48,391 nt of DNA from the IMG/VR virus record IMGVR_UViG_3300037882_002669, positions 1 to 48,391 of that record. One strand, written 5' to 3'. Of this stretch, positions 1-48,391 are shown piece after piece; within the stretch, counting starts at the first letter, position 1, and the number at the start of each line of letters is the position of its first letter. Under the pieces are notes generated by a model that was given only the letters and a program-made list of their open reading frames with translations, was not told the origin of the DNA and ran no database searches. The translations under genes were made by a program, and so were the position numbers. The DNA is from a virus.

Positions 1-96
1 GCCTTTCACTCAAAACGAGCATAAGCCTTTCACTCAAAACGAGCATAAGCCTTTCACTCAAAACGAGCATAAGCCTTTCACTCAAAACGAGCATAA
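1..96. repeat. Four tandem 24-bp direct repeats at the left edge
   Basis: Four identical head-to-tail copies of a 24-bp unit (starts gcctttcactc, ends gagcataa) occupy 1-24, 25-48, 49-72 and 73-96. The array begins at the first base of the window, so more copies may lie outside. There are no spacers, so it is not a CRISPR array. It lies downstream of the leftmost minus-strand gene and, if the molecule is circular, close to the iteron region at the right end. An iteron, protein-binding or recombination role is possible; none is shown. Confidence 0.9.
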
Positions 97-118
97 GCCG
101 AAAAGGCCCCGCAGTCAC

Positions 119-168
119 TGACCGGGGGCCTACTCAACTCAATTGACCGGGGGCCTACTCAACTCAAT
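119..168. repeat. Tandem 25-bp repeat pair, copy A
   Basis: Two exact copies of a 25-bp unit beginning tgaccgggggcc lie at 119-143 and 144-168. The same pair occurs at 1939-1984 in the same orientation. Read on the minus strand, the unit supplies the last residues IELSRPPVN of the overlapping gene. Because 25 is not a multiple of 3, the junction between units creates the stop codon. Confidence 0.95.
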
Positions 169-303
169 AGCCCGCAAGGCCAGGCGGATGACCTTGGGCG
201 GGTCCGCTTTGCGTTCGTGCCTAGCCCAGGTTTCTTGGCGTATGCCAATGAGCTGCGCTGCCTCGACCTGGCTCAGATCGCGAGCGGTGCGCCAAAGCTT
301 CAT
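139..303 (-). CDS. Small Cro/XRE-like helix-turn-helix protein
   Basis: This 54-residue protein resembles small phage HTH proteins. The pattern LSQVEAAQLIGIRQETWARHE fits the two core helices of an XRE/Cro fold, so DNA binding is likely; the target is unknown. I chose the ATG at 303 because it overlaps the stop of the upstream gene as ATGA, the usual coupling here; earlier in-frame starts would overlap more. The last nine residues come from the 25-bp repeat, so the natural C-terminus may have been replaced. It is the last gene of the left minus-strand cluster. Confidence 0.65.
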   Translation of the reverse strand: MKLWRTARDLSQVEAAQLIGIRQETWARHERKADPPKVIRLALRAIELSRPPVN

Positions 304-1010
304 GAACATTCTTTTGAATCCCAGGCGAAGCCGCATGAGTCCATCGCGGCGCGAAACCGCACAAGTAGGTCGGGTAGGCGGGCGCTCAGTGCTTCTTTGG
401 AGCAGAGCTGCTCTTGTGTGGCGTCAGGCCAGCTAGCGCAAGCGCGGGCGGCCTCTAGGTTTGGCTCCTTGCCTTCGCCCGTGATCATCTTTTGAACCCA
501 CTTAAGCTGAGGCACGTAGTCGGGCGGTGTGTCACCTTTATAATCTTTCTTAAGCGCGTAGATTGGCCCGCCGGCTTCATCGACAAGTCGCCAGTGCGGT
601 ACGCGGTCCGGGCCGAGCAAGGGCTTTTGTTCGCCCTTGCGCAGTCCGTTACAATCGCGATCACCAGCGAGATAGATTGTGTTCGCGACATAGTGCATAG
701 GGCCGTCGGTGCTGCACAAATGCCACGGTATGAGGCAAGCCAGCTTAGGGAAGACCTTGGCGATCTTGTCGTGGATACAGCCGCCACCGACCACACGCAC
801 GCCCTCGATGACTTCGCCCGTAATTGAGAACGTCGAATGACCGTTTTTGCACTTTTCGTCGAAGCGCAAAATCACTCTCACGCCCTTGTGTGCTGCGCTG
901 ATCCACTGCTGGGAATTAACAGCATTATCTGCCCGAAAAATTATGGGTTTCATGGTGCCCGCAACGCCTAAGACGCTGTGGGCGTAGTCCGTCTTGGTTC
1001 TGTGTGTCAT
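300..1010 (-). CDS. Conserved phage protein of unknown function
   Basis: This 236-residue soluble protein has no membrane segment. Its central part, with STDGPMHYVANT followed by LAGDRDCNGLRKGE, and its C-terminal stretch LEAARACASWPDATQEQL resemble a recurrent phage protein family that I recognise by pattern but that has no known function. Histidines and cysteines are scattered (KCKNGH, WHLCST) but do not form a clear zinc site. It is coupled to the following HTH gene by ATGA at 300-303, and its start overlaps the upstream gene's stop at 1007-1010. I assign no function. Confidence 0.7.
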   Translation of the reverse strand: MTHRTKTDYAHSVLGVAGTMKPIIFRADNAVNSQQWISAAHKGVRVILRFDEKCKNGHSTFSITGEVIEGVRVVGGGCIHDKIAKVFPKLACLIPWHLCSTDGPMHYVANTIYLAGDRDCNGLRKGEQKPLLGPDRVPHWRLVDEAGGPIYALKKDYKGDTPPDYVPQLKWVQKMITGEGKEPNLEAARACASWPDATQEQLCSKEALSARLPDLLVRFRAAMDSCGFAWDSKECS

Positions 1011-1400
1011 GCTTCAATCTCCGCTAAGCGTTTCATGTCGGCCAGTGCATCGCCGTTGCTGGCATAGAAGTTAGGCGCATCGACCATGGACGGGTCGCTC
1101 GCCCGATAGATCAGGAACGCAGCAAGGTGCGTACTAACCGCGGCTTCAAGTGCTTTGCCTGCTTTGCCTGCTAGGGTCGTGACCCAACCGGCACGGCAGT
1201 GAGTCGTCTTACAAGTGTGCCAAGTAACCATTTCTAAAGCGTATGGCTGTGAAGCCGCCTCATAGACGACTCGGTGAATGTCTTTGATTACGGGCACAGC
1301 GCCGTCATATACAACACCGCGCAGGTCGGCACCGTTCAGGCGGGCACGTGCGCCACAAGGTGTGTTGGGCTAGTATTGAGTTAAGTTGGTCGCGTGTCAT
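1007..1400 (-). pseudogene. Frameshifted pentapeptide-repeat-type phage protein
   Basis: Two reading frames together resemble one phage protein family. The ATG at 1400 (coupled by ATGA to the upstream gene) starts MTRDQLNSILAQHTLW. The second frame, open from about 1363, reads GARARLNGADLRGVVYDGAVPVI (pentapeptide-like A-D/N-L units, shown here in part) and then the conserved WHTCKTTHCRAGW segment, ending at 1007. Removing one base or adding two near 1350-1360 would join them. The second frame has only a GTG at 1297 as a plausible start of its own, with no clear ribosome site. It may be a sequencing error, a real lesion, or a shortened 96-residue gene from 1297. Confidence 0.55.
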
Positions 1401-1741
1401 GCTGGTGTTCCTTCAAGTTGGCTGGCCAAGTGAAACACGCCGCGCATACTGAAGCCGCGAGCGCCGTGGTAGGACAGGCTAGACAGGTGGTGGCGGTCAC
1501 CCGCCCAATCGGTGATTAAATCGATGCTTTCAATGAGGCCGACGTAGCGCACCTCGTTGTTTTCGCACCAGTCGCGGGCCGCTTTGGCGATATCAATGGT
1601 CGCGGTATGGCGGTCGAACCAGGGCCTACAACTCACCAAGTTGCGAGTGCCGCAGCGTTCGAACAAAACGGTGATGCACACCATGCGCCGACCGGCTGGC
1701 CGCAGATTGCCATTCTTATAAGTGGGTCTGGTGAAAATCAT
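1397..1741 (-). CDS. Hypothetical phage protein
   Basis: I do not recognise this 114-residue protein. It contains several cysteines, a conserved-looking aromatic patch (SCRPWFDRH) and a C-terminal SLSYHGARGFSMRGVFHL segment. I chose the ATG at 1741 because a GGGAG element lies about ten bases upstream; in-frame starts exist at 1771 and 1813 but have poorer ribosome sites. Its end overlaps the next ATG at 1400. The promoter-like site at 1856-1882 lies upstream, so it may be the first gene of the leftmost transcript. Confidence 0.6.
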   Translation of the reverse strand: MIFTRPTYKNGNLRPAGRRMVCITVLFERCGTRNLVSCRPWFDRHTATIDIAKAARDWCENNEVRYVGLIESIDLITDWAGDRHHLSSLSYHGARGFSMRGVFHLASQLEGTPA

Positions 1742-1855
1742 GATGTGTTTGCTCCCGTGTTTCAGTGTCATCACATTACAGAATATCACAGAAAAGTCTA
1801 GGAACAATCGCATATTTAACTGCGTTTTTACTTAAGGCATTGACTACACAGGGTT

Positions 1856-1882
1856 TTTATAGTTTTGTGCGTTTGAGGTCAA
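1856..1882 (-). promoter_or_regulatory. Candidate leftward promoter
   Basis: On the minus strand TTGACC (1882-1877) is followed after 15 bases by TATAAA (1861-1856). The spacing is short for a sigma-70-type promoter, but the site lies in an AT-rich 125-bp gap (1814-1938) directly upstream of the leftmost gene group. I see nothing else in that gap. Confidence 0.4.
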
Positions 1883-1938
1883 CACAGCCCCCTGTTCGGG
1901 CCTCACGTAGGCTCCTGCGATGTTGCTCCCAGCCGTTG

Positions 1939-1984
1939 TGGGGGCCTACTCAACTCAATTGACCGGGGGCCTACTCAACTCAAT
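1939..1984. repeat. Tandem 25-bp repeat pair, copy B
   Basis: This is the second occurrence of the 25-bp unit seen at 119-168. A full copy lies at 1960-1984 and a copy missing its first few bases at 1939-1959. As at copy A, it encodes the final IELSRPPVN and stop of the overlapping minus-strand gene. The two arrays are direct repeats about 1.8 kb apart. Confidence 0.93.
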
Positions 1985-2254
1985 AACGCTATTATGTTGC
2001 ACTATTTCAGCCAAAGCACGATCTGATATGCGACCATAACACGCGTGGTCAAGGACAATCTGATTTCTTGAGCCACGGAAACGTCCTTTTTCGATTTCGC
2101 ATTCGGTTATGATCTTAATGTCTTTTCGGCCTAATTTGTGCGCTAAATCTACACAGTAGTACACGTCTCGGCCGGCCACTAAGTAAAACGCGCCAAGTGG
2201 TGTCGCCTTAATAGCAATTGTGGTTTTTCCGGCCTGCTCTGGCATCTTGATCAT
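1955..2254 (-). CDS. Hypothetical protein with repeat-encoded C-terminus
   Basis: This 99-residue protein is not recognised. The N-terminal part (KTTIAIKATPLGAFYLVAG) and the middle read like a small alpha/beta protein with beta strands; there is no membrane segment. The start ATG at 2254 overlaps the stop of the upstream nucleotidyltransferase-like gene. The last nine residues are encoded by the 25-bp repeat and are identical to the end of the HTH protein at 139-303, with which it otherwise shares nothing, so the true ancestral end is probably lost. Confidence 0.65.
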   Translation of the reverse strand: MIKMPEQAGKTTIAIKATPLGAFYLVAGRDVYYCVDLAHKLGRKDIKIITECEIEKGRFRGSRNQIVLDHACYGRISDRALAEIVQHNSVIELSRPPVN

Positions 2255-2561
2255 GTGTCCTCTCTTCGCGGCATGATCGAGAAATCAATGAAACGCGGAT
2301 CGCCGAACTCTTTGAACATAAGGGTCCAGGTCAGTCGCCCATGGGGCTTAGCTGACGCAGGTACTGTCACCTTGATGTTGCAAGCGTCTTCGACCCGCTG
2401 AATGAGATGTTCAGGCTCACACGCGTCTTTTGTCCAAGGGACCGCCAAGATATCAAGGTCGCGGGTCGCTGTACCGTGAAGCAACAGAGCGTAACCCTCA
2501 GACCACGCTAGGCAGCGAGCCTTGGTGAAGATGCGCGCGCGTAGTCCGGGTCGTTGATCAT
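2251..2561 (-). pseudogene. Nucleotidyltransferase-like protein, frameshifted in a CG run
   Basis: The segment YALLLHGTATRDLDILAVPW resembles the G-S/T...R-D-x-D nucleotidyltransferase core in a family of small phage proteins, and the C-terminal PHGRLTWTLMF...DPRFIDFSIMPR matches the same family by pattern. The coupled ATG at 2561 gives MINDPDYAR, then the frame is lost at the CG run 2533-2541. Removing one CG dinucleotide gives a continuous 102-residue protein. Without that, only a 77-residue fragment from a weak TTG at 2484 is available. It may be an assembly error, decay or slippage. The end is coupled to the next gene by ATGA. Confidence 0.65.
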
Positions 2562-2614
2562 CGTGTTTGCTCCTTTAATGCCAAATCTCGCAATTCATCA
2601 TTTGTGTACTTCAT
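2558..2614 (-). CDS. 18-residue coupled micro-ORF
   Basis: A short ORF (starts MKYTNDELRDLA) fills the space between the DUF1643 gene and the nucleotidyltransferase-like gene. Its ATG at 2614 overlaps the upstream stop as ATGA and its own TGA overlaps the next ATG. It may be a real small protein or mainly a bridge that keeps ribosomes coupled between neighbours. I assign no function. Confidence 0.4.
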   Translation of the reverse strand: MKYTNDELRDLALKEQTR

Positions 2615-3099
2615 GTTTCTGGTCTCCACGGTTGCAGTTCTGCGGCATACGGCACCATCAAGGGGTGCAGGGGGGCGCCCGCCTTGGTCGTGCCGAGGCA
2701 GAAGCACTTACCCCAAGTCGCAGAAAAATCTCGAACTTGCTCAGGGCCTAGAACTTTAGGCATTTTAGCCATAGCGCCCCATGCGCAGATCACAAGGTCC
2801 GCCTCCCCTATGATAGAGGCCAGGTGTGATTGGTTTATGGGCCCAACGGGGTCTTCGACTTCTTTCAAGGCGCGCACGTCGGTGGTGCGATAGGCGAATA
2901 GATTGCCTACAATGATCGCCGAAGCCCCAAGGTGTCTGCTGAAGCCAAGCACCTTGCGGATGGTCGCATCATTGATCTTATCATCCGCCGTTGACGGGTT
3001 GACCATGATCCAAGCTATAACTTTCTTGGGGGCGTAGTCGTCTACAACTTGATCGAGGCGATAGCGGTACTGACCGCAGGGCGATAGAACGGCGCTCAT
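2611..3099 (-). CDS. DUF1643 family protein
   Basis: This 162-residue protein fits DUF1643. The hallmarks are VNPSTADDKINDATIRKVLG near residues 32-52, VGNLFAYRTTD after it, DPVGPIN, and ICAWG. The family is common in phages and bacterial genomes; its biochemical role is not established. I chose the ATG at 3099 since it overlaps the stop of the membrane protein gene as ATGA; an extension to 3219 would run across most of that gene. The N-terminus (LSPCGQYRYRL) matches the usual family start. Confidence 0.85.
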   Translation of the reverse strand: MSAVLSPCGQYRYRLDQVVDDYAPKKVIAWIMVNPSTADDKINDATIRKVLGFSRHLGASAIIVGNLFAYRTTDVRALKEVEDPVGPINQSHLASIIGEADLVICAWGAMAKMPKVLGPEQVRDFSATWGKCFCLGTTKAGAPLHPLMVPYAAELQPWRPET

Positions 3100-3359
3100 T
3101 GAGAGGCCCCTTGCAGCCAAGCCGACGCCACTAAGGCAGTTAGGCAGAACGCACCTATCATGCCTATAATGGGGGCGAGCTCGAACAATAGCCCTTTTAT
3201 CTCCCCCGTGGACGGCCATTGCGCGAACGGCCCGATTATCGGATTATATTTAAGAAAATTAAGCACAATTGCAGCAAGGGAGGCTAAAGCCCACACGAGG
3301 CCGATAGCAGCGCACACGAGGCAGACCCAGAGAGCGTCGGTGAATAGTTCAGGTGTCAT
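3096..3359 (-). CDS. Small membrane protein, two predicted helices
   Basis: This 87-residue protein has a long hydrophobic stretch at about residues 9-36 and a second at about 59-82, separated by a short loop with PFAQWPSTGE. That suggests an inner-membrane protein with two passes. The start has a good AAGGA element nine bases upstream. It could be a superinfection or lysis-related protein, but it lies far from the probable lysis region and I recognise no family. Confidence 0.6.
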   Translation of the reverse strand: MTPELFTDALWVCLVCAAIGLVWALASLAAIVLNFLKYNPIIGPFAQWPSTGEIKGLLFELAPIIGMIGAFCLTALVASAWLQGASQ

Positions 3360-3372
3360 GTTGTTAGTCCTT

Positions 3373-3453
3373 TCAAGGGAGAAATCGGTGCATCCTGCGT
3401 TGATCGGGCAGGCCTAGAGCTTTCAGGAGGGGTAGTGCGTCTTGCTTAATCAC
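3373..3453 (-). CDS. 26-residue coupled micro-ORF
   Basis: A GTG at 3453 overlaps the upstream stop as GTGA and opens a 26-residue frame (starts MIKQDALPLLKALGLPD). It is leucine-rich and helix-prone. Coupling and lack of overlap with the next gene support translation, but it is too short to identify. Confidence 0.4.
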   Translation of the reverse strand: MIKQDALPLLKALGLPDQRRMHRFLP

Positions 3454-3761
3454 GGGAGTTTCTCCTGTCTGTCTTGACCCGTTTCACGCCATTTCGTGCT
3501 AAAGCCCACACAACTTCGAAAATCAGCGGGCCTTTCTTCTTCGGTCAAATCCGTCAGGGTGGCGCAGACAGGGCAGCGAACAACTGCCGCTTCGGGCGCG
3601 TAGAAAAAGGTGCCATCGACACTAGGATCGCCGGACTTGCCCTTATACCATCGGATGTCAGACTTGTTGACCTCCAGTGTTGAGCCGCAACCCGCTTGCC
3701 CGTTACCGCGCCCGCTACAACTAACCTGTTGCACCCATTGTTTTTCTTCAAGGGCTCTCAT
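3450..3761 (-). CDS. Zinc-ribbon-like phage protein
   Basis: This 103-residue protein has four cysteines placed like a treble-clef or zinc ribbon: C15 and C25 (VSCSGRGNGQAGCGS) and a CPVC pair near residues 63-66, with a fifth cysteine later. Such proteins are common in phage accessory regions; nucleic-acid or protein binding is likely but the role is unknown. A GGAG element precedes the ATG at 3761. It is followed by a GTGA-coupled micro-ORF. Confidence 0.65.
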   Translation of the reverse strand: MRALEEKQWVQQVSCSGRGNGQAGCGSTLEVNKSDIRWYKGKSGDPSVDGTFFYAPEAAVVRCPVCATLTDLTEEERPADFRSCVGFSTKWRETGQDRQEKLP

Positions 3762-3774
3762 AGTTTTCTCCGTG

Positions 3775-4140
3775 TTATTGCGTAGCTTTATATGCCGCGC
3801 GTACCGTCTCGCGCATGGTAGCCGTTAAACCGGTCGAAGCATTGGGGTCAGGGTGTTTAAGACGAATGTAGCAGTTGAACGCGCGCATGAAGCGCGCACG
3901 CACTATGGCGTGCTGGCTGTCCGCCCATGCCTTAGTCTGTGATCCCATATCGACATATACGCGCAAGGCCGCGTCGGTTAGAAACTTTCTGTCAGGGTCA
4001 ATAGGGTCAAGCGCAAGGTACACTTTCGCATCTTTGCGACCTGCGTCAAAGTAGAGGCGCCACAAGCCGCCCTTAGACCACTCTTTGACCTCGAAGCCCT
4101 CGTGAGCCAGAGCGGCGATTAAGTCTTGAGCTTTCACCAT
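3775..4140 (-). CDS. Hypothetical protein
   Basis: I do not recognise this 121-residue soluble protein. The N-terminal half (residues 1-60) suggests alternating strands and helices around EWSKGGLWRLYF and AKVYLALDPIDPDR; the C-terminal half is basic and helical. The start ATG at 4140 overlaps the stop of a 13-codon frame upstream. It lies in the same tightly packed accessory cluster. Confidence 0.6.
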   Translation of the reverse strand: MVKAQDLIAALAHEGFEVKEWSKGGLWRLYFDAGRKDAKVYLALDPIDPDRKFLTDAALRVYVDMGSQTKAWADSQHAIVRARFMRAFNCYIRLKHPDPNASTGLTATMRETVRAAYKATQ

Positions 4141-4171
4141 TTTTTCTCGAAGCCCTTTCTAGTAAAGATAA

Positions 4172-4336
4172 TCATGCTTCAATCCCCAAATGGTAGCGTT
4201 TGCCGTCTAAGCTCACGGCGACCACACGCCCATCAAATACTGTAATTTCTCGGATGCACGAGATAACACCACTTTCATGCTTGATGGTGATGGTTGCGCC
4301 AGAGCGCTTGGCAGTCCAGTTTTTTAAGATAATCAT
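4172..4336 (-). CDS. 54-residue hypothetical protein
   Basis: This short gene starts at the ATG at 4336, which overlaps the upstream stop as ATGA. The sequence (MIILKNWTAKRSGATITIKH at the start) looks like a small all-beta domain: alternating hydrophobic strands through VISCIREITVFDGRVVAVS. A 13-bp sequence, aagataatcatgc, is present at its start (4326-4338) and at its end (4165-4177). The second copy opens a 13-codon frame that runs into the next gene, so the start region seems duplicated. Confidence 0.6.
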   Translation of the reverse strand: MIILKNWTAKRSGATITIKHESGVISCIREITVFDGRVVAVSLDGKRYHLGIEA

Positions 4337-4626
4337 GCGATCATATCCGCCATTTCTTGAGTTAGGTTTCCAAAGCAGTCAAAAACAACAATACCGTCGG
4401 CTCGTAAGTCCCACTCATCCGCCGCATCGGGCTGGCGTTGAAGAAGCACTTGCGCCCCGTTAACGACAAATATCACGCCCCTAACGAACATGCGATCAGG
4501 ATCACACTGGACATCAGGGTTTGTTTGTGATACGACCCAGAACTTCGTATCTGTCAGCAACATGAGTCGTGCCACGCACTTATATAAGGCTGCACGGGAT
4601 GCCAGTTTTACAATGTAGTCTTTCAT
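4333..4626 (-). CDS. Hypothetical protein
   Basis: This 97-residue protein is not recognised. The order of predicted strands and helices (KFWVVSQ, MFVRGVIFVVNGAQVLL, WDLRADGIVVFDCFG) suggests a compact alpha/beta fold. It starts at 4626 behind a GGGG-rich ribosome site. It is preceded by three tandem 11-bp repeats and a promoter-like site, so it may be the first gene of a separately controlled leftward transcript. Confidence 0.6.
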   Translation of the reverse strand: MKDYIVKLASRAALYKCVARLMLLTDTKFWVVSQTNPDVQCDPDRMFVRGVIFVVNGAQVLLQRQPDAADEWDLRADGIVVFDCFGNLTQEMADMIA

Positions 4627-4648
4627 GTCTACCCCTGCTTGTTCGGTT

Positions 4649-4686
4649 GTTAGGCCAAAGTTAGGCCAAAGTTAGGCCAAAGTCAA
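4649..4686 (-). promoter_or_regulatory. Promoter-like site covered by three 11-bp tandem repeats
   Basis: Three exact copies of gttaggccaaa lie at 4649-4659, 4660-4670 and 4671-4681. On the minus strand TTGACT (4686-4681) is followed after 17 bases by TAACTT (4663-4658), inside the repeats. An 11-bp period places the copies on the same face of the helix, as for a repressor or activator array. The neighbouring HTH gene at 4700-5113 could encode the binding protein; that is inference. Confidence 0.45.
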
Positions 4687-4699
4687 GCGCCGATTGCAG

Positions 4700-5113
4700 T
4701 TAAAACAAATCCCTTTGAGCCAGCAGGACGATGCCCGCGTCTATCTCTGCCAGAAGCGCGCTTCGGTCCGGGCCCCTAGTCGAGGAAATTGCCCGACGAA
4801 CCGCATAGGGAGTAGCACCGAACCACCTTGCAATCTCTTCGTAGGTCTCCCCTTTGCTTCGCTTTACTAAGGCATCAGCTAAACTAAAACGTCGTTTCAA
4901 AGGCGCCGCACCTCGCATAGCCACATAAAACGTTGTTAGCGCTACGACCTCTTGCCGAGTCGCATTTCGCAAGCCTAAGCGAGATGCTCGATTGATGATG
5001 GCATGTCGAGGCACACACCACTGATTGGCTAGGTGCATCAGTGCTATTTGATTCAAATATGCCTCGCACACACGGGCGTCTTGCTCCGGCGTGAATGTGT
5101 GTTTTTGGTTCAT
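4700..5113 (-). CDS. Probable DNA-binding protein with two HTH-like segments
   Basis: In this 137-residue protein, residues 4-50 (FTPEQDARVCEAYLNQIAL, then HLANQWCVPRHAIINRASRLG) resemble a Myb/SANT-like or homeodomain-like HTH. Residues 80-115 (LADALVKRSKGETYEEIARWF) look like a second HTH. It is probably a transcription regulator. I chose the ATG at 5113, which overlaps the stop of the first gene of this group. Directly downstream lie the three 11-bp repeats, a plausible binding site. I cannot name the family. Confidence 0.6.
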   Translation of the reverse strand: MNQKHTFTPEQDARVCEAYLNQIALMHLANQWCVPRHAIINRASRLGLRNATRQEVVALTTFYVAMRGAAPLKRRFSLADALVKRSKGETYEEIARWFGATPYAVRRAISSTRGPDRSALLAEIDAGIVLLAQRDLF

Positions 5114-5316
5114 TGCACCAGCGCTTGTTGCTTGCACACGCAATTGTCAGGATCGCACTCAACCGTCTTTACTGCCCCACGACCGCTGGCCTCTTGGTAC
5201 GAGCCGCAGCCGTTTGCTTTCATGGCCGTGTTGAGCGCGGCCACCGAGGTAATGTTACGGGCATCCGATACTGTATGGGAGAAGCCCCGAGGGCCGACGA
5301 TAGTTAATGCGCGCAT
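5110..5316 (-). CDS. Small hypothetical protein, first gene of the leftward accessory group
   Basis: This 68-residue protein has a glycine/alanine-rich middle and a cysteine-rich C-terminus (GCGSY, ECDPDNCVCKQQ), which may bind a metal or form disulfides. I recognise no family. The start has a good ribosome site (GGAGAA about six bases before the ATG). It faces the plus-strand operon across a 71-bp divergent gap, so its promoter should lie there. Confidence 0.55.
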   Translation of the reverse strand: MRALTIVGPRGFSHTVSDARNITSVAALNTAMKANGCGSYQEASGRGAVKTVECDPDNCVCKQQALVQ

Positions 5317-5352
5317 AAAAGTTCTCCGCTTGTAAAATGTATAGTAACACGC

Positions 5353-5381
5353 TTGACACTCGCCTGCAAGTGTTGTCTACA
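5353..5381 (+). promoter_or_regulatory. Candidate rightward promoter with an overlapping inverted repeat
   Basis: TTGACA at 5353-5358 is followed after 17 bases by TCTACA at 5376-5381, a good -35 with a weak -10. The same stretch holds an imperfect dyad, GACACT (5355-5360) against AGTGTTGTC (5369-5377), as in an operator. Transcription from this site would begin near 5388, the chosen ATG, so the first mRNA may be almost leaderless. It lies in the divergent gap 5317-5387. Confidence 0.45.
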
Positions 5382-5387
5382 TCTTTT

Positions 5388-5681
5388 ATGAAGAAAGTTC
5401 CTAGCGTTCTCGAAGTGTCGGCTATTGCACAAGCGTTGTGTGTTCGGTTTAACGTCTCACTTGAGGCTTTGGTGTCCGATGCACGACACGATCCGGTGCC
5501 GTTTGTGCGACATTTAATTACAAGGCACCTACAAGCCCAGGGCTATGGCGCAAGTACGATAGCGCACGCCATGCGCGGTGTAGCGGCGAAAAAAACGTAC
5601 TCCCGAGGGGCCGTTGAGTATGCAATCCGCGCAGTGACACAAGAGCAATATGAGGAGATCAAGCCATGCTTGAAGTTTTGA
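5388..5681 (+). CDS. DnaA domain IV-like DNA-binding protein
   Basis: This 97-residue protein resembles the DNA-binding C-terminal domain of DnaA alone. A helix with VSAIAQALCVRFNVSLEALV corresponds to the start of domain IV; DARHDPVPFVRHLITRHL corresponds to the R...R-hydrophobic helix of the basic loop and HTH; YGASTIAHAMRG and a following basic segment plus AVEYAIRAV correspond to the signature helix. There is no AAA+ domain. I chose the ATG at 5388 rather than 5337 because the promoter-like site lies between them. Such stand-alone domains may bind DnaA boxes as regulators or competitors; an exact box lies at 48242-48250. Function is inferred. Confidence 0.65.
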   Translation: MKKVPSVLEVSAIAQALCVRFNVSLEALVSDARHDPVPFVRHLITRHLQAQGYGASTIAHAMRGVAAKKTYSRGAVEYAIRAVTQEQYEEIKPCLKF

Positions 5682-5905
5682 ACGGCCCCTTGAAGGGCGC
5701 GATGCTGGCGGAGACGCCAAGTGGACACTGCAGGCTCACACCGAGCTACGTGGTGATGGATGACGGCAGGACATTCAAAGGAGACGAGCCTGTGGAGTAC
5801 GAAATAGTTGGAGGCTTTTGGGTCTTGAGAGAACACGTGAGAACGCGCGATCTATACACTGCTGCACTCGGGCTCTTTGCGTTTCTGATGCGGAGCTTGC
5901 CATGA
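5666..5905 (+). CDS. Small hypothetical protein
   Basis: This 79-residue protein starts at 5666, inside the end of the DnaA-like gene, with a GGAG element eight bases upstream. Its first 45 residues look like small beta strands (LEVLNGPLKGAMLAE, VEYEIVGGFWVL). A hydrophobic stretch near the end (LYTAALGLFAFLM) may be a membrane helix. I recognise no family. It is coupled to the next gene by ATGA at 5902-5905. Confidence 0.6.
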   Translation: MLEVLNGPLKGAMLAETPSGHCRLTPSYVVMDDGRTFKGDEPVEYEIVGGFWVLREHVRTRDLYTAALGLFAFLMRSLP

Positions 5906-6111
5906 AGACCAATCCGAGAATGCTTGCGGCAGTTTTGGCCATGACGGGTATCGGGCTTTCGGGCACGACCGCCACGACGGCTCCGGCGCGTAAGGCTCCA
6001 CCAATGGCCAAGCGCAAGCTCGAACACGTTGCCGGCATGGAAGCATCCCTGAAGAAAGCACGAGACAAACGAACACGTAAAGCAACTAAAAGAAGGAAGA
6101 GCAAATTATGA
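5902..6111 (+). CDS. Small basic protein with an N-terminal hydrophobic segment
   Basis: This 69-residue protein starts with a short basic end and a hydrophobic stretch (LAAVLAMTGIGLSG) that could be a signal or membrane anchor, then alanine/proline-rich sequence and a strongly basic C-terminus (KKARDKRTRKATKRRK). The basic tail suggests nucleic-acid or membrane-surface contact. It starts at ATGA overlap 5902 and ends in ATGA overlap with the next gene. I recognise no family. Confidence 0.55.
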   Translation: MKTNPRMLAAVLAMTGIGLSGTTATTAPARKAPPMAKRKLEHVAGMEASLKKARDKRTRKATKRRKSKL

Positions 6112-6290
6112 CTGATTACATAGCTTGGGCTTTTATAGTCCTCTTAGTCGTATTGGGTAATCTTATCCGCGTCGAATCGACCAAACTTTTGATTGCCCGA
6201 CAAAGGCCCCTTGTGACCGCAGCACTCGCGTTGCTATCTGTAATGTGCATACTAGCCGCAGGCTATATATGGGGGCAAAAAGGATTATGA
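6108..6290 (+). CDS. Two-helix membrane protein
   Basis: This 60-residue protein has two clear hydrophobic helices (residues 4-20 and 37-54) with a short basic loop (KLLIARQRP) between them. Its size and topology fit small phage inner-membrane proteins. It is coupled at both ends by ATGA overlaps. A role in superinfection exclusion, regulation or holin action is possible, but nothing specific is visible. Confidence 0.6.
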   Translation: MTDYIAWAFIVLLVVLGNLIRVESTKLLIARQRPLVTAALALLSVMCILAAGYIWGQKGL

Positions 6291-6586
6291 CATACCCACA
6301 AAATCACAATGATGACGATGACGACACGTTCGACTCAAGCCCTCAAGCCTTGACTGCTTCTAGCAAAGAGAAGCTGCGTCAGTTCGTAGCTCGGGTCGAG
6401 AACCTAGAGAATGAAAAAGCGGAAATCTCTGAGCAGCTCAAAGATGTCTACGGCGAGGCAAAATCGCTCGGCTTCGACACCAAAGCCCTGCGCAAAGTGA
6501 TTAAGCTGCGCAAGATCAGCGCCCAGGATCGGGCCGAAGCCGAGATGATGCTGGACCTTTATCTGGAGGCAATTGGCGAAATATGA
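6287..6586 (+). CDS. gapR-like: GapR-like (DUF2312) nucleoid-associated protein
   Basis: This 99-residue protein has an acidic N-terminus with a run of aspartates and then the DUF2312 domain: SSKEKLRQFVARVENLENEK, QLKDVYGEAKSLGFDTKALR and KVIKLRK. GapR in Caulobacter is a tetramer that binds AT-rich, overtwisted DNA and aids topoisomerases during replication; it is known mainly from alphaproteobacteria and their phages. A phage copy may shape the phage's own AT-rich origin or interfere with the host protein. I chose the ATG at 6287 because it overlaps the preceding stop. The acidic N-terminal extension is longer than I expect and could modulate DNA binding. Confidence 0.85.
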   Translation: MTYPQNHNDDDDDTFDSSPQALTASSKEKLRQFVARVENLENEKAEISEQLKDVYGEAKSLGFDTKALRKVIKLRKISAQDRAEAEMMLDLYLEAIGEI

Positions 6587-6669
6587 CCGACCTATCAACG
6601 CAGACCGCCCGTGATGCAGCCCCGACTGTTGCGCCATCACCGCAGCCCTACAAGCAATGGGGACACTGA
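6583..6669 (+). CDS. 28-residue coupled micro-ORF
   Basis: An ATG at 6583 overlaps the GapR-like stop and opens a short frame (MTDLSTQTARDAAPTVAPSP at the start). Its second half comes from a 43-bp sequence repeated at 7158-7200, where it is read in another frame as the end of a longer gene. This may therefore be a remnant of a duplicated gene end rather than a selected peptide. Confidence 0.35.
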   Translation: MTDLSTQTARDAAPTVAPSPQPYKQWGH

Positions 6670-6674
6670 AATGA
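6632..6674. repeat. 43-bp gene-junction repeat, copy 1
   Basis: The 43 bp here match 7158-7200 at 39 positions. Each copy ends in an ATGA-type junction just before or at the start of the next gene. It looks like duplication of a gene end together with its ribosome-binding region. Confidence 0.85.
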
Positions 6675-6871
6675 TTACGTTAAACCGAAAAGATCACCCA
6701 GTTGGCGCACGTGTCCTGACAAAATACCCGTCTTATGTTGATCCAGAATATCTGGCGGGAAAGCTATTTGAGGCGACAGTGGGGGAGTGGTCACCGGGCG
6801 GACGGGTGAGGCTGGCCCATTGCTTTTGGTCAGAGCCTGCTGATCTGAATATTGTTGAGATTTTACCATGA
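6671..6871 (+). CDS. Small hypothetical protein
   Basis: This 66-residue protein starts at 6671 behind a GGGG-rich element. It has a mostly beta pattern (VGARVLTKYP, KLFEATVGEWSPGGRVRL) and resembles a small SH3-like or KOW-like barrel in outline, which I cannot confirm. Its stop overlaps the next ATG at 6868 as ATGA. Confidence 0.55.
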   Translation: MITLNRKDHPVGARVLTKYPSYVDPEYLAGKLFEATVGEWSPGGRVRLAHCFWSEPADLNIVEILP

Positions 6872-7200
6872 CCATGCAACTTGATCAAGACGCGCTAGAG
6901 GCGGCGTGGACGCTTATCAGAGGGCGCCCCGCAGGAGCAAGCGACGGTAACACTTACATCGTCGAACCGACTACGCATAATCGCTTTGTTGAGGCCATTC
7001 AAGCCTACCTTGCCACAGCCAACAAGCTTCTAGGCCCGCGCAAACATGCTGTGACGGATGAGATGATTGATGCAGCTTTGACAGCTAAGGACGCTCTCGT
7101 GCTTAAACAGGGCGATAATTGTTATGAGCCTTTTGAGCAACATGTATCCATGCGCGCCGCCATCACCGCAGCCCTACAAGTAATGGAGGCACTGACATGA
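6868..7200 (+). CDS. Hypothetical phage protein
   Basis: This 110-residue, mainly helical protein carries VTDEMIDAAL in the middle and MRAAITAALQVMEAL at the end, a combination I recognise from many small phage proteins without known function. It has no membrane segment. It starts with ATGA coupling. Its last 43 bp are the second copy of the junction repeat, and it is coupled to the DUF3850 gene. Confidence 0.6.
   Translation: MTMQLDQDALEAAWTLIRGRPAGASDGNTYIVEPTTHNRFVEAIQAYLATANKLLGPRKHAVTDEMIDAALTAKDALVLKQGDNCYEPFEQHVSMRAAITAALQVMEALT
7158..7200. repeat. 43-bp gene-junction repeat, copy 2
   Basis: This is the partner of 6632-6674, with four differences. Here the sequence is the in-frame 3' end of a 110-residue gene, so this copy is probably the source. 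Confidence 0.85.
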
Positions 7201-7484
7201 CCGTGCAAAGCCACACCCTCAAAACAGTACAGCCTTACTTTGATGCGGTTAAGCTCGGAGAGAAAACATTCGAAGTTAGAAAGAACGACCGTTTTTATCA
7301 GAGAGGCGACTTCGTAAATCTTAGGTGTTTTAATATACGTACTCAGACGTTTGATTCGGGCGAAAAACCGCTTACGTTTATGGTCGGGCCCGTACTGCAA
7401 GGAGGTCAACTTGGCATCGAAGCGGGATACTGCGTGTTTTCCCTGATTCCACTAGACACAAAGGACAATGACGATGAAACTTGA
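7197..7484 (+). CDS. DUF3850 (ASCH/PUA-like) protein
   Basis: This 95-residue protein fits DUF3850. Its start reads SHTLKTVQPYFDAVKLGEKT, then FEVRKNDR and YQRGDFVNLRCF, and it ends with a strand pair GYCVFSLIPL. The family has an ASCH/PUA-like fold and is thought to bind RNA or modified bases; the role in phages is not known. It is the last gene of the plus operon and ends two bases from the stop of the convergent fibre gene at 7486, leaving no room for a terminator between them. Confidence 0.85.
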   Translation: MTVQSHTLKTVQPYFDAVKLGEKTFEVRKNDRFYQRGDFVNLRCFNIRTQTFDSGEKPLTFMVGPVLQGGQLGIEAGYCVFSLIPLDTKDNDDET

Positions 7485-7485
7485 G

Positions 7486-8769
7486 TTACGCAGCCAAAGG
7501 CCATCGTGCTAAAACTACTTGATCAACGGGCCATTTTGCCGTCATAACTTGTTGCACAGGCCATTTGGCTGCGAAAACTTGAGGCTCGGGCCACTCGGCC
7601 TCCACCCGCTGCCAAGTCCATCGATAAACGTCCAACACCGTGCCAAATGCGGCCACATCGATCTCAGCGCTTGACACACCAGCGCTCGAAACGGACACGG
7701 CACCGACAGCGCCACTTGATGCAATGCCAGCTTGGACAATCCCTGCGCCGCTAATTTCGACCCCACCCAAAGCCAAAGCAGCCAACGATATAATTGGCGC
7801 AGAACTGGCACTGACAAAGGCGTGCCCTATCATACTGATGCTGGCGCCAGCTAACACTGTCGCCGCGCCGCTAATGGCGACATGCCCCGATGCCAGCGCG
7901 GATACGCCCATTGAGGCCGAGGCGGTGCCAGTGATGGGCGGTAACGCGATGTCGCCGAAAGCGGTGCCCGTGATCGATGCGAGGCTTGCGCCTGTGGCCC
8001 CCGTTACGGTGACATGACCGTCAGAAGCGGGCGAAATTGACCCTAAATTGTCCGCAGTTTGCCCCGTGATTGCAGTTTGCCCCGTTGCCAGACTACCTAC
8101 ATTGACAAAGGACGCAGACGCGGCAGAGACTGAAACCCACCCTACGCTAGATTTGGCCACATCCGCCAAAGTCGCTGCCGAGAGCGCCGAAATCAAGATG
8201 CGCCCATCGGCTGCGACAGAGGTTCCCGCAAGAAGCGAGGCGACTGCACCAGCAACACGCACTCGACCCGATGCGTCAACCACCGATCCATCCAGGTTGC
8301 GTGCGCCCGCCGCCGCAATGGCTGTGCGTGCCGAACCTGATGCGGCAAGCCCAGAAACAGCAACGGTGCCGCCAGAACCAGAAACAGCAACGGTGCCGCC
8401 AGACGCACCTGAAGCAGCACCCAAAGCAGAGGCCGATGCGGCGGCGGCGATCTGAACTCGCCCGACCTGGTTGACAGCCAACCCGTCGAGGCTGCGTGCG
8501 CCAGTACCGAAAACCGCAACTTCCCCCGAGGCCGCACCCGAAACCACCTCAAGCGCAATCGTTGCGCTCCCCGTGATTGTCACGCCACCGTTAGAGACAG
8601 TGCCAGAAGCAGCGACGACAACGGGGGGGAGGGCAACAGCGCCAGCCCCCACAATCGGCGGCACACCAAAGAATTCGCTCGCCCAAATGACCCGCGCGGG
8701 ATTTGTCACTTGGAAACTAGCGGGCGAGAACCGCGTCAGAACAGAGGCGCGCGCGTGCGGACTAGCCAT
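7486..8769 (-). CDS. Repetitive Ala/Gly/Ser-rich virion or fibre protein
   Basis: This protein of about 427 residues is made mainly of roughly 30-residue repeats of the form GxVxVSGxAxxxLG. Such repeats are known from alphaproteobacterial phage tail proteins and probably form a beta-helical or beta-sheet rod. The last 45 residues differ: W-P occurs every ten residues (EWPEPQVFAA, KWPVQQVMTA, KWPVDQVVLA, RWPLAA). Cysteine is absent from the repeats. I chose the ATG at 8769, which overlaps the upstream gene's stop by eight bases. It is probably the distal part of a fibre, or a decoration protein. The region includes a 27-bp tandem duplication, so length may vary. Confidence 0.7.
   Translation of the reverse strand: MASPHARASVLTRFSPASFQVTNPARVIWASEFFGVPPIVGAGAVALPPVVVAASGTVSNGGVTITGSATIALEVVSGAASGEVAVFGTGARSLDGLAVNQVGRVQIAAAASASALGAASGASGGTVAVSGSGGTVAVSGLAASGSARTAIAAAGARNLDGSVVDASGRVRVAGAVASLLAGTSVAADGRILISALSAATLADVAKSSVGWVSVSAASASFVNVGSLATGQTAITGQTADNLGSISPASDGHVTVTGATGASLASITGTAFGDIALPPITGTASASMGVSALASGHVAISGAATVLAGASISMIGHAFVSASSAPIISLAALALGGVEISGAGIVQAGIASSGAVGAVSVSSAGVSSAEIDVAAFGTVLDVYRWTWQRVEAEWPEPQVFAAKWPVQQVMTAKWPVDQVVLARWPLAA
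8351..8404. repeat. 27-bp tandem duplication inside the repetitive fibre gene
   Basis: Two adjacent 27-bp units at 8351-8377 and 8378-8404 differ at one base. In the minus-strand gene they encode the nonapeptide SGSGGTVAV twice, keeping frame. It looks like a recent expansion. Confidence 0.85.
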
Positions 8770-9598
8770 GGGCAACCTTGCCGCCGCCGCGCACGGTGCC
8801 GGTCGTAGAGGTGGACGCCAATTGAACCAGCGTCAAGCAGGCATTGTTGGGAACTTCAGGCAAGCCCAGCGCATCCCAAGGGTAGACCTCGCCTTTGTTG
8901 GCGACGAACAATGGCGCGACGGCGCGCAAGCGCGTGGCCGTAAAACCAAAGCTGCCTGCCACCGCCGTACTGGCGGACAAGATCACGTCATTGATGCGTC
9001 GAATGAATTTACCGCTTTGGGCAGCAGGAACGAGGCCATTTAGGTTAATCAAGCGGCCAGCCCGCACTGTGCCGCCCACTGCAACTGCCGTCAAAGCCGC
9101 AACAGTGCCGTCATTGTATGTGACGTTGATTGTGGCACTGGACGCAGTCGCACCAGTGTCCGCGTACCACTCCATCCACCATTGAACGTCGCTGAAATTG
9201 GCGTCACCAATTCGCTCGGCTGGTGGGTTTAGGCCCGCTGCCGTCAGATCAAGGGCGACCGCTTGCGTCGTGATCAGCGTACCATTGAGGCCAGCCATTT
9301 GAGCGATGCGATCATGCACCTCCATCGTCACAGCGGCATTGGTGCAATTGAGTGCCAGCCAACCCAGATAGGAGGTAGCGGGCGCAGTCTGGTTTGCAAA
9401 ACCCATCGCGCCGACTAGAGCAGATGTACAAAGCGCCGCAGCAGCAGGGATTGCGCCCTGCCCCGGCTGCCCCGTCGCCCTCCAAAGGCTGAAATACTGC
9501 CCCGCTACCGTGTTTGCGAGAGAGGCTTTGTCAATCACGATGCGGCTGGCATTGTTGCCCAGAGCGTTCAAAAAGCCGTCTAGAGTGGTGATAGCCAT
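8762..9598 (-). CDS. Phage virion-associated protein (fibre module)
   Basis: This 278-residue protein begins MAITTLDGFLNALG and has the pattern of a recurrent phage structural protein: NTVAGQYFSLWRATGQPGQG, LVGAMGFAN, a middle part with NCTNAAVTMEVHDRIAQMAG, and a C-terminal FTATRLRAVAPLFVANKGEV. It has no enzymatic motif. I chose the ATG at 9598, just after the upstream gene's stop, because the sequence before it is not protein-like. It is probably a minor tail or fibre-tip component. The overlap with the next gene suggests coordinated production. Confidence 0.7.
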   Translation of the reverse strand: MAITTLDGFLNALGNNASRIVIDKASLANTVAGQYFSLWRATGQPGQGAIPAAAALCTSALVGAMGFANQTAPATSYLGWLALNCTNAAVTMEVHDRIAQMAGLNGTLITTQAVALDLTAAGLNPPAERIGDANFSDVQWWMEWYADTGATASSATINVTYNDGTVAALTAVAVGGTVRAGRLINLNGLVPAAQSGKFIRRINDVILSASTAVAGSFGFTATRLRAVAPLFVANKGEVYPWDALGLPEVPNNACLTLVQLASTSTTGTVRGGGKVAHG

Positions 9599-9600
9599 GA

Positions 9601-10002
9601 TCAGGCATTGCCAAGAGTCAAAGTGAATGTCGAGACGCTGACGGCTTGGCCGACTGCGATGTTGTTGTTGTCTAAAGTCATATCGCCGCCACCGCCAGAG
9701 ATGGTCACAGTACCTTGAAAATGGCACGTTGCGCCTTGCTTGATGCGATAATGGCCTGCAACCCCCGTGCCATCGGCGGCGGGATCAGACCACGCACCAT
9801 TGATGTTCTTGACGCCGCCAGCGGCAGCAGTCATCCAGTCGGCGGGCAATGCCAGCGACGCCAGAAGCGTGCCGCTGTCGGCTGTGGCAGGGGTGGCAGG
9901 GGGCGCGCCGGTACGGATTTCCAGTGTCGGGCTGGCGCCAATTGTACTTTCGATGATGTCGCCCATTGCATTTCGGACTGCGGTTGATAATTGAACGGCC
10001 AT
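9601..10002 (-). CDS. Phage virion protein of the fibre module
   Basis: This 133-residue protein begins MAVQLSTAVRNAMGDIIEST and contains SPTLEIRTGAPPATPATADS, GTLLASLALP and a glycine-rich beta C-terminus (GGDMTLDNNNIAVGQ). I recognise this as a small structural protein found beside tail-fibre genes in many phages; its exact place in the virion is unknown. It is followed after two bases by the next virion gene, and no catalytic residues are visible. Confidence 0.75.
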   Translation of the reverse strand: MAVQLSTAVRNAMGDIIESTIGASPTLEIRTGAPPATPATADSGTLLASLALPADWMTAAAGGVKNINGAWSDPAADGTGVAGHYRIKQGATCHFQGTVTISGGGGDMTLDNNNIAVGQAVSVSTFTLTLGNA

Positions 10003-10011
10003 GTTTGTCTC

Positions 10012-10362
10012 CTAGTCTGTGTTAATGCCGCCAGAGGCGTTTAGCGCTCCTGACAAAAGGGTGACTTGTTCGGTCGTATTGCGGGCTTCGATCTCGTACT
10101 TCAACAAGTCGGCGGGCAGGGATCGGCTCTCCACGACGGTCCAATCCCAGAAAACCACGCCCGCCGTTGGTGTGTCAACGCGTAATAGCTTTTCTAGCAA
10201 GGTTTGATTAAACTTGTCGGCGACAAGCCCACGAAGGGTGTAACCCGTAAGGTCTTTCGCAGGTCCGCCACTTGTGGTCGTCACACTTATGACCACCGTT
10301 TGCGTGTTGCCTCGCCGCACTTGTATGATGTCGCCCATAACCAGACCCCATTGCCGGCTCAT
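10012..10362 (-). CDS. Ig-like or baseplate-type tail protein
   Basis: This 116-residue protein starts near MGDIIQVRRGNTQTVVISVT and continues with DLTGYTLRGLVADKF, GVVFWDWT and LLKYEIEARNTTEQVTLLSG. That is the pattern of small Ig-like domains of phage upper-baseplate or fibre-attachment proteins (BppU N-terminal type). An internal ATG at 10338 is a possible alternative start. As the first gene of the fibre group, it lies next to a 182-bp gap holding a promoter-like site. Confidence 0.6.
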   Translation of the reverse strand: MSRQWGLVMGDIIQVRRGNTQTVVISVTTTSGGPAKDLTGYTLRGLVADKFNQTLLEKLLRVDTPTAGVVFWDWTVVESRSLPADLLKYEIEARNTTEQVTLLSGALNASGGINTD

Positions 10363-10490
10363 ATCCGTGGTTCCTCATAATCTATCGCACGAACAAGTGC
10401 AAGCAAGGAGCCTACGGCTCAAAATGGCTTTAACGTAACTCATACGGAGGTGAAGTCCACATACAACGTGTCGTTCGGTTCGTATACGCC

Positions 10491-10531
10491 CACTAGTTCG
10501 GGACTAGTGATCGTCAGACAAATCGTGTCAA
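10491..10531 (-). promoter_or_regulatory. Candidate leftward promoter with a 7-bp hairpin
   Basis: In the gene-free stretch 10363-10544, CACTAGT (10491-10497) and ACTAGTG (10503-10509) form a perfect inverted repeat with a five-base loop. On the minus strand TTGACA (10531-10526) lies 17 bases before ACTAGT (10508-10503), so the hairpin covers the expected -10. There is no T run, so a terminator is less likely. The site could give the fibre module its own controlled transcription. Confidence 0.4.
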
Positions 10532-10544
10532 TTGGCGTGAGTGG

Positions 10545-10841
10545 TCATGATGTAGAATCTCCGGTAGCACGCGGCCAAAATTTATCGTACAACATGACGC
10601 CGACAAAGGCTGTAACAGACGCACGCCACCACATATAGATCGACGATAGAGACTCGGCTTCGGGGTGCAACGCCATGCCTAGAGCGGACATACCAAGCGA
10701 CCAACATATGAGAGCCTTGACAACTCCACGATTGTCGCGACACCGACCACACTCACGCCAGCGGACTTTGCTCATTAAGACCAATGAGCCAGTGGAGATC
10801 AGCAAAAAGCAAAGCGTACTCAAAACTTTAATCGGGTCCAC
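10545..10841 (-). CDS. Small membrane protein of the lysis region
   Basis: This 98-residue protein has a hydrophobic helix at about residues 6-24, a basic, cysteine-containing segment (KVRWRECGRCRDNRG), and two further hydrophobic stretches. I chose the GTG at 10841 because GGAGG lies eight bases upstream; a TTG at 10856 is also in frame. Its position directly after another membrane protein suggests a holin, antiholin or spanin-like role, but I recognise no family and see no lipobox. Confidence 0.5.
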   Translation of the reverse strand: MDPIKVLSTLCFLLISTGSLVLMSKVRWRECGRCRDNRGVVKALICWSLGMSALGMALHPEAESLSSIYMWWRASVTAFVGVMLYDKFWPRATGDSTS

Positions 10842-11169
10842 TGTTGGTCCCTCCAAGTAGCTGATTGAGCCACTTTTTCATCACGCTCGGCGCGTACCCT
10901 TTTGCCGCCTCTACCATACTGAGACTAAACACGGCAAGTGTGATGCCAAGTAAGCCATAGATAAAGCCGATAGGGCCCGCCCAACGCGCCAGCTCAAAAT
11001 GGTCCACGGTTGGATTAGTAAACACCTGAGATATCGCTAAGCCGCCAGCAGCTATGAAAACGCGATGCCATTTTTTCTCAGGCTTGGCTAAGATAGCGAA
11101 AACAGTCGAGCCCGCGATAGCGGGGAACTGATCGCGCGCGGTCGCTAAGATCGTATCAAGTAAACTCAT
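10828..11169 (-). CDS. Membrane protein, holin candidate
   Basis: This 113-residue protein has hydrophobic segments at about residues 16-27, 38-51 and 64-85, and a basic C-terminal tail (VMKKWLNQLLGG). It overlaps the next membrane gene. Size, topology and position in the lysis region fit a holin or antiholin. The gap 11170-11288 upstream holds a possible 39-codon GTG frame without a ribosome site, which I do not annotate. Confidence 0.5.
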   Translation of the reverse strand: MSLLDTILATARDQFPAIAGSTVFAILAKPEKKWHRVFIAAGGLAISQVFTNPTVDHFELARWAGPIGFIYGLLGITLAVFSLSMVEAAKGYAPSVMKKWLNQLLGGTNSGPD

Positions 11170-11288
11170 CGTGTATTATGCCTCGACAACTCTTGAGTGG
11201 ATGCACCCCCACTTGAGATAGCCCGATTTGATTTCCCTTGTGAATAGCGACTAGCACCCGAGAGGCCACACACACACTCGCAGGAATA

Positions 11289-11669
11289 CTAGATCGCCAA
11301 TCCGCACTCACGCGCTGTTTGTCTGCGATAGCCCCAGTCTGGCTTGAAAATGCCGTTGCCCGACGCAATGATGGCGCATGATGCGTTTTGCCCACTGACA
11401 AGGCGTACCGTGGCCACAAGGCGGCCATAGAGGTCGTTGCGATGCGGTATGATTGTGACGGGGCCTGCATCCAGAGACAATTGCAGGAACCGCTTAGAGG
11501 CCCGCCCGTCCCCCGACGCACAAACCCGCCCCGCCTTGCCGTTACACCCCTTCAATTCAGGTGCATCAACGGCAATCAGGCGGACCGCTTGGGGGTGGTT
11601 AGCGCATCGCAACGTGTCGCCATCCGCGGCAACAGGCGATAGGCAAAGGAATATGGCTAAAGCACTCAT
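11289..11669 (-). CDS. Staphylococcal nuclease-like (SNase) protein, probably exported
   Basis: This 126-residue protein has the SNase core. The DGDT motif lies at residues 16-19, VRLIAVDAPEL at 29-39 provides the usual R30, D35 and E38, and YGRLVA near residue 81 provides the second arginine R83. The first 15 residues form a short hydrophobic signal-like segment. Such enzymes cut DNA or RNA with calcium. Its place between lysis genes and the likely export suggest action in the periplasm or after lysis, perhaps reducing viscosity or attacking DNA of competitors; that is inference. The start overlaps the upstream stop as ATGA. Confidence 0.75.
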   Translation of the reverse strand: MSALAIFLCLSPVAADGDTLRCANHPQAVRLIAVDAPELKGCNGKAGRVCASGDGRASKRFLQLSLDAGPVTIIPHRNDLYGRLVATVRLVSGQNASCAIIASGNGIFKPDWGYRRQTARECGLAI

Positions 11670-12040
11670 TTGCTCACCCCGTTATGGATAAGGTCGAGAA
11701 CGCGGGATGCCACGCGCGCTCTCAATTGGTCAGTCACAATCACGCCAACGGCCTTAAGGGTGTCAGGGATGCGAGCCTCTACCGCCTTTGTTGCCGCGTC
11801 AATAGCGGCGGTCTCCGTCTCGACCCCCGTGTCGCCGTCGTTACGCAACCGCGCCACGGCTTCCTTTGAGGCCCACAGAACAGCCGCTTGAAATACTTTG
11901 TTGGCAGATGCGCTTGTCCACAAGGCTATTGCTTTGGGTGCATACTTTGTGAGTAAAGTTGCAATGGCCGCCAAGGCTAAAGCCGCAATGGCCGAAACAA
12001 CTTGTTGACCGTAGAACGCCAGTTGCGTTTGAAAATCCAT
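11666..12040 (-). CDS. LLH-type holin candidate
   Basis: This 124-residue protein has one long membrane helix near residues 13-30 (VVSAIAALALAAIATLL), followed by an amphipathic helical region and a C-terminal helical domain (KAVEARIPDTLKAVGVIVTD). This matches the single-helix, long-C-terminus plan of the LLH holin family by pattern. It starts one base after the YkuD-like gene's stop and ends coupled to the SNase gene, which supports a lysis role. A tail-tip or structural role cannot be excluded. Confidence 0.55.
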   Translation of the reverse strand: MDFQTQLAFYGQQVVSAIAALALAAIATLLTKYAPKAIALWTSASANKVFQAAVLWASKEAVARLRNDGDTGVETETAAIDAATKAVEARIPDTLKAVGVIVTDQLRARVASRVLDLIHNGVSK

Positions 12041-12041
12041 A

Positions 12042-12611
12042 TCAAAACTCCTTCAAGAGCGCGTAAGTGAGGGGCCGCTTACTCATGATGGACATGAAGC
12101 GCTCGAAGTGATCGTCATTGTTCAAGACCGTGCATCCCGCGCTCCAGTTGCCAATGCGAACCGAAATGCCCTCATCTTTGGCATGGTGGATGTTTGACCA
12201 AATAATGTCGTTTAGCACAGGGCCGAATGTCTCTGCCTTGCTGTCTCCATCTTGATCGCGCGTGTACGGAAAGCCTTTGTTTTGGCGATAAGCGGGATAG
12301 TCCTTATGACGACCATAAATGTGGCTATTATAGACAATGTTATCGGCCACAAGGACTGCTGCGCCAGCCTTATTAAACTTAGTGCGAAAGTTTTTCAGCA
12401 CATCCACGCCGGGGTGGGTGGTGCAGCTTGTGGCCATGTGGAACTTTACCAAGTTGCCTTTGGCTTCGGCCAAGTAAAACTTGTCGTCAAACGCGTCAGG
12501 CACGTCCGCTCTTGAGCGCACGCCAATCGCGTACATTCCGTCGTGCCAGCCGTTGAAGCCCTTGGCCGTTGACGCAACGCGGCCGATAAGTTGTTGATCA
12601 GTGTACTTCAC
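12042..12611 (-). CDS. YkuD-like (L,D-transpeptidase fold) phage protein, probable lysis enzyme
   Basis: This 189-residue protein ends in a conserved segment: IHHAKDEG at about residues 141-148 and GNWSAGCTVLNN with C160, matching the His and SxGC catalytic pattern of YkuD enzymes. The N-terminal part (KYTDQQLIGRV, FDDKFYLAEA, HPGVDVLKNF) matches similar phage proteins I recognise by pattern. I chose the GTG at 12611 because AAGGAGG lies eight bases upstream; an ATG at 12662 lacks a site. It probably acts on peptidoglycan as the endolysin, since no muramidase or amidase is otherwise visible. Substrate and activity are inferred. Confidence 0.65.
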   Translation of the reverse strand: MKYTDQQLIGRVASTAKGFNGWHDGMYAIGVRSRADVPDAFDDKFYLAEAKGNLVKFHMATSCTTHPGVDVLKNFRTKFNKAGAAVLVADNIVYNSHIYGRHKDYPAYRQNKGFPYTRDQDGDSKAETFGPVLNDIIWSNIHHAKDEGISVRIGNWSAGCTVLNNDDHFERFMSIMSKRPLTYALLKEF

Positions 12612-12712
12612 GGCGTCTCCTCCTTGACTCAATTTTCCCGATTGCACTCCAGACAACGGCATTAAAAACTAGAATATGCCGATTTGCAACGACCTTGTAG
12701 CCCCTAAGTAGG

Positions 12713-14461
12713 TCAATATGCAGTAAGAGTACCGCCTGTTGTTGCAAAAACTGCTGTGCTTATATTACCTTCAGCATCGAGTGGCGAGTACGTAAGAGTC
12801 CCATTTTCGATCACAAGGCCGTGCGTGTTTGAGCCGCGAGTGGCAGCACCACTACAATCCACTTTTATGGGCGCACCCGCGCGGCCTGCAAAATATGCAC
12901 CATAGTAGCCGCCCCCGCCGTCAGCTTGATAGGTCGTACCTGACGAAATAACTCGCCCAACTCGCCCCGTTCCCGTCACGTCTGTTTTGATGCCATGTCC
13001 GAACTGCGCTGGACCCACAGAGCGACAAGAGCCCCCGCCTATCCGCAATTCGCGAATTAGGGATTTAGTAACAGTGACTAGACAGCCAGAGCGCGAAACA
13101 AAATCGCACGACGACAGGTCGATGAAATCGACAGGACTACTCGTTGCGCCAGTAAAACCGTTTGAAGCCACACAAGGTATGTCGGAGAACGTGAAGCCGT
13201 ACTGCGCAACAGCTTCCGTTCCGGCCTCGGTTGTGACATTGGACAGCCTATAAGTGTGACCCCTGCCTTCGTCTAGGTGCCCAAAGCTCTCAATCACCAC
13301 GCCGTGACGGCGTGCGGGCCCCGAACGCGCATTGCTGACCTGCAGGTGTGTGCCTTGGAAAATGACCAAAGCGTCGCCATTTGTGCCTGCGTTGATCGCA
13401 CCTCGCGTTTGGCAATTAACCAACAACATCGAATAAACTCCAGGATGTGCATTAATTAAACAATCCTGCATCCCATCGCCGATTGCATTTGATATTGAAA
13501 TGGACGATTGCATTTGAGACCCGCCGGGGGCGCGGCCCGACGCAAAGCCATGACGACAATTTGAACATCGAAGACCATCGACAATCACCTGATCTGTGCC
13601 TGATGTGGTAATTAAATAGCCAAGTCCGTTACGTGCCGCCCGCTCACCACGAATAGATTGGATCGAAGCAAAACGATTATTTACAAACGAAAACGGGCGA
13701 TTTTCGATTGCTTCGGCATAAAGGTTGTGGGCTTCGATGGATTGAATCCCCCACACCCAGATGCCGTCTTGATCCGCGCCAACGCCACCGCCTACAAGTT
13801 CGACATTGTCGAGCTCAACGTCTGCGCCTACATAAGGACGCACCGTTGCTGCGGTAGTGTAGCTGCTCCGAAGGCAACCGCCAAGGGTGATCGCCCCTGC
13901 ACCCGTTGCCGCGCTTTTATCAATTACGGTAGCGCCTTCAGAGCAAATTGAGCCGTCCGCGTCCCATATCCGCGTCGTGTCGTGTAGGAGGATATCACCC
14001 CCTATTGTAAAGACGGATAAGTCAGCCACCTGAATTGACACGTTACCCCGTGTCGCGGCGACAGTTAACGAGGATTTTGGGTAAGTTGCCCCCCACATGT
14101 CAGAACCGTTTGCAGCCGTGCCAACAATACCGAGGGCTATCTTGCCCGACCACCCTTGCGCAAGGCCCATCACACCCGCGACAGCGCTTATGTCTAGCTT
14201 GAGGTTCTGAATCCTTAGTCGTTGTCCTGATAGCAGCCCTTTGCGGATACCAGATGAAGTCAAAGTGACTGTCATGCCGCTACCGTCAACGGGCCGGCCC
14301 GTTGCTATACCCGCATCAAGGGCGTCAATAAAGTCGGCCTGCGTACTCCCGTAATGTGAGACATAAATTGGCCCTGCGCTTTTGGGAGAAAGGTGTGTTT
14401 CAGCAAGGGGTGTGTCCCAAGAGTCATCAACTAGCTTGGTTTGGATTGGGGAGAGTGCCAT
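12713..14461 (-). CDS. Beta-helix tailspike, possible polysaccharide depolymerase
   Basis: This 582-residue protein has a short N-terminal attachment-like part (to about residue 55, GSTQADFIDALDAG) followed by many short beta-strand turns typical of right-handed parallel beta helices: IEAHNLYAEAIENRP, VIVDGLRCSNCRHGF, FIDLSSCDFVSRSG, LVIENG. The pectin-lyase-like fold is common in tailspikes that bind or cut capsule or O-antigen; no catalytic pair can be assigned here. It starts one base beyond the stop of the J-like gene, as receptor-binding proteins often do, and precedes the lysis genes. Confidence 0.75.
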   Translation of the reverse strand: MALSPIQTKLVDDSWDTPLAETHLSPKSAGPIYVSHYGSTQADFIDALDAGIATGRPVDGSGMTVTLTSSGIRKGLLSGQRLRIQNLKLDISAVAGVMGLAQGWSGKIALGIVGTAANGSDMWGATYPKSSLTVAATRGNVSIQVADLSVFTIGGDILLHDTTRIWDADGSICSEGATVIDKSAATGAGAITLGGCLRSSYTTAATVRPYVGADVELDNVELVGGGVGADQDGIWVWGIQSIEAHNLYAEAIENRPFSFVNNRFASIQSIRGERAARNGLGYLITTSGTDQVIVDGLRCSNCRHGFASGRAPGGSQMQSSISISNAIGDGMQDCLINAHPGVYSMLLVNCQTRGAINAGTNGDALVIFQGTHLQVSNARSGPARRHGVVIESFGHLDEGRGHTYRLSNVTTEAGTEAVAQYGFTFSDIPCVASNGFTGATSSPVDFIDLSSCDFVSRSGCLVTVTKSLIRELRIGGGSCRSVGPAQFGHGIKTDVTGTGRVGRVISSGTTYQADGGGGYYGAYFAGRAGAPIKVDCSGAATRGSNTHGLVIENGTLTYSPLDAEGNISTAVFATTGGTLTAY

Positions 14462-14462
14462 C

Positions 14463-17400
14463 TTATAACCTCTTTACAGACATTGTTGACTGAAACCATG
14501 TTATGGTTTGCGTCCTAAACTCAGAACTTTGTAGGCTGCCGATCAGCCTAAACTCGTGTTCAAGAAGCTGAGTGATCCCGCTTATGATGACAGACACCTT
14601 GACCGAACCGCTTTGGGCGGTCTCGGGCTCAAAGTTGTCGTTGCGCCCGGGATCGCCGCCGAAAGCATTGTTGTGATACCACTCAAGCGTCGTCGGGTCA
14701 GCGACACCCGCTAGAGGCTGGATGCCGCCGTCTACGATTTCAGCAATAGTAACCCACGTGCCGCCAACCAGGCGATATTGAAGCCCGACGTTCACGCCGG
14801 CCGTACTGGAGCCGCCAAGTAGAGACGTGTCAAACTGACCTGCGAACGAAACCCGCGTGCGTGCGGGTACGAGGCCTGTCGTGACTTTAAGTTCACGGCT
14901 TATGACATCGAAGCCCGCCGCTTGGCGGGTTAGGACACTTAAAATCTCAGACGTTGCGTCTAACGCTGCGCCAGAGAGAGCTGGCAGTAGCGGCGGCGCT
15001 GCAATTGTGCGGCTGATTGTGAGGTCAAGCGACTTATTGTTAGGCGCAGTGACGCGTGCAGAACCTTCACCGTCTGCGGACGTGATCACAAGAGCGCCCG
15101 TCACCGTTGTGTAGCCTGTTATAGGGCCAAAAAACCTCACACTCCACGGACCAGACAGTCCGATGTTTTGGTCTCCAGACATGAGGCGATAAGCCAAGAC
15201 GTAGCCTTCACCGATCTGACCCGGTAGAGTCTCGTTTAGATAGTTTGCGTTAATGTTGATAGCAACTGGTCCCTCAATTCGGGGAGAGAGTTGGTTAAGT
15301 AGATCAATTCTCTCAATAGGGTTGCCGTCGTCATCCGTGATCCCTCCGTCAAGGCGGGAGCCGAGCAAATAAGCGGATGTCGCCTCGTCACTGTACGGTG
15401 CAGCAACCCCACCCAGGTTCACCTTGGCACGTAAAAAGTGAGCCGCACCGACGCCCTTTCCTGTGACTACGGCAAACAATGACCCAAAAACTGTGCCATT
15501 AGGCGCGGGCGGCAGGCCGTCAACTTGCACAACTCGGTAGCCACTCGGCAGCATGGCGTTTTGCACACCGTCCTCGACAAGAGGCAACTCGTCAAGTCTT
15601 ATGGTTTGACCTAGCACACCCACCCACTTGATGCCTGCTTGGATTGATCCACTGGTCCAAGAGCCAATTTTAGCGGCCACATATTGGACTGAATAAACTT
15701 TATTTGCCGATGCCTCAAAAGGGACAAACTCAATCGATTGATACCCAGAACTTGCGGATATCGCGCACGACCAAGCAGCTTGAGCCAACTCGCTCTCAAT
15801 GCTTACAGCCCGCCAATTGTCACCTTTAACACCAAGTCCGAGAAACTCGCCTCTAGGAATAGCGGACTTGTACGGACCGCCACCCGCTACGAGGTTGGCT
15901 GACTGCGGCGATGCGGTTAACGCCCCTGTCGTATCGGAGCCGATGTGGACAAACTCTGATGCCGTCCCATCTTGGCGCGTGAAGGCAATGCTTACGTTGT
16001 ACACGGTCCTTTCTCGGAGCGGAGATACCTCGTAAGTAACCGGACGCGGCACGCCTGTGTAGTCTGTGTTTATGGCTATCGCGGCCACCTCCCCCGAGTG
16101 CCCATCAGATGAATAGCGCAGCAGTATGCCCGTGGCATCAATGGAGGCGGGTACGGAACCTGTCAAGACGATGCTAGGGCTGGTCGTAGTGCCCGCTGCT
16201 ACGGAGAAACTACTGGCGCTCGGAGCGGGTACGGGCGACGGGGCCGGGGAAACAAGAGGGTTGGCCGGAGGTGGCGGCGCGCCCGCATTAGCGGGCAGCC
16301 CTGATATCGCCCAGGACTGTTCTATAAATGACTCAAGGCCCTCCCGTTCGCTCAAGATCGACACAAGGACTGCTGCGTAGCGATCAAACCACGCGCGCTG
16401 TAGGGTGGTTGCATTTTCGACCCACAGAGACTGGTTTTCATAAACGACCGCGTTGGTTGCTTGGTCTCGAACGCGGATTATGGTTCTTTGCTTAAACTCG
16501 GGCGTCACCGCGCCCGCAGACCATAATACGGGCGTACCTTGCTCCAACAGGCGGTTTCGAGTAGCCCACGTCAAGACCCACTGCGACGCGGTGCCTACGG
16601 ATTCGCCCGGGAGAACCCCATTCAGCAAAGGGTTGGCAGGCCGTAAAGGGCGGTGGGGCCTGTCTGATACCACTACCGACAAGTTTGGCGCACTGCTCAC
16701 CGAGAGCTGCCCCCTTGCTGTCCGGCTTAGCGCGCGATAGGTGACTTGCTCTCCCGACAACCGCTCTTGGCTATCTTCGACAAAGCGCTCAGGCTGCTTC
16801 ACGACCCAAACTAAAGACCCTGCAGGGACTAGAGACGGTGCGGTGTCCAAAAGCCCTCGATCGAGCAGCCAGTTATTCGCATTGTCACCACTAACCCGCA
16901 TAATTTCGTTAGTGGTAAATAGGTAGTCCCCGATGGCGGGAGCAGTAACAGCGTCGCCCCACAAGCCCTTTGGTATCGCACCTGCGGTCGGGGGCATTGC
17001 GTTTACAACTGTTGCTCGCGCGATGAAATCTTTTAAGCCAACTGATGAATACCCCGCGCCCTTTTGCTCTAACAGGTCGTAGCTGGGTGAAGACAAGGAT
17101 GGAGCGGCAGCGAGGATCAGCGGATGCGCAGCGGGCCAAGCAGGGACGACCCCGTCGGCAGTCTCCCAGAAATACGGCGTGGTGAGAGCCAGCACATCCG
17201 TAACCACCGAAGGCTCCTGATCTGGTGCCACCCATTGCGAAAGAGGCGGAGCAGACAACACAGGGGCCGACTGAAGGCCGAAGACATCCTCAACCACTTC
17301 CAGCGTCGCAAGGGGGTTGCTGGCGGTAGGTGGCGAGACTGATAACACCCGTGCAACAATGCCGTCCACCTTACGGAGAGGGTGTGCGACTCGAAAAACA

Positions 17401-18563
17401 GCACCGACAAAGCAAAGAGGTTGTATTGAGGGGTCAACAACCTCCACTTCAGCCGTTAGCAGGGGGGTACTGACTATTGTGAGCTCTCGTTCACAAACGC
17501 GATTCGCTAACTCGCCATTGCGGATCGCGTAAAAGTCTCGGTCAACGGAGTTTATCTGACCCTGGGTATCAAAGATCGCCAAGTTTTGGCGCGTCAGGGA
17601 TAGCTCTTCCTCGTTGTTGGGGTTTGTGTATCTAACCACCACTTCGTTGATCAACTTGTGGCCTTGAGTACGGCCGGCTTTTACAATGCGTGAGTTTTCA
17701 GGAGTCAAGGAGACTAGCGCGTTCACGTCGTAGTCTGCCCGAAACAACTTCAGGGTCTTTAAGCCTGTCGCGGGGTCGTCGTACAAAGACCCCGATATAT
17801 GATCGAGCACGTCCGATATCACAGCCTCGCCACTTTCGCGGTCTGTGCGAATAAAGCTAAGACCAAAAGATTCATTAAACAGCGTGGCGGCAGCGGCCGT
17901 AAAACTGGTTGTGTCAATCAGTGCAGGGGGCGTGCCCAGTCCGTAAGCCCTATCGACTAAAATAGCATATATGATGTGCGCCGGATTAGCGTCAGGCCAA
18001 GAGTCAGGTGCTTCAGAATTAGGGATACGCGCGTGAGCATCAACGAGTGGAAACTCGTCGTTAGTAGGGCAGTATTCGTAGACTGCATCGACGGCCTGCG
18101 CGATGATGGGGTTGTTCGCAGACCAAGTGAAACCAGAAGCAGTGCTGGCCGAATAAGAGGCCGTTGCTGCTGCAGATAGCACTTGGCCGAACAGGCCGTC
18201 TCCGTAATCGCCTAAGATGCGACTCGTCTCTGTCCCTGTAAACCACAAGGACGTAAAGGCTCGATAGCCGACCACGCTAGTCGGCGAGCCGCCTAGTCGG
18301 GCCGCAAGTGTATCTGGTAGAACTTGTGTCGCACCGCCAGGCAAATAGTAAATACTTCCAACGAGACCGCCTTGTTCTTTGGGTCCGCCGAAGGCGTTCG
18401 GGTTGTTGACTGATAGCGTGGCGGACCCAACTTGGCGACCGCGCCACGCCTCCTTGTCGTCCACGAACACTGCTCGCAGGGCGTGTGCTCGGACCACACC
18501 ACCAAAGTGGATGGACATCCGATACTCGTTGACCTGTTGTTTTTGTTTTTTACTCTTGCCCAT
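14463..18563 (-). CDS. J: J-like central tail hub / host specificity protein
   Basis: This 1366-residue protein is in lambda J position, last of the tail genes. The N-terminal half carries hub-domain features: a NEYRMSIHFGGVVRAHALRA start, TRQNLAIFDTQGQIN and VDRDFYAIRNGELANRVCERE; the middle has an AHPLRKVDGIVARVLSV strand set. The second half has fibronectin/Ig-like strands (SVAAGTTTSPSIVLTG, YNVSIAFTRQDG). I chose the ATG at 18563, overlapping the upstream gene by 14 bases; a GTG at 18608 is possible. It forms the tail tip and contacts the receptor. No K or I homologue is seen before it. Confidence 0.85.
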   Translation of the reverse strand: MGKSKKQKQQVNEYRMSIHFGGVVRAHALRAVFVDDKEAWRGRQVGSATLSVNNPNAFGGPKEQGGLVGSIYYLPGGATQVLPDTLAARLGGSPTSVVGYRAFTSLWFTGTETSRILGDYGDGLFGQVLSAAATASYSASTASGFTWSANNPIIAQAVDAVYEYCPTNDEFPLVDAHARIPNSEAPDSWPDANPAHIIYAILVDRAYGLGTPPALIDTTSFTAAAATLFNESFGLSFIRTDRESGEAVISDVLDHISGSLYDDPATGLKTLKLFRADYDVNALVSLTPENSRIVKAGRTQGHKLINEVVVRYTNPNNEEELSLTRQNLAIFDTQGQINSVDRDFYAIRNGELANRVCERELTIVSTPLLTAEVEVVDPSIQPLCFVGAVFRVAHPLRKVDGIVARVLSVSPPTASNPLATLEVVEDVFGLQSAPVLSAPPLSQWVAPDQEPSVVTDVLALTTPYFWETADGVVPAWPAAHPLILAAAPSLSSPSYDLLEQKGAGYSSVGLKDFIARATVVNAMPPTAGAIPKGLWGDAVTAPAIGDYLFTTNEIMRVSGDNANNWLLDRGLLDTAPSLVPAGSLVWVVKQPERFVEDSQERLSGEQVTYRALSRTARGQLSVSSAPNLSVVVSDRPHRPLRPANPLLNGVLPGESVGTASQWVLTWATRNRLLEQGTPVLWSAGAVTPEFKQRTIIRVRDQATNAVVYENQSLWVENATTLQRAWFDRYAAVLVSILSEREGLESFIEQSWAISGLPANAGAPPPPANPLVSPAPSPVPAPSASSFSVAAGTTTSPSIVLTGSVPASIDATGILLRYSSDGHSGEVAAIAINTDYTGVPRPVTYEVSPLRERTVYNVSIAFTRQDGTASEFVHIGSDTTGALTASPQSANLVAGGGPYKSAIPRGEFLGLGVKGDNWRAVSIESELAQAAWSCAISASSGYQSIEFVPFEASANKVYSVQYVAAKIGSWTSGSIQAGIKWVGVLGQTIRLDELPLVEDGVQNAMLPSGYRVVQVDGLPPAPNGTVFGSLFAVVTGKGVGAAHFLRAKVNLGGVAAPYSDEATSAYLLGSRLDGGITDDDGNPIERIDLLNQLSPRIEGPVAININANYLNETLPGQIGEGYVLAYRLMSGDQNIGLSGPWSVRFFGPITGYTTVTGALVITSADGEGSARVTAPNNKSLDLTISRTIAAPPLLPALSGAALDATSEILSVLTRQAAGFDVISRELKVTTGLVPARTRVSFAGQFDTSLLGGSSTAGVNVGLQYRLVGGTWVTIAEIVDGGIQPLAGVADPTTLEWYHNNAFGGDPGRNDNFEPETAQSGSVKVSVIISGITQLLEHEFRLIGSLQSSEFRTQTITWFQSTMSVKRL

Positions 18564-18744
18564 CTTGCGCCCGAAGTTGTTGGCAGACCGATGCGGCCAA
18601 TGCGTCACCTGTTGCTTCTAGCGCCTCAATAGGTACTCCGTCTACCACCAGAGTTCGAAAGTCTATGCCATTCGCCGCGCACCAGTCTTTGATGCCGGCA
18701 ACGCAATGCCCTGTTCTTCGAATATCACCCGCACGCACTATCAC
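18550..18744 (-). CDS. Small tail-assembly-region protein
   Basis: This 64-residue protein begins MIVRAGDIRRTGHCVAGIKD and continues DWCAANGIDFRTLVVDG with LEATGDALA. I recognise this as a short protein found just before the tail hub gene in many phages; its function is unknown, presumably a tail-tip or chaperone role. It overlaps both neighbours by a few bases. Confidence 0.7.
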   Translation of the reverse strand: MIVRAGDIRRTGHCVAGIKDWCAANGIDFRTLVVDGVPIEALEATGDALAASVCQQLRAQDGQE

Positions 18745-18962
18745 GCCGAGATGTCGTATGTGTGGATGGACTTATCGCCGGACCAAAGAACCTTGGGCTC
18801 TTTAAGCCGAACAGTGCCGAATATCATAGGCGTAGGACCTGCGCCGGTAGTTGGCGATTCAGCCTGTTGGGCAGTTGGCGGTTTTGTCTTTTTGACGCGC
18901 GGTTGCAGGGCTACTGCTGCAACAAGTTGCACGACGGCTATGATGATGGATACCCAATTCAC
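18741..18962 (-). CDS. Small tail-tip-region protein with N-terminal hydrophobic helix
   Basis: This 73-residue protein has a hydrophobic start (VSIIIAVVQLVAAVAL), a basic proline-rich linker, and then GPTPMIFGTVRLKEPKVLWS. The last part resembles the N-terminal strand motif of tail-assembly and hub proteins (PVVYGTRRI-type). It occupies roughly the K/I position of lambda, but it lacks the JAMM and NlpC/P60 peptidase domains of K. It may act as a hub partner. The start is 13 bases after the L-like gene. Confidence 0.55.
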   Translation of the reverse strand: MNWVSIIIAVVQLVAAVALQPRVKKTKPPTAQQAESPTTGAGPTPMIFGTVRLKEPKVLWSGDKSIHTYDISA

Positions 18963-18974
18963 AAACCGCTCCGA

Positions 18975-19781
18975 TCACTGATAGTTGTTTCGAACGCCTA
19001 TCGGGTTCTGCAAGGGCATAAAGGGGCACCCGCCGTAATTTTGTATATTATTGTGTCGATCCTGACAAGAGGATTGAGTTTTGTCGCAACCCATTGTGAG
19101 AGTCACAGAAACCAGACCTCCTTGGTCCAGCCACCCCGTTGATAGTCTTATCGAATTGGCGCTTGCGGAAACGATAGTGCGTCTCGCCACGCGGCCATCG
19201 CCATCCAACCACGACGCGATGCCACCTAAATAATCTGTCGGAACTCGGGCGAGGTGCCACCCCGCGTTAAGGGCAATGACAGGGCCCGCGCCTATCGCTA
19301 TAGAGAGCAAAATTGACGCTGCTTCGCGACTGGCTCGACATTCCGGGCCGTACAACAAGTGCCCGCATGTGGTTGCGTAGACTTGCCGAAACGCACTTTG
19401 TTTTAGGCTGCCCGCAGACCCCTCTATCGACAGGGATACATCGTCTTCCGCGCCACCGAGTTGCGCTGTGGTTACGGTTCCCGAAAAAATAGAAACCCAT
19501 ATCGGAACTGCCAAGTCTAGGTCTGCGCTAAACGCTTGAACTATAACGCGCTGAAGAGACCCGTGCATGGACAGCAGCGTGGAGGCAAACCCCGCAGAAG
19601 CAGCCAAGTTCAGGGCTAACGTTTCAGTCTCGATGCCGCCGTCAACCTTAAAGGGCTGCCGAAAAATGGGCACCGGACTGTAAGTCTGCCCCAAACGCTC
19701 TACAACTTGATCCGAACTCGTGTACCGGCCCAGCACGTCGCCGTCGCTAGTAGAAAAAATAAATATCTCCACAGTTCGCAT
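18975..19781 (-). CDS. L: L-like minor tail protein (phage BR0599 family)
   Basis: In this 268-residue protein the C-terminal part carries the BR0599/L signature: GCDKTQSSCQDRHNNIQN followed by YGGCPFMP. With CGHLLYGPEC near residues 139-148, cysteines at 139, 148, 232 and 239 are placed like the four that bind a 4Fe-4S cluster in lambda gpL; C252 is extra. The N-terminal part (VPIFRQPFKVDGGIETETLA) resembles DUF2163. It probably builds the tail tip between tape measure and hub. Confidence 0.8.
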   Translation of the reverse strand: MRTVEIFIFSTSDGDVLGRYTSSDQVVERLGQTYSPVPIFRQPFKVDGGIETETLALNLAASAGFASTLLSMHGSLQRVIVQAFSADLDLAVPIWVSIFSGTVTTAQLGGAEDDVSLSIEGSAGSLKQSAFRQVYATTCGHLLYGPECRASREAASILLSIAIGAGPVIALNAGWHLARVPTDYLGGIASWLDGDGRVARRTIVSASANSIRLSTGWLDQGGLVSVTLTMGCDKTQSSCQDRHNNIQNYGGCPFMPLQNPIGVRNNYQ

Positions 19782-19785
19782 CTGT

Positions 19786-20760
19786 CTATTCCTTCAAGGC
19801 CACAAAGGCTATTGTAGCTTGACCCACTTCAGGCGTGCGTAAGGCTATTGTGAGCGTATCTTCTGCGAGGCGCGCCGCGTACAGCCATCGTGCGACCGCT
19901 CTAACGCCGCTAGAATACCCCGAAAGTTGCGGCCCAAGTAGCCTTAAATAGCTGCTGGAAGCATCTTGCACGACAGATTGGACCTGCGCACGCCACACGA
20001 AGCCCCCTTGAGTGACCTCTATGTGCTTGTTTACTCCGTCTCCGAGAAACTCCTCTGAGGCGTATCGGCTTGATACGCGCACTTGTGTGTCGGAGCCAAC
20101 CGTGTCCACGCCCATAACGACCCCGATGGCCTCAGGCGCGGGCAAATAGAGAATGCCCGCTGACCCCCGCAGGTGGTGCGCTAAGCCGACTAGGGCGTCT
20201 AAGGACACCTTGTTGGCTAGTAATATCGCTCCTTCGTATCGGCGAGTGTGATGCGTCGAATAGACACCTAAACTCGACAAGCCGATATCGTAGTCTACCA
20301 ACTTGGTTTCTCGACCCACGAGGGGTCCTAGATCAGACGCCCAATCGAAGCGCCACGGCATTACTGGACGACCCAAATAGTTCTGACCCGACCAAGTGGC
20401 TCCGGCGAAAGGCGCGATGCCGGGCAGCGCCGAAAAGCTCAAAGCGCTACGAGCGACGCCCGCGCCCAGCAAGTTGGCGGCGGTGGGGTCAAGCAGTCGA
20501 ACTGTCTTACGGACTGCGGGCTGTAGCGGGTCCACGACGTCCAGCTCCCCTCCTTGATACTGAGACAACAGACGAGATAGCTGCGACGTCTGTAAAGGAG
20601 TGCGGGCTAGCATACTGGCCGAAAGTGACCATCGAGGTCGAGCCCGAACCACCTTACGAAACTCCTTACCACTATCAGAGCGAGATATCTGGGTCAGCCA
20701 CGTATAAGACACAGAAACCCCGCCCGACCAGTCGTAGGGAAAAGGCCAGATAAAAGCCAT
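19786..20760 (-). CDS. Distal tail-type protein in M position
   Basis: This 324-residue protein lies directly after the tape measure and before L. The start, with WPFPYDWSGGVSVSYTWL and KVVRARPRWSLS, is the pattern of phage distal-tail proteins that join the tail tube to the hub, in which an arginine-rich RxxPRR-like strand follows the first loops. It is much longer than lambda gpM (about 109 residues), so it is a functional equivalent at best. No catalytic features are visible. Its start shares a base with the tape measure stop. Confidence 0.6.
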   Translation of the reverse strand: MAFIWPFPYDWSGGVSVSYTWLTQISRSDSGKEFRKVVRARPRWSLSASMLARTPLQTSQLSRLLSQYQGGELDVVDPLQPAVRKTVRLLDPTAANLLGAGVARSALSFSALPGIAPFAGATWSGQNYLGRPVMPWRFDWASDLGPLVGRETKLVDYDIGLSSLGVYSTHHTRRYEGAILLANKVSLDALVGLAHHLRGSAGILYLPAPEAIGVVMGVDTVGSDTQVRVSSRYASEEFLGDGVNKHIEVTQGGFVWRAQVQSVVQDASSSYLRLLGPQLSGYSSGVRAVARWLYAARLAEDTLTIALRTPEVGQATIAFVALKE

Positions 20761-23700
20761 TACATGCCCAAAGCGGCCTTAACCGCACCCTTATTTTTCT
20801 GAATAACGGTTAAAAGACCATCGACGCCGCCTCGGCTAGAGATGCCTTGTCTCACCAGCGTCTCTGTGTCTAGGATGTTAGTTACGGTGTACCTGTTGTC
20901 CGCCTGGGGCGCACTTGCCGCAAAGCCTTGATTAGCGACGTGGCGGGGGTCATCCGTCGTCAAGACTTCTTCATCTTTGCGAACGACCTTGAGCATTTCT
21001 GTGGCGTCTAAGCCCGAAAAGGACACAGCGCGCGTCCGACTCATATCAGAACCTAGTCCGCCCGAGTGATTGACGCCTAGAAAAGCCTTGCCTGCGCCAA
21101 ACAGCGCTGAGAGAGCGCCACGGCCGCCGCCCCCGCCACCACTAGAAGCCGCGGCAACTTTCAGTGCCGATGCCGCCGCCAACAATCCAGAAACGACCAC
21201 CGCCCATGGTGCTGCCGCTGCCGTAAGTGCCGTTGACGCCTCTTTCAGACCCCCCGCAGTATTGCCATTGGCCGCGTCGATGATCTTCTTGAGCGCCGGT
21301 ATCTTCATGAGCTGATTCATTATGGCCGCTTTTAGGATGAACTTCGCCAGATCAATCAAGATGTCCGATATTGTAGAGAGGATGGTGTCGCCAACGCTCT
21401 TCCACAGGTCGCCCAAAGTCGCGGTGCCGTCCATCACCTCGCCCAGCTTGACGATGAACGCGTCCAGGCCTTTATCGACGCCTGCGCTCAAGCCGTTGGT
21501 TATCGTGTCTGCGACACGCTTCATATTGGCATCAGTGGCTTCGGCGGCCTTGCTCGCTTGCTCTAAGCTCGCTCTAAGCTGTTCTGCTGCTGCAGGGCCA
21601 ATAGCACCTACGGCAACTAGCGTATCAACAAGAGAGCGCATTCGGCTCAGGTACGCCTCAATCGCGGGACGAGCGGCAATGTAAGTCTCGGTTATGCGCT
21701 TGTTGCCCTCGAACTCCGATATCTGGCCTTCTTCTACTTGCTCCTGAATACGCGCTACTGCGCGCGCCCTGCGATCTTCTGCAGCCGTCAGGTCTTCTTG
21801 CAGCTTAGCTAAAGATCGCAGATTGGCTTCGCGTAGTTGCGTCTTGGCCTCACTGTCCGCTGTCTCTAGCGCAGTGACCGTGCGCTGGCGCTGTTGCTCA
21901 AACGACTGCAACGCTGTGCGCGCGCTTTCGACCGCCGCTTGCAGGGCCAGAAACTTACTGGGGTCTGTAGCTGTGACAGTTACAACTTCGGCTCCTCTAG
22001 GCGCGCGGGCTGCTTCTGCGCGCGCTGCCGCTTGGCGCGCCGCTAGGTCTCGGGCTCTGGCGGCCGCCAGTGCTTCTTCAGCCAGAGAAAGTTGATCCAA
22101 CAAGTCGAGGCCAAGTGGCGTTTGCGCATCCAACTTCTTTTGGAGGCCCTCTCGTATGCCGGCCGCTGCGCGTTCTATGACTTCTCGTGACCTCTTAAAC
22201 GCTTCTTCAGGATCAATGATGGCTGCGTCTAACAACTGGTTTACAAGTGTGAGTTGCTCGTCGCGCGCTTTCTTGGCGGTACTTGCAAGGTCGTCATAGA
22301 AATCAACTGTCGCGCGGCGTTGAAGCACTTTCTGCGCTTTGTCTAGGCGGTCCTCTACCTCGCCTAGCGTAGCACCATCGACGCGGATGTTGGCTCGCGC
22401 GATACCTGCCTTGGCAGCTTTCTCTTTGAGGTCATCAAGGTCGTTATAGAACTTGGCGAACTGTCCTTTGACCGCGTCTAGGCGTGCGGGCAGCGACTCT
22501 TGATCATCCCGCCCGACAAGGCCGAGTACGCTGGCTAGGTTGCTCCCCGCCCGATCTTGGCTGACCTCATATGCCCGAGCATTTCGCGCAGCCTCTCGTA
22601 CCGCCTGCGCTGCTTCGCGAGCCTCTTTAGCTCGCTCACGTTTTGCGTCGCGGGCCTCTTTAGCTCGCTCACGTTTCTGGGCGGCAAGTAGGCGTTTGCG
22701 CTCGCGTTCAGTCTTGGCCACCGCAAGTTTCGAAGCCCGCTCGCGTTCTTTGCGGTCTGCTTCAGCGCGGCGTTCATCAGAGCTCGTTGTGCGATCAAGG
22801 GCTAGGGCACCCCCCGAAGTCGCGAGGGCCGCATCGCGATCTGCGAACAGACGAGTCGTTATTGTAGCGACTGTACCGGTCAGTCGTGCAATTCTTTGAT
22901 CAAGGGTCTCTTTCGCATTTGTGGAGAACTCAAAACCTTGCGCTGCAGGACGACTCCCCGCCTCGCCTGCGCGCCTGCGCGCACGAAGACGAGCCAATTC
23001 TTCTTCAGCTTTTACCAGAACGCCTGTTTCGGCCACGTCGGTTGCAAAGCGCTCCGCGCTGACGGCCTGCCCTCGGCCCCTCTCATATGCGTACACTCTC
23101 AACGCTCGCGCCGCCCCTTCAAGGGTGTCGGTCAGCCCGTCCATGGCGCCTTCTAGGTTCAACGCATCAGAAACAGCGAGGGCCAGCTCTTGTGCTAAGC
23201 TCTCGATGGCACCACCTAGAGCCTGAAATGCCTCTTTCCACGGGCCTCGGGCTTTATCTGCGCCGTCTGCCACATTATCCTTAAATATCTCAAATGCTAA
23301 GTTTGCCGCGCCTGTGGCGTCTCCCGTGGCGTACATGTCGCGCACAGTTTGGCGCTGAGAGTCAGACAAGAAGTTGAGTTTATCGTCTAAAGCAAGAACC
23401 GCGTCCTCACCGCCCGTAAAGCCCTCAGCGACTAGGCCGACTGCTTCTTTCAGATCGACACCCAACGCGTCCGCAAGGTTCTTGGCGCTCGCCGCAAAGT
23501 CGTCTAACAAGTCGGGCCGGACGCCTTTTTGAACAAAAAGGCCCAAGAGTTCTCCAGCCTCTTTGCTTTTCACTCCCACAAAGCCTAGCTCGTCCTGCAG
23601 CTCGCCGAGGGCCTCCGCGCTATACGCAGCGCCGTCCGCCATAACGGCTAGGCGCCCACTAAAAGCCTTAGCCGCTTTATCCTGCTCGGTCAGTTGGTTA

Positions 23701-25139
23701 AAACCGACCACGAGGGCGGCGATAGCCGAGCCTCCCGCAAGGATTGCTGGTAGCGCCGCTAATATGGCCGCACCAGCGCCCGGAAAGAGCTGAAACACCT
23801 GCCCGCCCTGTTGAGCAAATGCCTGCATCACCGACGTACCGCTGGCGATCTGCGTAAAGAAGTCGTTCACTTGGTAGGACAAGTTCTGCAGCTCATACGG
23901 CTTCAAGCCCAAGAAACCGCCACTGCCTTGAGAACCGACTTTTTGTTGAAGCGCGTTTTGCGTTGTTGCGACCCTCTGAGCCGAATGCGCTAATTGCGTT
24001 TGTGCCGCTGCTAGCGACTGGGTAGACACGCCCGCTTGTTGCATCTTAGCTCGAAGGCTTTCAAGGGCGGTGGCCTGTCTCAGCTCTTCTGTCGTAGCCG
24101 CTGCGTGTGCGGCTTCTGCGCGTCGCAATTCGGTGGTCATCTGCGCTGTAGGATCATCTGCGCGAGCAAGTGCGTCAGCTAGGGATATCACAGAGGCCTT
24201 GTGCCTGTCCGTGGCCATCGTGGCCTGCACTGTAGCTTGTTCCTGCGCAAAGAAGTCCTCAGCAAGGCGTGCTTTGTTCGTGAGCGCTTGGCCCGCTTCA
24301 TTGACCCGCGCAAGGGCCTCCGCATACCGACCGAGAGCCAAAGACGCAGTCTCCGCTGTCTGCGCTGCTCGATCAAGTTCCTCGTCTATCCCGGCAAGGG
24401 ATGTTCGAGCCCCCGCTGATGGGGACACCGTGCCTGTTATGGCAGTAGACAGTGATCGGTTGGTTGGCGCGCGCGGGTCGCCTACGAGAGCCCGGGCATT
24501 TAGCGCGCCCTCCTTGGCTTGTGCCGCCAATATCTGCGCGGATGCGCGAGCGGCCTCTTGCCCCGCCCGTCGTTGCGCTTCCGCGTACTGGTCCACGCTC
24601 ACCGCCGCTTTATGAAACGTATCCTCGACCTTCAGGGCTTGCGCGTTCAGGCTCTCCATGCCGTCTTTGCTTCGGCTGGTCGAAACTCCTATAGCCTCCA
24701 AGGCTTTGGCGGTTCGCTCATACGCGACCTCGGCGCGGCTCTCGTCTCTGATGACAACCTCAAGGGCTTTCTTGGCGTCAGTGATTTGCTTATTGTACTT
24801 GCTCGCCCCCGTGGTGGCTGCAGTCTGCTTCGCAATAAGGGCGTCTAGTGCGGCTTTTTGATTGTTGACCGCTGCCCGCTGTGCCTCAAGGGCCTCTTTC
24901 TGCCGGTCAAAGGTGACTATTAGTCCTTGATCTTTCGCTATGGTCTGAGACAGCTTACGCAATTCAACCAAGGCTGCGCGCAAAGCATCCACCCCACCTA
25001 CGCCTTGTCTCGCACTTGCGGCCTGGTCGTCTACCTTTTTCTCTAGGCCCTCTAGCGCTGTACCTACATCCGCGATTGTCTTGGTCGCGTAATCTTGGCC
25101 GCGCAAAATCAGATCGAAGGTGCGTTTATTGTCGCTCAC
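20760..25139 (-). CDS. H: Tail tape measure protein (H-like)
   Basis: This protein of 1459 residues is rich in alanine and charged helices. The central segment LSYQVNDFFTQIASGTSVMQ and FAQQGGQVFQLF is the lambda-type tape-measure signature, followed by a hydrophobic stretch (AAILAALPAILAGGSAIAAL) that may enter the host membrane. A charged helix has near repeats (KRERAKEARDA, KRERAKEAREA). Length predicts a tail of roughly 200 nm by the usual rule, an inference. The start is GTG at 25139, overlapping the end of the GT frame as GTGA. Confidence 0.92.
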   Translation of the reverse strand: MSDNKRTFDLILRGQDYATKTIADVGTALEGLEKKVDDQAASARQGVGGVDALRAALVELRKLSQTIAKDQGLIVTFDRQKEALEAQRAAVNNQKAALDALIAKQTAATTGASKYNKQITDAKKALEVVIRDESRAEVAYERTAKALEAIGVSTSRSKDGMESLNAQALKVEDTFHKAAVSVDQYAEAQRRAGQEAARASAQILAAQAKEGALNARALVGDPRAPTNRSLSTAITGTVSPSAGARTSLAGIDEELDRAAQTAETASLALGRYAEALARVNEAGQALTNKARLAEDFFAQEQATVQATMATDRHKASVISLADALARADDPTAQMTTELRRAEAAHAAATTEELRQATALESLRAKMQQAGVSTQSLAAAQTQLAHSAQRVATTQNALQQKVGSQGSGGFLGLKPYELQNLSYQVNDFFTQIASGTSVMQAFAQQGGQVFQLFPGAGAAILAALPAILAGGSAIAALVVGFNQLTEQDKAAKAFSGRLAVMADGAAYSAEALGELQDELGFVGVKSKEAGELLGLFVQKGVRPDLLDDFAASAKNLADALGVDLKEAVGLVAEGFTGGEDAVLALDDKLNFLSDSQRQTVRDMYATGDATGAANLAFEIFKDNVADGADKARGPWKEAFQALGGAIESLAQELALAVSDALNLEGAMDGLTDTLEGAARALRVYAYERGRGQAVSAERFATDVAETGVLVKAEEELARLRARRRAGEAGSRPAAQGFEFSTNAKETLDQRIARLTGTVATITTRLFADRDAALATSGGALALDRTTSSDERRAEADRKERERASKLAVAKTERERKRLLAAQKRERAKEARDAKRERAKEAREAAQAVREAARNARAYEVSQDRAGSNLASVLGLVGRDDQESLPARLDAVKGQFAKFYNDLDDLKEKAAKAGIARANIRVDGATLGEVEDRLDKAQKVLQRRATVDFYDDLASTAKKARDEQLTLVNQLLDAAIIDPEEAFKRSREVIERAAAGIREGLQKKLDAQTPLGLDLLDQLSLAEEALAAARARDLAARQAAARAEAARAPRGAEVVTVTATDPSKFLALQAAVESARTALQSFEQQRQRTVTALETADSEAKTQLREANLRSLAKLQEDLTAAEDRRARAVARIQEQVEEGQISEFEGNKRITETYIAARPAIEAYLSRMRSLVDTLVAVGAIGPAAAEQLRASLEQASKAAEATDANMKRVADTITNGLSAGVDKGLDAFIVKLGEVMDGTATLGDLWKSVGDTILSTISDILIDLAKFILKAAIMNQLMKIPALKKIIDAANGNTAGGLKEASTALTAAAAPWAVVVSGLLAAASALKVAAASSGGGGGGRGALSALFGAGKAFLGVNHSGGLGSDMSRTRAVSFSGLDATEMLKVVRKDEEVLTTDDPRHVANQGFAASAPQADNRYTVTNILDTETLVRQGISSRGGVDGLLTVIQKNKGAVKAALGM

Positions 25140-25818
25140 TTGCTCAGACCCTTTATGACCTTATCCACGAAATTCTTACGAGGCTGTATGACATCAGCCG
25201 CGACGGCGATCAAGAGGCTGGAGGATTCAGAGTAAAGAACTGCCCGCGCACGGCGTATGCGACCCTTTATGGTAACTATTGTGCTGGGCGCCATGCGTTC
25301 TGGCTCTGAGTAGCCTGAAAGACGCAGGAGCGCTACGTCATCGTGCAGGCGCCCCAGCCAATAGCACCATTCGTCGTAGTCTAGCTCTCGCTTGTCAGCG
25401 ACGGCGGTGGCGCTAGAGCCTGACCCACCGTCGCTAGGAGGTTTTTTATTGTGCCTGAATCGTGAATGGTCATCGCTAGGACTGCGGCAAGGGCCTCTAC
25501 CTGAACCACGGCGGGCAGCTTTGCTGCGCCTTCTCGGGCTTCGGGCACGTCGTCACTGGCTGTCACGATGACCGCAGCAGTCATAACTACGAGCTCAGTA
25601 GCCACTCGATAAAGGAATTGTTCTTGGGCCTGGGGCTTCTCACCAGGCTCCATCTGGTTATACAAACGAAGCGCGCGTTCTAGCTGCGGCCGAAACTCAC
25701 CAGTTAAAAGGGTGATCTCAGCAAGGGACAACGCACGCAGGTCCAGACTTCGAGTGGCGTCGCCGCTCTGATAAGACACAGAGCGGCGAGGTGGTTCATA
25801 GTCTCGTAGCGAAGTCAT
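25136..25818 (-). CDS. GT: GT tail assembly chaperone made by -1 frameshift
   Basis: Translation of the G frame to the slippery heptamer at 25447-25441 and a -1 slip gives a 227-residue fusion: 126 residues of G followed by 101 of T. The T frame is open from the slip site to a TGA at 25138-25136, which overlaps the GTG of the tape measure. T contains KRELDYDEWCYWLGRLHDD and LRLSGYSEPERM, then a basic C-terminus. In lambda, G and GT bind the tape measure and major tail protein during assembly. The T frame has no start of its own that is used by this model. Confidence 0.85.
25381..25818 (-). CDS. G: G-like tail assembly chaperone
   Basis: This 145-residue protein in G position, between the tail tube and tape measure genes, is mainly helical, with LDLRALSLAEITLLTGEFRP, then LYNQMEPGEKPQAQEQFLYR and a long helix through VVMTAAVIVT. 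It starts at 25818, sharing a base with the tail tube stop. Most ribosomes should stop at 25381; a minority slip to make GT. Lambda G likewise precedes the tape measure. Confidence 0.8.
   Translation of the reverse strand: MTSLRDYEPPRRSVSYQSGDATRSLDLRALSLAEITLLTGEFRPQLERALRLYNQMEPGEKPQAQEQFLYRVATELVVMTAAVIVTASDDVPEAREGAAKLPAVVQVEALAAVLAMTIHDSGTIKNLLATVGQALAPPPSLTSES
25441..25447 (-). other. Canonical -1 slippery heptamer A AAA AAC
   Basis: On the minus strand the in-frame sequence GGC ACA ATA AAA AAC contains A AAA AAC in the phase required for -1 slippage (last base of ATA, then AAA, AAC). After the slip, reading continues CCT CCT AGC through a long open frame. The position, 20 codons before the zero-frame stop, is typical of lambda-like G/T genes. 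Confidence 0.9.
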
Positions 25819-26612
25819 TATGCGACAAAGCCCGTCAGCGATCCATCGCGGATTTCAAGAGGCACTGCACCCATAGTCGGGGCAAGAATCTCAAGGTTGA
25901 AGGACATCTTCATCCACTCGTCGCCCTTCATGGGGAGGTCGCCGTTGGCCGAAACTTTCACGTAAGGCATAAGAGCGTCTTTAGGCACGGTGCTACCACC
26001 ACGAGACGCGCCCTCAAAGCGGAGGCTCATGTAAAGAGTGCGCGCGATGCCCTGGGCCCGCTGAACGGTGCGAGCCGCCGATGTATAGGTGATCACCACC
26101 GCATCAAGGTCCAGCAGCGTAGCCGACGCAGGATTGAAGTACACGGTGCCCCGCGCAGCGTCTAGCGTCCAATTGCCCGCAGCAGGTACGTTGACGGCCG
26201 CCTTGGTGATCGTCACAGCCGTTACCGGACCGACGCCGCCAAGGTTGGACGCGCTCTCGCCCAGAACAACAAAGCCGCCTCGCTTGACGATGGCATTTTG
26301 GGTCACGTTGGTCTGCACGGTTTGCGCCAAAGGAGACACATCTGTGCCCATCCAAAGAGCCAATGATGAAACTGAGATGCTGTCGGTCTCAAAAGACCCG
26401 GTAAGGTCGTTCTGGATGTCAATGCTGGCGTCTTTTTGCTTGAGGCCCATGCCATCTGAATCATAGTGCGTGATCGTCTCAACTGAACGACTGATGGAGA
26501 ACGACGGCGTATTGCCCAAATAGGTGTACGCCGCTCCGGGCGTCGGGCCTGTGGCTCCTGCTAGCAGAACTTGGCCGAGCATGCGCCCCGCTTGGATGAT
26601 TTGGTCGGCCAT
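25818..26612 (-). CDS. V: Major tail tube protein (V-like)
   Basis: This 264-residue protein lies between the tail terminator and the chaperone genes. The pattern TPSFSISRSVETITHYDSDGMG, shown here in part as SFSISRSVETITHYDSDG, is characteristic of siphophage tail tube proteins. The rest is beta-rich (ITKAAVNVPAAGNWTLDAA, VYFNPASATLLDLDAVVITY). It polymerises into the tube around the tape measure. A GGAGAC element precedes the ATG at 26612. Confidence 0.85.
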   Translation of the reverse strand: MADQIIQAGRMLGQVLLAGATGPTPGAAYTYLGNTPSFSISRSVETITHYDSDGMGLKQKDASIDIQNDLTGSFETDSISVSSLALWMGTDVSPLAQTVQTNVTQNAIVKRGGFVVLGESASNLGGVGPVTAVTITKAAVNVPAAGNWTLDAARGTVYFNPASATLLDLDAVVITYTSAARTVQRAQGIARTLYMSLRFEGASRGGSTVPKDALMPYVKVSANGDLPMKGDEWMKMSFNLEILAPTMGAVPLEIRDGSLTGFVA

Positions 26613-26621
26613 GTTGGTCTC

Positions 26622-27161
26622 CTACGGCATGAAAGGTTGAAAAGGGTCTATAGCGATGGTCACTAAAACTGGCAAGTAGAAACATGCGCCGTCTATGACC
26701 GCTCGCTCGGGCGATATTACTAAGGGCAGCGTGGTCTCGATACTTGTAATTCTGTCTGGCATTCCCAACATAAACTCGGTTGGATACGTCGGTGCTCCCG
26801 AGTTGTTATCGATTTGCAAAGCGCGACCCAACTGCTGCAGGACCGTCGCTTGAAGCAAATACGCCTCTTCGGTCTCAATCTCCGCTTCTAGGTTGCGCGG
26901 AGCAAAGCCCGACACATAATACAACTTGTTAAACAACCCTATCGCCCCCGCCTGCGCCGTACTTGCAATGTCCTGCTCCGGTGCCTCAGTCACGGTGATG
27001 CACGGCACTGAGTGGGTCTTTTGGCTTATCTGAGACCGACCAACGTGAACTCGATCCGTCATAGAAAAAGTCTGGCCTAGTTTAGTGGACGTGTGCTGAA
27101 TGGGGCGCAACGCGTCCGCCAGCCTTTTGATCACATACTGTAAGACTGGTTCGCCGCTCAT
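26622..27161 (-). CDS. U: Tail terminator-type protein (U position)
   Basis: This 179-residue protein is in lambda U position. It contains PCITVTEAPEQDI and a region with ETEEAYLLQATVLQQLGRAL, then a C-terminal beta part (PLVISPERAVIDGACFYLP). It would cap the tail tube and join it to the head connector. Sequence similarity to U is not obvious, so the call rests on gene order and size. Its start overlaps the Z-like stop. Confidence 0.65.
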   Translation of the reverse strand: MSGEPVLQYVIKRLADALRPIQHTSTKLGQTFSMTDRVHVGRSQISQKTHSVPCITVTEAPEQDIASTAQAGAIGLFNKLYYVSGFAPRNLEAEIETEEAYLLQATVLQQLGRALQIDNNSGAPTYPTEFMLGMPDRITSIETTLPLVISPERAVIDGACFYLPVLVTIAIDPFQPFMP

Positions 27162-27772
27162 GCCGTTAAAATCCGAGCTATTTGTCGATCATACTCCGCT
27201 ATCATCCCGTCGCCTACTTCGTCAAGGGCACCTACCGCCGCTGACAGAGCAAGCTGTTGGACGCTCGGCCCGTACAACAGATAAAGACGACTCTTGCCCT
27301 GCTCGCCACTTATTGCACGCGCAGTGAACTTTTTGCCGACAACATCCTCTCCCACCCCAAGGCGGATGGCCAATCCCACGTTACCCAGTTCTTGGTTTCC
27401 CACCCTCAGCCGAATCAAAAAACCGCCTCGTATTTTACGGCTCTGGCCTCGCTTAACCTGAACCGTGACCGGACCTTGCCCGACAGCCGACGCGCCGATT
27501 GAAAAGCGCGCGAGTGAGGTCGCTCTAGTTCTCGCGGTAACTCTCGCTTCAAGGTTCTCGTTAGTAGCCCGCTGTGAGACGCCAATCCTGCCCTTCACAT
27601 ACGCCTTTGAGAGATTGACTTGATCTGTCACGCTCTGGCGCATCAAGGGGGCCGCTTTTCGATCTGCACCGTAATTTAACGCTATGCGACCCGCAACCTT
27701 GGCCTCTTTGGCAAAGTGCTTCATGTCTTGGCTCAGCCGACCGGTGACACTATCGAGGGCTATACTGAACAT
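27158..27772 (-). CDS. Z: Minor tail protein Z-like
   Basis: This 204-residue protein fits the gpZ family. It has a helical N-terminus (MKHFAKEAKVAGRIALNYGA), KAYVKGRIGVSQRATNENLE, a middle with GGFLIRLRVG, and a C-terminal SRLYLLYGPSVQQLALSA. The LYGPSV segment is typical of phage minor tail Z proteins. Its position between the head-tail joining and terminator genes also fits. It overlaps the upstream gene by 13 bases and the next by four. Confidence 0.8.
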   Translation of the reverse strand: MFSIALDSVTGRLSQDMKHFAKEAKVAGRIALNYGADRKAAPLMRQSVTDQVNLSKAYVKGRIGVSQRATNENLEARVTARTRATSLARFSIGASAVGQGPVTVQVKRGQSRKIRGGFLIRLRVGNQELGNVGLAIRLGVGEDVVGKKFTARAISGEQGKSRLYLLYGPSVQQLALSAAVGALDEVGDGMIAEYDRQIARILTA

Positions 27773-28152
27773 CGAACGGCCGTAAAATATAGCAGGTCGG
27801 GCCCGTCTTCGTCGAGAGCCATGTCAAGTTCGACACATATGCCGTCGTCAGGCCAAAAGACTTTATCGCCTTGTTTGGGCACCCAACCGACAGCCTCATT
27901 CTCGCGCCTCGAAAACACAGCGCTGTCCGTGTTAGACACTAAGTCTACGTTGCCGAAATTGTCCTGACGACCTTGCCCTCGTGCCGCAGAAGCGCCTTTG
28001 CGACTAGATCGACTGTGTAGTCGCGCGCGAAGACGTGCGACCTCCGTATCCTCATAGACTTTAGTTGCCCCGCGATAAACCCAAATAGGGCGCGCCGCCG
28101 CATCATGGATACGGCGGCGCGCTTGTTCTCTGATTTCGGCGATGGCGGCCAA
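27760..28152 (-). CDS. Head-tail joining-type protein (FII position)
   Basis: This 130-residue protein lies between the FI-position gene and Z. It has a basic N-terminal helix (IREQARRRIHDAAARP), then a beta-rich part with GWVPKQGDKVFWPDDG and ELDMALDEDGPDLLYF. Gene order and size (lambda FII is 117 residues) support a head-tail completion role; clear family similarity is not visible. Confidence 0.6.
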   Translation of the reverse strand: MAAIAEIREQARRRIHDAAARPIWVYRGATKVYEDTEVARLRARLHSRSSRKGASAARGQGRQDNFGNVDLVSNTDSAVFSRRENEAVGWVPKQGDKVFWPDDGICVELDMALDEDGPDLLYFTAVRCSV

Positions 28153-28155
28153 GGG

Positions 28156-28560
28156 TTATAGCTCGTCAGATGTGGTCTTGGTCGTTTTAGCGGTTGTCTT
28201 AGCTGCTGCTTCAAGGGCCACAATGCGTTCTTCAGCCGCGATGGCGCGCGCCTCGGACGCAGATGCGTCTCTCATTGCTTGTTCAGCAAGGGCTTCTGCA
28301 TCAACTAGTTTCTTGTTGGCTTCGGCCAAATCCGCAGCGGCCCTAGCTTCGAGAGCCGCATACGCTGCATCTGATTCTGCCGATAGGCCCACTTCGGGCT
28401 CGCCCAAAACTTCTTCGGGCTTTGAAACTTCGTAACAACCTTCAGGGTAGTCTTCGATAGACGCTGTGCGAAATACCTGACCCTTTTTGATGCCAGCGAC
28501 GCTGCCATCGTTAATATCGCTAAGTGCGCGATATTGAGTCTCGTTTGCTTTATCGGTCAT
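28156..28560 (-). CDS. Coiled-coil protein in FI position
   Basis: This 134-residue protein has an N-terminal folded part (SVAGIKKGQVFRTASIEDYP) like small loading or head-associated proteins, and a long alanine-rich helix (ADLAEANKKLVDAEALAEQA) that would form a coiled coil, ending in a Thr/Lys-rich tail. Lambda FI, in the same position, assists DNA packaging. I chose the ATG at 28560, with AAGGA nine bases upstream. It is an FI equivalent by order only. Confidence 0.55.
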   Translation of the reverse strand: MTDKANETQYRALSDINDGSVAGIKKGQVFRTASIEDYPEGCYEVSKPEEVLGEPEVGLSAESDAAYAALEARAAADLAEANKKLVDAEALAEQAMRDASASEARAIAAEERIVALEAAAKTTAKTTKTTSDEL

Positions 28561-28572
28561 GAGTTTCAATCC

Positions 28573-29634
28573 TTATACGTTAGGAGACACGACCGACGCC
28601 ACACGTAGGCGGAACGAGCCGTTAGGGTTTACGGGGACGGCCATCGGTGCCGATTGCGTCATCGTGTAGACAACAGACGGGTCTTCTTGGGTCCACATTT
28701 TTGGATACTTCCGCTCAGCCCGCATAACTGCCGCGTCCAGAATAGTACCGAAGGCTAGGTACAATTGCGGATTTGCAACCCCAACGACATCATTAGTATC
28801 GATGTACGGCTTGACTGTGCCGTCATCGTCTTCATAGTCGTTGGTGTAGACGTAGCAGTCATAGAAGCCTGCTTGAACCGAACCAACTCGGCCCATGAAC
28901 TCAACGCCCGATCCGAGCATCCCGGAAGCGCGATCCACGTTTGTATCGACCCCTCGGAACTGAGTGGACATCTGATCCTTCAAGGTCGGATCAGCCGAGA
29001 AATATGCCCACGCGGATTGACCAAAGATTACTTTCGTAACCGCAGACTTGCCAAACTGCATAACGCGGCGACGCATACGAGCAACATCAAGTACTGGAGT
29101 TGCCGTGCCTGCTGCGCTCCACAGAGCGGCGCCCGCGTTGACTACCGTCAAGCCCGCGTTGCGCTGGAAGTCCACGACGACGGTTGGGTAGTCTTCGCCC
29201 GAGATAGTGACGGACCCATCCGCGATCCCGCGACACGCCATCCAGTCGATACGACGCTCGATTGCATCGTCTTCTAGGATCAAATTGTCCAGAATTGCTA
29301 ACTCAAAGCGCTGCTCCGCTGTAAGATCGCCACCGCTGCGCTCGCCGCGACGAATCACCAAGGCTGCGTCAGGGCGAACTTCGTGCTTCGGCTTGACGTA
29401 AGCGGGCTTGATAGACGAACGCTGAGTCGTACGATTGCGCATGATGCGACCTTCGACCAAGGGCGACACAAATGGCGCTAAACGCGTGTCGAACTTTGGC
29501 AACTGGTCAAACTGAATGTTTTCCGTCGTCATCATGATAGAGCCGATAGCCATATCAGACCAGAAGCCGACAGGAGGCGATACGCGCTCGTCGTTCAAAA
29601 GCTCCAGTAACTCGGTGGTTGTCCACATATCCAT
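28573..29634 (-). CDS. E: Major capsid protein E-like
   Basis: This 353-residue protein matches the lambda gpE family in length (341) and features: an N-terminal PPVGFWSDMAIGS, a DTRLAPFVSP segment, PAYVKPKHEVRPDAA, and C-terminal ERKYPKMWTQEDPS. It forms the HK97-fold shell. The start ATG at 29634 has AAGGAA nine bases upstream. The preceding gene encodes the decoration protein, as in lambda. Confidence 0.92.
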   Translation of the reverse strand: MDMWTTTELLELLNDERVSPPVGFWSDMAIGSIMMTTENIQFDQLPKFDTRLAPFVSPLVEGRIMRNRTTQRSSIKPAYVKPKHEVRPDAALVIRRGERSGGDLTAEQRFELAILDNLILEDDAIERRIDWMACRGIADGSVTISGEDYPTVVVDFQRNAGLTVVNAGAALWSAAGTATPVLDVARMRRRVMQFGKSAVTKVIFGQSAWAYFSADPTLKDQMSTQFRGVDTNVDRASGMLGSGVEFMGRVGSVQAGFYDCYVYTNDYEDDDGTVKPYIDTNDVVGVANPQLYLAFGTILDAAVMRAERKYPKMWTQEDPSVVYTMTQSAPMAVPVNPNGSFRLRVASVVSPNV

Positions 29635-29658
29635 AGTATTAAGTTCCTTATTGCCCGA

Positions 29659-30045
29659 TTATGTGGCGGAGATTGAACCGACGAAGAACGCAGTACGGCG
29701 GCACTGCGCGCGACGCAATGCAAGAGTCGTGAGCGTGGCGTCCCATGTGAGCGCGTCGTGATTGAACTGACCGGCAATGTAGACGCTATTGCCTGTTGAA
29801 TTGGCGGCACCCGCGTAGACCATCGCACCAACAAGGTTCTGTGAACCATCAACGGCTGCTGGGTTGTGCGGGGCTAAAAGACCCGTTGCAGTGATTACGC
29901 CCACGGTACGAAGTGCGGGAATCGCTGTTGCGCCAACGGTGTATCCACCTTCAGTGAGAACATCCGCGCTACCCGAGAGCAAATTATCGACTAGGGGCCG
30001 TGTGTAGTTGGTCAAACCACCGGCTGTGACGTTTGAAGCGGCCAT
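29659..30045 (-). CDS. D: Head decoration protein (D-like)
   Basis: This 128-residue protein lies between the capsid protease and major capsid genes. Like lambda gpD it is small, beta-rich and opens with a flexible N-terminus; RTVGVITATGLLAPHNPAAVDG and GSQNLVGAMVYAG fit the family's pattern, in which a new head protein binds threefold sites after expansion. The end (ALRRAQCRRTAFFVGS) is typical. AAGGA lies nine bases before the ATG. Confidence 0.85.
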   Translation of the reverse strand: MAASNVTAGGLTNYTRPLVDNLLSGSADVLTEGGYTVGATAIPALRTVGVITATGLLAPHNPAAVDGSQNLVGAMVYAGAANSTGNSVYIAGQFNHDALTWDATLTTLALRRAQCRRTAFFVGSISAT

Positions 30046-30048
30046 GTC

Positions 30049-31293
30049 TTATGATCCTTTTTCTGAAAAGCGAAGAGCCAAAACGCGCTGTGCGCGCGAC
30101 GCTGCAACGACGGGCCTGTCTGCGCCAGGGTCTTTGTTGTCGGTTTTGTCCATTGCTGCGGTAAGTAGGTCTGGCTCTTTCGCGTCCACTACCGGCGCAG
30201 GTGCCTCAACTACCACCGTGGCTAGTGCCTTTGTCGCATCTTCAACCGACATAGCCGTGTTGTACGCAAAATGCTCAGCTAGTGCGGGCTGGCTTTTGGC
30301 TTGAGGTAGCTGCATGATAGCTGCAATGCGCGTGCGCTCTGCCTGCACAATGGCGCTGGCGTCCACCACAGGTGCTGTCGCAACTGTAACAATGTCGCCT
30401 TCTTGGGCTGCTGGTCCTGACATAAAGGTGCCTTTCTTGTTCGGCATAATTACTGGCGCGAAGCCGGTTGACGACGTGACTAACACATCAATCAAGCCTT
30501 TATCAAGTGCCTCTGCGCCTAAAAACATATTCGCTTCCGTGTCGCGTGCTGCCTGTTCGTTCAATTTGTCACCCCGACCCGCTGCAACCCCTTGAACAAA
30601 AAGGTCGTAGTGCGTCTGCGCGTGCGCGTCGTATCTCGCACGTGCCTGCTCCGTGAGGTTCTTATACGGACTGCCATCCACTTTATGCGCGCCCTTATAG
30701 ATGTGGGTGACTTCGATACCGTAAGTGTCCATCGCGGCTTCGTATGACATGTGCGTCATGATAGTGCCGATGCTGCCGACCTCAGTAGTCGTAGTTGCGA
30801 CAATGGTGCCCATTGCGCTTCCGATAAAAAACGCAGCCGAGGCCATCATGCCCTCAACCAAAGCGAAAGTAGGCTTCTGATCGCGCATAGAGCGAATCAC
30901 TGATGCAACCTCAGAGCAACCCGTTGCATGGCCACCCGGCGAGTCGATTACAAATGCCACTTGGTCGATTGACGGGTCGTCCATGGCATCAACAAAGTGC
31001 TTTTGAATCCACTGATAACCTGTAGCATATGAGCCCCACTGGCCGTAAAAACCATTTAACAAAACGCCTCTGATAGGAATGAAGGCCGTGCCGTTGATCA
31101 CCGGATACGCCCGAGATTCATCTATGCGAGCCTGAGACCCCGCCCAAGCAAATGCTTGCGCCCCGACAGCCTCTAAACCTGTATTTGGCTCGCGGGCTGC
31201 CAGCAGGGCCGCGCCCATCGTATGCGCGTGCGACGGATCAATCAGATTGATCTGAAGCGTCTCTTGCGTCGGGCTTTTTGGCTTTCTTTGCAC
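30049..31293 (-). CDS. C: S49-family capsid protease with scaffold-like C-terminus (C-like)
   Basis: In this 414-residue protein, residues 70-275 form an S49 (SppA/ClpP-like) peptidase: FVIDSPGGHATG near residues 114-125, the nucleophile S152 in MMASAAFFIGS, and K204 in GAHKVDG as probable general base. The C-terminal third is alanine/valine-rich and probably serves as the Nu3-like scaffold; an internal start for it is possible. The GTG at 31293 has GGAG seven bases upstream and overlaps the portal gene by 56 bases. It processes the portal and scaffold during head assembly. Confidence 0.88.
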   Translation of the reverse strand: MQRKPKSPTQETLQINLIDPSHAHTMGAALLAAREPNTGLEAVGAQAFAWAGSQARIDESRAYPVINGTAFIPIRGVLLNGFYGQWGSYATGYQWIQKHFVDAMDDPSIDQVAFVIDSPGGHATGCSEVASVIRSMRDQKPTFALVEGMMASAAFFIGSAMGTIVATTTTEVGSIGTIMTHMSYEAAMDTYGIEVTHIYKGAHKVDGSPYKNLTEQARARYDAHAQTHYDLFVQGVAAGRGDKLNEQAARDTEANMFLGAEALDKGLIDVLVTSSTGFAPVIMPNKKGTFMSGPAAQEGDIVTVATAPVVDASAIVQAERTRIAAIMQLPQAKSQPALAEHFAYNTAMSVEDATKALATVVVEAPAPVVDAKEPDLLTAAMDKTDNKDPGADRPVVAASRAQRVLALRFSEKGS

Positions 31294-32914
31294 TTGGTTT
31301 CTCCGCGTTGAACTCAGTGTTTAGGTTGGCGGCCTCTAAGACCTTCTGGACCTCCGCGCGATTTTTTGCAATCTCGCGCCAATCATACCCCAACTTCGCA
31401 CACTCTTGTTGCAAAGAAGAGAGACCGTTCGACATCCGAAGTGCCGCAGCTTGCGTTTCTTTCAGCTCTTCTACTTGGCCTGGTGCGCCACCTAACCACA
31501 TGCAAGCGCACAAAGCCTCTTTCACAAAGGGTTGATAGAAAACAGAACGATCTACTCCGTCCGGCAGCCGAGCAAGACCGAGCGCAACCGCCTCTTCTAA
31601 AAACAAAGCATAGTTTGCAGACGCGTACCGCTCAGCTACAAATCGTTTCTTGGCTGCTTGTGTCCTGCGAACTTTAGCTTCTGCTGCCTTCAAGGACTGG
31701 TATGTTGACTGGGAATAGTCGTTAGAAAAACCTTCGTACACGTGGCCGATAGACGAAGCGATCATACGTTGGTGCGCTTTGTACAAGCCCTCGCTATCAA
31801 GAAAATCGCCGCCTAGCGGAGACGATTCAATGCGCGACCCCTGCGGCAGAATAGGCACTTTGACACCATCAATGGCGACGCCGTTTTCACCAAAAAACGC
31901 TTTCATCAACTGCAAGTGCTCTACCAAAGCGTTTTGGTATGCAGACGAAGTGTTGCTTTCGGTGCGCTTTGACGCGCCCATCAGCTCGTAGACCTTTTCA
32001 GGCGGAAGGTCCGATATGATCGCCGCCACATACGACGCTGAAACAATGGCTTTTTGTAATTGCACGTCTCGCAACTGCTTATTGGCGCGACTACCGACAA
32101 CGGCTGCGGTTAGATCAGATACGGCACGAGTCTGCTCCGCCATATCTGCCTGATAGATGTGAATAAACTGAAGTCGCCCCCACGGCTTGCGGGCAGGCAA
32201 ATAATCCCACTGAAAAGAGCCTTGCAGCGCTGTTCTTGATTCAGGATGGTTGCGCCGAACATAAAAACCCTGCGCAACACCCATAGCATTTCGCGCTATG
32301 CCGTTTGTTAAAGTGTCGGTGTTTGCTCGGCCATAAGGATTTGATATTCTGCTAGGCGAGATGTTTCGCACGCACGTCCGAAAAGGCGTAGCGTCTCGGC
32401 GATCCCGCCACAATACAGGGCTGGTGGCCTCGCCCTCTATAAACGTAGATGAAACTGCCAATCGGGTAAGTTCTGTCAGCGTCATTTCTCGCCGAGCATC
32501 CACTGCTGGATAGTCCGAAGATTCAGCATAAACTCGAAAAAGCGCTTCGGTTTCGCGCGTAAAGCGCTCCACCCACGCTGCGTTAAAACGAGAGTCAATA
32601 ACCCCCAAGAGGTCGAGGTCTGGCGTCGCCACCAGCTTAAACAAAGAGCCGACTACTGTGTCTCGCTCGGTGCCCAAAGCGCCGCGTAAATGCCCGTCTT
32701 GCAGGGTCTGGTCCCGCACCCGCCGTCCAGCGAGAGCCGAGTCCCTGCCGATGATATCATCTGGCGAACCAAAAGCGGGCGACCACAACGCGGTAGCTTT
32801 GGACGCGCGGCCCGCAGCCTCCAACCCGCCTCCGCCCAACGAGCTGTATACCGATACACTGGGTGCTGTATCCGCTAGGGCCGCCACAGGGGTGATTGTT
32901 ACTTCTTGGCTCAT
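31238..32914 (-). CDS. B: Portal protein (B-like)
   Basis: This 558-residue protein is similar in length to lambda gpB (533). It carries RDSALAGRRVRDQTLQDGHL, SSTFIEGEATSPVL and a middle section with IHIYQADMAEQTRAVSDL, then the typical FSNDYSQSTYQSLKAAEAK segment and a long helical C-terminus ending in a Lys/Asp-rich tail. It forms the dodecameric DNA channel. I chose the ATG at 32914, two bases after the gpW-like stop; the upstream in-frame TTG is weaker. Confidence 0.9.
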   Translation of the reverse strand: MSQEVTITPVAALADTAPSVSVYSSLGGGGLEAAGRASKATALWSPAFGSPDDIIGRDSALAGRRVRDQTLQDGHLRGALGTERDTVVGSLFKLVATPDLDLLGVIDSRFNAAWVERFTRETEALFRVYAESSDYPAVDARREMTLTELTRLAVSSTFIEGEATSPVLWRDRRDATPFRTCVRNISPSRISNPYGRANTDTLTNGIARNAMGVAQGFYVRRNHPESRTALQGSFQWDYLPARKPWGRLQFIHIYQADMAEQTRAVSDLTAAVVGSRANKQLRDVQLQKAIVSASYVAAIISDLPPEKVYELMGASKRTESNTSSAYQNALVEHLQLMKAFFGENGVAIDGVKVPILPQGSRIESSPLGGDFLDSEGLYKAHQRMIASSIGHVYEGFSNDYSQSTYQSLKAAEAKVRRTQAAKKRFVAERYASANYALFLEEAVALGLARLPDGVDRSVFYQPFVKEALCACMWLGGAPGQVEELKETQAAALRMSNGLSSLQQECAKLGYDWREIAKNRAEVQKVLEAANLNTEFNAEKPSAKKAKKPDARDASDQSD

Positions 32915-32916
32915 GT

Positions 32917-33162
32917 CTAAATCCAAAATTGAATAGGGCCAGATGCGATAGCGCCGCCGCGATCAAGGGTCGTTACCGCAGTTTCCAGGTCCGATATGTA
33001 CGCCACCAGTGTTGCCATGTTGGCCCGATTATACTCAACTCGCTCGCCGTTTTGGTCCATCCACACAGACACTCTCGTCCCCGTTGCGATCTCGTGGCGC
33101 GCCGTTCGCGCCTCTACCAGCCACGCCCGTAACTGCGGTAGATCGGTCGTTGTCCATTTCAT
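32917..33162 (-). CDS. W: gpW-like head-tail connector
   Basis: This 81-residue protein matches lambda gpW in length (68) and pattern: a helix LPQLRAWLVEARTARHEIAT, a beta hairpin TRVSVWMDQNGERVEYNR and a second helix MATLVAYISDLETAV. It closes the filled head and links to the tail. The start ATG at 33162 overlaps the terminase stop (TGATG). Confidence 0.88.
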   Translation of the reverse strand: MKWTTTDLPQLRAWLVEARTARHEIATGTRVSVWMDQNGERVEYNRANMATLVAYISDLETAVTTLDRGGAIASGPIQFWI

Positions 33163-35261
33163 CAAGTGAGTTCCTTACCTAATTCGGCCAGCAAAGATAG
33201 CACAGAAGATTGCGCGCCCTGACTTACAGACGTTAGAGAGCCATCGGGGTCTTTTAGGCACGCATACACGTTCTTGTCCAGCACTGCTAGGTCTAGGGGT
33301 GGCGCGCTCCAATCGACGGACTCTATTTGCACGTCGCTGCCCAGAACATAACCCAGCCCGTAATAACTCAAGTCCCACGCCTCGTTGCGTTTTTTGGCTC
33401 CGGTAGGCTTGTCCCACTTACCGTTCGCAAGGCGGACCTCGTAGCAAAGTTCTTGAATTACAGCATCAGGCAGCCACGAGGGGATCAGATACCGATTGCT
33501 ACCCTCTACGGGCTCTTTTGCTGCCAGACGACCATTCAAGTCGTCTTTCAAAAGGTTGCTGTTTAAGAACAACACAGGCACGTCGCCGCGTGCTTCTGCC
33601 ATCCGCGCACCTTCTTGCTTATCAGGGAACCCTTTTCGTACACGCGGAGCGCCTAGTATGTGCTCGCCTTTGACCAACTGGTACTTGTGCCCTTCTCCCG
33701 CGTCGCGCCTATCGCGCCACCACTGATATGCACGCGCCGTCACGCCCGCCCGACCACCTGAGTCACAAATCGTCACACGAATCTTTAAGTGCCGACCCTT
33801 CGCGTCGCCCTGAACAGGATACGTGCGCTGTCCTACCTCCGTCACGAGCTCCCAATCTTCTTGTACCGCATGGGGCTCAACAAAGATTGGATCGCCGTCA
33901 TGATCTTTTCGGCGAGACTTGAGTATCACAAAGCGGTCTACGACAGCCAGTTCAAACGGCGTACCAGGCAAAATAGCAAATACCATGACGACAAAAGACC
34001 GATCTTGCACGTCCACAACAGCAAGGAGACTTCGAGAATTAGGCGGTGCGCTCGGAGCCTCTTTCGTGCCGTATTGTTTAGCCCCCGCTTTCAATAGTTC
34101 AAGCGATCTCCCAGAAGCCAAAGACGGCTTATAGTATGGCATCGCCATATCAACATTCCAGAAAGTCCGCATCGGCCCGTCGTCGCCTGTATCCTCTAGC
34201 GTTTTACGGGCCTGTCGGTACTTCACGACCAATTGAGGCCACGACTGAAACCCCGCAGAGGTACCGAAAAGCCAAAAAGACCCGCGCTTTGTGTCGATGC
34301 CCTGCCCCTGCACTCGACCTTCTTGGTCTATAGCCTCGCCCTGCTTCAGCCACCTGCCGTGTAGGTTCATCGAAAACTGACTGTCTGTTTTTATCGGTGT
34401 GTCGCACGACGGGCAATGGGCGCACACCGTCTGCGCCGCTTCTTCATCGACCTTGAGCGAGTCATCCCATCGCAAATGGTGCCACTGAACGCAGAAATAA
34501 TGACTGCAGCTCGGACACGGCGAGTACCACCACCGCTTATCCCCGCCCTCATACAGCGCCAAAATACCCGCAGTAGCTGGTGCGCCGTGACCCGTGGGCC
34601 GAGGCGCTTGAGGGTCTATAACTTCCTGCGAAGGCGAAGACTCAGCCACCGCCATTGCAAATGAGCCAAAGGTGGTTGTGCGTTTTTGGGTTAGATCAAA
34701 GGGCGAGCCTTCGCCACCCACGTTCATGGGCATCCGGTCATAGTCCGTTAAAGCAACCACCGGAACGGGCTTGCCCGACATCTCATTGATAGACGGATAC
34801 GACATTGTGAGGATCATGCCCTCATAGAACTTATCAAACTTGTTATCCGCATCTGCCGTTTTCAAAAGGCGACCCCCGATATCTTCGCTGTTGTGGTTCA
34901 TGCGATCAACACGACGCGCACTAAAATCGCGCATGTATGTCTGCGAGGGGCCGTAGAGGATGACATCCATTTGAGCACACATAATCCTGTGCGTAATTAA
35001 GCCCAAAATCAGGCTTTCGGTCTTACCTGATTGGGCGGGGCCGACAAAAATCACACTGCTCAACTTTGGGTCCACTGTGGCATTCAACGGCTCAACCATA
35101 TAGGGGGACTGGCGCGGGTCATACGGACCCGAATAGGAACCTGGATTGTTTATCTTAAAATAGCGAACAGTCGCCTCAACCGGAGTCAGGCGCTCGGGCA
35201 TACACAAGTGCGCATCGACGGCTCCTCGTGCAATAGCAATTAGGCCCTTAACCAAAGTCAT
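33162..35261 (-). CDS. A: Terminase large subunit (GpA family)
   Basis: This 699-residue protein fits the lambda GpA family: Walker A GPAQSGKTES at about residues 74-83, a DSPAR-like acidic site in VVALTDYDRM near 166-176, and a CPSC...C segment typical of the linker. The C-terminal nuclease half contains VAVVDVQDR-like sequence (LLAVVDVQDR) and CDSGGRAG. It cuts and translocates DNA. The start overlaps the small subunit by 14 bases behind a GGAGGAAG element. GpA-type terminases usually act at cos sites, so cohesive ends may be expected. Confidence 0.93.
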   Translation of the reverse strand: MTLVKGLIAIARGAVDAHLCMPERLTPVEATVRYFKINNPGSYSGPYDPRQSPYMVEPLNATVDPKLSSVIFVGPAQSGKTESLILGLITHRIMCAQMDVILYGPSQTYMRDFSARRVDRMNHNSEDIGGRLLKTADADNKFDKFYEGMILTMSYPSINEMSGKPVPVVALTDYDRMPMNVGGEGSPFDLTQKRTTTFGSFAMAVAESSPSQEVIDPQAPRPTGHGAPATAGILALYEGGDKRWWYSPCPSCSHYFCVQWHHLRWDDSLKVDEEAAQTVCAHCPSCDTPIKTDSQFSMNLHGRWLKQGEAIDQEGRVQGQGIDTKRGSFWLFGTSAGFQSWPQLVVKYRQARKTLEDTGDDGPMRTFWNVDMAMPYYKPSLASGRSLELLKAGAKQYGTKEAPSAPPNSRSLLAVVDVQDRSFVVMVFAILPGTPFELAVVDRFVILKSRRKDHDGDPIFVEPHAVQEDWELVTEVGQRTYPVQGDAKGRHLKIRVTICDSGGRAGVTARAYQWWRDRRDAGEGHKYQLVKGEHILGAPRVRKGFPDKQEGARMAEARGDVPVLFLNSNLLKDDLNGRLAAKEPVEGSNRYLIPSWLPDAVIQELCYEVRLANGKWDKPTGAKKRNEAWDLSYYGLGYVLGSDVQIESVDWSAPPLDLAVLDKNVYACLKDPDGSLTSVSQGAQSSVLSLLAELGKELT

Positions 35262-35859
35262 CTGGGTCTTCCTCCTCTGGAGACGCGGCAGTCAACTTTA
35301 GCGACTCGTCGTACAAAGTTTCGGGCTCTTGCAGTGGTATAGAAAACTCTTTTATGACCATCTCTCGCATCTTATCCAAGGCGCGGTCTGCTTCTTTTTG
35401 GACGATATCTCGTTGCTCTGTCGTCAAGCGGGCCTCGCGCTCAATGCGATCCGGCAAAAGCAATATCTGCATACGAAGAGTGCTGCACAACCGTGTCACC
35501 AATTCCGTGACTGCCTCCACGCGATAAAGGTTGCCTGCCTCTTGCTCGTAGTTCTGGCGGGCTCTCATGCCGTTCCAAAACTCTTTGTGGAGAAGCGGTG
35601 GCAGGTCTTGCGGGTTCATGCGCTTGATGCGTTCTTCTACCTGATCAGGACTTGGCCGAGCAAGGTATTCAAGGGTCTCGTGGACCGCGTACAGTGCCGC
35701 CGCGCCCTTCTGGCCGACAGGCACTACTGGCACCAATTTAGCACGCACCGTTCGAGGGTCCATGCGAAACAACTGCGCAATCTGGCTTGCCGTTGCGCCA
35801 CGCATCAGGCCCTCAAGTGTTGGTCCGTCACTCACTACTGTTTTAACTGGCGCTGTCAT
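35248..35859 (-). CDS. Terminase small subunit-like (DUF1441/Nu1 type)
   Basis: This 203-residue protein carries an HTH-like start (EGLMRGATASQIAQLFRMD, RTVRAKL) and a helical C-terminus (EERIKRMNPQDLPPLLHKEF, MRARQNYEQEAGNLY). It matches DUF1441, the packaging proteins of Nu1 type. I chose the ATG at 35859, which overlaps the helicase stop by 17 bases; the frame further upstream is within that gene. It ends in an acidic tail (PEEEDPDDFG). Confidence 0.8.
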   Translation of the reverse strand: MTAPVKTVVSDGPTLEGLMRGATASQIAQLFRMDPRTVRAKLVPVVPVGQKGAAALYAVHETLEYLARPSPDQVEERIKRMNPQDLPPLLHKEFWNGMRARQNYEQEAGNLYRVEAVTELVTRLCSTLRMQILLLPDRIEREARLTTEQRDIVQKEADRALDKMREMVIKEFSIPLQEPETLYDESLKLTAASPEEEDPDDFG

Positions 35860-37372
35860 ACCGCTCTTTCGCACCCCGCAACCAATCATACAAGGCGAGA
35901 AACTCCCCCTGATTGTTGGATTTTCGGTTCTTGTCTTTCCATATGATGTCGTCAATAGTTCCCACAATTCGAGGAACGTGAACACGAACTCCGTACCGCT
36001 GGCCCATTCGCACCAAGCGGGCGATGATCTGACGGAACTTATCGTTCGACCACGGAATGTCGTAAATGTACATGTCGCGGCACTCGCCATATTGCAAGTT
36101 TAGGCCGTGGGCTGCCGACGCGGGGTGCAAACCCATCATACTAATCTTGCTCTCGTTCCACGGACCTTCTAGCGCTGGATAGAATGCCTTGAAGTCGGGG
36201 AAGGCCTTTTTGATAGCCTCTAGCGCGCCAGCAAACCAATACACCACTAGGATGGGCGTTTTTACCTCTGCCCTCAAGGCTTTAAGGTCGTCTAACTTAG
36301 CCGAGCCAAACGGCACTACGCGCCTTTTCCGCGCCGCGCGTCCGGGATTATCCTCATAGACGTAGAGACCACCAGAAGTCATCTGCTGCAGCTTAGTTCC
36401 GACAGCACGAGCCGCCGCAACGTCTATTCGGTCGCCCGAGGGCAAATTCAGAAACAGGTCGCGCTCTAGCGTTGTGTACGCTTCGTATTGCGCGTCAGTA
36501 AATGACAGGGGGCGCTCAATAAAGTTGGGCTTCTCCACAGACAACCGACCTCGAATAGAGAGGCTGATGTCCGCGATCTTTTCTTGCATCCGCCGCCGCG
36601 ATCCTTTTGTGCTCCTAAACGCTCCGTTATATTCATCAAAGTATGCGTCTTTGAACGCACCAAAGTTTCGACCAAACCGCACACCCGCATCAAGCAGGAA
36701 GGTCATGGGAAAAAGGTGCAAGAAGTTGTCTGCAGCCACCGATCCCGTGAGTATCCAGAACGCCGTAGGCGTCTTTTGGCTAATGCGCTTGAGCGCTTGA
36801 AACCGAACTGTGCTGGGTGCTGCTATGCCGCAGTCGTCACAGATAACCACGTCATAGGGCCACGGAGCTACCTGCCGATACTTTATCCGCCCGCCGGACA
36901 GATAGGGTTCTATGTACCGACTGACCAACTCATCCAGGCCGTCCTCATTGACTATGTGCAACCACGAGTCGCTTCTCGCCGCCTGCGCGCGCATAGCTTC
37001 TTTTACGCGCACAATCACCTTAGCAACAGAGCCCCCGCCTTCTTCCTCACGCACCCATGGGTCTTTAACCAGCCACTTAGCAAACGCATTTGGCGCGGTG
37101 TCTCGCGCGTGGATGTGCAACACGCGATAATCCACGCCTTGGCTAAAGTCCCACTTCTCCATCTCTAAGGGCCAGACGCCGTGAGCCACGTTAATTGGGG
37201 CCACAATAAGGGCGCGCAGATCGCGTTTCTCCTGACGCAGGCGCGTCAACAGTCGCAAGAAAACGCCCGTTTTCCCGTGGCCCATTTCGATGAACGCCAA
37301 CCCGCGACGAACGCGCCAGAAAAACTCCTCGGCCTCGCGCTGATAGTCCTTAAAGTTCTCGTGAGTCAGCAC
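35843..37372 (-). CDS. SNF2-like DEAD/H helicase
   Basis: This 509-residue protein shows superfamily 2 features. Walker A is GHGKT at residues 31-35 in EMGHGKTGVF. Motif II reads VVICDDCG near residues 175-182, instead of the usual DExH/D. Motif III follows as WILTGSVAAD. A second RecA domain carries ILVVYWFAGALEAI, and motif VI FRQIIARLVRMGQ. This is the plan of phage SNF2-like helicases found beside VRR-NUC and family A polymerase genes. The start is GTG at 37372, seven bases into the end of the VRR-NUC gene. The altered motif II deserves a check. Confidence 0.82.
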   Translation of the reverse strand: MLTHENFKDYQREAEEFFWRVRRGLAFIEMGHGKTGVFLRLLTRLRQEKRDLRALIVAPINVAHGVWPLEMEKWDFSQGVDYRVLHIHARDTAPNAFAKWLVKDPWVREEEGGGSVAKVIVRVKEAMRAQAARSDSWLHIVNEDGLDELVSRYIEPYLSGGRIKYRQVAPWPYDVVICDDCGIAAPSTVRFQALKRISQKTPTAFWILTGSVAADNFLHLFPMTFLLDAGVRFGRNFGAFKDAYFDEYNGAFRSTKGSRRRMQEKIADISLSIRGRLSVEKPNFIERPLSFTDAQYEAYTTLERDLFLNLPSGDRIDVAAARAVGTKLQQMTSGGLYVYEDNPGRAARKRRVVPFGSAKLDDLKALRAEVKTPILVVYWFAGALEAIKKAFPDFKAFYPALEGPWNESKISMMGLHPASAAHGLNLQYGECRDMYIYDIPWSNDKFRQIIARLVRMGQRYGVRVHVPRIVGTIDDIIWKDKNRKSNNQGEFLALYDWLRGAKERYDSAS

Positions 37373-37677
37373 CCGAGGGCCTTTCGAAACTGCTCAATGC
37401 TGTCGCAGAAAAACGCCATGACGCCATACGAAACAAGGTTTTTAACGGTGTCGCTCTGTTTTGCAGAACGCACTCCGACCGACGGGCGCTTAAACTCGAC
37501 CCACACATGCAAACCCGTGCTTTTTTGGATGAACAAACGGTCGGGCCAGCCGTCTTGACCGACCTTGACTGCCACCCAGCCATTAGCCCGAGCCCGCTCA
37601 ACGCATGAATCCTCAAGGCTCGTTTCTTTGACGCGGGCAGCTTTGATTTGCGCTTTGAGAGACTTAGTGGTGTTCAC
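37366..37677 (-). CDS. VRR-NUC domain nuclease
   Basis: This 103-residue protein contains the VRR-NUC core: SCVERARANGWVAVKVGQDG, then WPDRLFIQKSTGLHVWVEFK with E...K and a K from the PD-(D/E)xK motif, and SYGVMAFFCDS. Such small nucleases resolve branched DNA or replication intermediates. The GTG at 37677 overlaps the methyltransferase stop as GTGA, the best-coupled start; a longer frame to 37752 would lie inside that gene. Paired with the SNF2-like helicase in many phages. Confidence 0.85.
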   Translation of the reverse strand: MNTTKSLKAQIKAARVKETSLEDSCVERARANGWVAVKVGQDGWPDRLFIQKSTGLHVWVEFKRPSVGVRSAKQSDTVKNLVSYGVMAFFCDSIEQFRKALGC

Positions 37678-38795
37678 AACCCCGCCTCCAATATTGACTT
37701 CAGGTGTTCGGTCGCAAGTTGCACTACGATGGCGTTGCCGAAGCCGTGCCATGCTTCCTTACGGCGGAAGATATGGCTCTCGCTTCGGTCGGCGACGGCA
37801 TCGCTAAAAGCCACTCCACCGGAAACCCCATTAACCAACATGCGTGTGCCGGGTTTGGCGCGCCGCGCTTTTCCATCGGCACAGACGCCCCACTCGGCAT
37901 CGGACCAGAATGAATCATCTGTCTGCTCAATTGATCGATCTTGCTCCGACCATCCTTGCGAGTTGTGGCCTGCCCTGCCGTGTCCTTCCAGTCGCGTGAG
38001 GTCGGTGTCACCCACGTAGTCATCACCATAGGTGCCGAGACCTGGTGGCCCGCCGCTTCTCGATCCGCCAGCTGGCCTTTGTCCCTCCAGTCGCGAGCAG
38101 ACAGAGTTGGCCACGTGCCTCGCATCTGCGTGGCTAAGCCGTCGCCGCTCTTCTCCGATGCCCCCGCCGCATTGTTGTTTCCAGTCAGTGTCGGTGTCGC
38201 CCAAGTTGCCTGTTGCCCCTTGAGGAGCATCTCGTCTGATCGGTCGCCCCCGCGTGTCCCGTGACCCCCCTTGGCGTCCGCTACTGTCGGCGTCTGCCAC
38301 GGCGAGCCAGTACAGCCGATTTCGGATGTGGGGGGCGTCCACTGCGAGAGCCGGGACATCAACCGCCCTGCTGGCGTAACCTTCTCTCTCCAGATCAGCG
38401 CTAACTCCGTCGAACCAACCGTAGCCAGCCTTTCCCGAAACTTGTTCTCCCACAAGGATAGCGGGCCGTCGGGCACGGGCGAGGCGAAATACGTCGGGCC
38501 ACAGGTGCCTCGGGTCATCGACGCCGCCTCCTGCGCCCGCTGCCGAGAAAGGCTGACAGGGGCATGACGCCGTCCAGAGAGGCTTGCCTGCCGGCCAACC
38601 AGCGCGCGTTGTTGCAAGACCCCAACCAGCAATTCCAGCGAAAAAGTGATGTTGCGTAAAACCGTCAAGGTCATCGGGCTGCACGTCCTTTATTGATCGG
38701 CTGTCAACTTCGCCGTCAGGTATGAGTTTCATTTGAATAAGCCGACGCAACGCAAATGCCATATGCGGGTCGTTTTCGTTATAGTAGGCGTACAT
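37674..38795 (-). CDS. DNA cytosine-5 methyltransferase
   Basis: This 373-residue protein has the motif order of C5 enzymes: FFAGIAGWG at residues 51-59 (motif I), SCPCQPFS with catalytic C80 (motif IV), GEQV at 116-119 (motif VI, usual ENV), IRNRLYWLA at 157-165 (motif VIII) and GNAIVVQLA near the C-terminus (motif X). The variable target region contains repeated D-T/A-D units (ADADSSGR, GDTDTDWK, GDTDLTR). It probably methylates phage DNA against host restriction. The ATG at 38795 overlaps the upstream methyltransferase gene by 17 bases. A second long frame overlaps this gene (37724-38674). Confidence 0.9.
   Translation of the reverse strand: MYAYYNENDPHMAFALRRLIQMKLIPDGEVDSRSIKDVQPDDLDGFTQHHFFAGIAGWGLATTRAGWPAGKPLWTASCPCQPFSAAGAGGGVDDPRHLWPDVFRLARARRPAILVGEQVSGKAGYGWFDGVSADLEREGYASRAVDVPALAVDAPHIRNRLYWLAVADADSSGRQGGSRDTRGRPIRRDAPQGATGNLGDTDTDWKQQCGGGIGEERRRLSHADARHVANSVCSRLEGQRPAGGSRSGGPPGLGTYGDDYVGDTDLTRLEGHGRAGHNSQGWSEQDRSIEQTDDSFWSDAEWGVCADGKARRAKPGTRMLVNGVSGGVAFSDAVADRSESHIFRRKEAWHGFGNAIVVQLATEHLKSILEAGL
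37724..38674 (-). other. Long second reading frame inside the cytosine methyltransferase gene
   Basis: A 316-codon open frame overlaps the methyltransferase gene in another minus-strand phase. It reads like a protein family I know from phage annotations: RERLATVGSTELALIWREKV, TPAGRLMSRLS, the repeated TPTVADAKGGHG, ATPTLTGN, TPTSRDWKDT, and near the end NPAHACWLMGFPVEW. Its segments correspond to the shifted translation of methyltransferase motifs VIII and X. It may be a true overprinted gene or only a frame kept open by the methyltransferase. I see no strong ribosome site before the first ATG (38674), so I do not call it a gene. Confidence 0.45.
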
Positions 38796-39447
38796 CGACT
38801 GCCTCCGCCAAGAAGTGTTGTACGCGCTCAATCGACGACCAGACCCGAAGCACCAATGGGAGTTCACAAACGGCTGGCCTGTGCAACTCACGATCCATGA
38901 TGAAGTCCTGCGCATAGCCCTCTCGCCACACCACCCACATAGTCTCCATGATAGGCGAGTTGCCGCGTTCATGCTCAAGAAACGCCAATCGCCAAAGTAG
39001 GTTCAGCCGCTCTGCGGGCTTTGTCTCATTACGCAGCGCGGATCGACTAACCGCGCTGAAATATGTCACCTTAAGCAAAAGCGCCACGTTGCCTGAGATC
39101 GTCAGGGCATGACGAACAAAGTCTTCGGCTAAGTCAAAAGGCGGGTTGCTTATGACCCAATCTGCTTCTAGGTCTGTTGTCTTCAAAAAGTCTACGTTTG
39201 GCTCGCCATACCCAGTGTCAGGTCGGATGTCGAAAGATTGGACGTTCTTATAGCCCAAAAGCGCAAGCAGGCGTGACATGTGACCCTCACCGCACGCGGG
39301 CTCTAATATCCGCGTCGATAGCGGAAGCTGAAGGTGTTTCATCAGAGCTAGTGTGCCCAGAAAAGGCGTAGGATAGAAGTTGAACGGCTTTTTGTCCCAG
39401 TCTTTTTGAGATGCTACGACCGCCTTGGCTAAAGAGGATCGTGACAC
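38779..39447 (-). CDS. Adenine-type DNA methyltransferase-like protein
   Basis: This 222-residue protein contains an SAM-binding motif ILEPACGEGHMSR at residues 47-59 and the catalytic NPPF at 101-104 followed by DLAEDFVRHAL. That is the pattern of N6-adenine methyltransferases. The PTPFLGTLALMKHL start is typical of small phage enzymes. Its GTG at 39447 overlaps the preceding TAG by one base (TAGTG). With the neighbouring C5 enzyme it suggests a two-mark protection system. No target-recognition domain is evident. Confidence 0.8.
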   Translation of the reverse strand: MSRSSLAKAVVASQKDWDKKPFNFYPTPFLGTLALMKHLQLPLSTRILEPACGEGHMSRLLALLGYKNVQSFDIRPDTGYGEPNVDFLKTTDLEADWVISNPPFDLAEDFVRHALTISGNVALLLKVTYFSAVSRSALRNETKPAERLNLLWRLAFLEHERGNSPIMETMWVVWREGYAQDFIMDRELHRPAVCELPLVLRVWSSIERVQHFLAEAVDVRLL

Positions 39448-39629
39448 TAGACTGTCCTCTTTTTGATGGCCATTCGCGTTCGCTTAATGAAAGCACTGAC
39501 GGCCGACTTGTCCTGCCGACCAGACGCGAAAAGTCGCACGCACCGCTGCTCATGAAACATCCTAGCCTCTGCGTAGACGATACGCCTTTGCGCACGCAGA
39601 CGGCCCTTGTTTGACTTCTTTAAGCGCAC
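39447..39629 (-). CDS. Small basic hypothetical protein
   Basis: This 60-residue protein is rich in arginine and lysine (KKSNKGRLRAQRR, FIKRTRMAIKKR), so nucleic-acid binding is plausible. I chose the GTG at 39629, which overlaps the end of the preceding gene by ten bases; the longer frame to 39725 would lie entirely within that gene. No family recognised. Confidence 0.45.
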   Translation of the reverse strand: MRLKKSNKGRLRAQRRIVYAEARMFHEQRCVRLFASGRQDKSAVSAFIKRTRMAIKKRTV

Positions 39630-39916
39630 GCTTCTAGCCTCGCTTCTAGGGACCGACGGAGGCCCCCCCTCGAACTGACTGGCGGCAGCCCCACATGAAG
39701 CACGCCCAAGTGCTGCTGTAGACAACTACACAGGGCTGCCAGCGATGACCGACCCGAGCGCTTTATGCACTGACCAGTTTCAAGGTTTTGCGCCTCGACG
39801 ATAATGTACTGCCCGCACGGAGACGGCCAGCGCCACATGACTCGATACCCAAGGTGCCGCAGCCATGAGTTGGCTGCTTCCTTGTCTTCTAGGAGCCCCA
39901 ATTCATCAATGACCAC
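39620..39916 (-). CDS. Hypothetical protein
   Basis: This 98-residue protein is not recognised. It has an alpha/beta pattern (EANSWLRHLGYR, CGQYIIVEAQN), and a basic helical end. I chose the GTG at 39916 because GGAGG lies seven bases upstream; the in-frame TTG at 39940 is weaker. It overlaps both neighbours, as expected for coupled genes in this cluster. Confidence 0.5.
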   Translation of the reverse strand: MVIDELGLLEDKEAANSWLRHLGYRVMWRWPSPCGQYIIVEAQNLETGQCIKRSGRSSLAALCSCLQQHLGVLHVGLPPVSSRGGLRRSLEARLEACA

Positions 39917-40260
39917 GTCCTGCCCTCCAAGCTGTAACAAAGTTCATCCATCAGTGCCGTGTCTGATACCACGCCCACAAAGTCCTCGTCTCCGTAGTAG
40001 CTCGTCATGGCGCGCCAGACATGTCTTGTACGTTCACTGCTAGGGTGTTGCGACCATACAAGGTTTAGCGCTTCGCGCAACCCTGCTTCATCGTCAAATG
40101 GCAGCGCCATAATGTGTTTTTTGAGGGCTCGTCCTGCGGGCGTCAGGTCGCCTCGGTACAAAAGCTTTGCAGAGCGCAGATACACCCGCGTTGACTCCGT
40201 GAGGTTTCGTTCTTCAGGCCACGCATAGAGCGCAAAAAGAACTCCTGTGTGGAGGCTCAT
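39889..40260 (-). CDS. Hypothetical protein
   Basis: This 123-residue protein is mainly helical, with LTESTRVYLRSAKLLYRGD, LREALNLVW and a C-terminal part LMDELCYSLEG. No domain recognised. It starts by ATGA overlap at 40260 with the upstream gene and lies inside the replication operon, so it may be a small accessory replication or takeover protein. Confidence 0.55.
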   Translation of the reverse strand: MSLHTGVLFALYAWPEERNLTESTRVYLRSAKLLYRGDLTPAGRALKKHIMALPFDDEAGLREALNLVWSQHPSSERTRHVWRAMTSYYGDEDFVGVVSDTALMDELCYSLEGRTWSLMNWGS

Positions 40261-40712
40261 AGCATTGGCTCCTCTTGCGAGGCGGACATCTGGTCGATCT
40301 GCGCGGCAATCAAGGCTCCTGCTTTAACTAGCGCCTCTAAGCGCGTCCCTGTGGACACAAGGGATTTTCGATCCCAGTGGTGCGGCCAACACTGAAATGC
40401 TTTTTGGCGCAGTTCTTTTGCACACTCAGGCTCTCCGCATTCCAAAAAGCGCAAAGACGTAGCAAGTTTTAAGAACGCCTCTGCTGCCCCTTGGAGGACT
40501 AAAGCTCCCTCCTGCGCATCATGCCTCGAATGACCCCTAGAGACTTGCCTGTGTCTCTCGGATTTAATCAAGTCTGCCCCTGTTTCGCCTTCGCCCGCAA
40601 CCTCAATGTCGTATGCCTTAATCAGGCCCCGCAACGTGCCTGCACGCACCTCCACCAAGCTGTCCTCTTGATCAGGCAGTGCCCGCAGCCGAGCCAATTC
40701 TACTTCGTCCAT
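40257..40712 (-). CDS. Phage protein resembling the dATP/dGTP diphosphohydrolase N-terminal family
   Basis: This 151-residue helical protein contains IKSERHRQVSRG in the middle, RHDAQEGALVLQGAAEAF, a CWPHHWDRK segment and the end RLEALVKAGALIAAQID. This ER-x-RQ ... H-D ... VKAGAL-x-x-A-E/Q-I-D pattern defines a common phage family named after a putative dATP/dGTP diphosphohydrolase role; I recall the name, and the activity is not shown. I chose the ATG at 40712, with AAGGA nine bases before it; a longer frame would run into the polymerase gene. It lies just after the DNA polymerase gene. Confidence 0.65.
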   Translation of the reverse strand: MDEVELARLRALPDQEDSLVEVRAGTLRGLIKAYDIEVAGEGETGADLIKSERHRQVSRGHSRHDAQEGALVLQGAAEAFLKLATSLRFLECGEPECAKELRQKAFQCWPHHWDRKSLVSTGTRLEALVKAGALIAAQIDQMSASQEEPML

Positions 40713-40716
40713 TATC

Positions 40717-42804
40717 TTAGTCCTTCCTGTATATGCGACCGATGTACCCAGCCGCGCCGAGGGGCAGACCCGGCGCCCACCGCACCGCTTCCGCCATGAG
40801 ATCAATAAGGTTCTGAAGCCGGTCCTCACCCAACTTGGTTAGCGCGACAAGCTCGTCGTGAACGTGCATGACCAAATTGAAGCCCGCTCGATGCGCGCGC
40901 ACCATGCCCGTAGCAAGGATGTCCCGCGCAATAGCTTGAACCATATTCTCAATAAACACGCCCCCGTGCGCACTCAGCCTAGCCCATCGAGGGCCTTCTT
41001 GCGGTTTACCCATATAGCTTATGCCCTCGGCCTCAAATGTGTAGCCTTCAGGGTCTTTTTTGCTCGGGGGCATCGTCACAGTTTTTACTTCAATCTGCGG
41101 ACTCTTATAGTGGATTGCCCGACCAGACGGCAGCACCAAGCGTAAAAACCCTTGTTCTCGCACAAAATGCACGGGCATTGTGTGTTTTGACCCATCGGTG
41201 CGATTTATAATCGGGGAGTACGACGCACCTTTGTCGCGCATGGCGCTCTTGGCCGCAAACTCAATCGCCTTCCACGCTATGGGTATCTCGGGGTACGTCG
41301 CTCGAAACGTATCAACGGCCTTCTTCGCTTCTTCTTGCGTAAACTGGACGCCCATGTTCTCGGCATACCCCCACATTCCTGTCTTCTTGCCCTCCCAGTT
41401 CAGCCCGCCCCCGCCCAAGCGAAAGCCCCCGCCAAGGACGCCTGGCTTTGCGTTGTTTCTTTGCTTCTTAGTCACCTGGTCGTACTCGACATTGAACAAT
41501 ATCTGCCCAAAGTCCTTGTATGGGTCTCGGCGATCCGAAAAGACTTTCAATAGGCGTCGGCACCCGCACAACCACCCTATCACCGCAGTCTCGATCGAGG
41601 ACAGATCAGCCACCGTGAACTCGTAGCCTTCTGGCGCTTGAATGACAGATCGACCCATGTCAGCTAAGGGATTCATGGGCTCGTCTGCGAACATGCGCAG
41701 CCAGTCAAGGTCGCCAGACTCAATCGCGTTTGTGACACCCTGCAGCACCGCAGGGTGCTCATACGCCTTGGGTGTGCGCTTCATGTTTTGCGGGTTCAGT
41801 CTACGCCCGCCCCAACGGCCCGTTCGTGAGGCCCCTGCGATCTGCAGAGTGTATCGCATTCGTCCGCCCCGCTGCGTATCAATCACCTTTTTGTTTTTTG
41901 ACGGCGCTGTTCTATTGGCCAACCGACGAAGTCGCAAGGTCTCTGCCAATTCGCCATCGAGGTGCGCACGGTATTGATTATCGGCGTCCAGCACCTTATC
42001 CACTGTGTCCGCCTGAAGGTCGTTGAACGGATACTTTCTCTCCCGCGCCCACGGCAAAAACTGCGCCCCACTTAGACTGTTGATCAAGCCCGTTCGCGCG
42101 TTTATCTCCTCTTTGAGCTCGTCCTGTCGCGCTTTGAACAACCCATAGCATTGATCGGCAAAGTTGACTGAGATCGGTATGCCCCGATCATTTATGATCT
42201 GGTCAATCTCATACAACTCCCACTCCCGCTTTGGGAAAGGCACCTTCTCGCACTCCGCCAGAATGGCCCTCTCGGCCACAACGTCCTGCGCACAATACTG
42301 GCGAAACTCTTCCCACTCGGCAGGATGCGTCCGCCAATCGTAACGAGGTCTCGGGTCTGCTATAGTCGGCTTGCGGGGCTGAGAGAACATTCGAATGAGG
42401 GCCTTACCCCTAGACGACTTCACGGCGGCGTCAGGTAGTCCCATTTGCGAGCCAACTTCATCGAGTGTGCCTACATAAGAAAGGCTGTACGCACGAAACA
42501 TCGTGCATCGCCAATTGGCCGCTGGATTTAGGGGATCAAAACGTGTGCGTAGAACTCTTTGACTGACGACGCGCTCAAACTGAGCGTTCCAAGCGAGTTT
42601 TTCAACGTGCGGGTCTTCAAGCGCCTCCCGCAGTTCTGCCGGAAAGCCGCCTTGGTCTGCGGACCATATCTGCCCCGCCCCGCCGTCAAAAGAATACGCT
42701 GCCATCAGCACTTCAGTTCTCGGGCTGGCGGTATAGTGGTCCAGCCCGAGATTGAAGAGGTCTACGTCACTGAACGTCTCGTAGTCGAGGTTCAGTGTCG
42801 TCAT
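40717..42804 (-). CDS. Family A (Pol I/T7-like) DNA polymerase
   Basis: This 695-residue protein has an N-terminal 3'-5' exonuclease start, LNLDYETFSDVDLFNLG at residues 4-20, with the DYETF motif, and a C-terminal polymerase domain. Motif A is VADLSSIETAVIGWL, motif B region ends KQRNNAKPGVLGGGFRLG, and motif C is LVMHVHDELVA. The motif A DLSSIE differs from the usual DYSQIE but occurs in this phage subgroup. It copies the phage genome together with the SSB-like and helicase proteins. The gene is followed after four bases by the dATP/dGTP-type gene and preceded by the DUF2815 gene. Confidence 0.93.
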   Translation of the reverse strand: MTTLNLDYETFSDVDLFNLGLDHYTASPRTEVLMAAYSFDGGAGQIWSADQGGFPAELREALEDPHVEKLAWNAQFERVVSQRVLRTRFDPLNPAANWRCTMFRAYSLSYVGTLDEVGSQMGLPDAAVKSSRGKALIRMFSQPRKPTIADPRPRYDWRTHPAEWEEFRQYCAQDVVAERAILAECEKVPFPKREWELYEIDQIINDRGIPISVNFADQCYGLFKARQDELKEEINARTGLINSLSGAQFLPWARERKYPFNDLQADTVDKVLDADNQYRAHLDGELAETLRLRRLANRTAPSKNKKVIDTQRGGRMRYTLQIAGASRTGRWGGRRLNPQNMKRTPKAYEHPAVLQGVTNAIESGDLDWLRMFADEPMNPLADMGRSVIQAPEGYEFTVADLSSIETAVIGWLCGCRRLLKVFSDRRDPYKDFGQILFNVEYDQVTKKQRNNAKPGVLGGGFRLGGGGLNWEGKKTGMWGYAENMGVQFTQEEAKKAVDTFRATYPEIPIAWKAIEFAAKSAMRDKGASYSPIINRTDGSKHTMPVHFVREQGFLRLVLPSGRAIHYKSPQIEVKTVTMPPSKKDPEGYTFEAEGISYMGKPQEGPRWARLSAHGGVFIENMVQAIARDILATGMVRAHRAGFNLVMHVHDELVALTKLGEDRLQNLIDLMAEAVRWAPGLPLGAAGYIGRIYRKD

Positions 42805-42806
42805 GG

Positions 42807-43463
42807 CTAGAAGTCGTCGTCAATAGCATCGTTGTCCGATGCCTTGGACGCGGAGCCAGTTTTCTCCTCGTCGCCATCATCCCAGATGTCATCAAAGTCG
42901 CCGTCTTTCGCCCGACGGCGGCCCAGCGGCTCGTCATCGCCACGAAAGCGAACAGAAGATACGCCTGAACAGAGCCTATCACCGTAGGCGGTGGTGACGT
43001 AGAAGCGCAAAATCACGTCGCCTCGGCAGCCAGCGTAGATAATGCCGTTCGGATCGCGGCCAATGTTGAGCCCGTCTTTGTCATACAGCAAAGGCGCGTC
43101 CTCGGGATTCTCTTTGCACGAGACGCCCCAGTGGTTGGGAAAGTCCGCCTCAACTTCATCCCGTGCGGCTTTTGTATCAAGGTCCACGAGAGCTTTCGCA
43201 TCTGCGGGCAGCTTCTTGATCTTCGCATCGGCCATAAGAGACTTGATATGCTCTTTCATCAGCTCAACCGCCTCCATGTGCTTCGCACTCGCCTTATTGA
43301 GAAGCGGGAAGAGTTGATATTTGAAGTTACCGTCGCCCTTATAGTCTCGCGGCTTGCGTAAGAACACACGAGACAGTCGCACGTCGTTCAAGAGAATTGT
43401 ACCGTCATCGTACAGCTTTGCGCTGCCGCTAGGTGTCGATTTTACTAGTTGTCGTTTCGCCAT
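42807..43463 (-). CDS. DUF2815 protein, probable single-stranded-DNA-binding protein
   Basis: This 218-residue protein matches DUF2815, regarded as T7 gp2.5-like ssDNA-binding proteins, including the beta-barrel section (NGIIYAGCRGDVILRFYVTT) and RLCSGVSSVRFRGDD. The C-terminus is strongly acidic and ends DAIDDDF, like SSB tails that recruit replication partners. I chose the ATG at 43463 with GGAG nine bases upstream; a second ATG at 43469 and a GTG at 43484 are in frame. It sits between the polymerase and DUF2800 genes, the common order in phages of this type. Confidence 0.85.
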   Translation of the reverse strand: MAKRQLVKSTPSGSAKLYDDGTILLNDVRLSRVFLRKPRDYKGDGNFKYQLFPLLNKASAKHMEAVELMKEHIKSLMADAKIKKLPADAKALVDLDTKAARDEVEADFPNHWGVSCKENPEDAPLLYDKDGLNIGRDPNGIIYAGCRGDVILRFYVTTAYGDRLCSGVSSVRFRGDDEPLGRRRAKDGDFDDIWDDGDEEKTGSASKASDNDAIDDDF

Positions 43464-43480
43464 TTTCATTTTCTCCGTTT

Positions 43481-44677
43481 TCACTCAAAATCGAATACGT
43501 CACTGAAATCCTCGACCTCAGCACCTACCCGTTTAACCACTCTGCGCGCAGGCGACCTTGTGGTCAACCTGTTCACAAGAGCCTCTGCGACCGCTTTTGG
43601 CAGACCCAGTTTCTTTACCGCCGTCTCTAGGTTGGGCGGCGTTAACAGGGTGCGCTGGCTATACACTTCAGGCGCAAACCCGTACCAATCTCGTAGCTCG
43701 TCTTCGGCAATAGCAATATAGGCCCTGTTGCCTTGGCGCCCAAGTGCGATCTCCCAGCCCTCTGGGGGGTCTTCGCCTTCTTGCACAAGGCGCCTGGTCA
43801 ATTCATCAAAGGCGTCCTTCAAGAACGTCTCGATTGTCTTTCGATAGGCCAGCACCAGCCCTAGCTGCTCTGTCGTCAAGCGCTGCGGGTCAAACTGGTC
43901 GTCGCTGGCCTCCATCATAAACTCGCCCACTTGCTTAGCTCGTGCCTTGCATGACCCTCTAATAGGACACCACTCGCACGTATCCGGGTCCGGTGTCCGC
44001 ACCGCATCACGCATACACGCGTTTTTTACCGCCTCACGCGCTTTCTCCACGAACGCCAGCAACTCCGCCCTGTCAAACCAATACTCTTTGAACGAGTGAC
44101 TGCGCGGCTGAATAATGGAGACGCAGAACCGGTCTAGGTGCCACAGGTCTAGCCCATCAACCACACCCGCCATGTAGAGCATTTCTTGCTCGTTGCGCTC
44201 AGGGCTCACGTCCAAGTAGCCAAACTTAAAATCTGACACCACCACGTATTCGGGGTATATCGCAACAATGTCGGCAGTGCCCTTCTGGTGAGGCACCCCG
44301 AGAGTTCGTTCTAGGTCTACGCGATACTCATAACGAACCTCAAGGGCGTCGTCATACGATCTGGCTTTCTCTAGCGCCCACTCAATCAAGGCCCACAGCT
44401 CGTCTGTGACTTCAATCTCAAAGCCGTCAACCGTGTGTGTGCTTCCGACCGAATATGCGTCTGCGCTCTGGTCCGTGAGTATCAACTCGCAGATCGTATG
44501 GCACAACGTCCCTTGTGCTGCAGCGATGCCTGCATTGTCGGGCACGTCCATTGTCGCAATCACCGAACCAGCGCAATACACCCACCGGTGCGCACTAGAC
44601 GGCGCAAACAACGAGTGGCCATGCTGGAGCCGATGCTCCAGCATGGCCTCGTGGCTGATGACTACATCAGAAATCAT
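43481..44677 (-). CDS. DUF2800 (Cas4/RecB-like) nuclease
   Basis: This 398-residue protein begins near SLFAPSSAHRWVYCAGSV and AAQGTLCHTICELIL, the N-terminal motifs of Cas4/RecB-like PD-(D/E)xK nucleases. The catalytic region has KGTADIVAIYPEYVVVSDFK; CEWCPIRGSC toward the C-terminus could carry an iron-sulphur cluster. Such proteins accompany DUF2815 in phages and probably act in recombination or replication. I chose the ATG at 44677, overlapping the upstream stop. The end (EDFSDVFDFE) is acidic like the neighbouring proteins' tails. Confidence 0.85.
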   Translation of the reverse strand: MISDVVISHEAMLEHRLQHGHSLFAPSSAHRWVYCAGSVIATMDVPDNAGIAAAQGTLCHTICELILTDQSADAYSVGSTHTVDGFEIEVTDELWALIEWALEKARSYDDALEVRYEYRVDLERTLGVPHQKGTADIVAIYPEYVVVSDFKFGYLDVSPERNEQEMLYMAGVVDGLDLWHLDRFCVSIIQPRSHSFKEYWFDRAELLAFVEKAREAVKNACMRDAVRTPDPDTCEWCPIRGSCKARAKQVGEFMMEASDDQFDPQRLTTEQLGLVLAYRKTIETFLKDAFDELTRRLVQEGEDPPEGWEIALGRQGNRAYIAIAEDELRDWYGFAPEVYSQRTLLTPPNLETAVKKLGLPKAVAEALVNRLTTRSPARRVVKRVGAEVEDFSDVFDFE

Positions 44678-45095
44678 CGTCTTCCTCTGCGGCAGGAGCC
44701 GCTGCAAAGCCCTCAATTGCTGCAGTCATGGCATCGCCCAGCGCGTCGTGCTTGTCGATAGCCAGGATTGCGTCAGCCAGCTTGGCTTCAGGAACACCCA
44801 TAATCGGTGCCATGAGCTCCTGAAACGCTTTCTTGGTTGCACCAGGCGTCTTGTCTGGATACTCGGTGCGGAACCGATCAGACAGCACTTGGATCGCTTC
44901 GGGCGTATACCGTGCCGCCTTTGGCTTCTCGGTCTTTGGGTCCGCTTTCTTTGTGGTGGACGCGCCAGCGGGTTTGGCTGCACCGCCCTTCAGTAAAGCG
45001 ACGTGCTCGGCCACAAGTTTGCTGTTTTCTTTGACGCTATCGGCCAAAGTGTTGTTGCTCTCAATGACTTTCGCCAAGAGTTCTTCAATGCCCAT
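44667..45095 (-). CDS. Acidic-tailed protein, first gene of the replication operon
   Basis: This 142-residue protein has an N-terminal coiled-coil-like helix (EELLAKVIESNNTLADSVKE), a Lys/Ala-rich linker, and a helical second half (PEAIQVLSDRFRTEYPD), ending in EEDDDF. I do not recognise the family. The tail resembles that of SSB and the adjacent DUF2815 protein, so it may bind the same partners. It has a good AGGAGA element eight bases before the ATG. It is the first leftward gene beyond the divergent control region. Confidence 0.6.
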   Translation of the reverse strand: MGIEELLAKVIESNNTLADSVKENSKLVAEHVALLKGGAAKPAGASTTKKADPKTEKPKAARYTPEAIQVLSDRFRTEYPDKTPGATKKAFQELMAPIMGVPEAKLADAILAIDKHDALGDAMTAAIEGFAAAPAAEEDDDF

Positions 45096-45209
45096 CTGTG
45101 TGTCTCCTATGCAGTGGTGGTGCTGTACTGCCTCGCTATCGGTAACTTGTCAAGTGCACTTATGTGTGTCAACAAGTTGAAACGCACACTGCATTTTTGG
45201 AGAAGTCAC
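45096..45209. promoter_or_regulatory. Divergent control region with nested dyads
   Basis: Between the leftward replication operon and the rightward HTH gene lie several symmetric elements: AACTTGT (45144-45150) with ACAAGTT (45172-45178), the perfect palindrome AAGTGCACTT (45152-45161) and CTTGTCAAG (45146-45154). On the minus strand TTGACA occurs at 45153-45148 and 45172-45167, both overlapping the dyads; clear -10 boxes are lacking. The arrangement fits a repressor-controlled divergent promoter, perhaps bound by the HTH protein of 45210-45452. Confidence 0.5.
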
Positions 45210-45452
45210 ATGAAAATACCCCCATGGGCGCGCAACAGCCTGACCGAAAGAACACGATTCCTGATACGATACGCCGCTTTGTTCTACGAGCCCGAAGGTC
45301 GCTTGACCGAGCTGAGTAGCGCTTGTGGTCTCAGTCCCGGTGGCTTGTCTAGCGCCTTAAGTCGCGGACGGCTATCTCGCGCTACTGCCCAGCGCATAGC
45401 CGCTTGCATTGGCCCGGAGAACTTCCCCCTTCACCTGCTAACAGCACGGTAG
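45210..45452 (+). CDS. Small HTH regulator (Cro-like)
   Basis: This 80-residue protein has an HTH-like segment GRLTELSSACGLSPGGLSSA followed by LSRGRLSRATAQRIAACIG, the plan of phage Cro/YdaS-type DNA-binding proteins. It starts at 45210 behind GGAG. It is probably the regulator of the adjacent divergent control region and lies in front of the primase-helicase gene, so it could control replication gene dosage. Family call by pattern only. Confidence 0.6.
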   Translation: MKIPPWARNSLTERTRFLIRYAALFYEPEGRLTELSSACGLSPGGLSSALSRGRLSRATAQRIAACIGPENFPLHLLTAR

Positions 45453-45459
45453 GACACCT

Positions 45460-47868
45460 ATGTCAGCGTTTTTGGCGACACTCGGTCCTCTTCTGATTAG
45501 AGGGGGCTATGACATCCTGCCTATAAGGCCCGGAACAAAAGCCCCTGTAGACACAGGCTGGTCAAAAGCCCCGTTAGCTGACGAATCAAAACTGCGAGAC
45601 TGGCTCTCATTGGGGCATGCTTCTTGGGGCATCGGCATCAGAACTGCAAGAACTCCCGCCTTCGACATTGACGTAGACGACCCGAAATTGGCTGCCGCAC
45701 TGCGCAAAGTTGTGGCCGATATGTATCCGACCAGCCCTTGTCGCATCGGACGCGAGCCCCGAAGCCTGTTTGTGTTTCAGGGTGGTCCGTTCAAGAAGCG
45801 CATTTTAGAGTTTGATGGCGGCCATAAGGTCGAACTTTTGGGCGAGGGCCAGCAGTTCGTCGCCTACGGCATCCACAAAGACACTAAGAAGCCGTACCTT
45901 TTTACTGACGACTGCCTGATGTCAATCAAGCGGGATGACCTCCCAGTGGTTGACGTAGATCGACTGTTTGCCGCCGTCCAGGCGGAGGCCGAACGGCTTG
46001 GTTTTAGCGTCGTCAAGTCGGTCAAGCGATCTGCCGTGGCGTCTGATGATGATGATTCGTGGGCCGAGCAGGTAAACGGCAAGATTCGCATTAGCGACCG
46101 AGAACTCCTTAAGTCGCTGCTCTTGGTGCCCGAATTTGACAACTACGAGCGTCGCACTCAAGTCGGCATGGCCCTTTGGCACCAATATGATGGCGAACAG
46201 CCGGGCCTAGCCATGTTTCACGAGTGGGCCTCTCAGTCCACAAAGTATAACGAAAACGACACGGACGAAATATGGCATCACTATGATTGGGCTGGTCGGT
46301 CAGACCCTATCACTGCACGATCTATTCTGTCTTGGGCTCGCGAAGCTGCCGACATTAGCGCCGCTGAGGCTCTGAAGATTGCTCGCGAGACCATGAAGGC
46401 TGCCACGAAGCTGTCCGTCGTCGAGGAGGTAGCGGCTGATATCAAGAGGTTGGACCTGCCTGCTCTCGTCCGAGAAGCCATAGCGGGCGACGTTCAAAAA
46501 GCCTTTAAGCGCATCACCGATAGTAGCCTCTCAATTGGCCGCGCTCGTGATCTCATAAAGGCCGAGTTGGGCCCCGCGACAGACACGCCCGACTGGCTCA
46601 TTGGTTGGGTGTATCGGACCAATGACGACACATTCTACAGCACAAAGACCTTCACCAGCTTGTCGCGAATAGGCTTTGACTCTTTGATGACCAGAGAAGT
46701 TTTGACCTGGACACAAGTGCAAGAGGGCCAGGTTAAGCCCGACGAAAGTCCTACCGACCTCGCTCTAAACCGCTACCGCATCCCTATTGTTGAGCGCTCC
46801 ATCTACATGCCAGGCGAGGGGTCTCTTTTCACGTTTGACGGATCACCCGTCGCCAACGAGTATGACGACCGGTTTGTCCCAAAGCGTGTGCCCCGCAATT
46901 CGTGGTCAAGCGCGGAGGAAGAAGCTGTGTCCCTTGCTGAGCGGCATTGCGCAGCGCTGTTTCCCGATGATCGGGATAGGGGTGTTTTGCTTTCTGCTTT
47001 CAGCCACATTGTGAAGTACCCGGGCAAGCGGCTTCGGTACGCCATCTTGCTTCAAGGGGCCGAAGGCGACGGAAAGACTTGGTTCATGCACCTGTTAGGC
47101 GCAGTGCTGGGGTCCAAGAACGTGACCCCTTTAAGCGCGGAGGCCCTTCAGGAGAAGTACAACGGATGGGCGGCCGGCTCACAGATTTGTTTCTTTGAGG
47201 AGATACGATTACTGGGCCACTCCAAGTTTGATGTCCTCAATCGCATCAAGCCCGTGATCACCAATGATGTGGTCTCGATCCGCCGCATGAACACGGACGC
47301 ATATCCGGCCCCAAACACATCTACGAAGGTTTTGACAACGAACTTCCGTGACGCGCTACCCCTAGATGGCGGGGACTCCCGCTTTCTTATTTTGATGTCT
47401 CAATTTCAGACCAAGTGCGACCTTGGAGAGTTTCTATCCGATAAGCCCGACCACTTTGACAAGTTGTACGGCGCTCTCCGTCACGGAGGGGCTTTGCGTG
47501 AGTGGCTCATAGAGCAGCCAGTTCACCCCGAGTTTCGTCAGGATGGCCGAGCACCCGAGAGCGTCGGTCGTCGCGAAATGCTGGAGGAGAGCATGTCTGA
47601 AATTGATAGCGCGGTGGCGGACATCATTGAAGATGGCGAAGTCGGTACATCCCGCGCTGCCTGCAGCGTCAGGCTTCTTCTACGGAAGCTGTCCGAGCAG
47701 GGGCTGCCTGCAACAGACATGCAGGCGTGCCATGCACTGCGTCGCGTTGGGCTGGGATCGACATGTCGATTGCGCATACAAGAAGAGCGCCACCGCGTGT
47801 GGTCCTCTAGCCCGGCGAGTTTTATGCAAATGTCCCGGAGCGAACAGAGCCGCTTGCTCGGTTTCTGA
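45460..47868 (+). CDS. Bifunctional PrimPol primase and SF3 helicase
   Basis: In this 802-residue protein, residues 1-170 carry a PrimPol domain: TRTPAFDIDVDDP-type sequence (AFDIDVDDP) has the paired catalytic aspartates, and the GQQFVAYGIHKDTKKPY segment carries the motif with H. The middle (about 215-300) resembles PriCT helical domains. The C-terminal part from about 515 is an SF3 helicase: Walker A GAEGDGKTW at about 532, Walker B ICFFEEIR, and the sensor NFRDALPLDGGD. It primes and unwinds at the phage origin. It is read toward the iteron region, which begins 20 bases after its stop. Confidence 0.92.
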   Translation: MSAFLATLGPLLIRGGYDILPIRPGTKAPVDTGWSKAPLADESKLRDWLSLGHASWGIGIRTARTPAFDIDVDDPKLAAALRKVVADMYPTSPCRIGREPRSLFVFQGGPFKKRILEFDGGHKVELLGEGQQFVAYGIHKDTKKPYLFTDDCLMSIKRDDLPVVDVDRLFAAVQAEAERLGFSVVKSVKRSAVASDDDDSWAEQVNGKIRISDRELLKSLLLVPEFDNYERRTQVGMALWHQYDGEQPGLAMFHEWASQSTKYNENDTDEIWHHYDWAGRSDPITARSILSWAREAADISAAEALKIARETMKAATKLSVVEEVAADIKRLDLPALVREAIAGDVQKAFKRITDSSLSIGRARDLIKAELGPATDTPDWLIGWVYRTNDDTFYSTKTFTSLSRIGFDSLMTREVLTWTQVQEGQVKPDESPTDLALNRYRIPIVERSIYMPGEGSLFTFDGSPVANEYDDRFVPKRVPRNSWSSAEEEAVSLAERHCAALFPDDRDRGVLLSAFSHIVKYPGKRLRYAILLQGAEGDGKTWFMHLLGAVLGSKNVTPLSAEALQEKYNGWAAGSQICFFEEIRLLGHSKFDVLNRIKPVITNDVVSIRRMNTDAYPAPNTSTKVLTTNFRDALPLDGGDSRFLILMSQFQTKCDLGEFLSDKPDHFDKLYGALRHGGALREWLIEQPVHPEFRQDGRAPESVGRREMLEESMSEIDSAVADIIEDGEVGTSRAACSVRLLLRKLSEQGLPATDMQACHALRRVGLGSTCRLRIQEERHRVWSSSPASFMQMSRSEQSRLLGF

Positions 47869-47887
47869 GCCAAAAACAACACCCGAA

Positions 47888-48316
47888 GTTAGTGGGACAG
47901 AGCCCGAAGTTAGTGGGACAGAGCCCCTTTTTGCCCAAAGTTAGTGGGACAGATGTGCGATTGTTCCCACGTTTTTTGTCCCACTAACTTTTTTCTGAGT
48001 TAGTGGGACAGTTAGTGGGACAAAAAATCCTGTTGTTTAACAAGGGGTTGCTTCTACTTAATTTACTGAATTTTAGTGGGACAAGTTAGTGGGACACACT
48101 TAATCTTTTGTTTTTCTTACTCTTTATCTCTTTCTGTCCCACTAACTTACATACTTTAACTAATAGGAGTGAGAAAAATAATCGAAAAAAGCCCAAATAT
48201 GTAATGTCACATAGTGTGTGTGTTATATTACCCTCGTTGCCTGTGGATAAGTCACGATTTAAGAAAAAATATCCCTATAGAGTAGAGATGGGCGTTTTAG
48301 TGGGACAAGTGGGACA
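47888..48316. repeat. Iteron array, candidate replication origin
   Basis: The 12-bp unit GTTAGTGGGACA occurs at 47888, 47909, 47940, 47999, 48011 and 48085 (start positions), with a first-base variant at 48072 and 48296, and reversed at 47977 and 48135; partial copies lie near 47962 and 48308. Early copies are spaced 21 and 31 bp, near whole helical turns. Runs of A and T lie between copies, and 48147-48290 is AT-rich with the DnaA-box match. I find no gene in 47869-48391. Together this is the plan of an iteron-type origin next to the primase-helicase gene. Which protein binds is unknown. Confidence 0.7.
48242..48250 (-). promoter_or_regulatory. Exact DnaA-box sequence
   Basis: TGTGGATAA on the plus strand is the reverse complement of the consensus DnaA box TTATCCACA. 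It lies in the AT-rich part of the iteron region. A 9-bp match can occur by chance in a 48-kb window, but its position supports an origin role. Confidence 0.55.
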
Positions 48317-48391
48317 GATCGGATCAGTTTTCGCCCCTTGGTGCCATACGAAAAACCACAATGATAAAACTTACGGGGCTCAGCGCCTCCC

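Follow-up and report, generated by a model that had tools for sequence, protein, structure and literature searches.

Gene content and layout of the locus

The window (the whole stretch of DNA analysed here) is a 48,391-bp virus record from IMG/VR that is classed as linear. Its genes for capsid, portal, terminase, tail and helicase proteins have counterparts in Burkholderia phage AH2 (Casjensviridae), in the same order and with identities of 39% for MCP, 37% for the portal and 45% for TerL; judged by these matches, the phage is Casjensviridae-like. The right arm has the layout of the family: genes for SSB, an exonuclease and a small protein, then a divergent Cro-like gene together with the PrimPol gene, then noncoding DNA and finally cos (Table 1).

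The contig stops 2 bases past a cos-like 12-mer. Since its last 14 bases (GCTCAGCGCCTCCC) match the start of the AH2 record (GCTCAGCGCCCTCCC), which is the experimentally determined cos of AH2, the right edge of the window is probably the true genome end or close to it. At the left edge the 24-mer GCCTTTCACTCAAAACGAGCATAA is present in 4.1 copies and is followed by two copies of a 25-mer (positions 1-168 in all); it was probably here that the assembly broke, and part of the left arm may be missing. Elsewhere the window carries GTTAGGCCAAA in tandem (3.2 copies, 4649-4683), a DUF1643 protein (2611-3219, E 2e-32) and a DNA methyltransferase-like protein (phrog_799, 38779-39447).

Table 1. Coordinates of the features discussed, in window positions.
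Feature	Position	Strand	Remarks
DNA polymerase A (PolA), replication module	40717..42804	-	
Gp2.5/Enc34-type ssDNA-binding protein (SSB)	42807..43484	-	
Exonuclease (DUF2800)	43481..44716	-	
Small gene, phrog_7401	45003..45452	+	AH2 gene at the same position is annotated Cro
PrimPol (AEP)-PriCT-2-SF3 helicase protein	45460..47868	+	802 aa, proposed initiator
C-terminal domain (CTD), predicted winged helix	47527..47865	+	Residues 690-802, proposed iteron-binding domain
Iteron array	47888..48316	both	11 copies, core AGTGGGACA, consensus TTAGTGGGACA
Perfect 18-bp inverted repeat, 20-nt loop	47972..48027		Two opposed iterons
AT-rich stretch, 27% GC	48100..48159		Candidate DNA unwinding element; AT-rich on to ~48275
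DnaA box, exact TTATCCACA	48242..48250	-	Sole exact match in 48 kb
Cos-like 12-mer GCTCAGCGCCTC	48378..48389		AH2 left end starts GCTCAGCGCCCT; AH2 cos is 12 bases

The PrimPol-SF3 protein and its C-terminal domain

Pfam recognizes PrimPol, PriCT-2 and SF3-type domains in the 802-aa protein, together with DUF5906/VapE-like matches. An AlphaFold2 model of the protein (pLDDT 89.6) matches poxvirus D5/E5, and its PrimPol domain matches the pRN1 primase (Z 13.7). For the part comprising helicase and CTD, the closest solved structure is the CTR of the NrS-1 phage polymerase (PDB 6k9c, 6k9e; Z 25.9, HMM E 1e-22), and the primase-helicase of SaPI5 (PDB 7om0, 7ola) is matched with Z 18. A Pfam search of the CTD itself returned no match; modelled alone (pLDDT 91.6), the domain matches mainly winged-helix DNA-binding domains, at middling Z scores of 6-7, with a predicted recognition helix at about residues 753-762.

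The iteron array in the window

The array lies in noncoding, AT-rich DNA between the PrimPol-SF3 stop and the cos-like right end, where the 523 bp 3' of the stop hold no convincing gene. It consists of eight exact copies of GTTAGTGGGACA (47888+, 47909+, 47940+, 47977-, 47999+, 48011+, 48085+ and 48135-), two copies with one mismatch (TTTAGTGGGACA, 48072+ and 48296+) and an eleventh, partial copy (AGTGGGACA) on the plus strand at 48308-48316, so that nine copies are on the plus strand and two (47977 and 48135) on the minus strand. Allowing up to two mismatches, GTTAGTGGGACA has 15 matches in the window against 2.6 expected, a number that none of the shuffles gave, and 10 of the 15 are clustered within 420 bp. 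A de novo search of the 523-bp region (both strands, up to one mismatch) likewise recovered an 11-mer with 11 copies, the shuffles reaching at most 3 (n = 100). The first-pass annotation had described about ten copies in both orientations directly downstream of the PrimPol-SF3 gene, in AT-rich DNA, and all of this is borne out: the stop codon of the gene is at 47868 and the first copy at 47888, and the GC minimum over 60 bp is 27% in the array region and 38% in the PrimPol gene. The helical-turn spacing that it also proposed holds for the intervals of 21, 31, 12 and 13 bp and fails for those of 59, 61 and 211 bp.

A DNA similarity search of the 532-bp region against phages and plasmids gave no significant match. 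Three matches came from a paired-motif scan of IMG/VR: two (L012 and L013) look like repeats within the coding sequence of a repetitive gene, whereas the third (L011) is an isolated pair that we put down to chance.

Iteron arrays in PrimPol relatives

Because only two loci, both weak, turned up when close relatives of PrimPol were sought directly, relatives were collected by an alignment-based search, which yielded 80 from IMG/VR, to which 13 annotated phages were added. In the 900 bp 3' of the PrimPol stop, searched de novo at 72 loci, at least 5 copies of one 11-mer were present at 31; 26 were kept once five doubtful cases (L031, L045, L047, L057 and L102, with repeats one-directional or not clearly noncoding) had been removed. 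On later inspection L057 resembled a genuine array, as did L048, where the repeats lie 1.1-1.5 kb downstream. Two-way arrays thus follow the PrimPol gene in at least 26 of the 72 relatives, with a motif of 9-12 bp that is distinct in each lineage; about half of the relatives had no clear array at the sensitivity of the de novo search.

As a control, the 900 bp at the 3' end of the PrimPol gene were searched and contained no more than 4 copies at any locus. At roughly ten loci a second control, the upstream stretch, did reach 5-15 copies; at least some of these (L048, L057, L059) are long repeats in a single orientation, so copy number alone is no proof of an array, and the two orientations and the noncoding position matter as criteria. 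Across 30 hand-chosen arrays the motif occurred 10.8 times per kb downstream of PrimPol, against 0.36 times per kb in front of the Cro-like gene and not at all within PrimPol itself, the contrast with the PrimPol coding sequence being partly built in by the definition of the motifs within the arrays. All 26 arrays tested contained a 60-bp stretch richer in AT than any in their own PrimPol gene.

The motif is AAGGTCCGAAT in AH2 and BcepNazgul, TTTCCGGGACA in SS2019XI, TTGTGACAGTA in AhaSv and Suzuki and AGGTTACAAA in iEPS5. AH2, BcepNazgul, chi and AhaSv resemble the window in gene order, in the cos end and in the position of the array 3' of PrimPol, and differ from it in the sequence of the iterons. 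One relative whose PrimPol is only ~31% identical (L059) shows the motif of the window itself, in five near-copies, next to its PrimPol stop. The mixture of phage genes and an iteron origin, which had been regarded as unusual, is therefore not so: because such arrays recur 3' of PrimPol across the relatives, many Casjensviridae among them, the layout of the window is typical of the family.

In some relatives the array straddles cos, with copies beyond it in AH2 (2), L028 (2) and L029 (6). In KL1 and Pseudomonas phage 73 the PrimPol gene is located mid-genome, and the two were chosen to ask whether arrays track PrimPol or cos; both have 3-6 weak repeats ~1 kb downstream, and according to the KL1 paper cos was not detected in that phage.

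Two further repeats were seen on the other side of the PrimPol gene. L073 carries a bidirectional array of ATTATCCGATT at ~2.65-2.94 kb before the PrimPol stop, upstream of PrimPol instead of after it, and in L059 a 15-bp unit that includes CAGGTCGGCAC is present in fifteen tandem copies ~3.05-3.28 kb before the stop.

A candidate reader of the iterons

When whole domains were compared with the motif by Mantel tests, the association was weak (rho 0.10-0.20), and PrimPol was not separable from the small terminase subunit, TerS. The comparison was then made across 31 hand-picked arrays with a sliding window of 16 residues, after correction for whole-protein similarity. The top three of the 190 PrimPol segments fall in residues 749-772, where the recognition helix and the start of the wing are predicted, with partial rho of 0.28-0.32; none of 300 label permutations, which ignore phylogeny, reached this peak, and P was 0.02 without close pairs. 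Because TerS segments also covary with the motif (P 0.007; 0.07 without close pairs), covariation by itself leaves TerS in play.

The choice is addressed more directly by a natural pair. Erwinia phage pEp_SNUABM_08 (L065) and pTO42E (L138) carry TTATGGGACA, and L067 and L068 carry TTCTGGTACA; the two motifs occupy corresponding places in an alignable region, and the same two positions differ in the clearly alignable copies. Between the two sides of this pair PrimPol is 89% identical, and residues 701-802 account for 45 of its 96 differences. In TerS (96% identical) the HTH has not changed, and in the Cro-like protein (89% identical) it hardly has; the ~60 bp adjoining cos, which are free of iterons, are nearly identical. 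As read from these sequences, the pair would favour the PrimPol CTD over TerS as the reader, and strongly, but not exclusively, because many other proteins also differ between the genomes (the median identity over the 76 proteins compared is 91%). A second pair, AhaSv (L022) and L048, differs in one base of the motif throughout the array (TACTGTCACAA in L022 and L023, TACTGTCCCAA in L048); the recognition segment is 96% identical, and R is replaced by K in the strand that follows the helix. This pair neither confirms nor refutes the assignment.

The main rival, because of the position of the array, is a cosB-like packaging site, in which the repeats would be TerS binding sites beside cos, comparable to the R sites of lambda gpNu1. 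In most relatives the array does lie within ~500 bp of the cos-like end, which is the terminase-proximal end, and some TerS segments covary with the motif as described above. The natural pair, however, switched its iterons with the HTH of TerS unchanged and with the DNA next to cos almost intact; in addition, the copies reach ~500 bp from cos, keep no fixed distances to it and lie on both sides of it in AH2, L028 and L029. Taken together, we consider a packaging site unlikely.

The array could also be a set of operators for a phage regulator, either the Cro-like one encoded upstream of PrimPol or a different one, since a small HTH-type gene lies within the same operon and the two orientations of the repeats would fit a repressor. 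Against this, the motif occurs upstream of the Cro-like gene in only 4 of 30 loci, with one copy each, and no iteron is found at the promoter of the small phrog_7401 gene in the window. The Cro-like HTH hardly changed where the iterons were switched, and the sole sigma-70-like promoter in 44900-48391 (fewer than in shuffles) lies outside the array. An operator function is accordingly quite improbable.

A conventional iteron/DnaA origin of the plasmid type, at which host DnaA would act as co-initiator, is no better placed. The exact DnaA-box match reported at first pass is present, in AT-rich DNA, and is the only one in the 48 kb, but among the 43 array regions exact boxes occur in just two, the window and one other; because the relatives do not share it, we give the box little weight, and it is probably incidental. 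The PrimPol protein, moreover, has an SF3 helicase of its own, so that loading by DnaA/DnaB would be unneeded, and no Rep_3/RepA-type initiator lies beside the iterons, where the adjacent genes are those of the PrimPol-SF3 and small phrog_7401 proteins. A 114-aa ORF far from the array (5337-5681), with a weak DnaA-C-like HTH (E 0.006, under the Pfam cut-off), is possibly the DnaA-like protein mentioned in the earlier annotation. The cumulative GC skew, with a minimum at ~45.5 kb in the window and ~55 kb in AH2 (~2.4-3 kb from the array, at the switch of gene direction), is uninformative for the origin because it is confounded by gene direction.

Least probable of all is an origin in the style of pRN1, in which a large stem-loop rather than the repeats would be recognized: pRN1 has the same gene layout, with a small regulator, then PrimPol-SF3-winged helix and a noncoding origin 3' of it (PMC4234260), and the region is predicted to fold slightly better than its shuffled versions (z -2.8), but its main stem consists of two opposed iterons, and the repeated motif found family-wide would be left unexplained.

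A proposed replication origin

We propose that 47869-48377 is the replication origin of the phage and that its iterons are read by the CTD of the adjacent PrimPol-SF3 protein, a reading to which we assign a probability of roughly 77%. It draws on the array, its recurrence throughout the family, its AT-richness, the domains and predicted fold of the protein, the covariation and the concerted switch of motif, all of which were computed here. The winged helix of the CTD would bind the TTAGTGGGACA iterons, and opposed iterons would allow two helicase rings to assemble; these rings would melt the AT-rich DNA between or beside the iterons, the PrimPol domain would then prime, and the PolA and SSB of the phage would extend the primers, and replication would proceed in both directions.

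This is the best explanation because the layout matches that of SaPI Rep, P4 alpha and pRN1, self-loading helicase-initiators whose origins adjoin the initiator gene or lie directly 3' of it. In SaPI5 Rep a primase and a helicase are fused, and the SaPI Rep helicases, apparently as two hexamers, bind iterons directly 3' of their own gene through the CTD (PMC7581432). Like the window protein, SaPI5 Rep joins primase, helicase and a C-terminal dsDNA-binding domain in one protein, with the iteron origin directly 3' of its gene; it differs in belonging to a satellite of Gram-positive hosts and in being only 13% identical. The P4 alpha protein, the primase-helicase of the P4 ori/crr system, binds origin repeats through a C-terminal winged helix (PMC4234260), but its primase belongs to the TOPRIM (DnaG) type, whereas that of the window is an AEP PrimPol, and P4 is a satellite. 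The archaeal plasmid pRN1 (orf56/orf904) has the same succession of regulator gene, PrimPol-SF3-winged helix gene and 3' noncoding origin (PMC4234260); it differs in that its origin is a 100-nt stem-loop without iterons and that a different helical domain stands at the position of PriCT-2. For the NrS-1 polymerase no iteron array has been described, and its 8-nt recognition sequence is present in two copies in the middle of the genome (PMC7102993). With its SF3/AAA+ core, predicted C-terminal winged helix and adjacent iterons and AT-rich DNA, the window locus would fit the SaPI Rep/P4 alpha kind. Of the earlier proposal, an iteron origin beside its initiator gene is thus retained as the best reading, with strong comparative support, while the DnaA box as a shared part, the supposed oddity of the combination and the plasmid-style Rep/DnaA mechanism are given up, the closest systems being the self-loading initiators.

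An origin of this kind is already known; the instance and its spread through the Casjensviridae were not found described in the open-access literature. Nor did we find there a published replication origin for this family, although priority is not established by this; neither the chi paper nor, by term search, the AH2 paper mentions an origin or repeats 3' of PrimPol.

The family includes chi, the classic flagellotropic phage. The reading set out above proposes an origin for all of the Casjensviridae and names both a candidate reading protein and a candidate helix. Because iterons and reading domain have changed together in natural pairs, the origin question becomes accessible to a simple swap experiment, and natural initiator-iteron pairs might find use as orthogonal replication modules. 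Going further, because the array spans cos in AH2, L028 and L029, the origin might be complete only after the ends have joined, which would couple the start of replication to circularization, and the initiator-iteron pairs of the family might number in the dozens, mutually orthogonal and evolving by concerted replacement; this extension we regard as doubtful.

Two of the database records that carry arrays have labels that call for comment. The replication end of 'Clavibacter phage 33' (L024, OR548257.1) is nearly identical in layout to that of Stenotrophomonas phage Suzuki and has the same array, and the Gram-positive host label of this record looks doubtful. The Enterobacter 'plasmid' pTO42E (NZ_CP139333.1), a 64-kb circular record, has a Casjensviridae-type replication region with an array and a PrimPol 92% identical to that of Erwinia phage pEp_SNUABM_08; it is either a phage-plasmid or a mislabelled phage.
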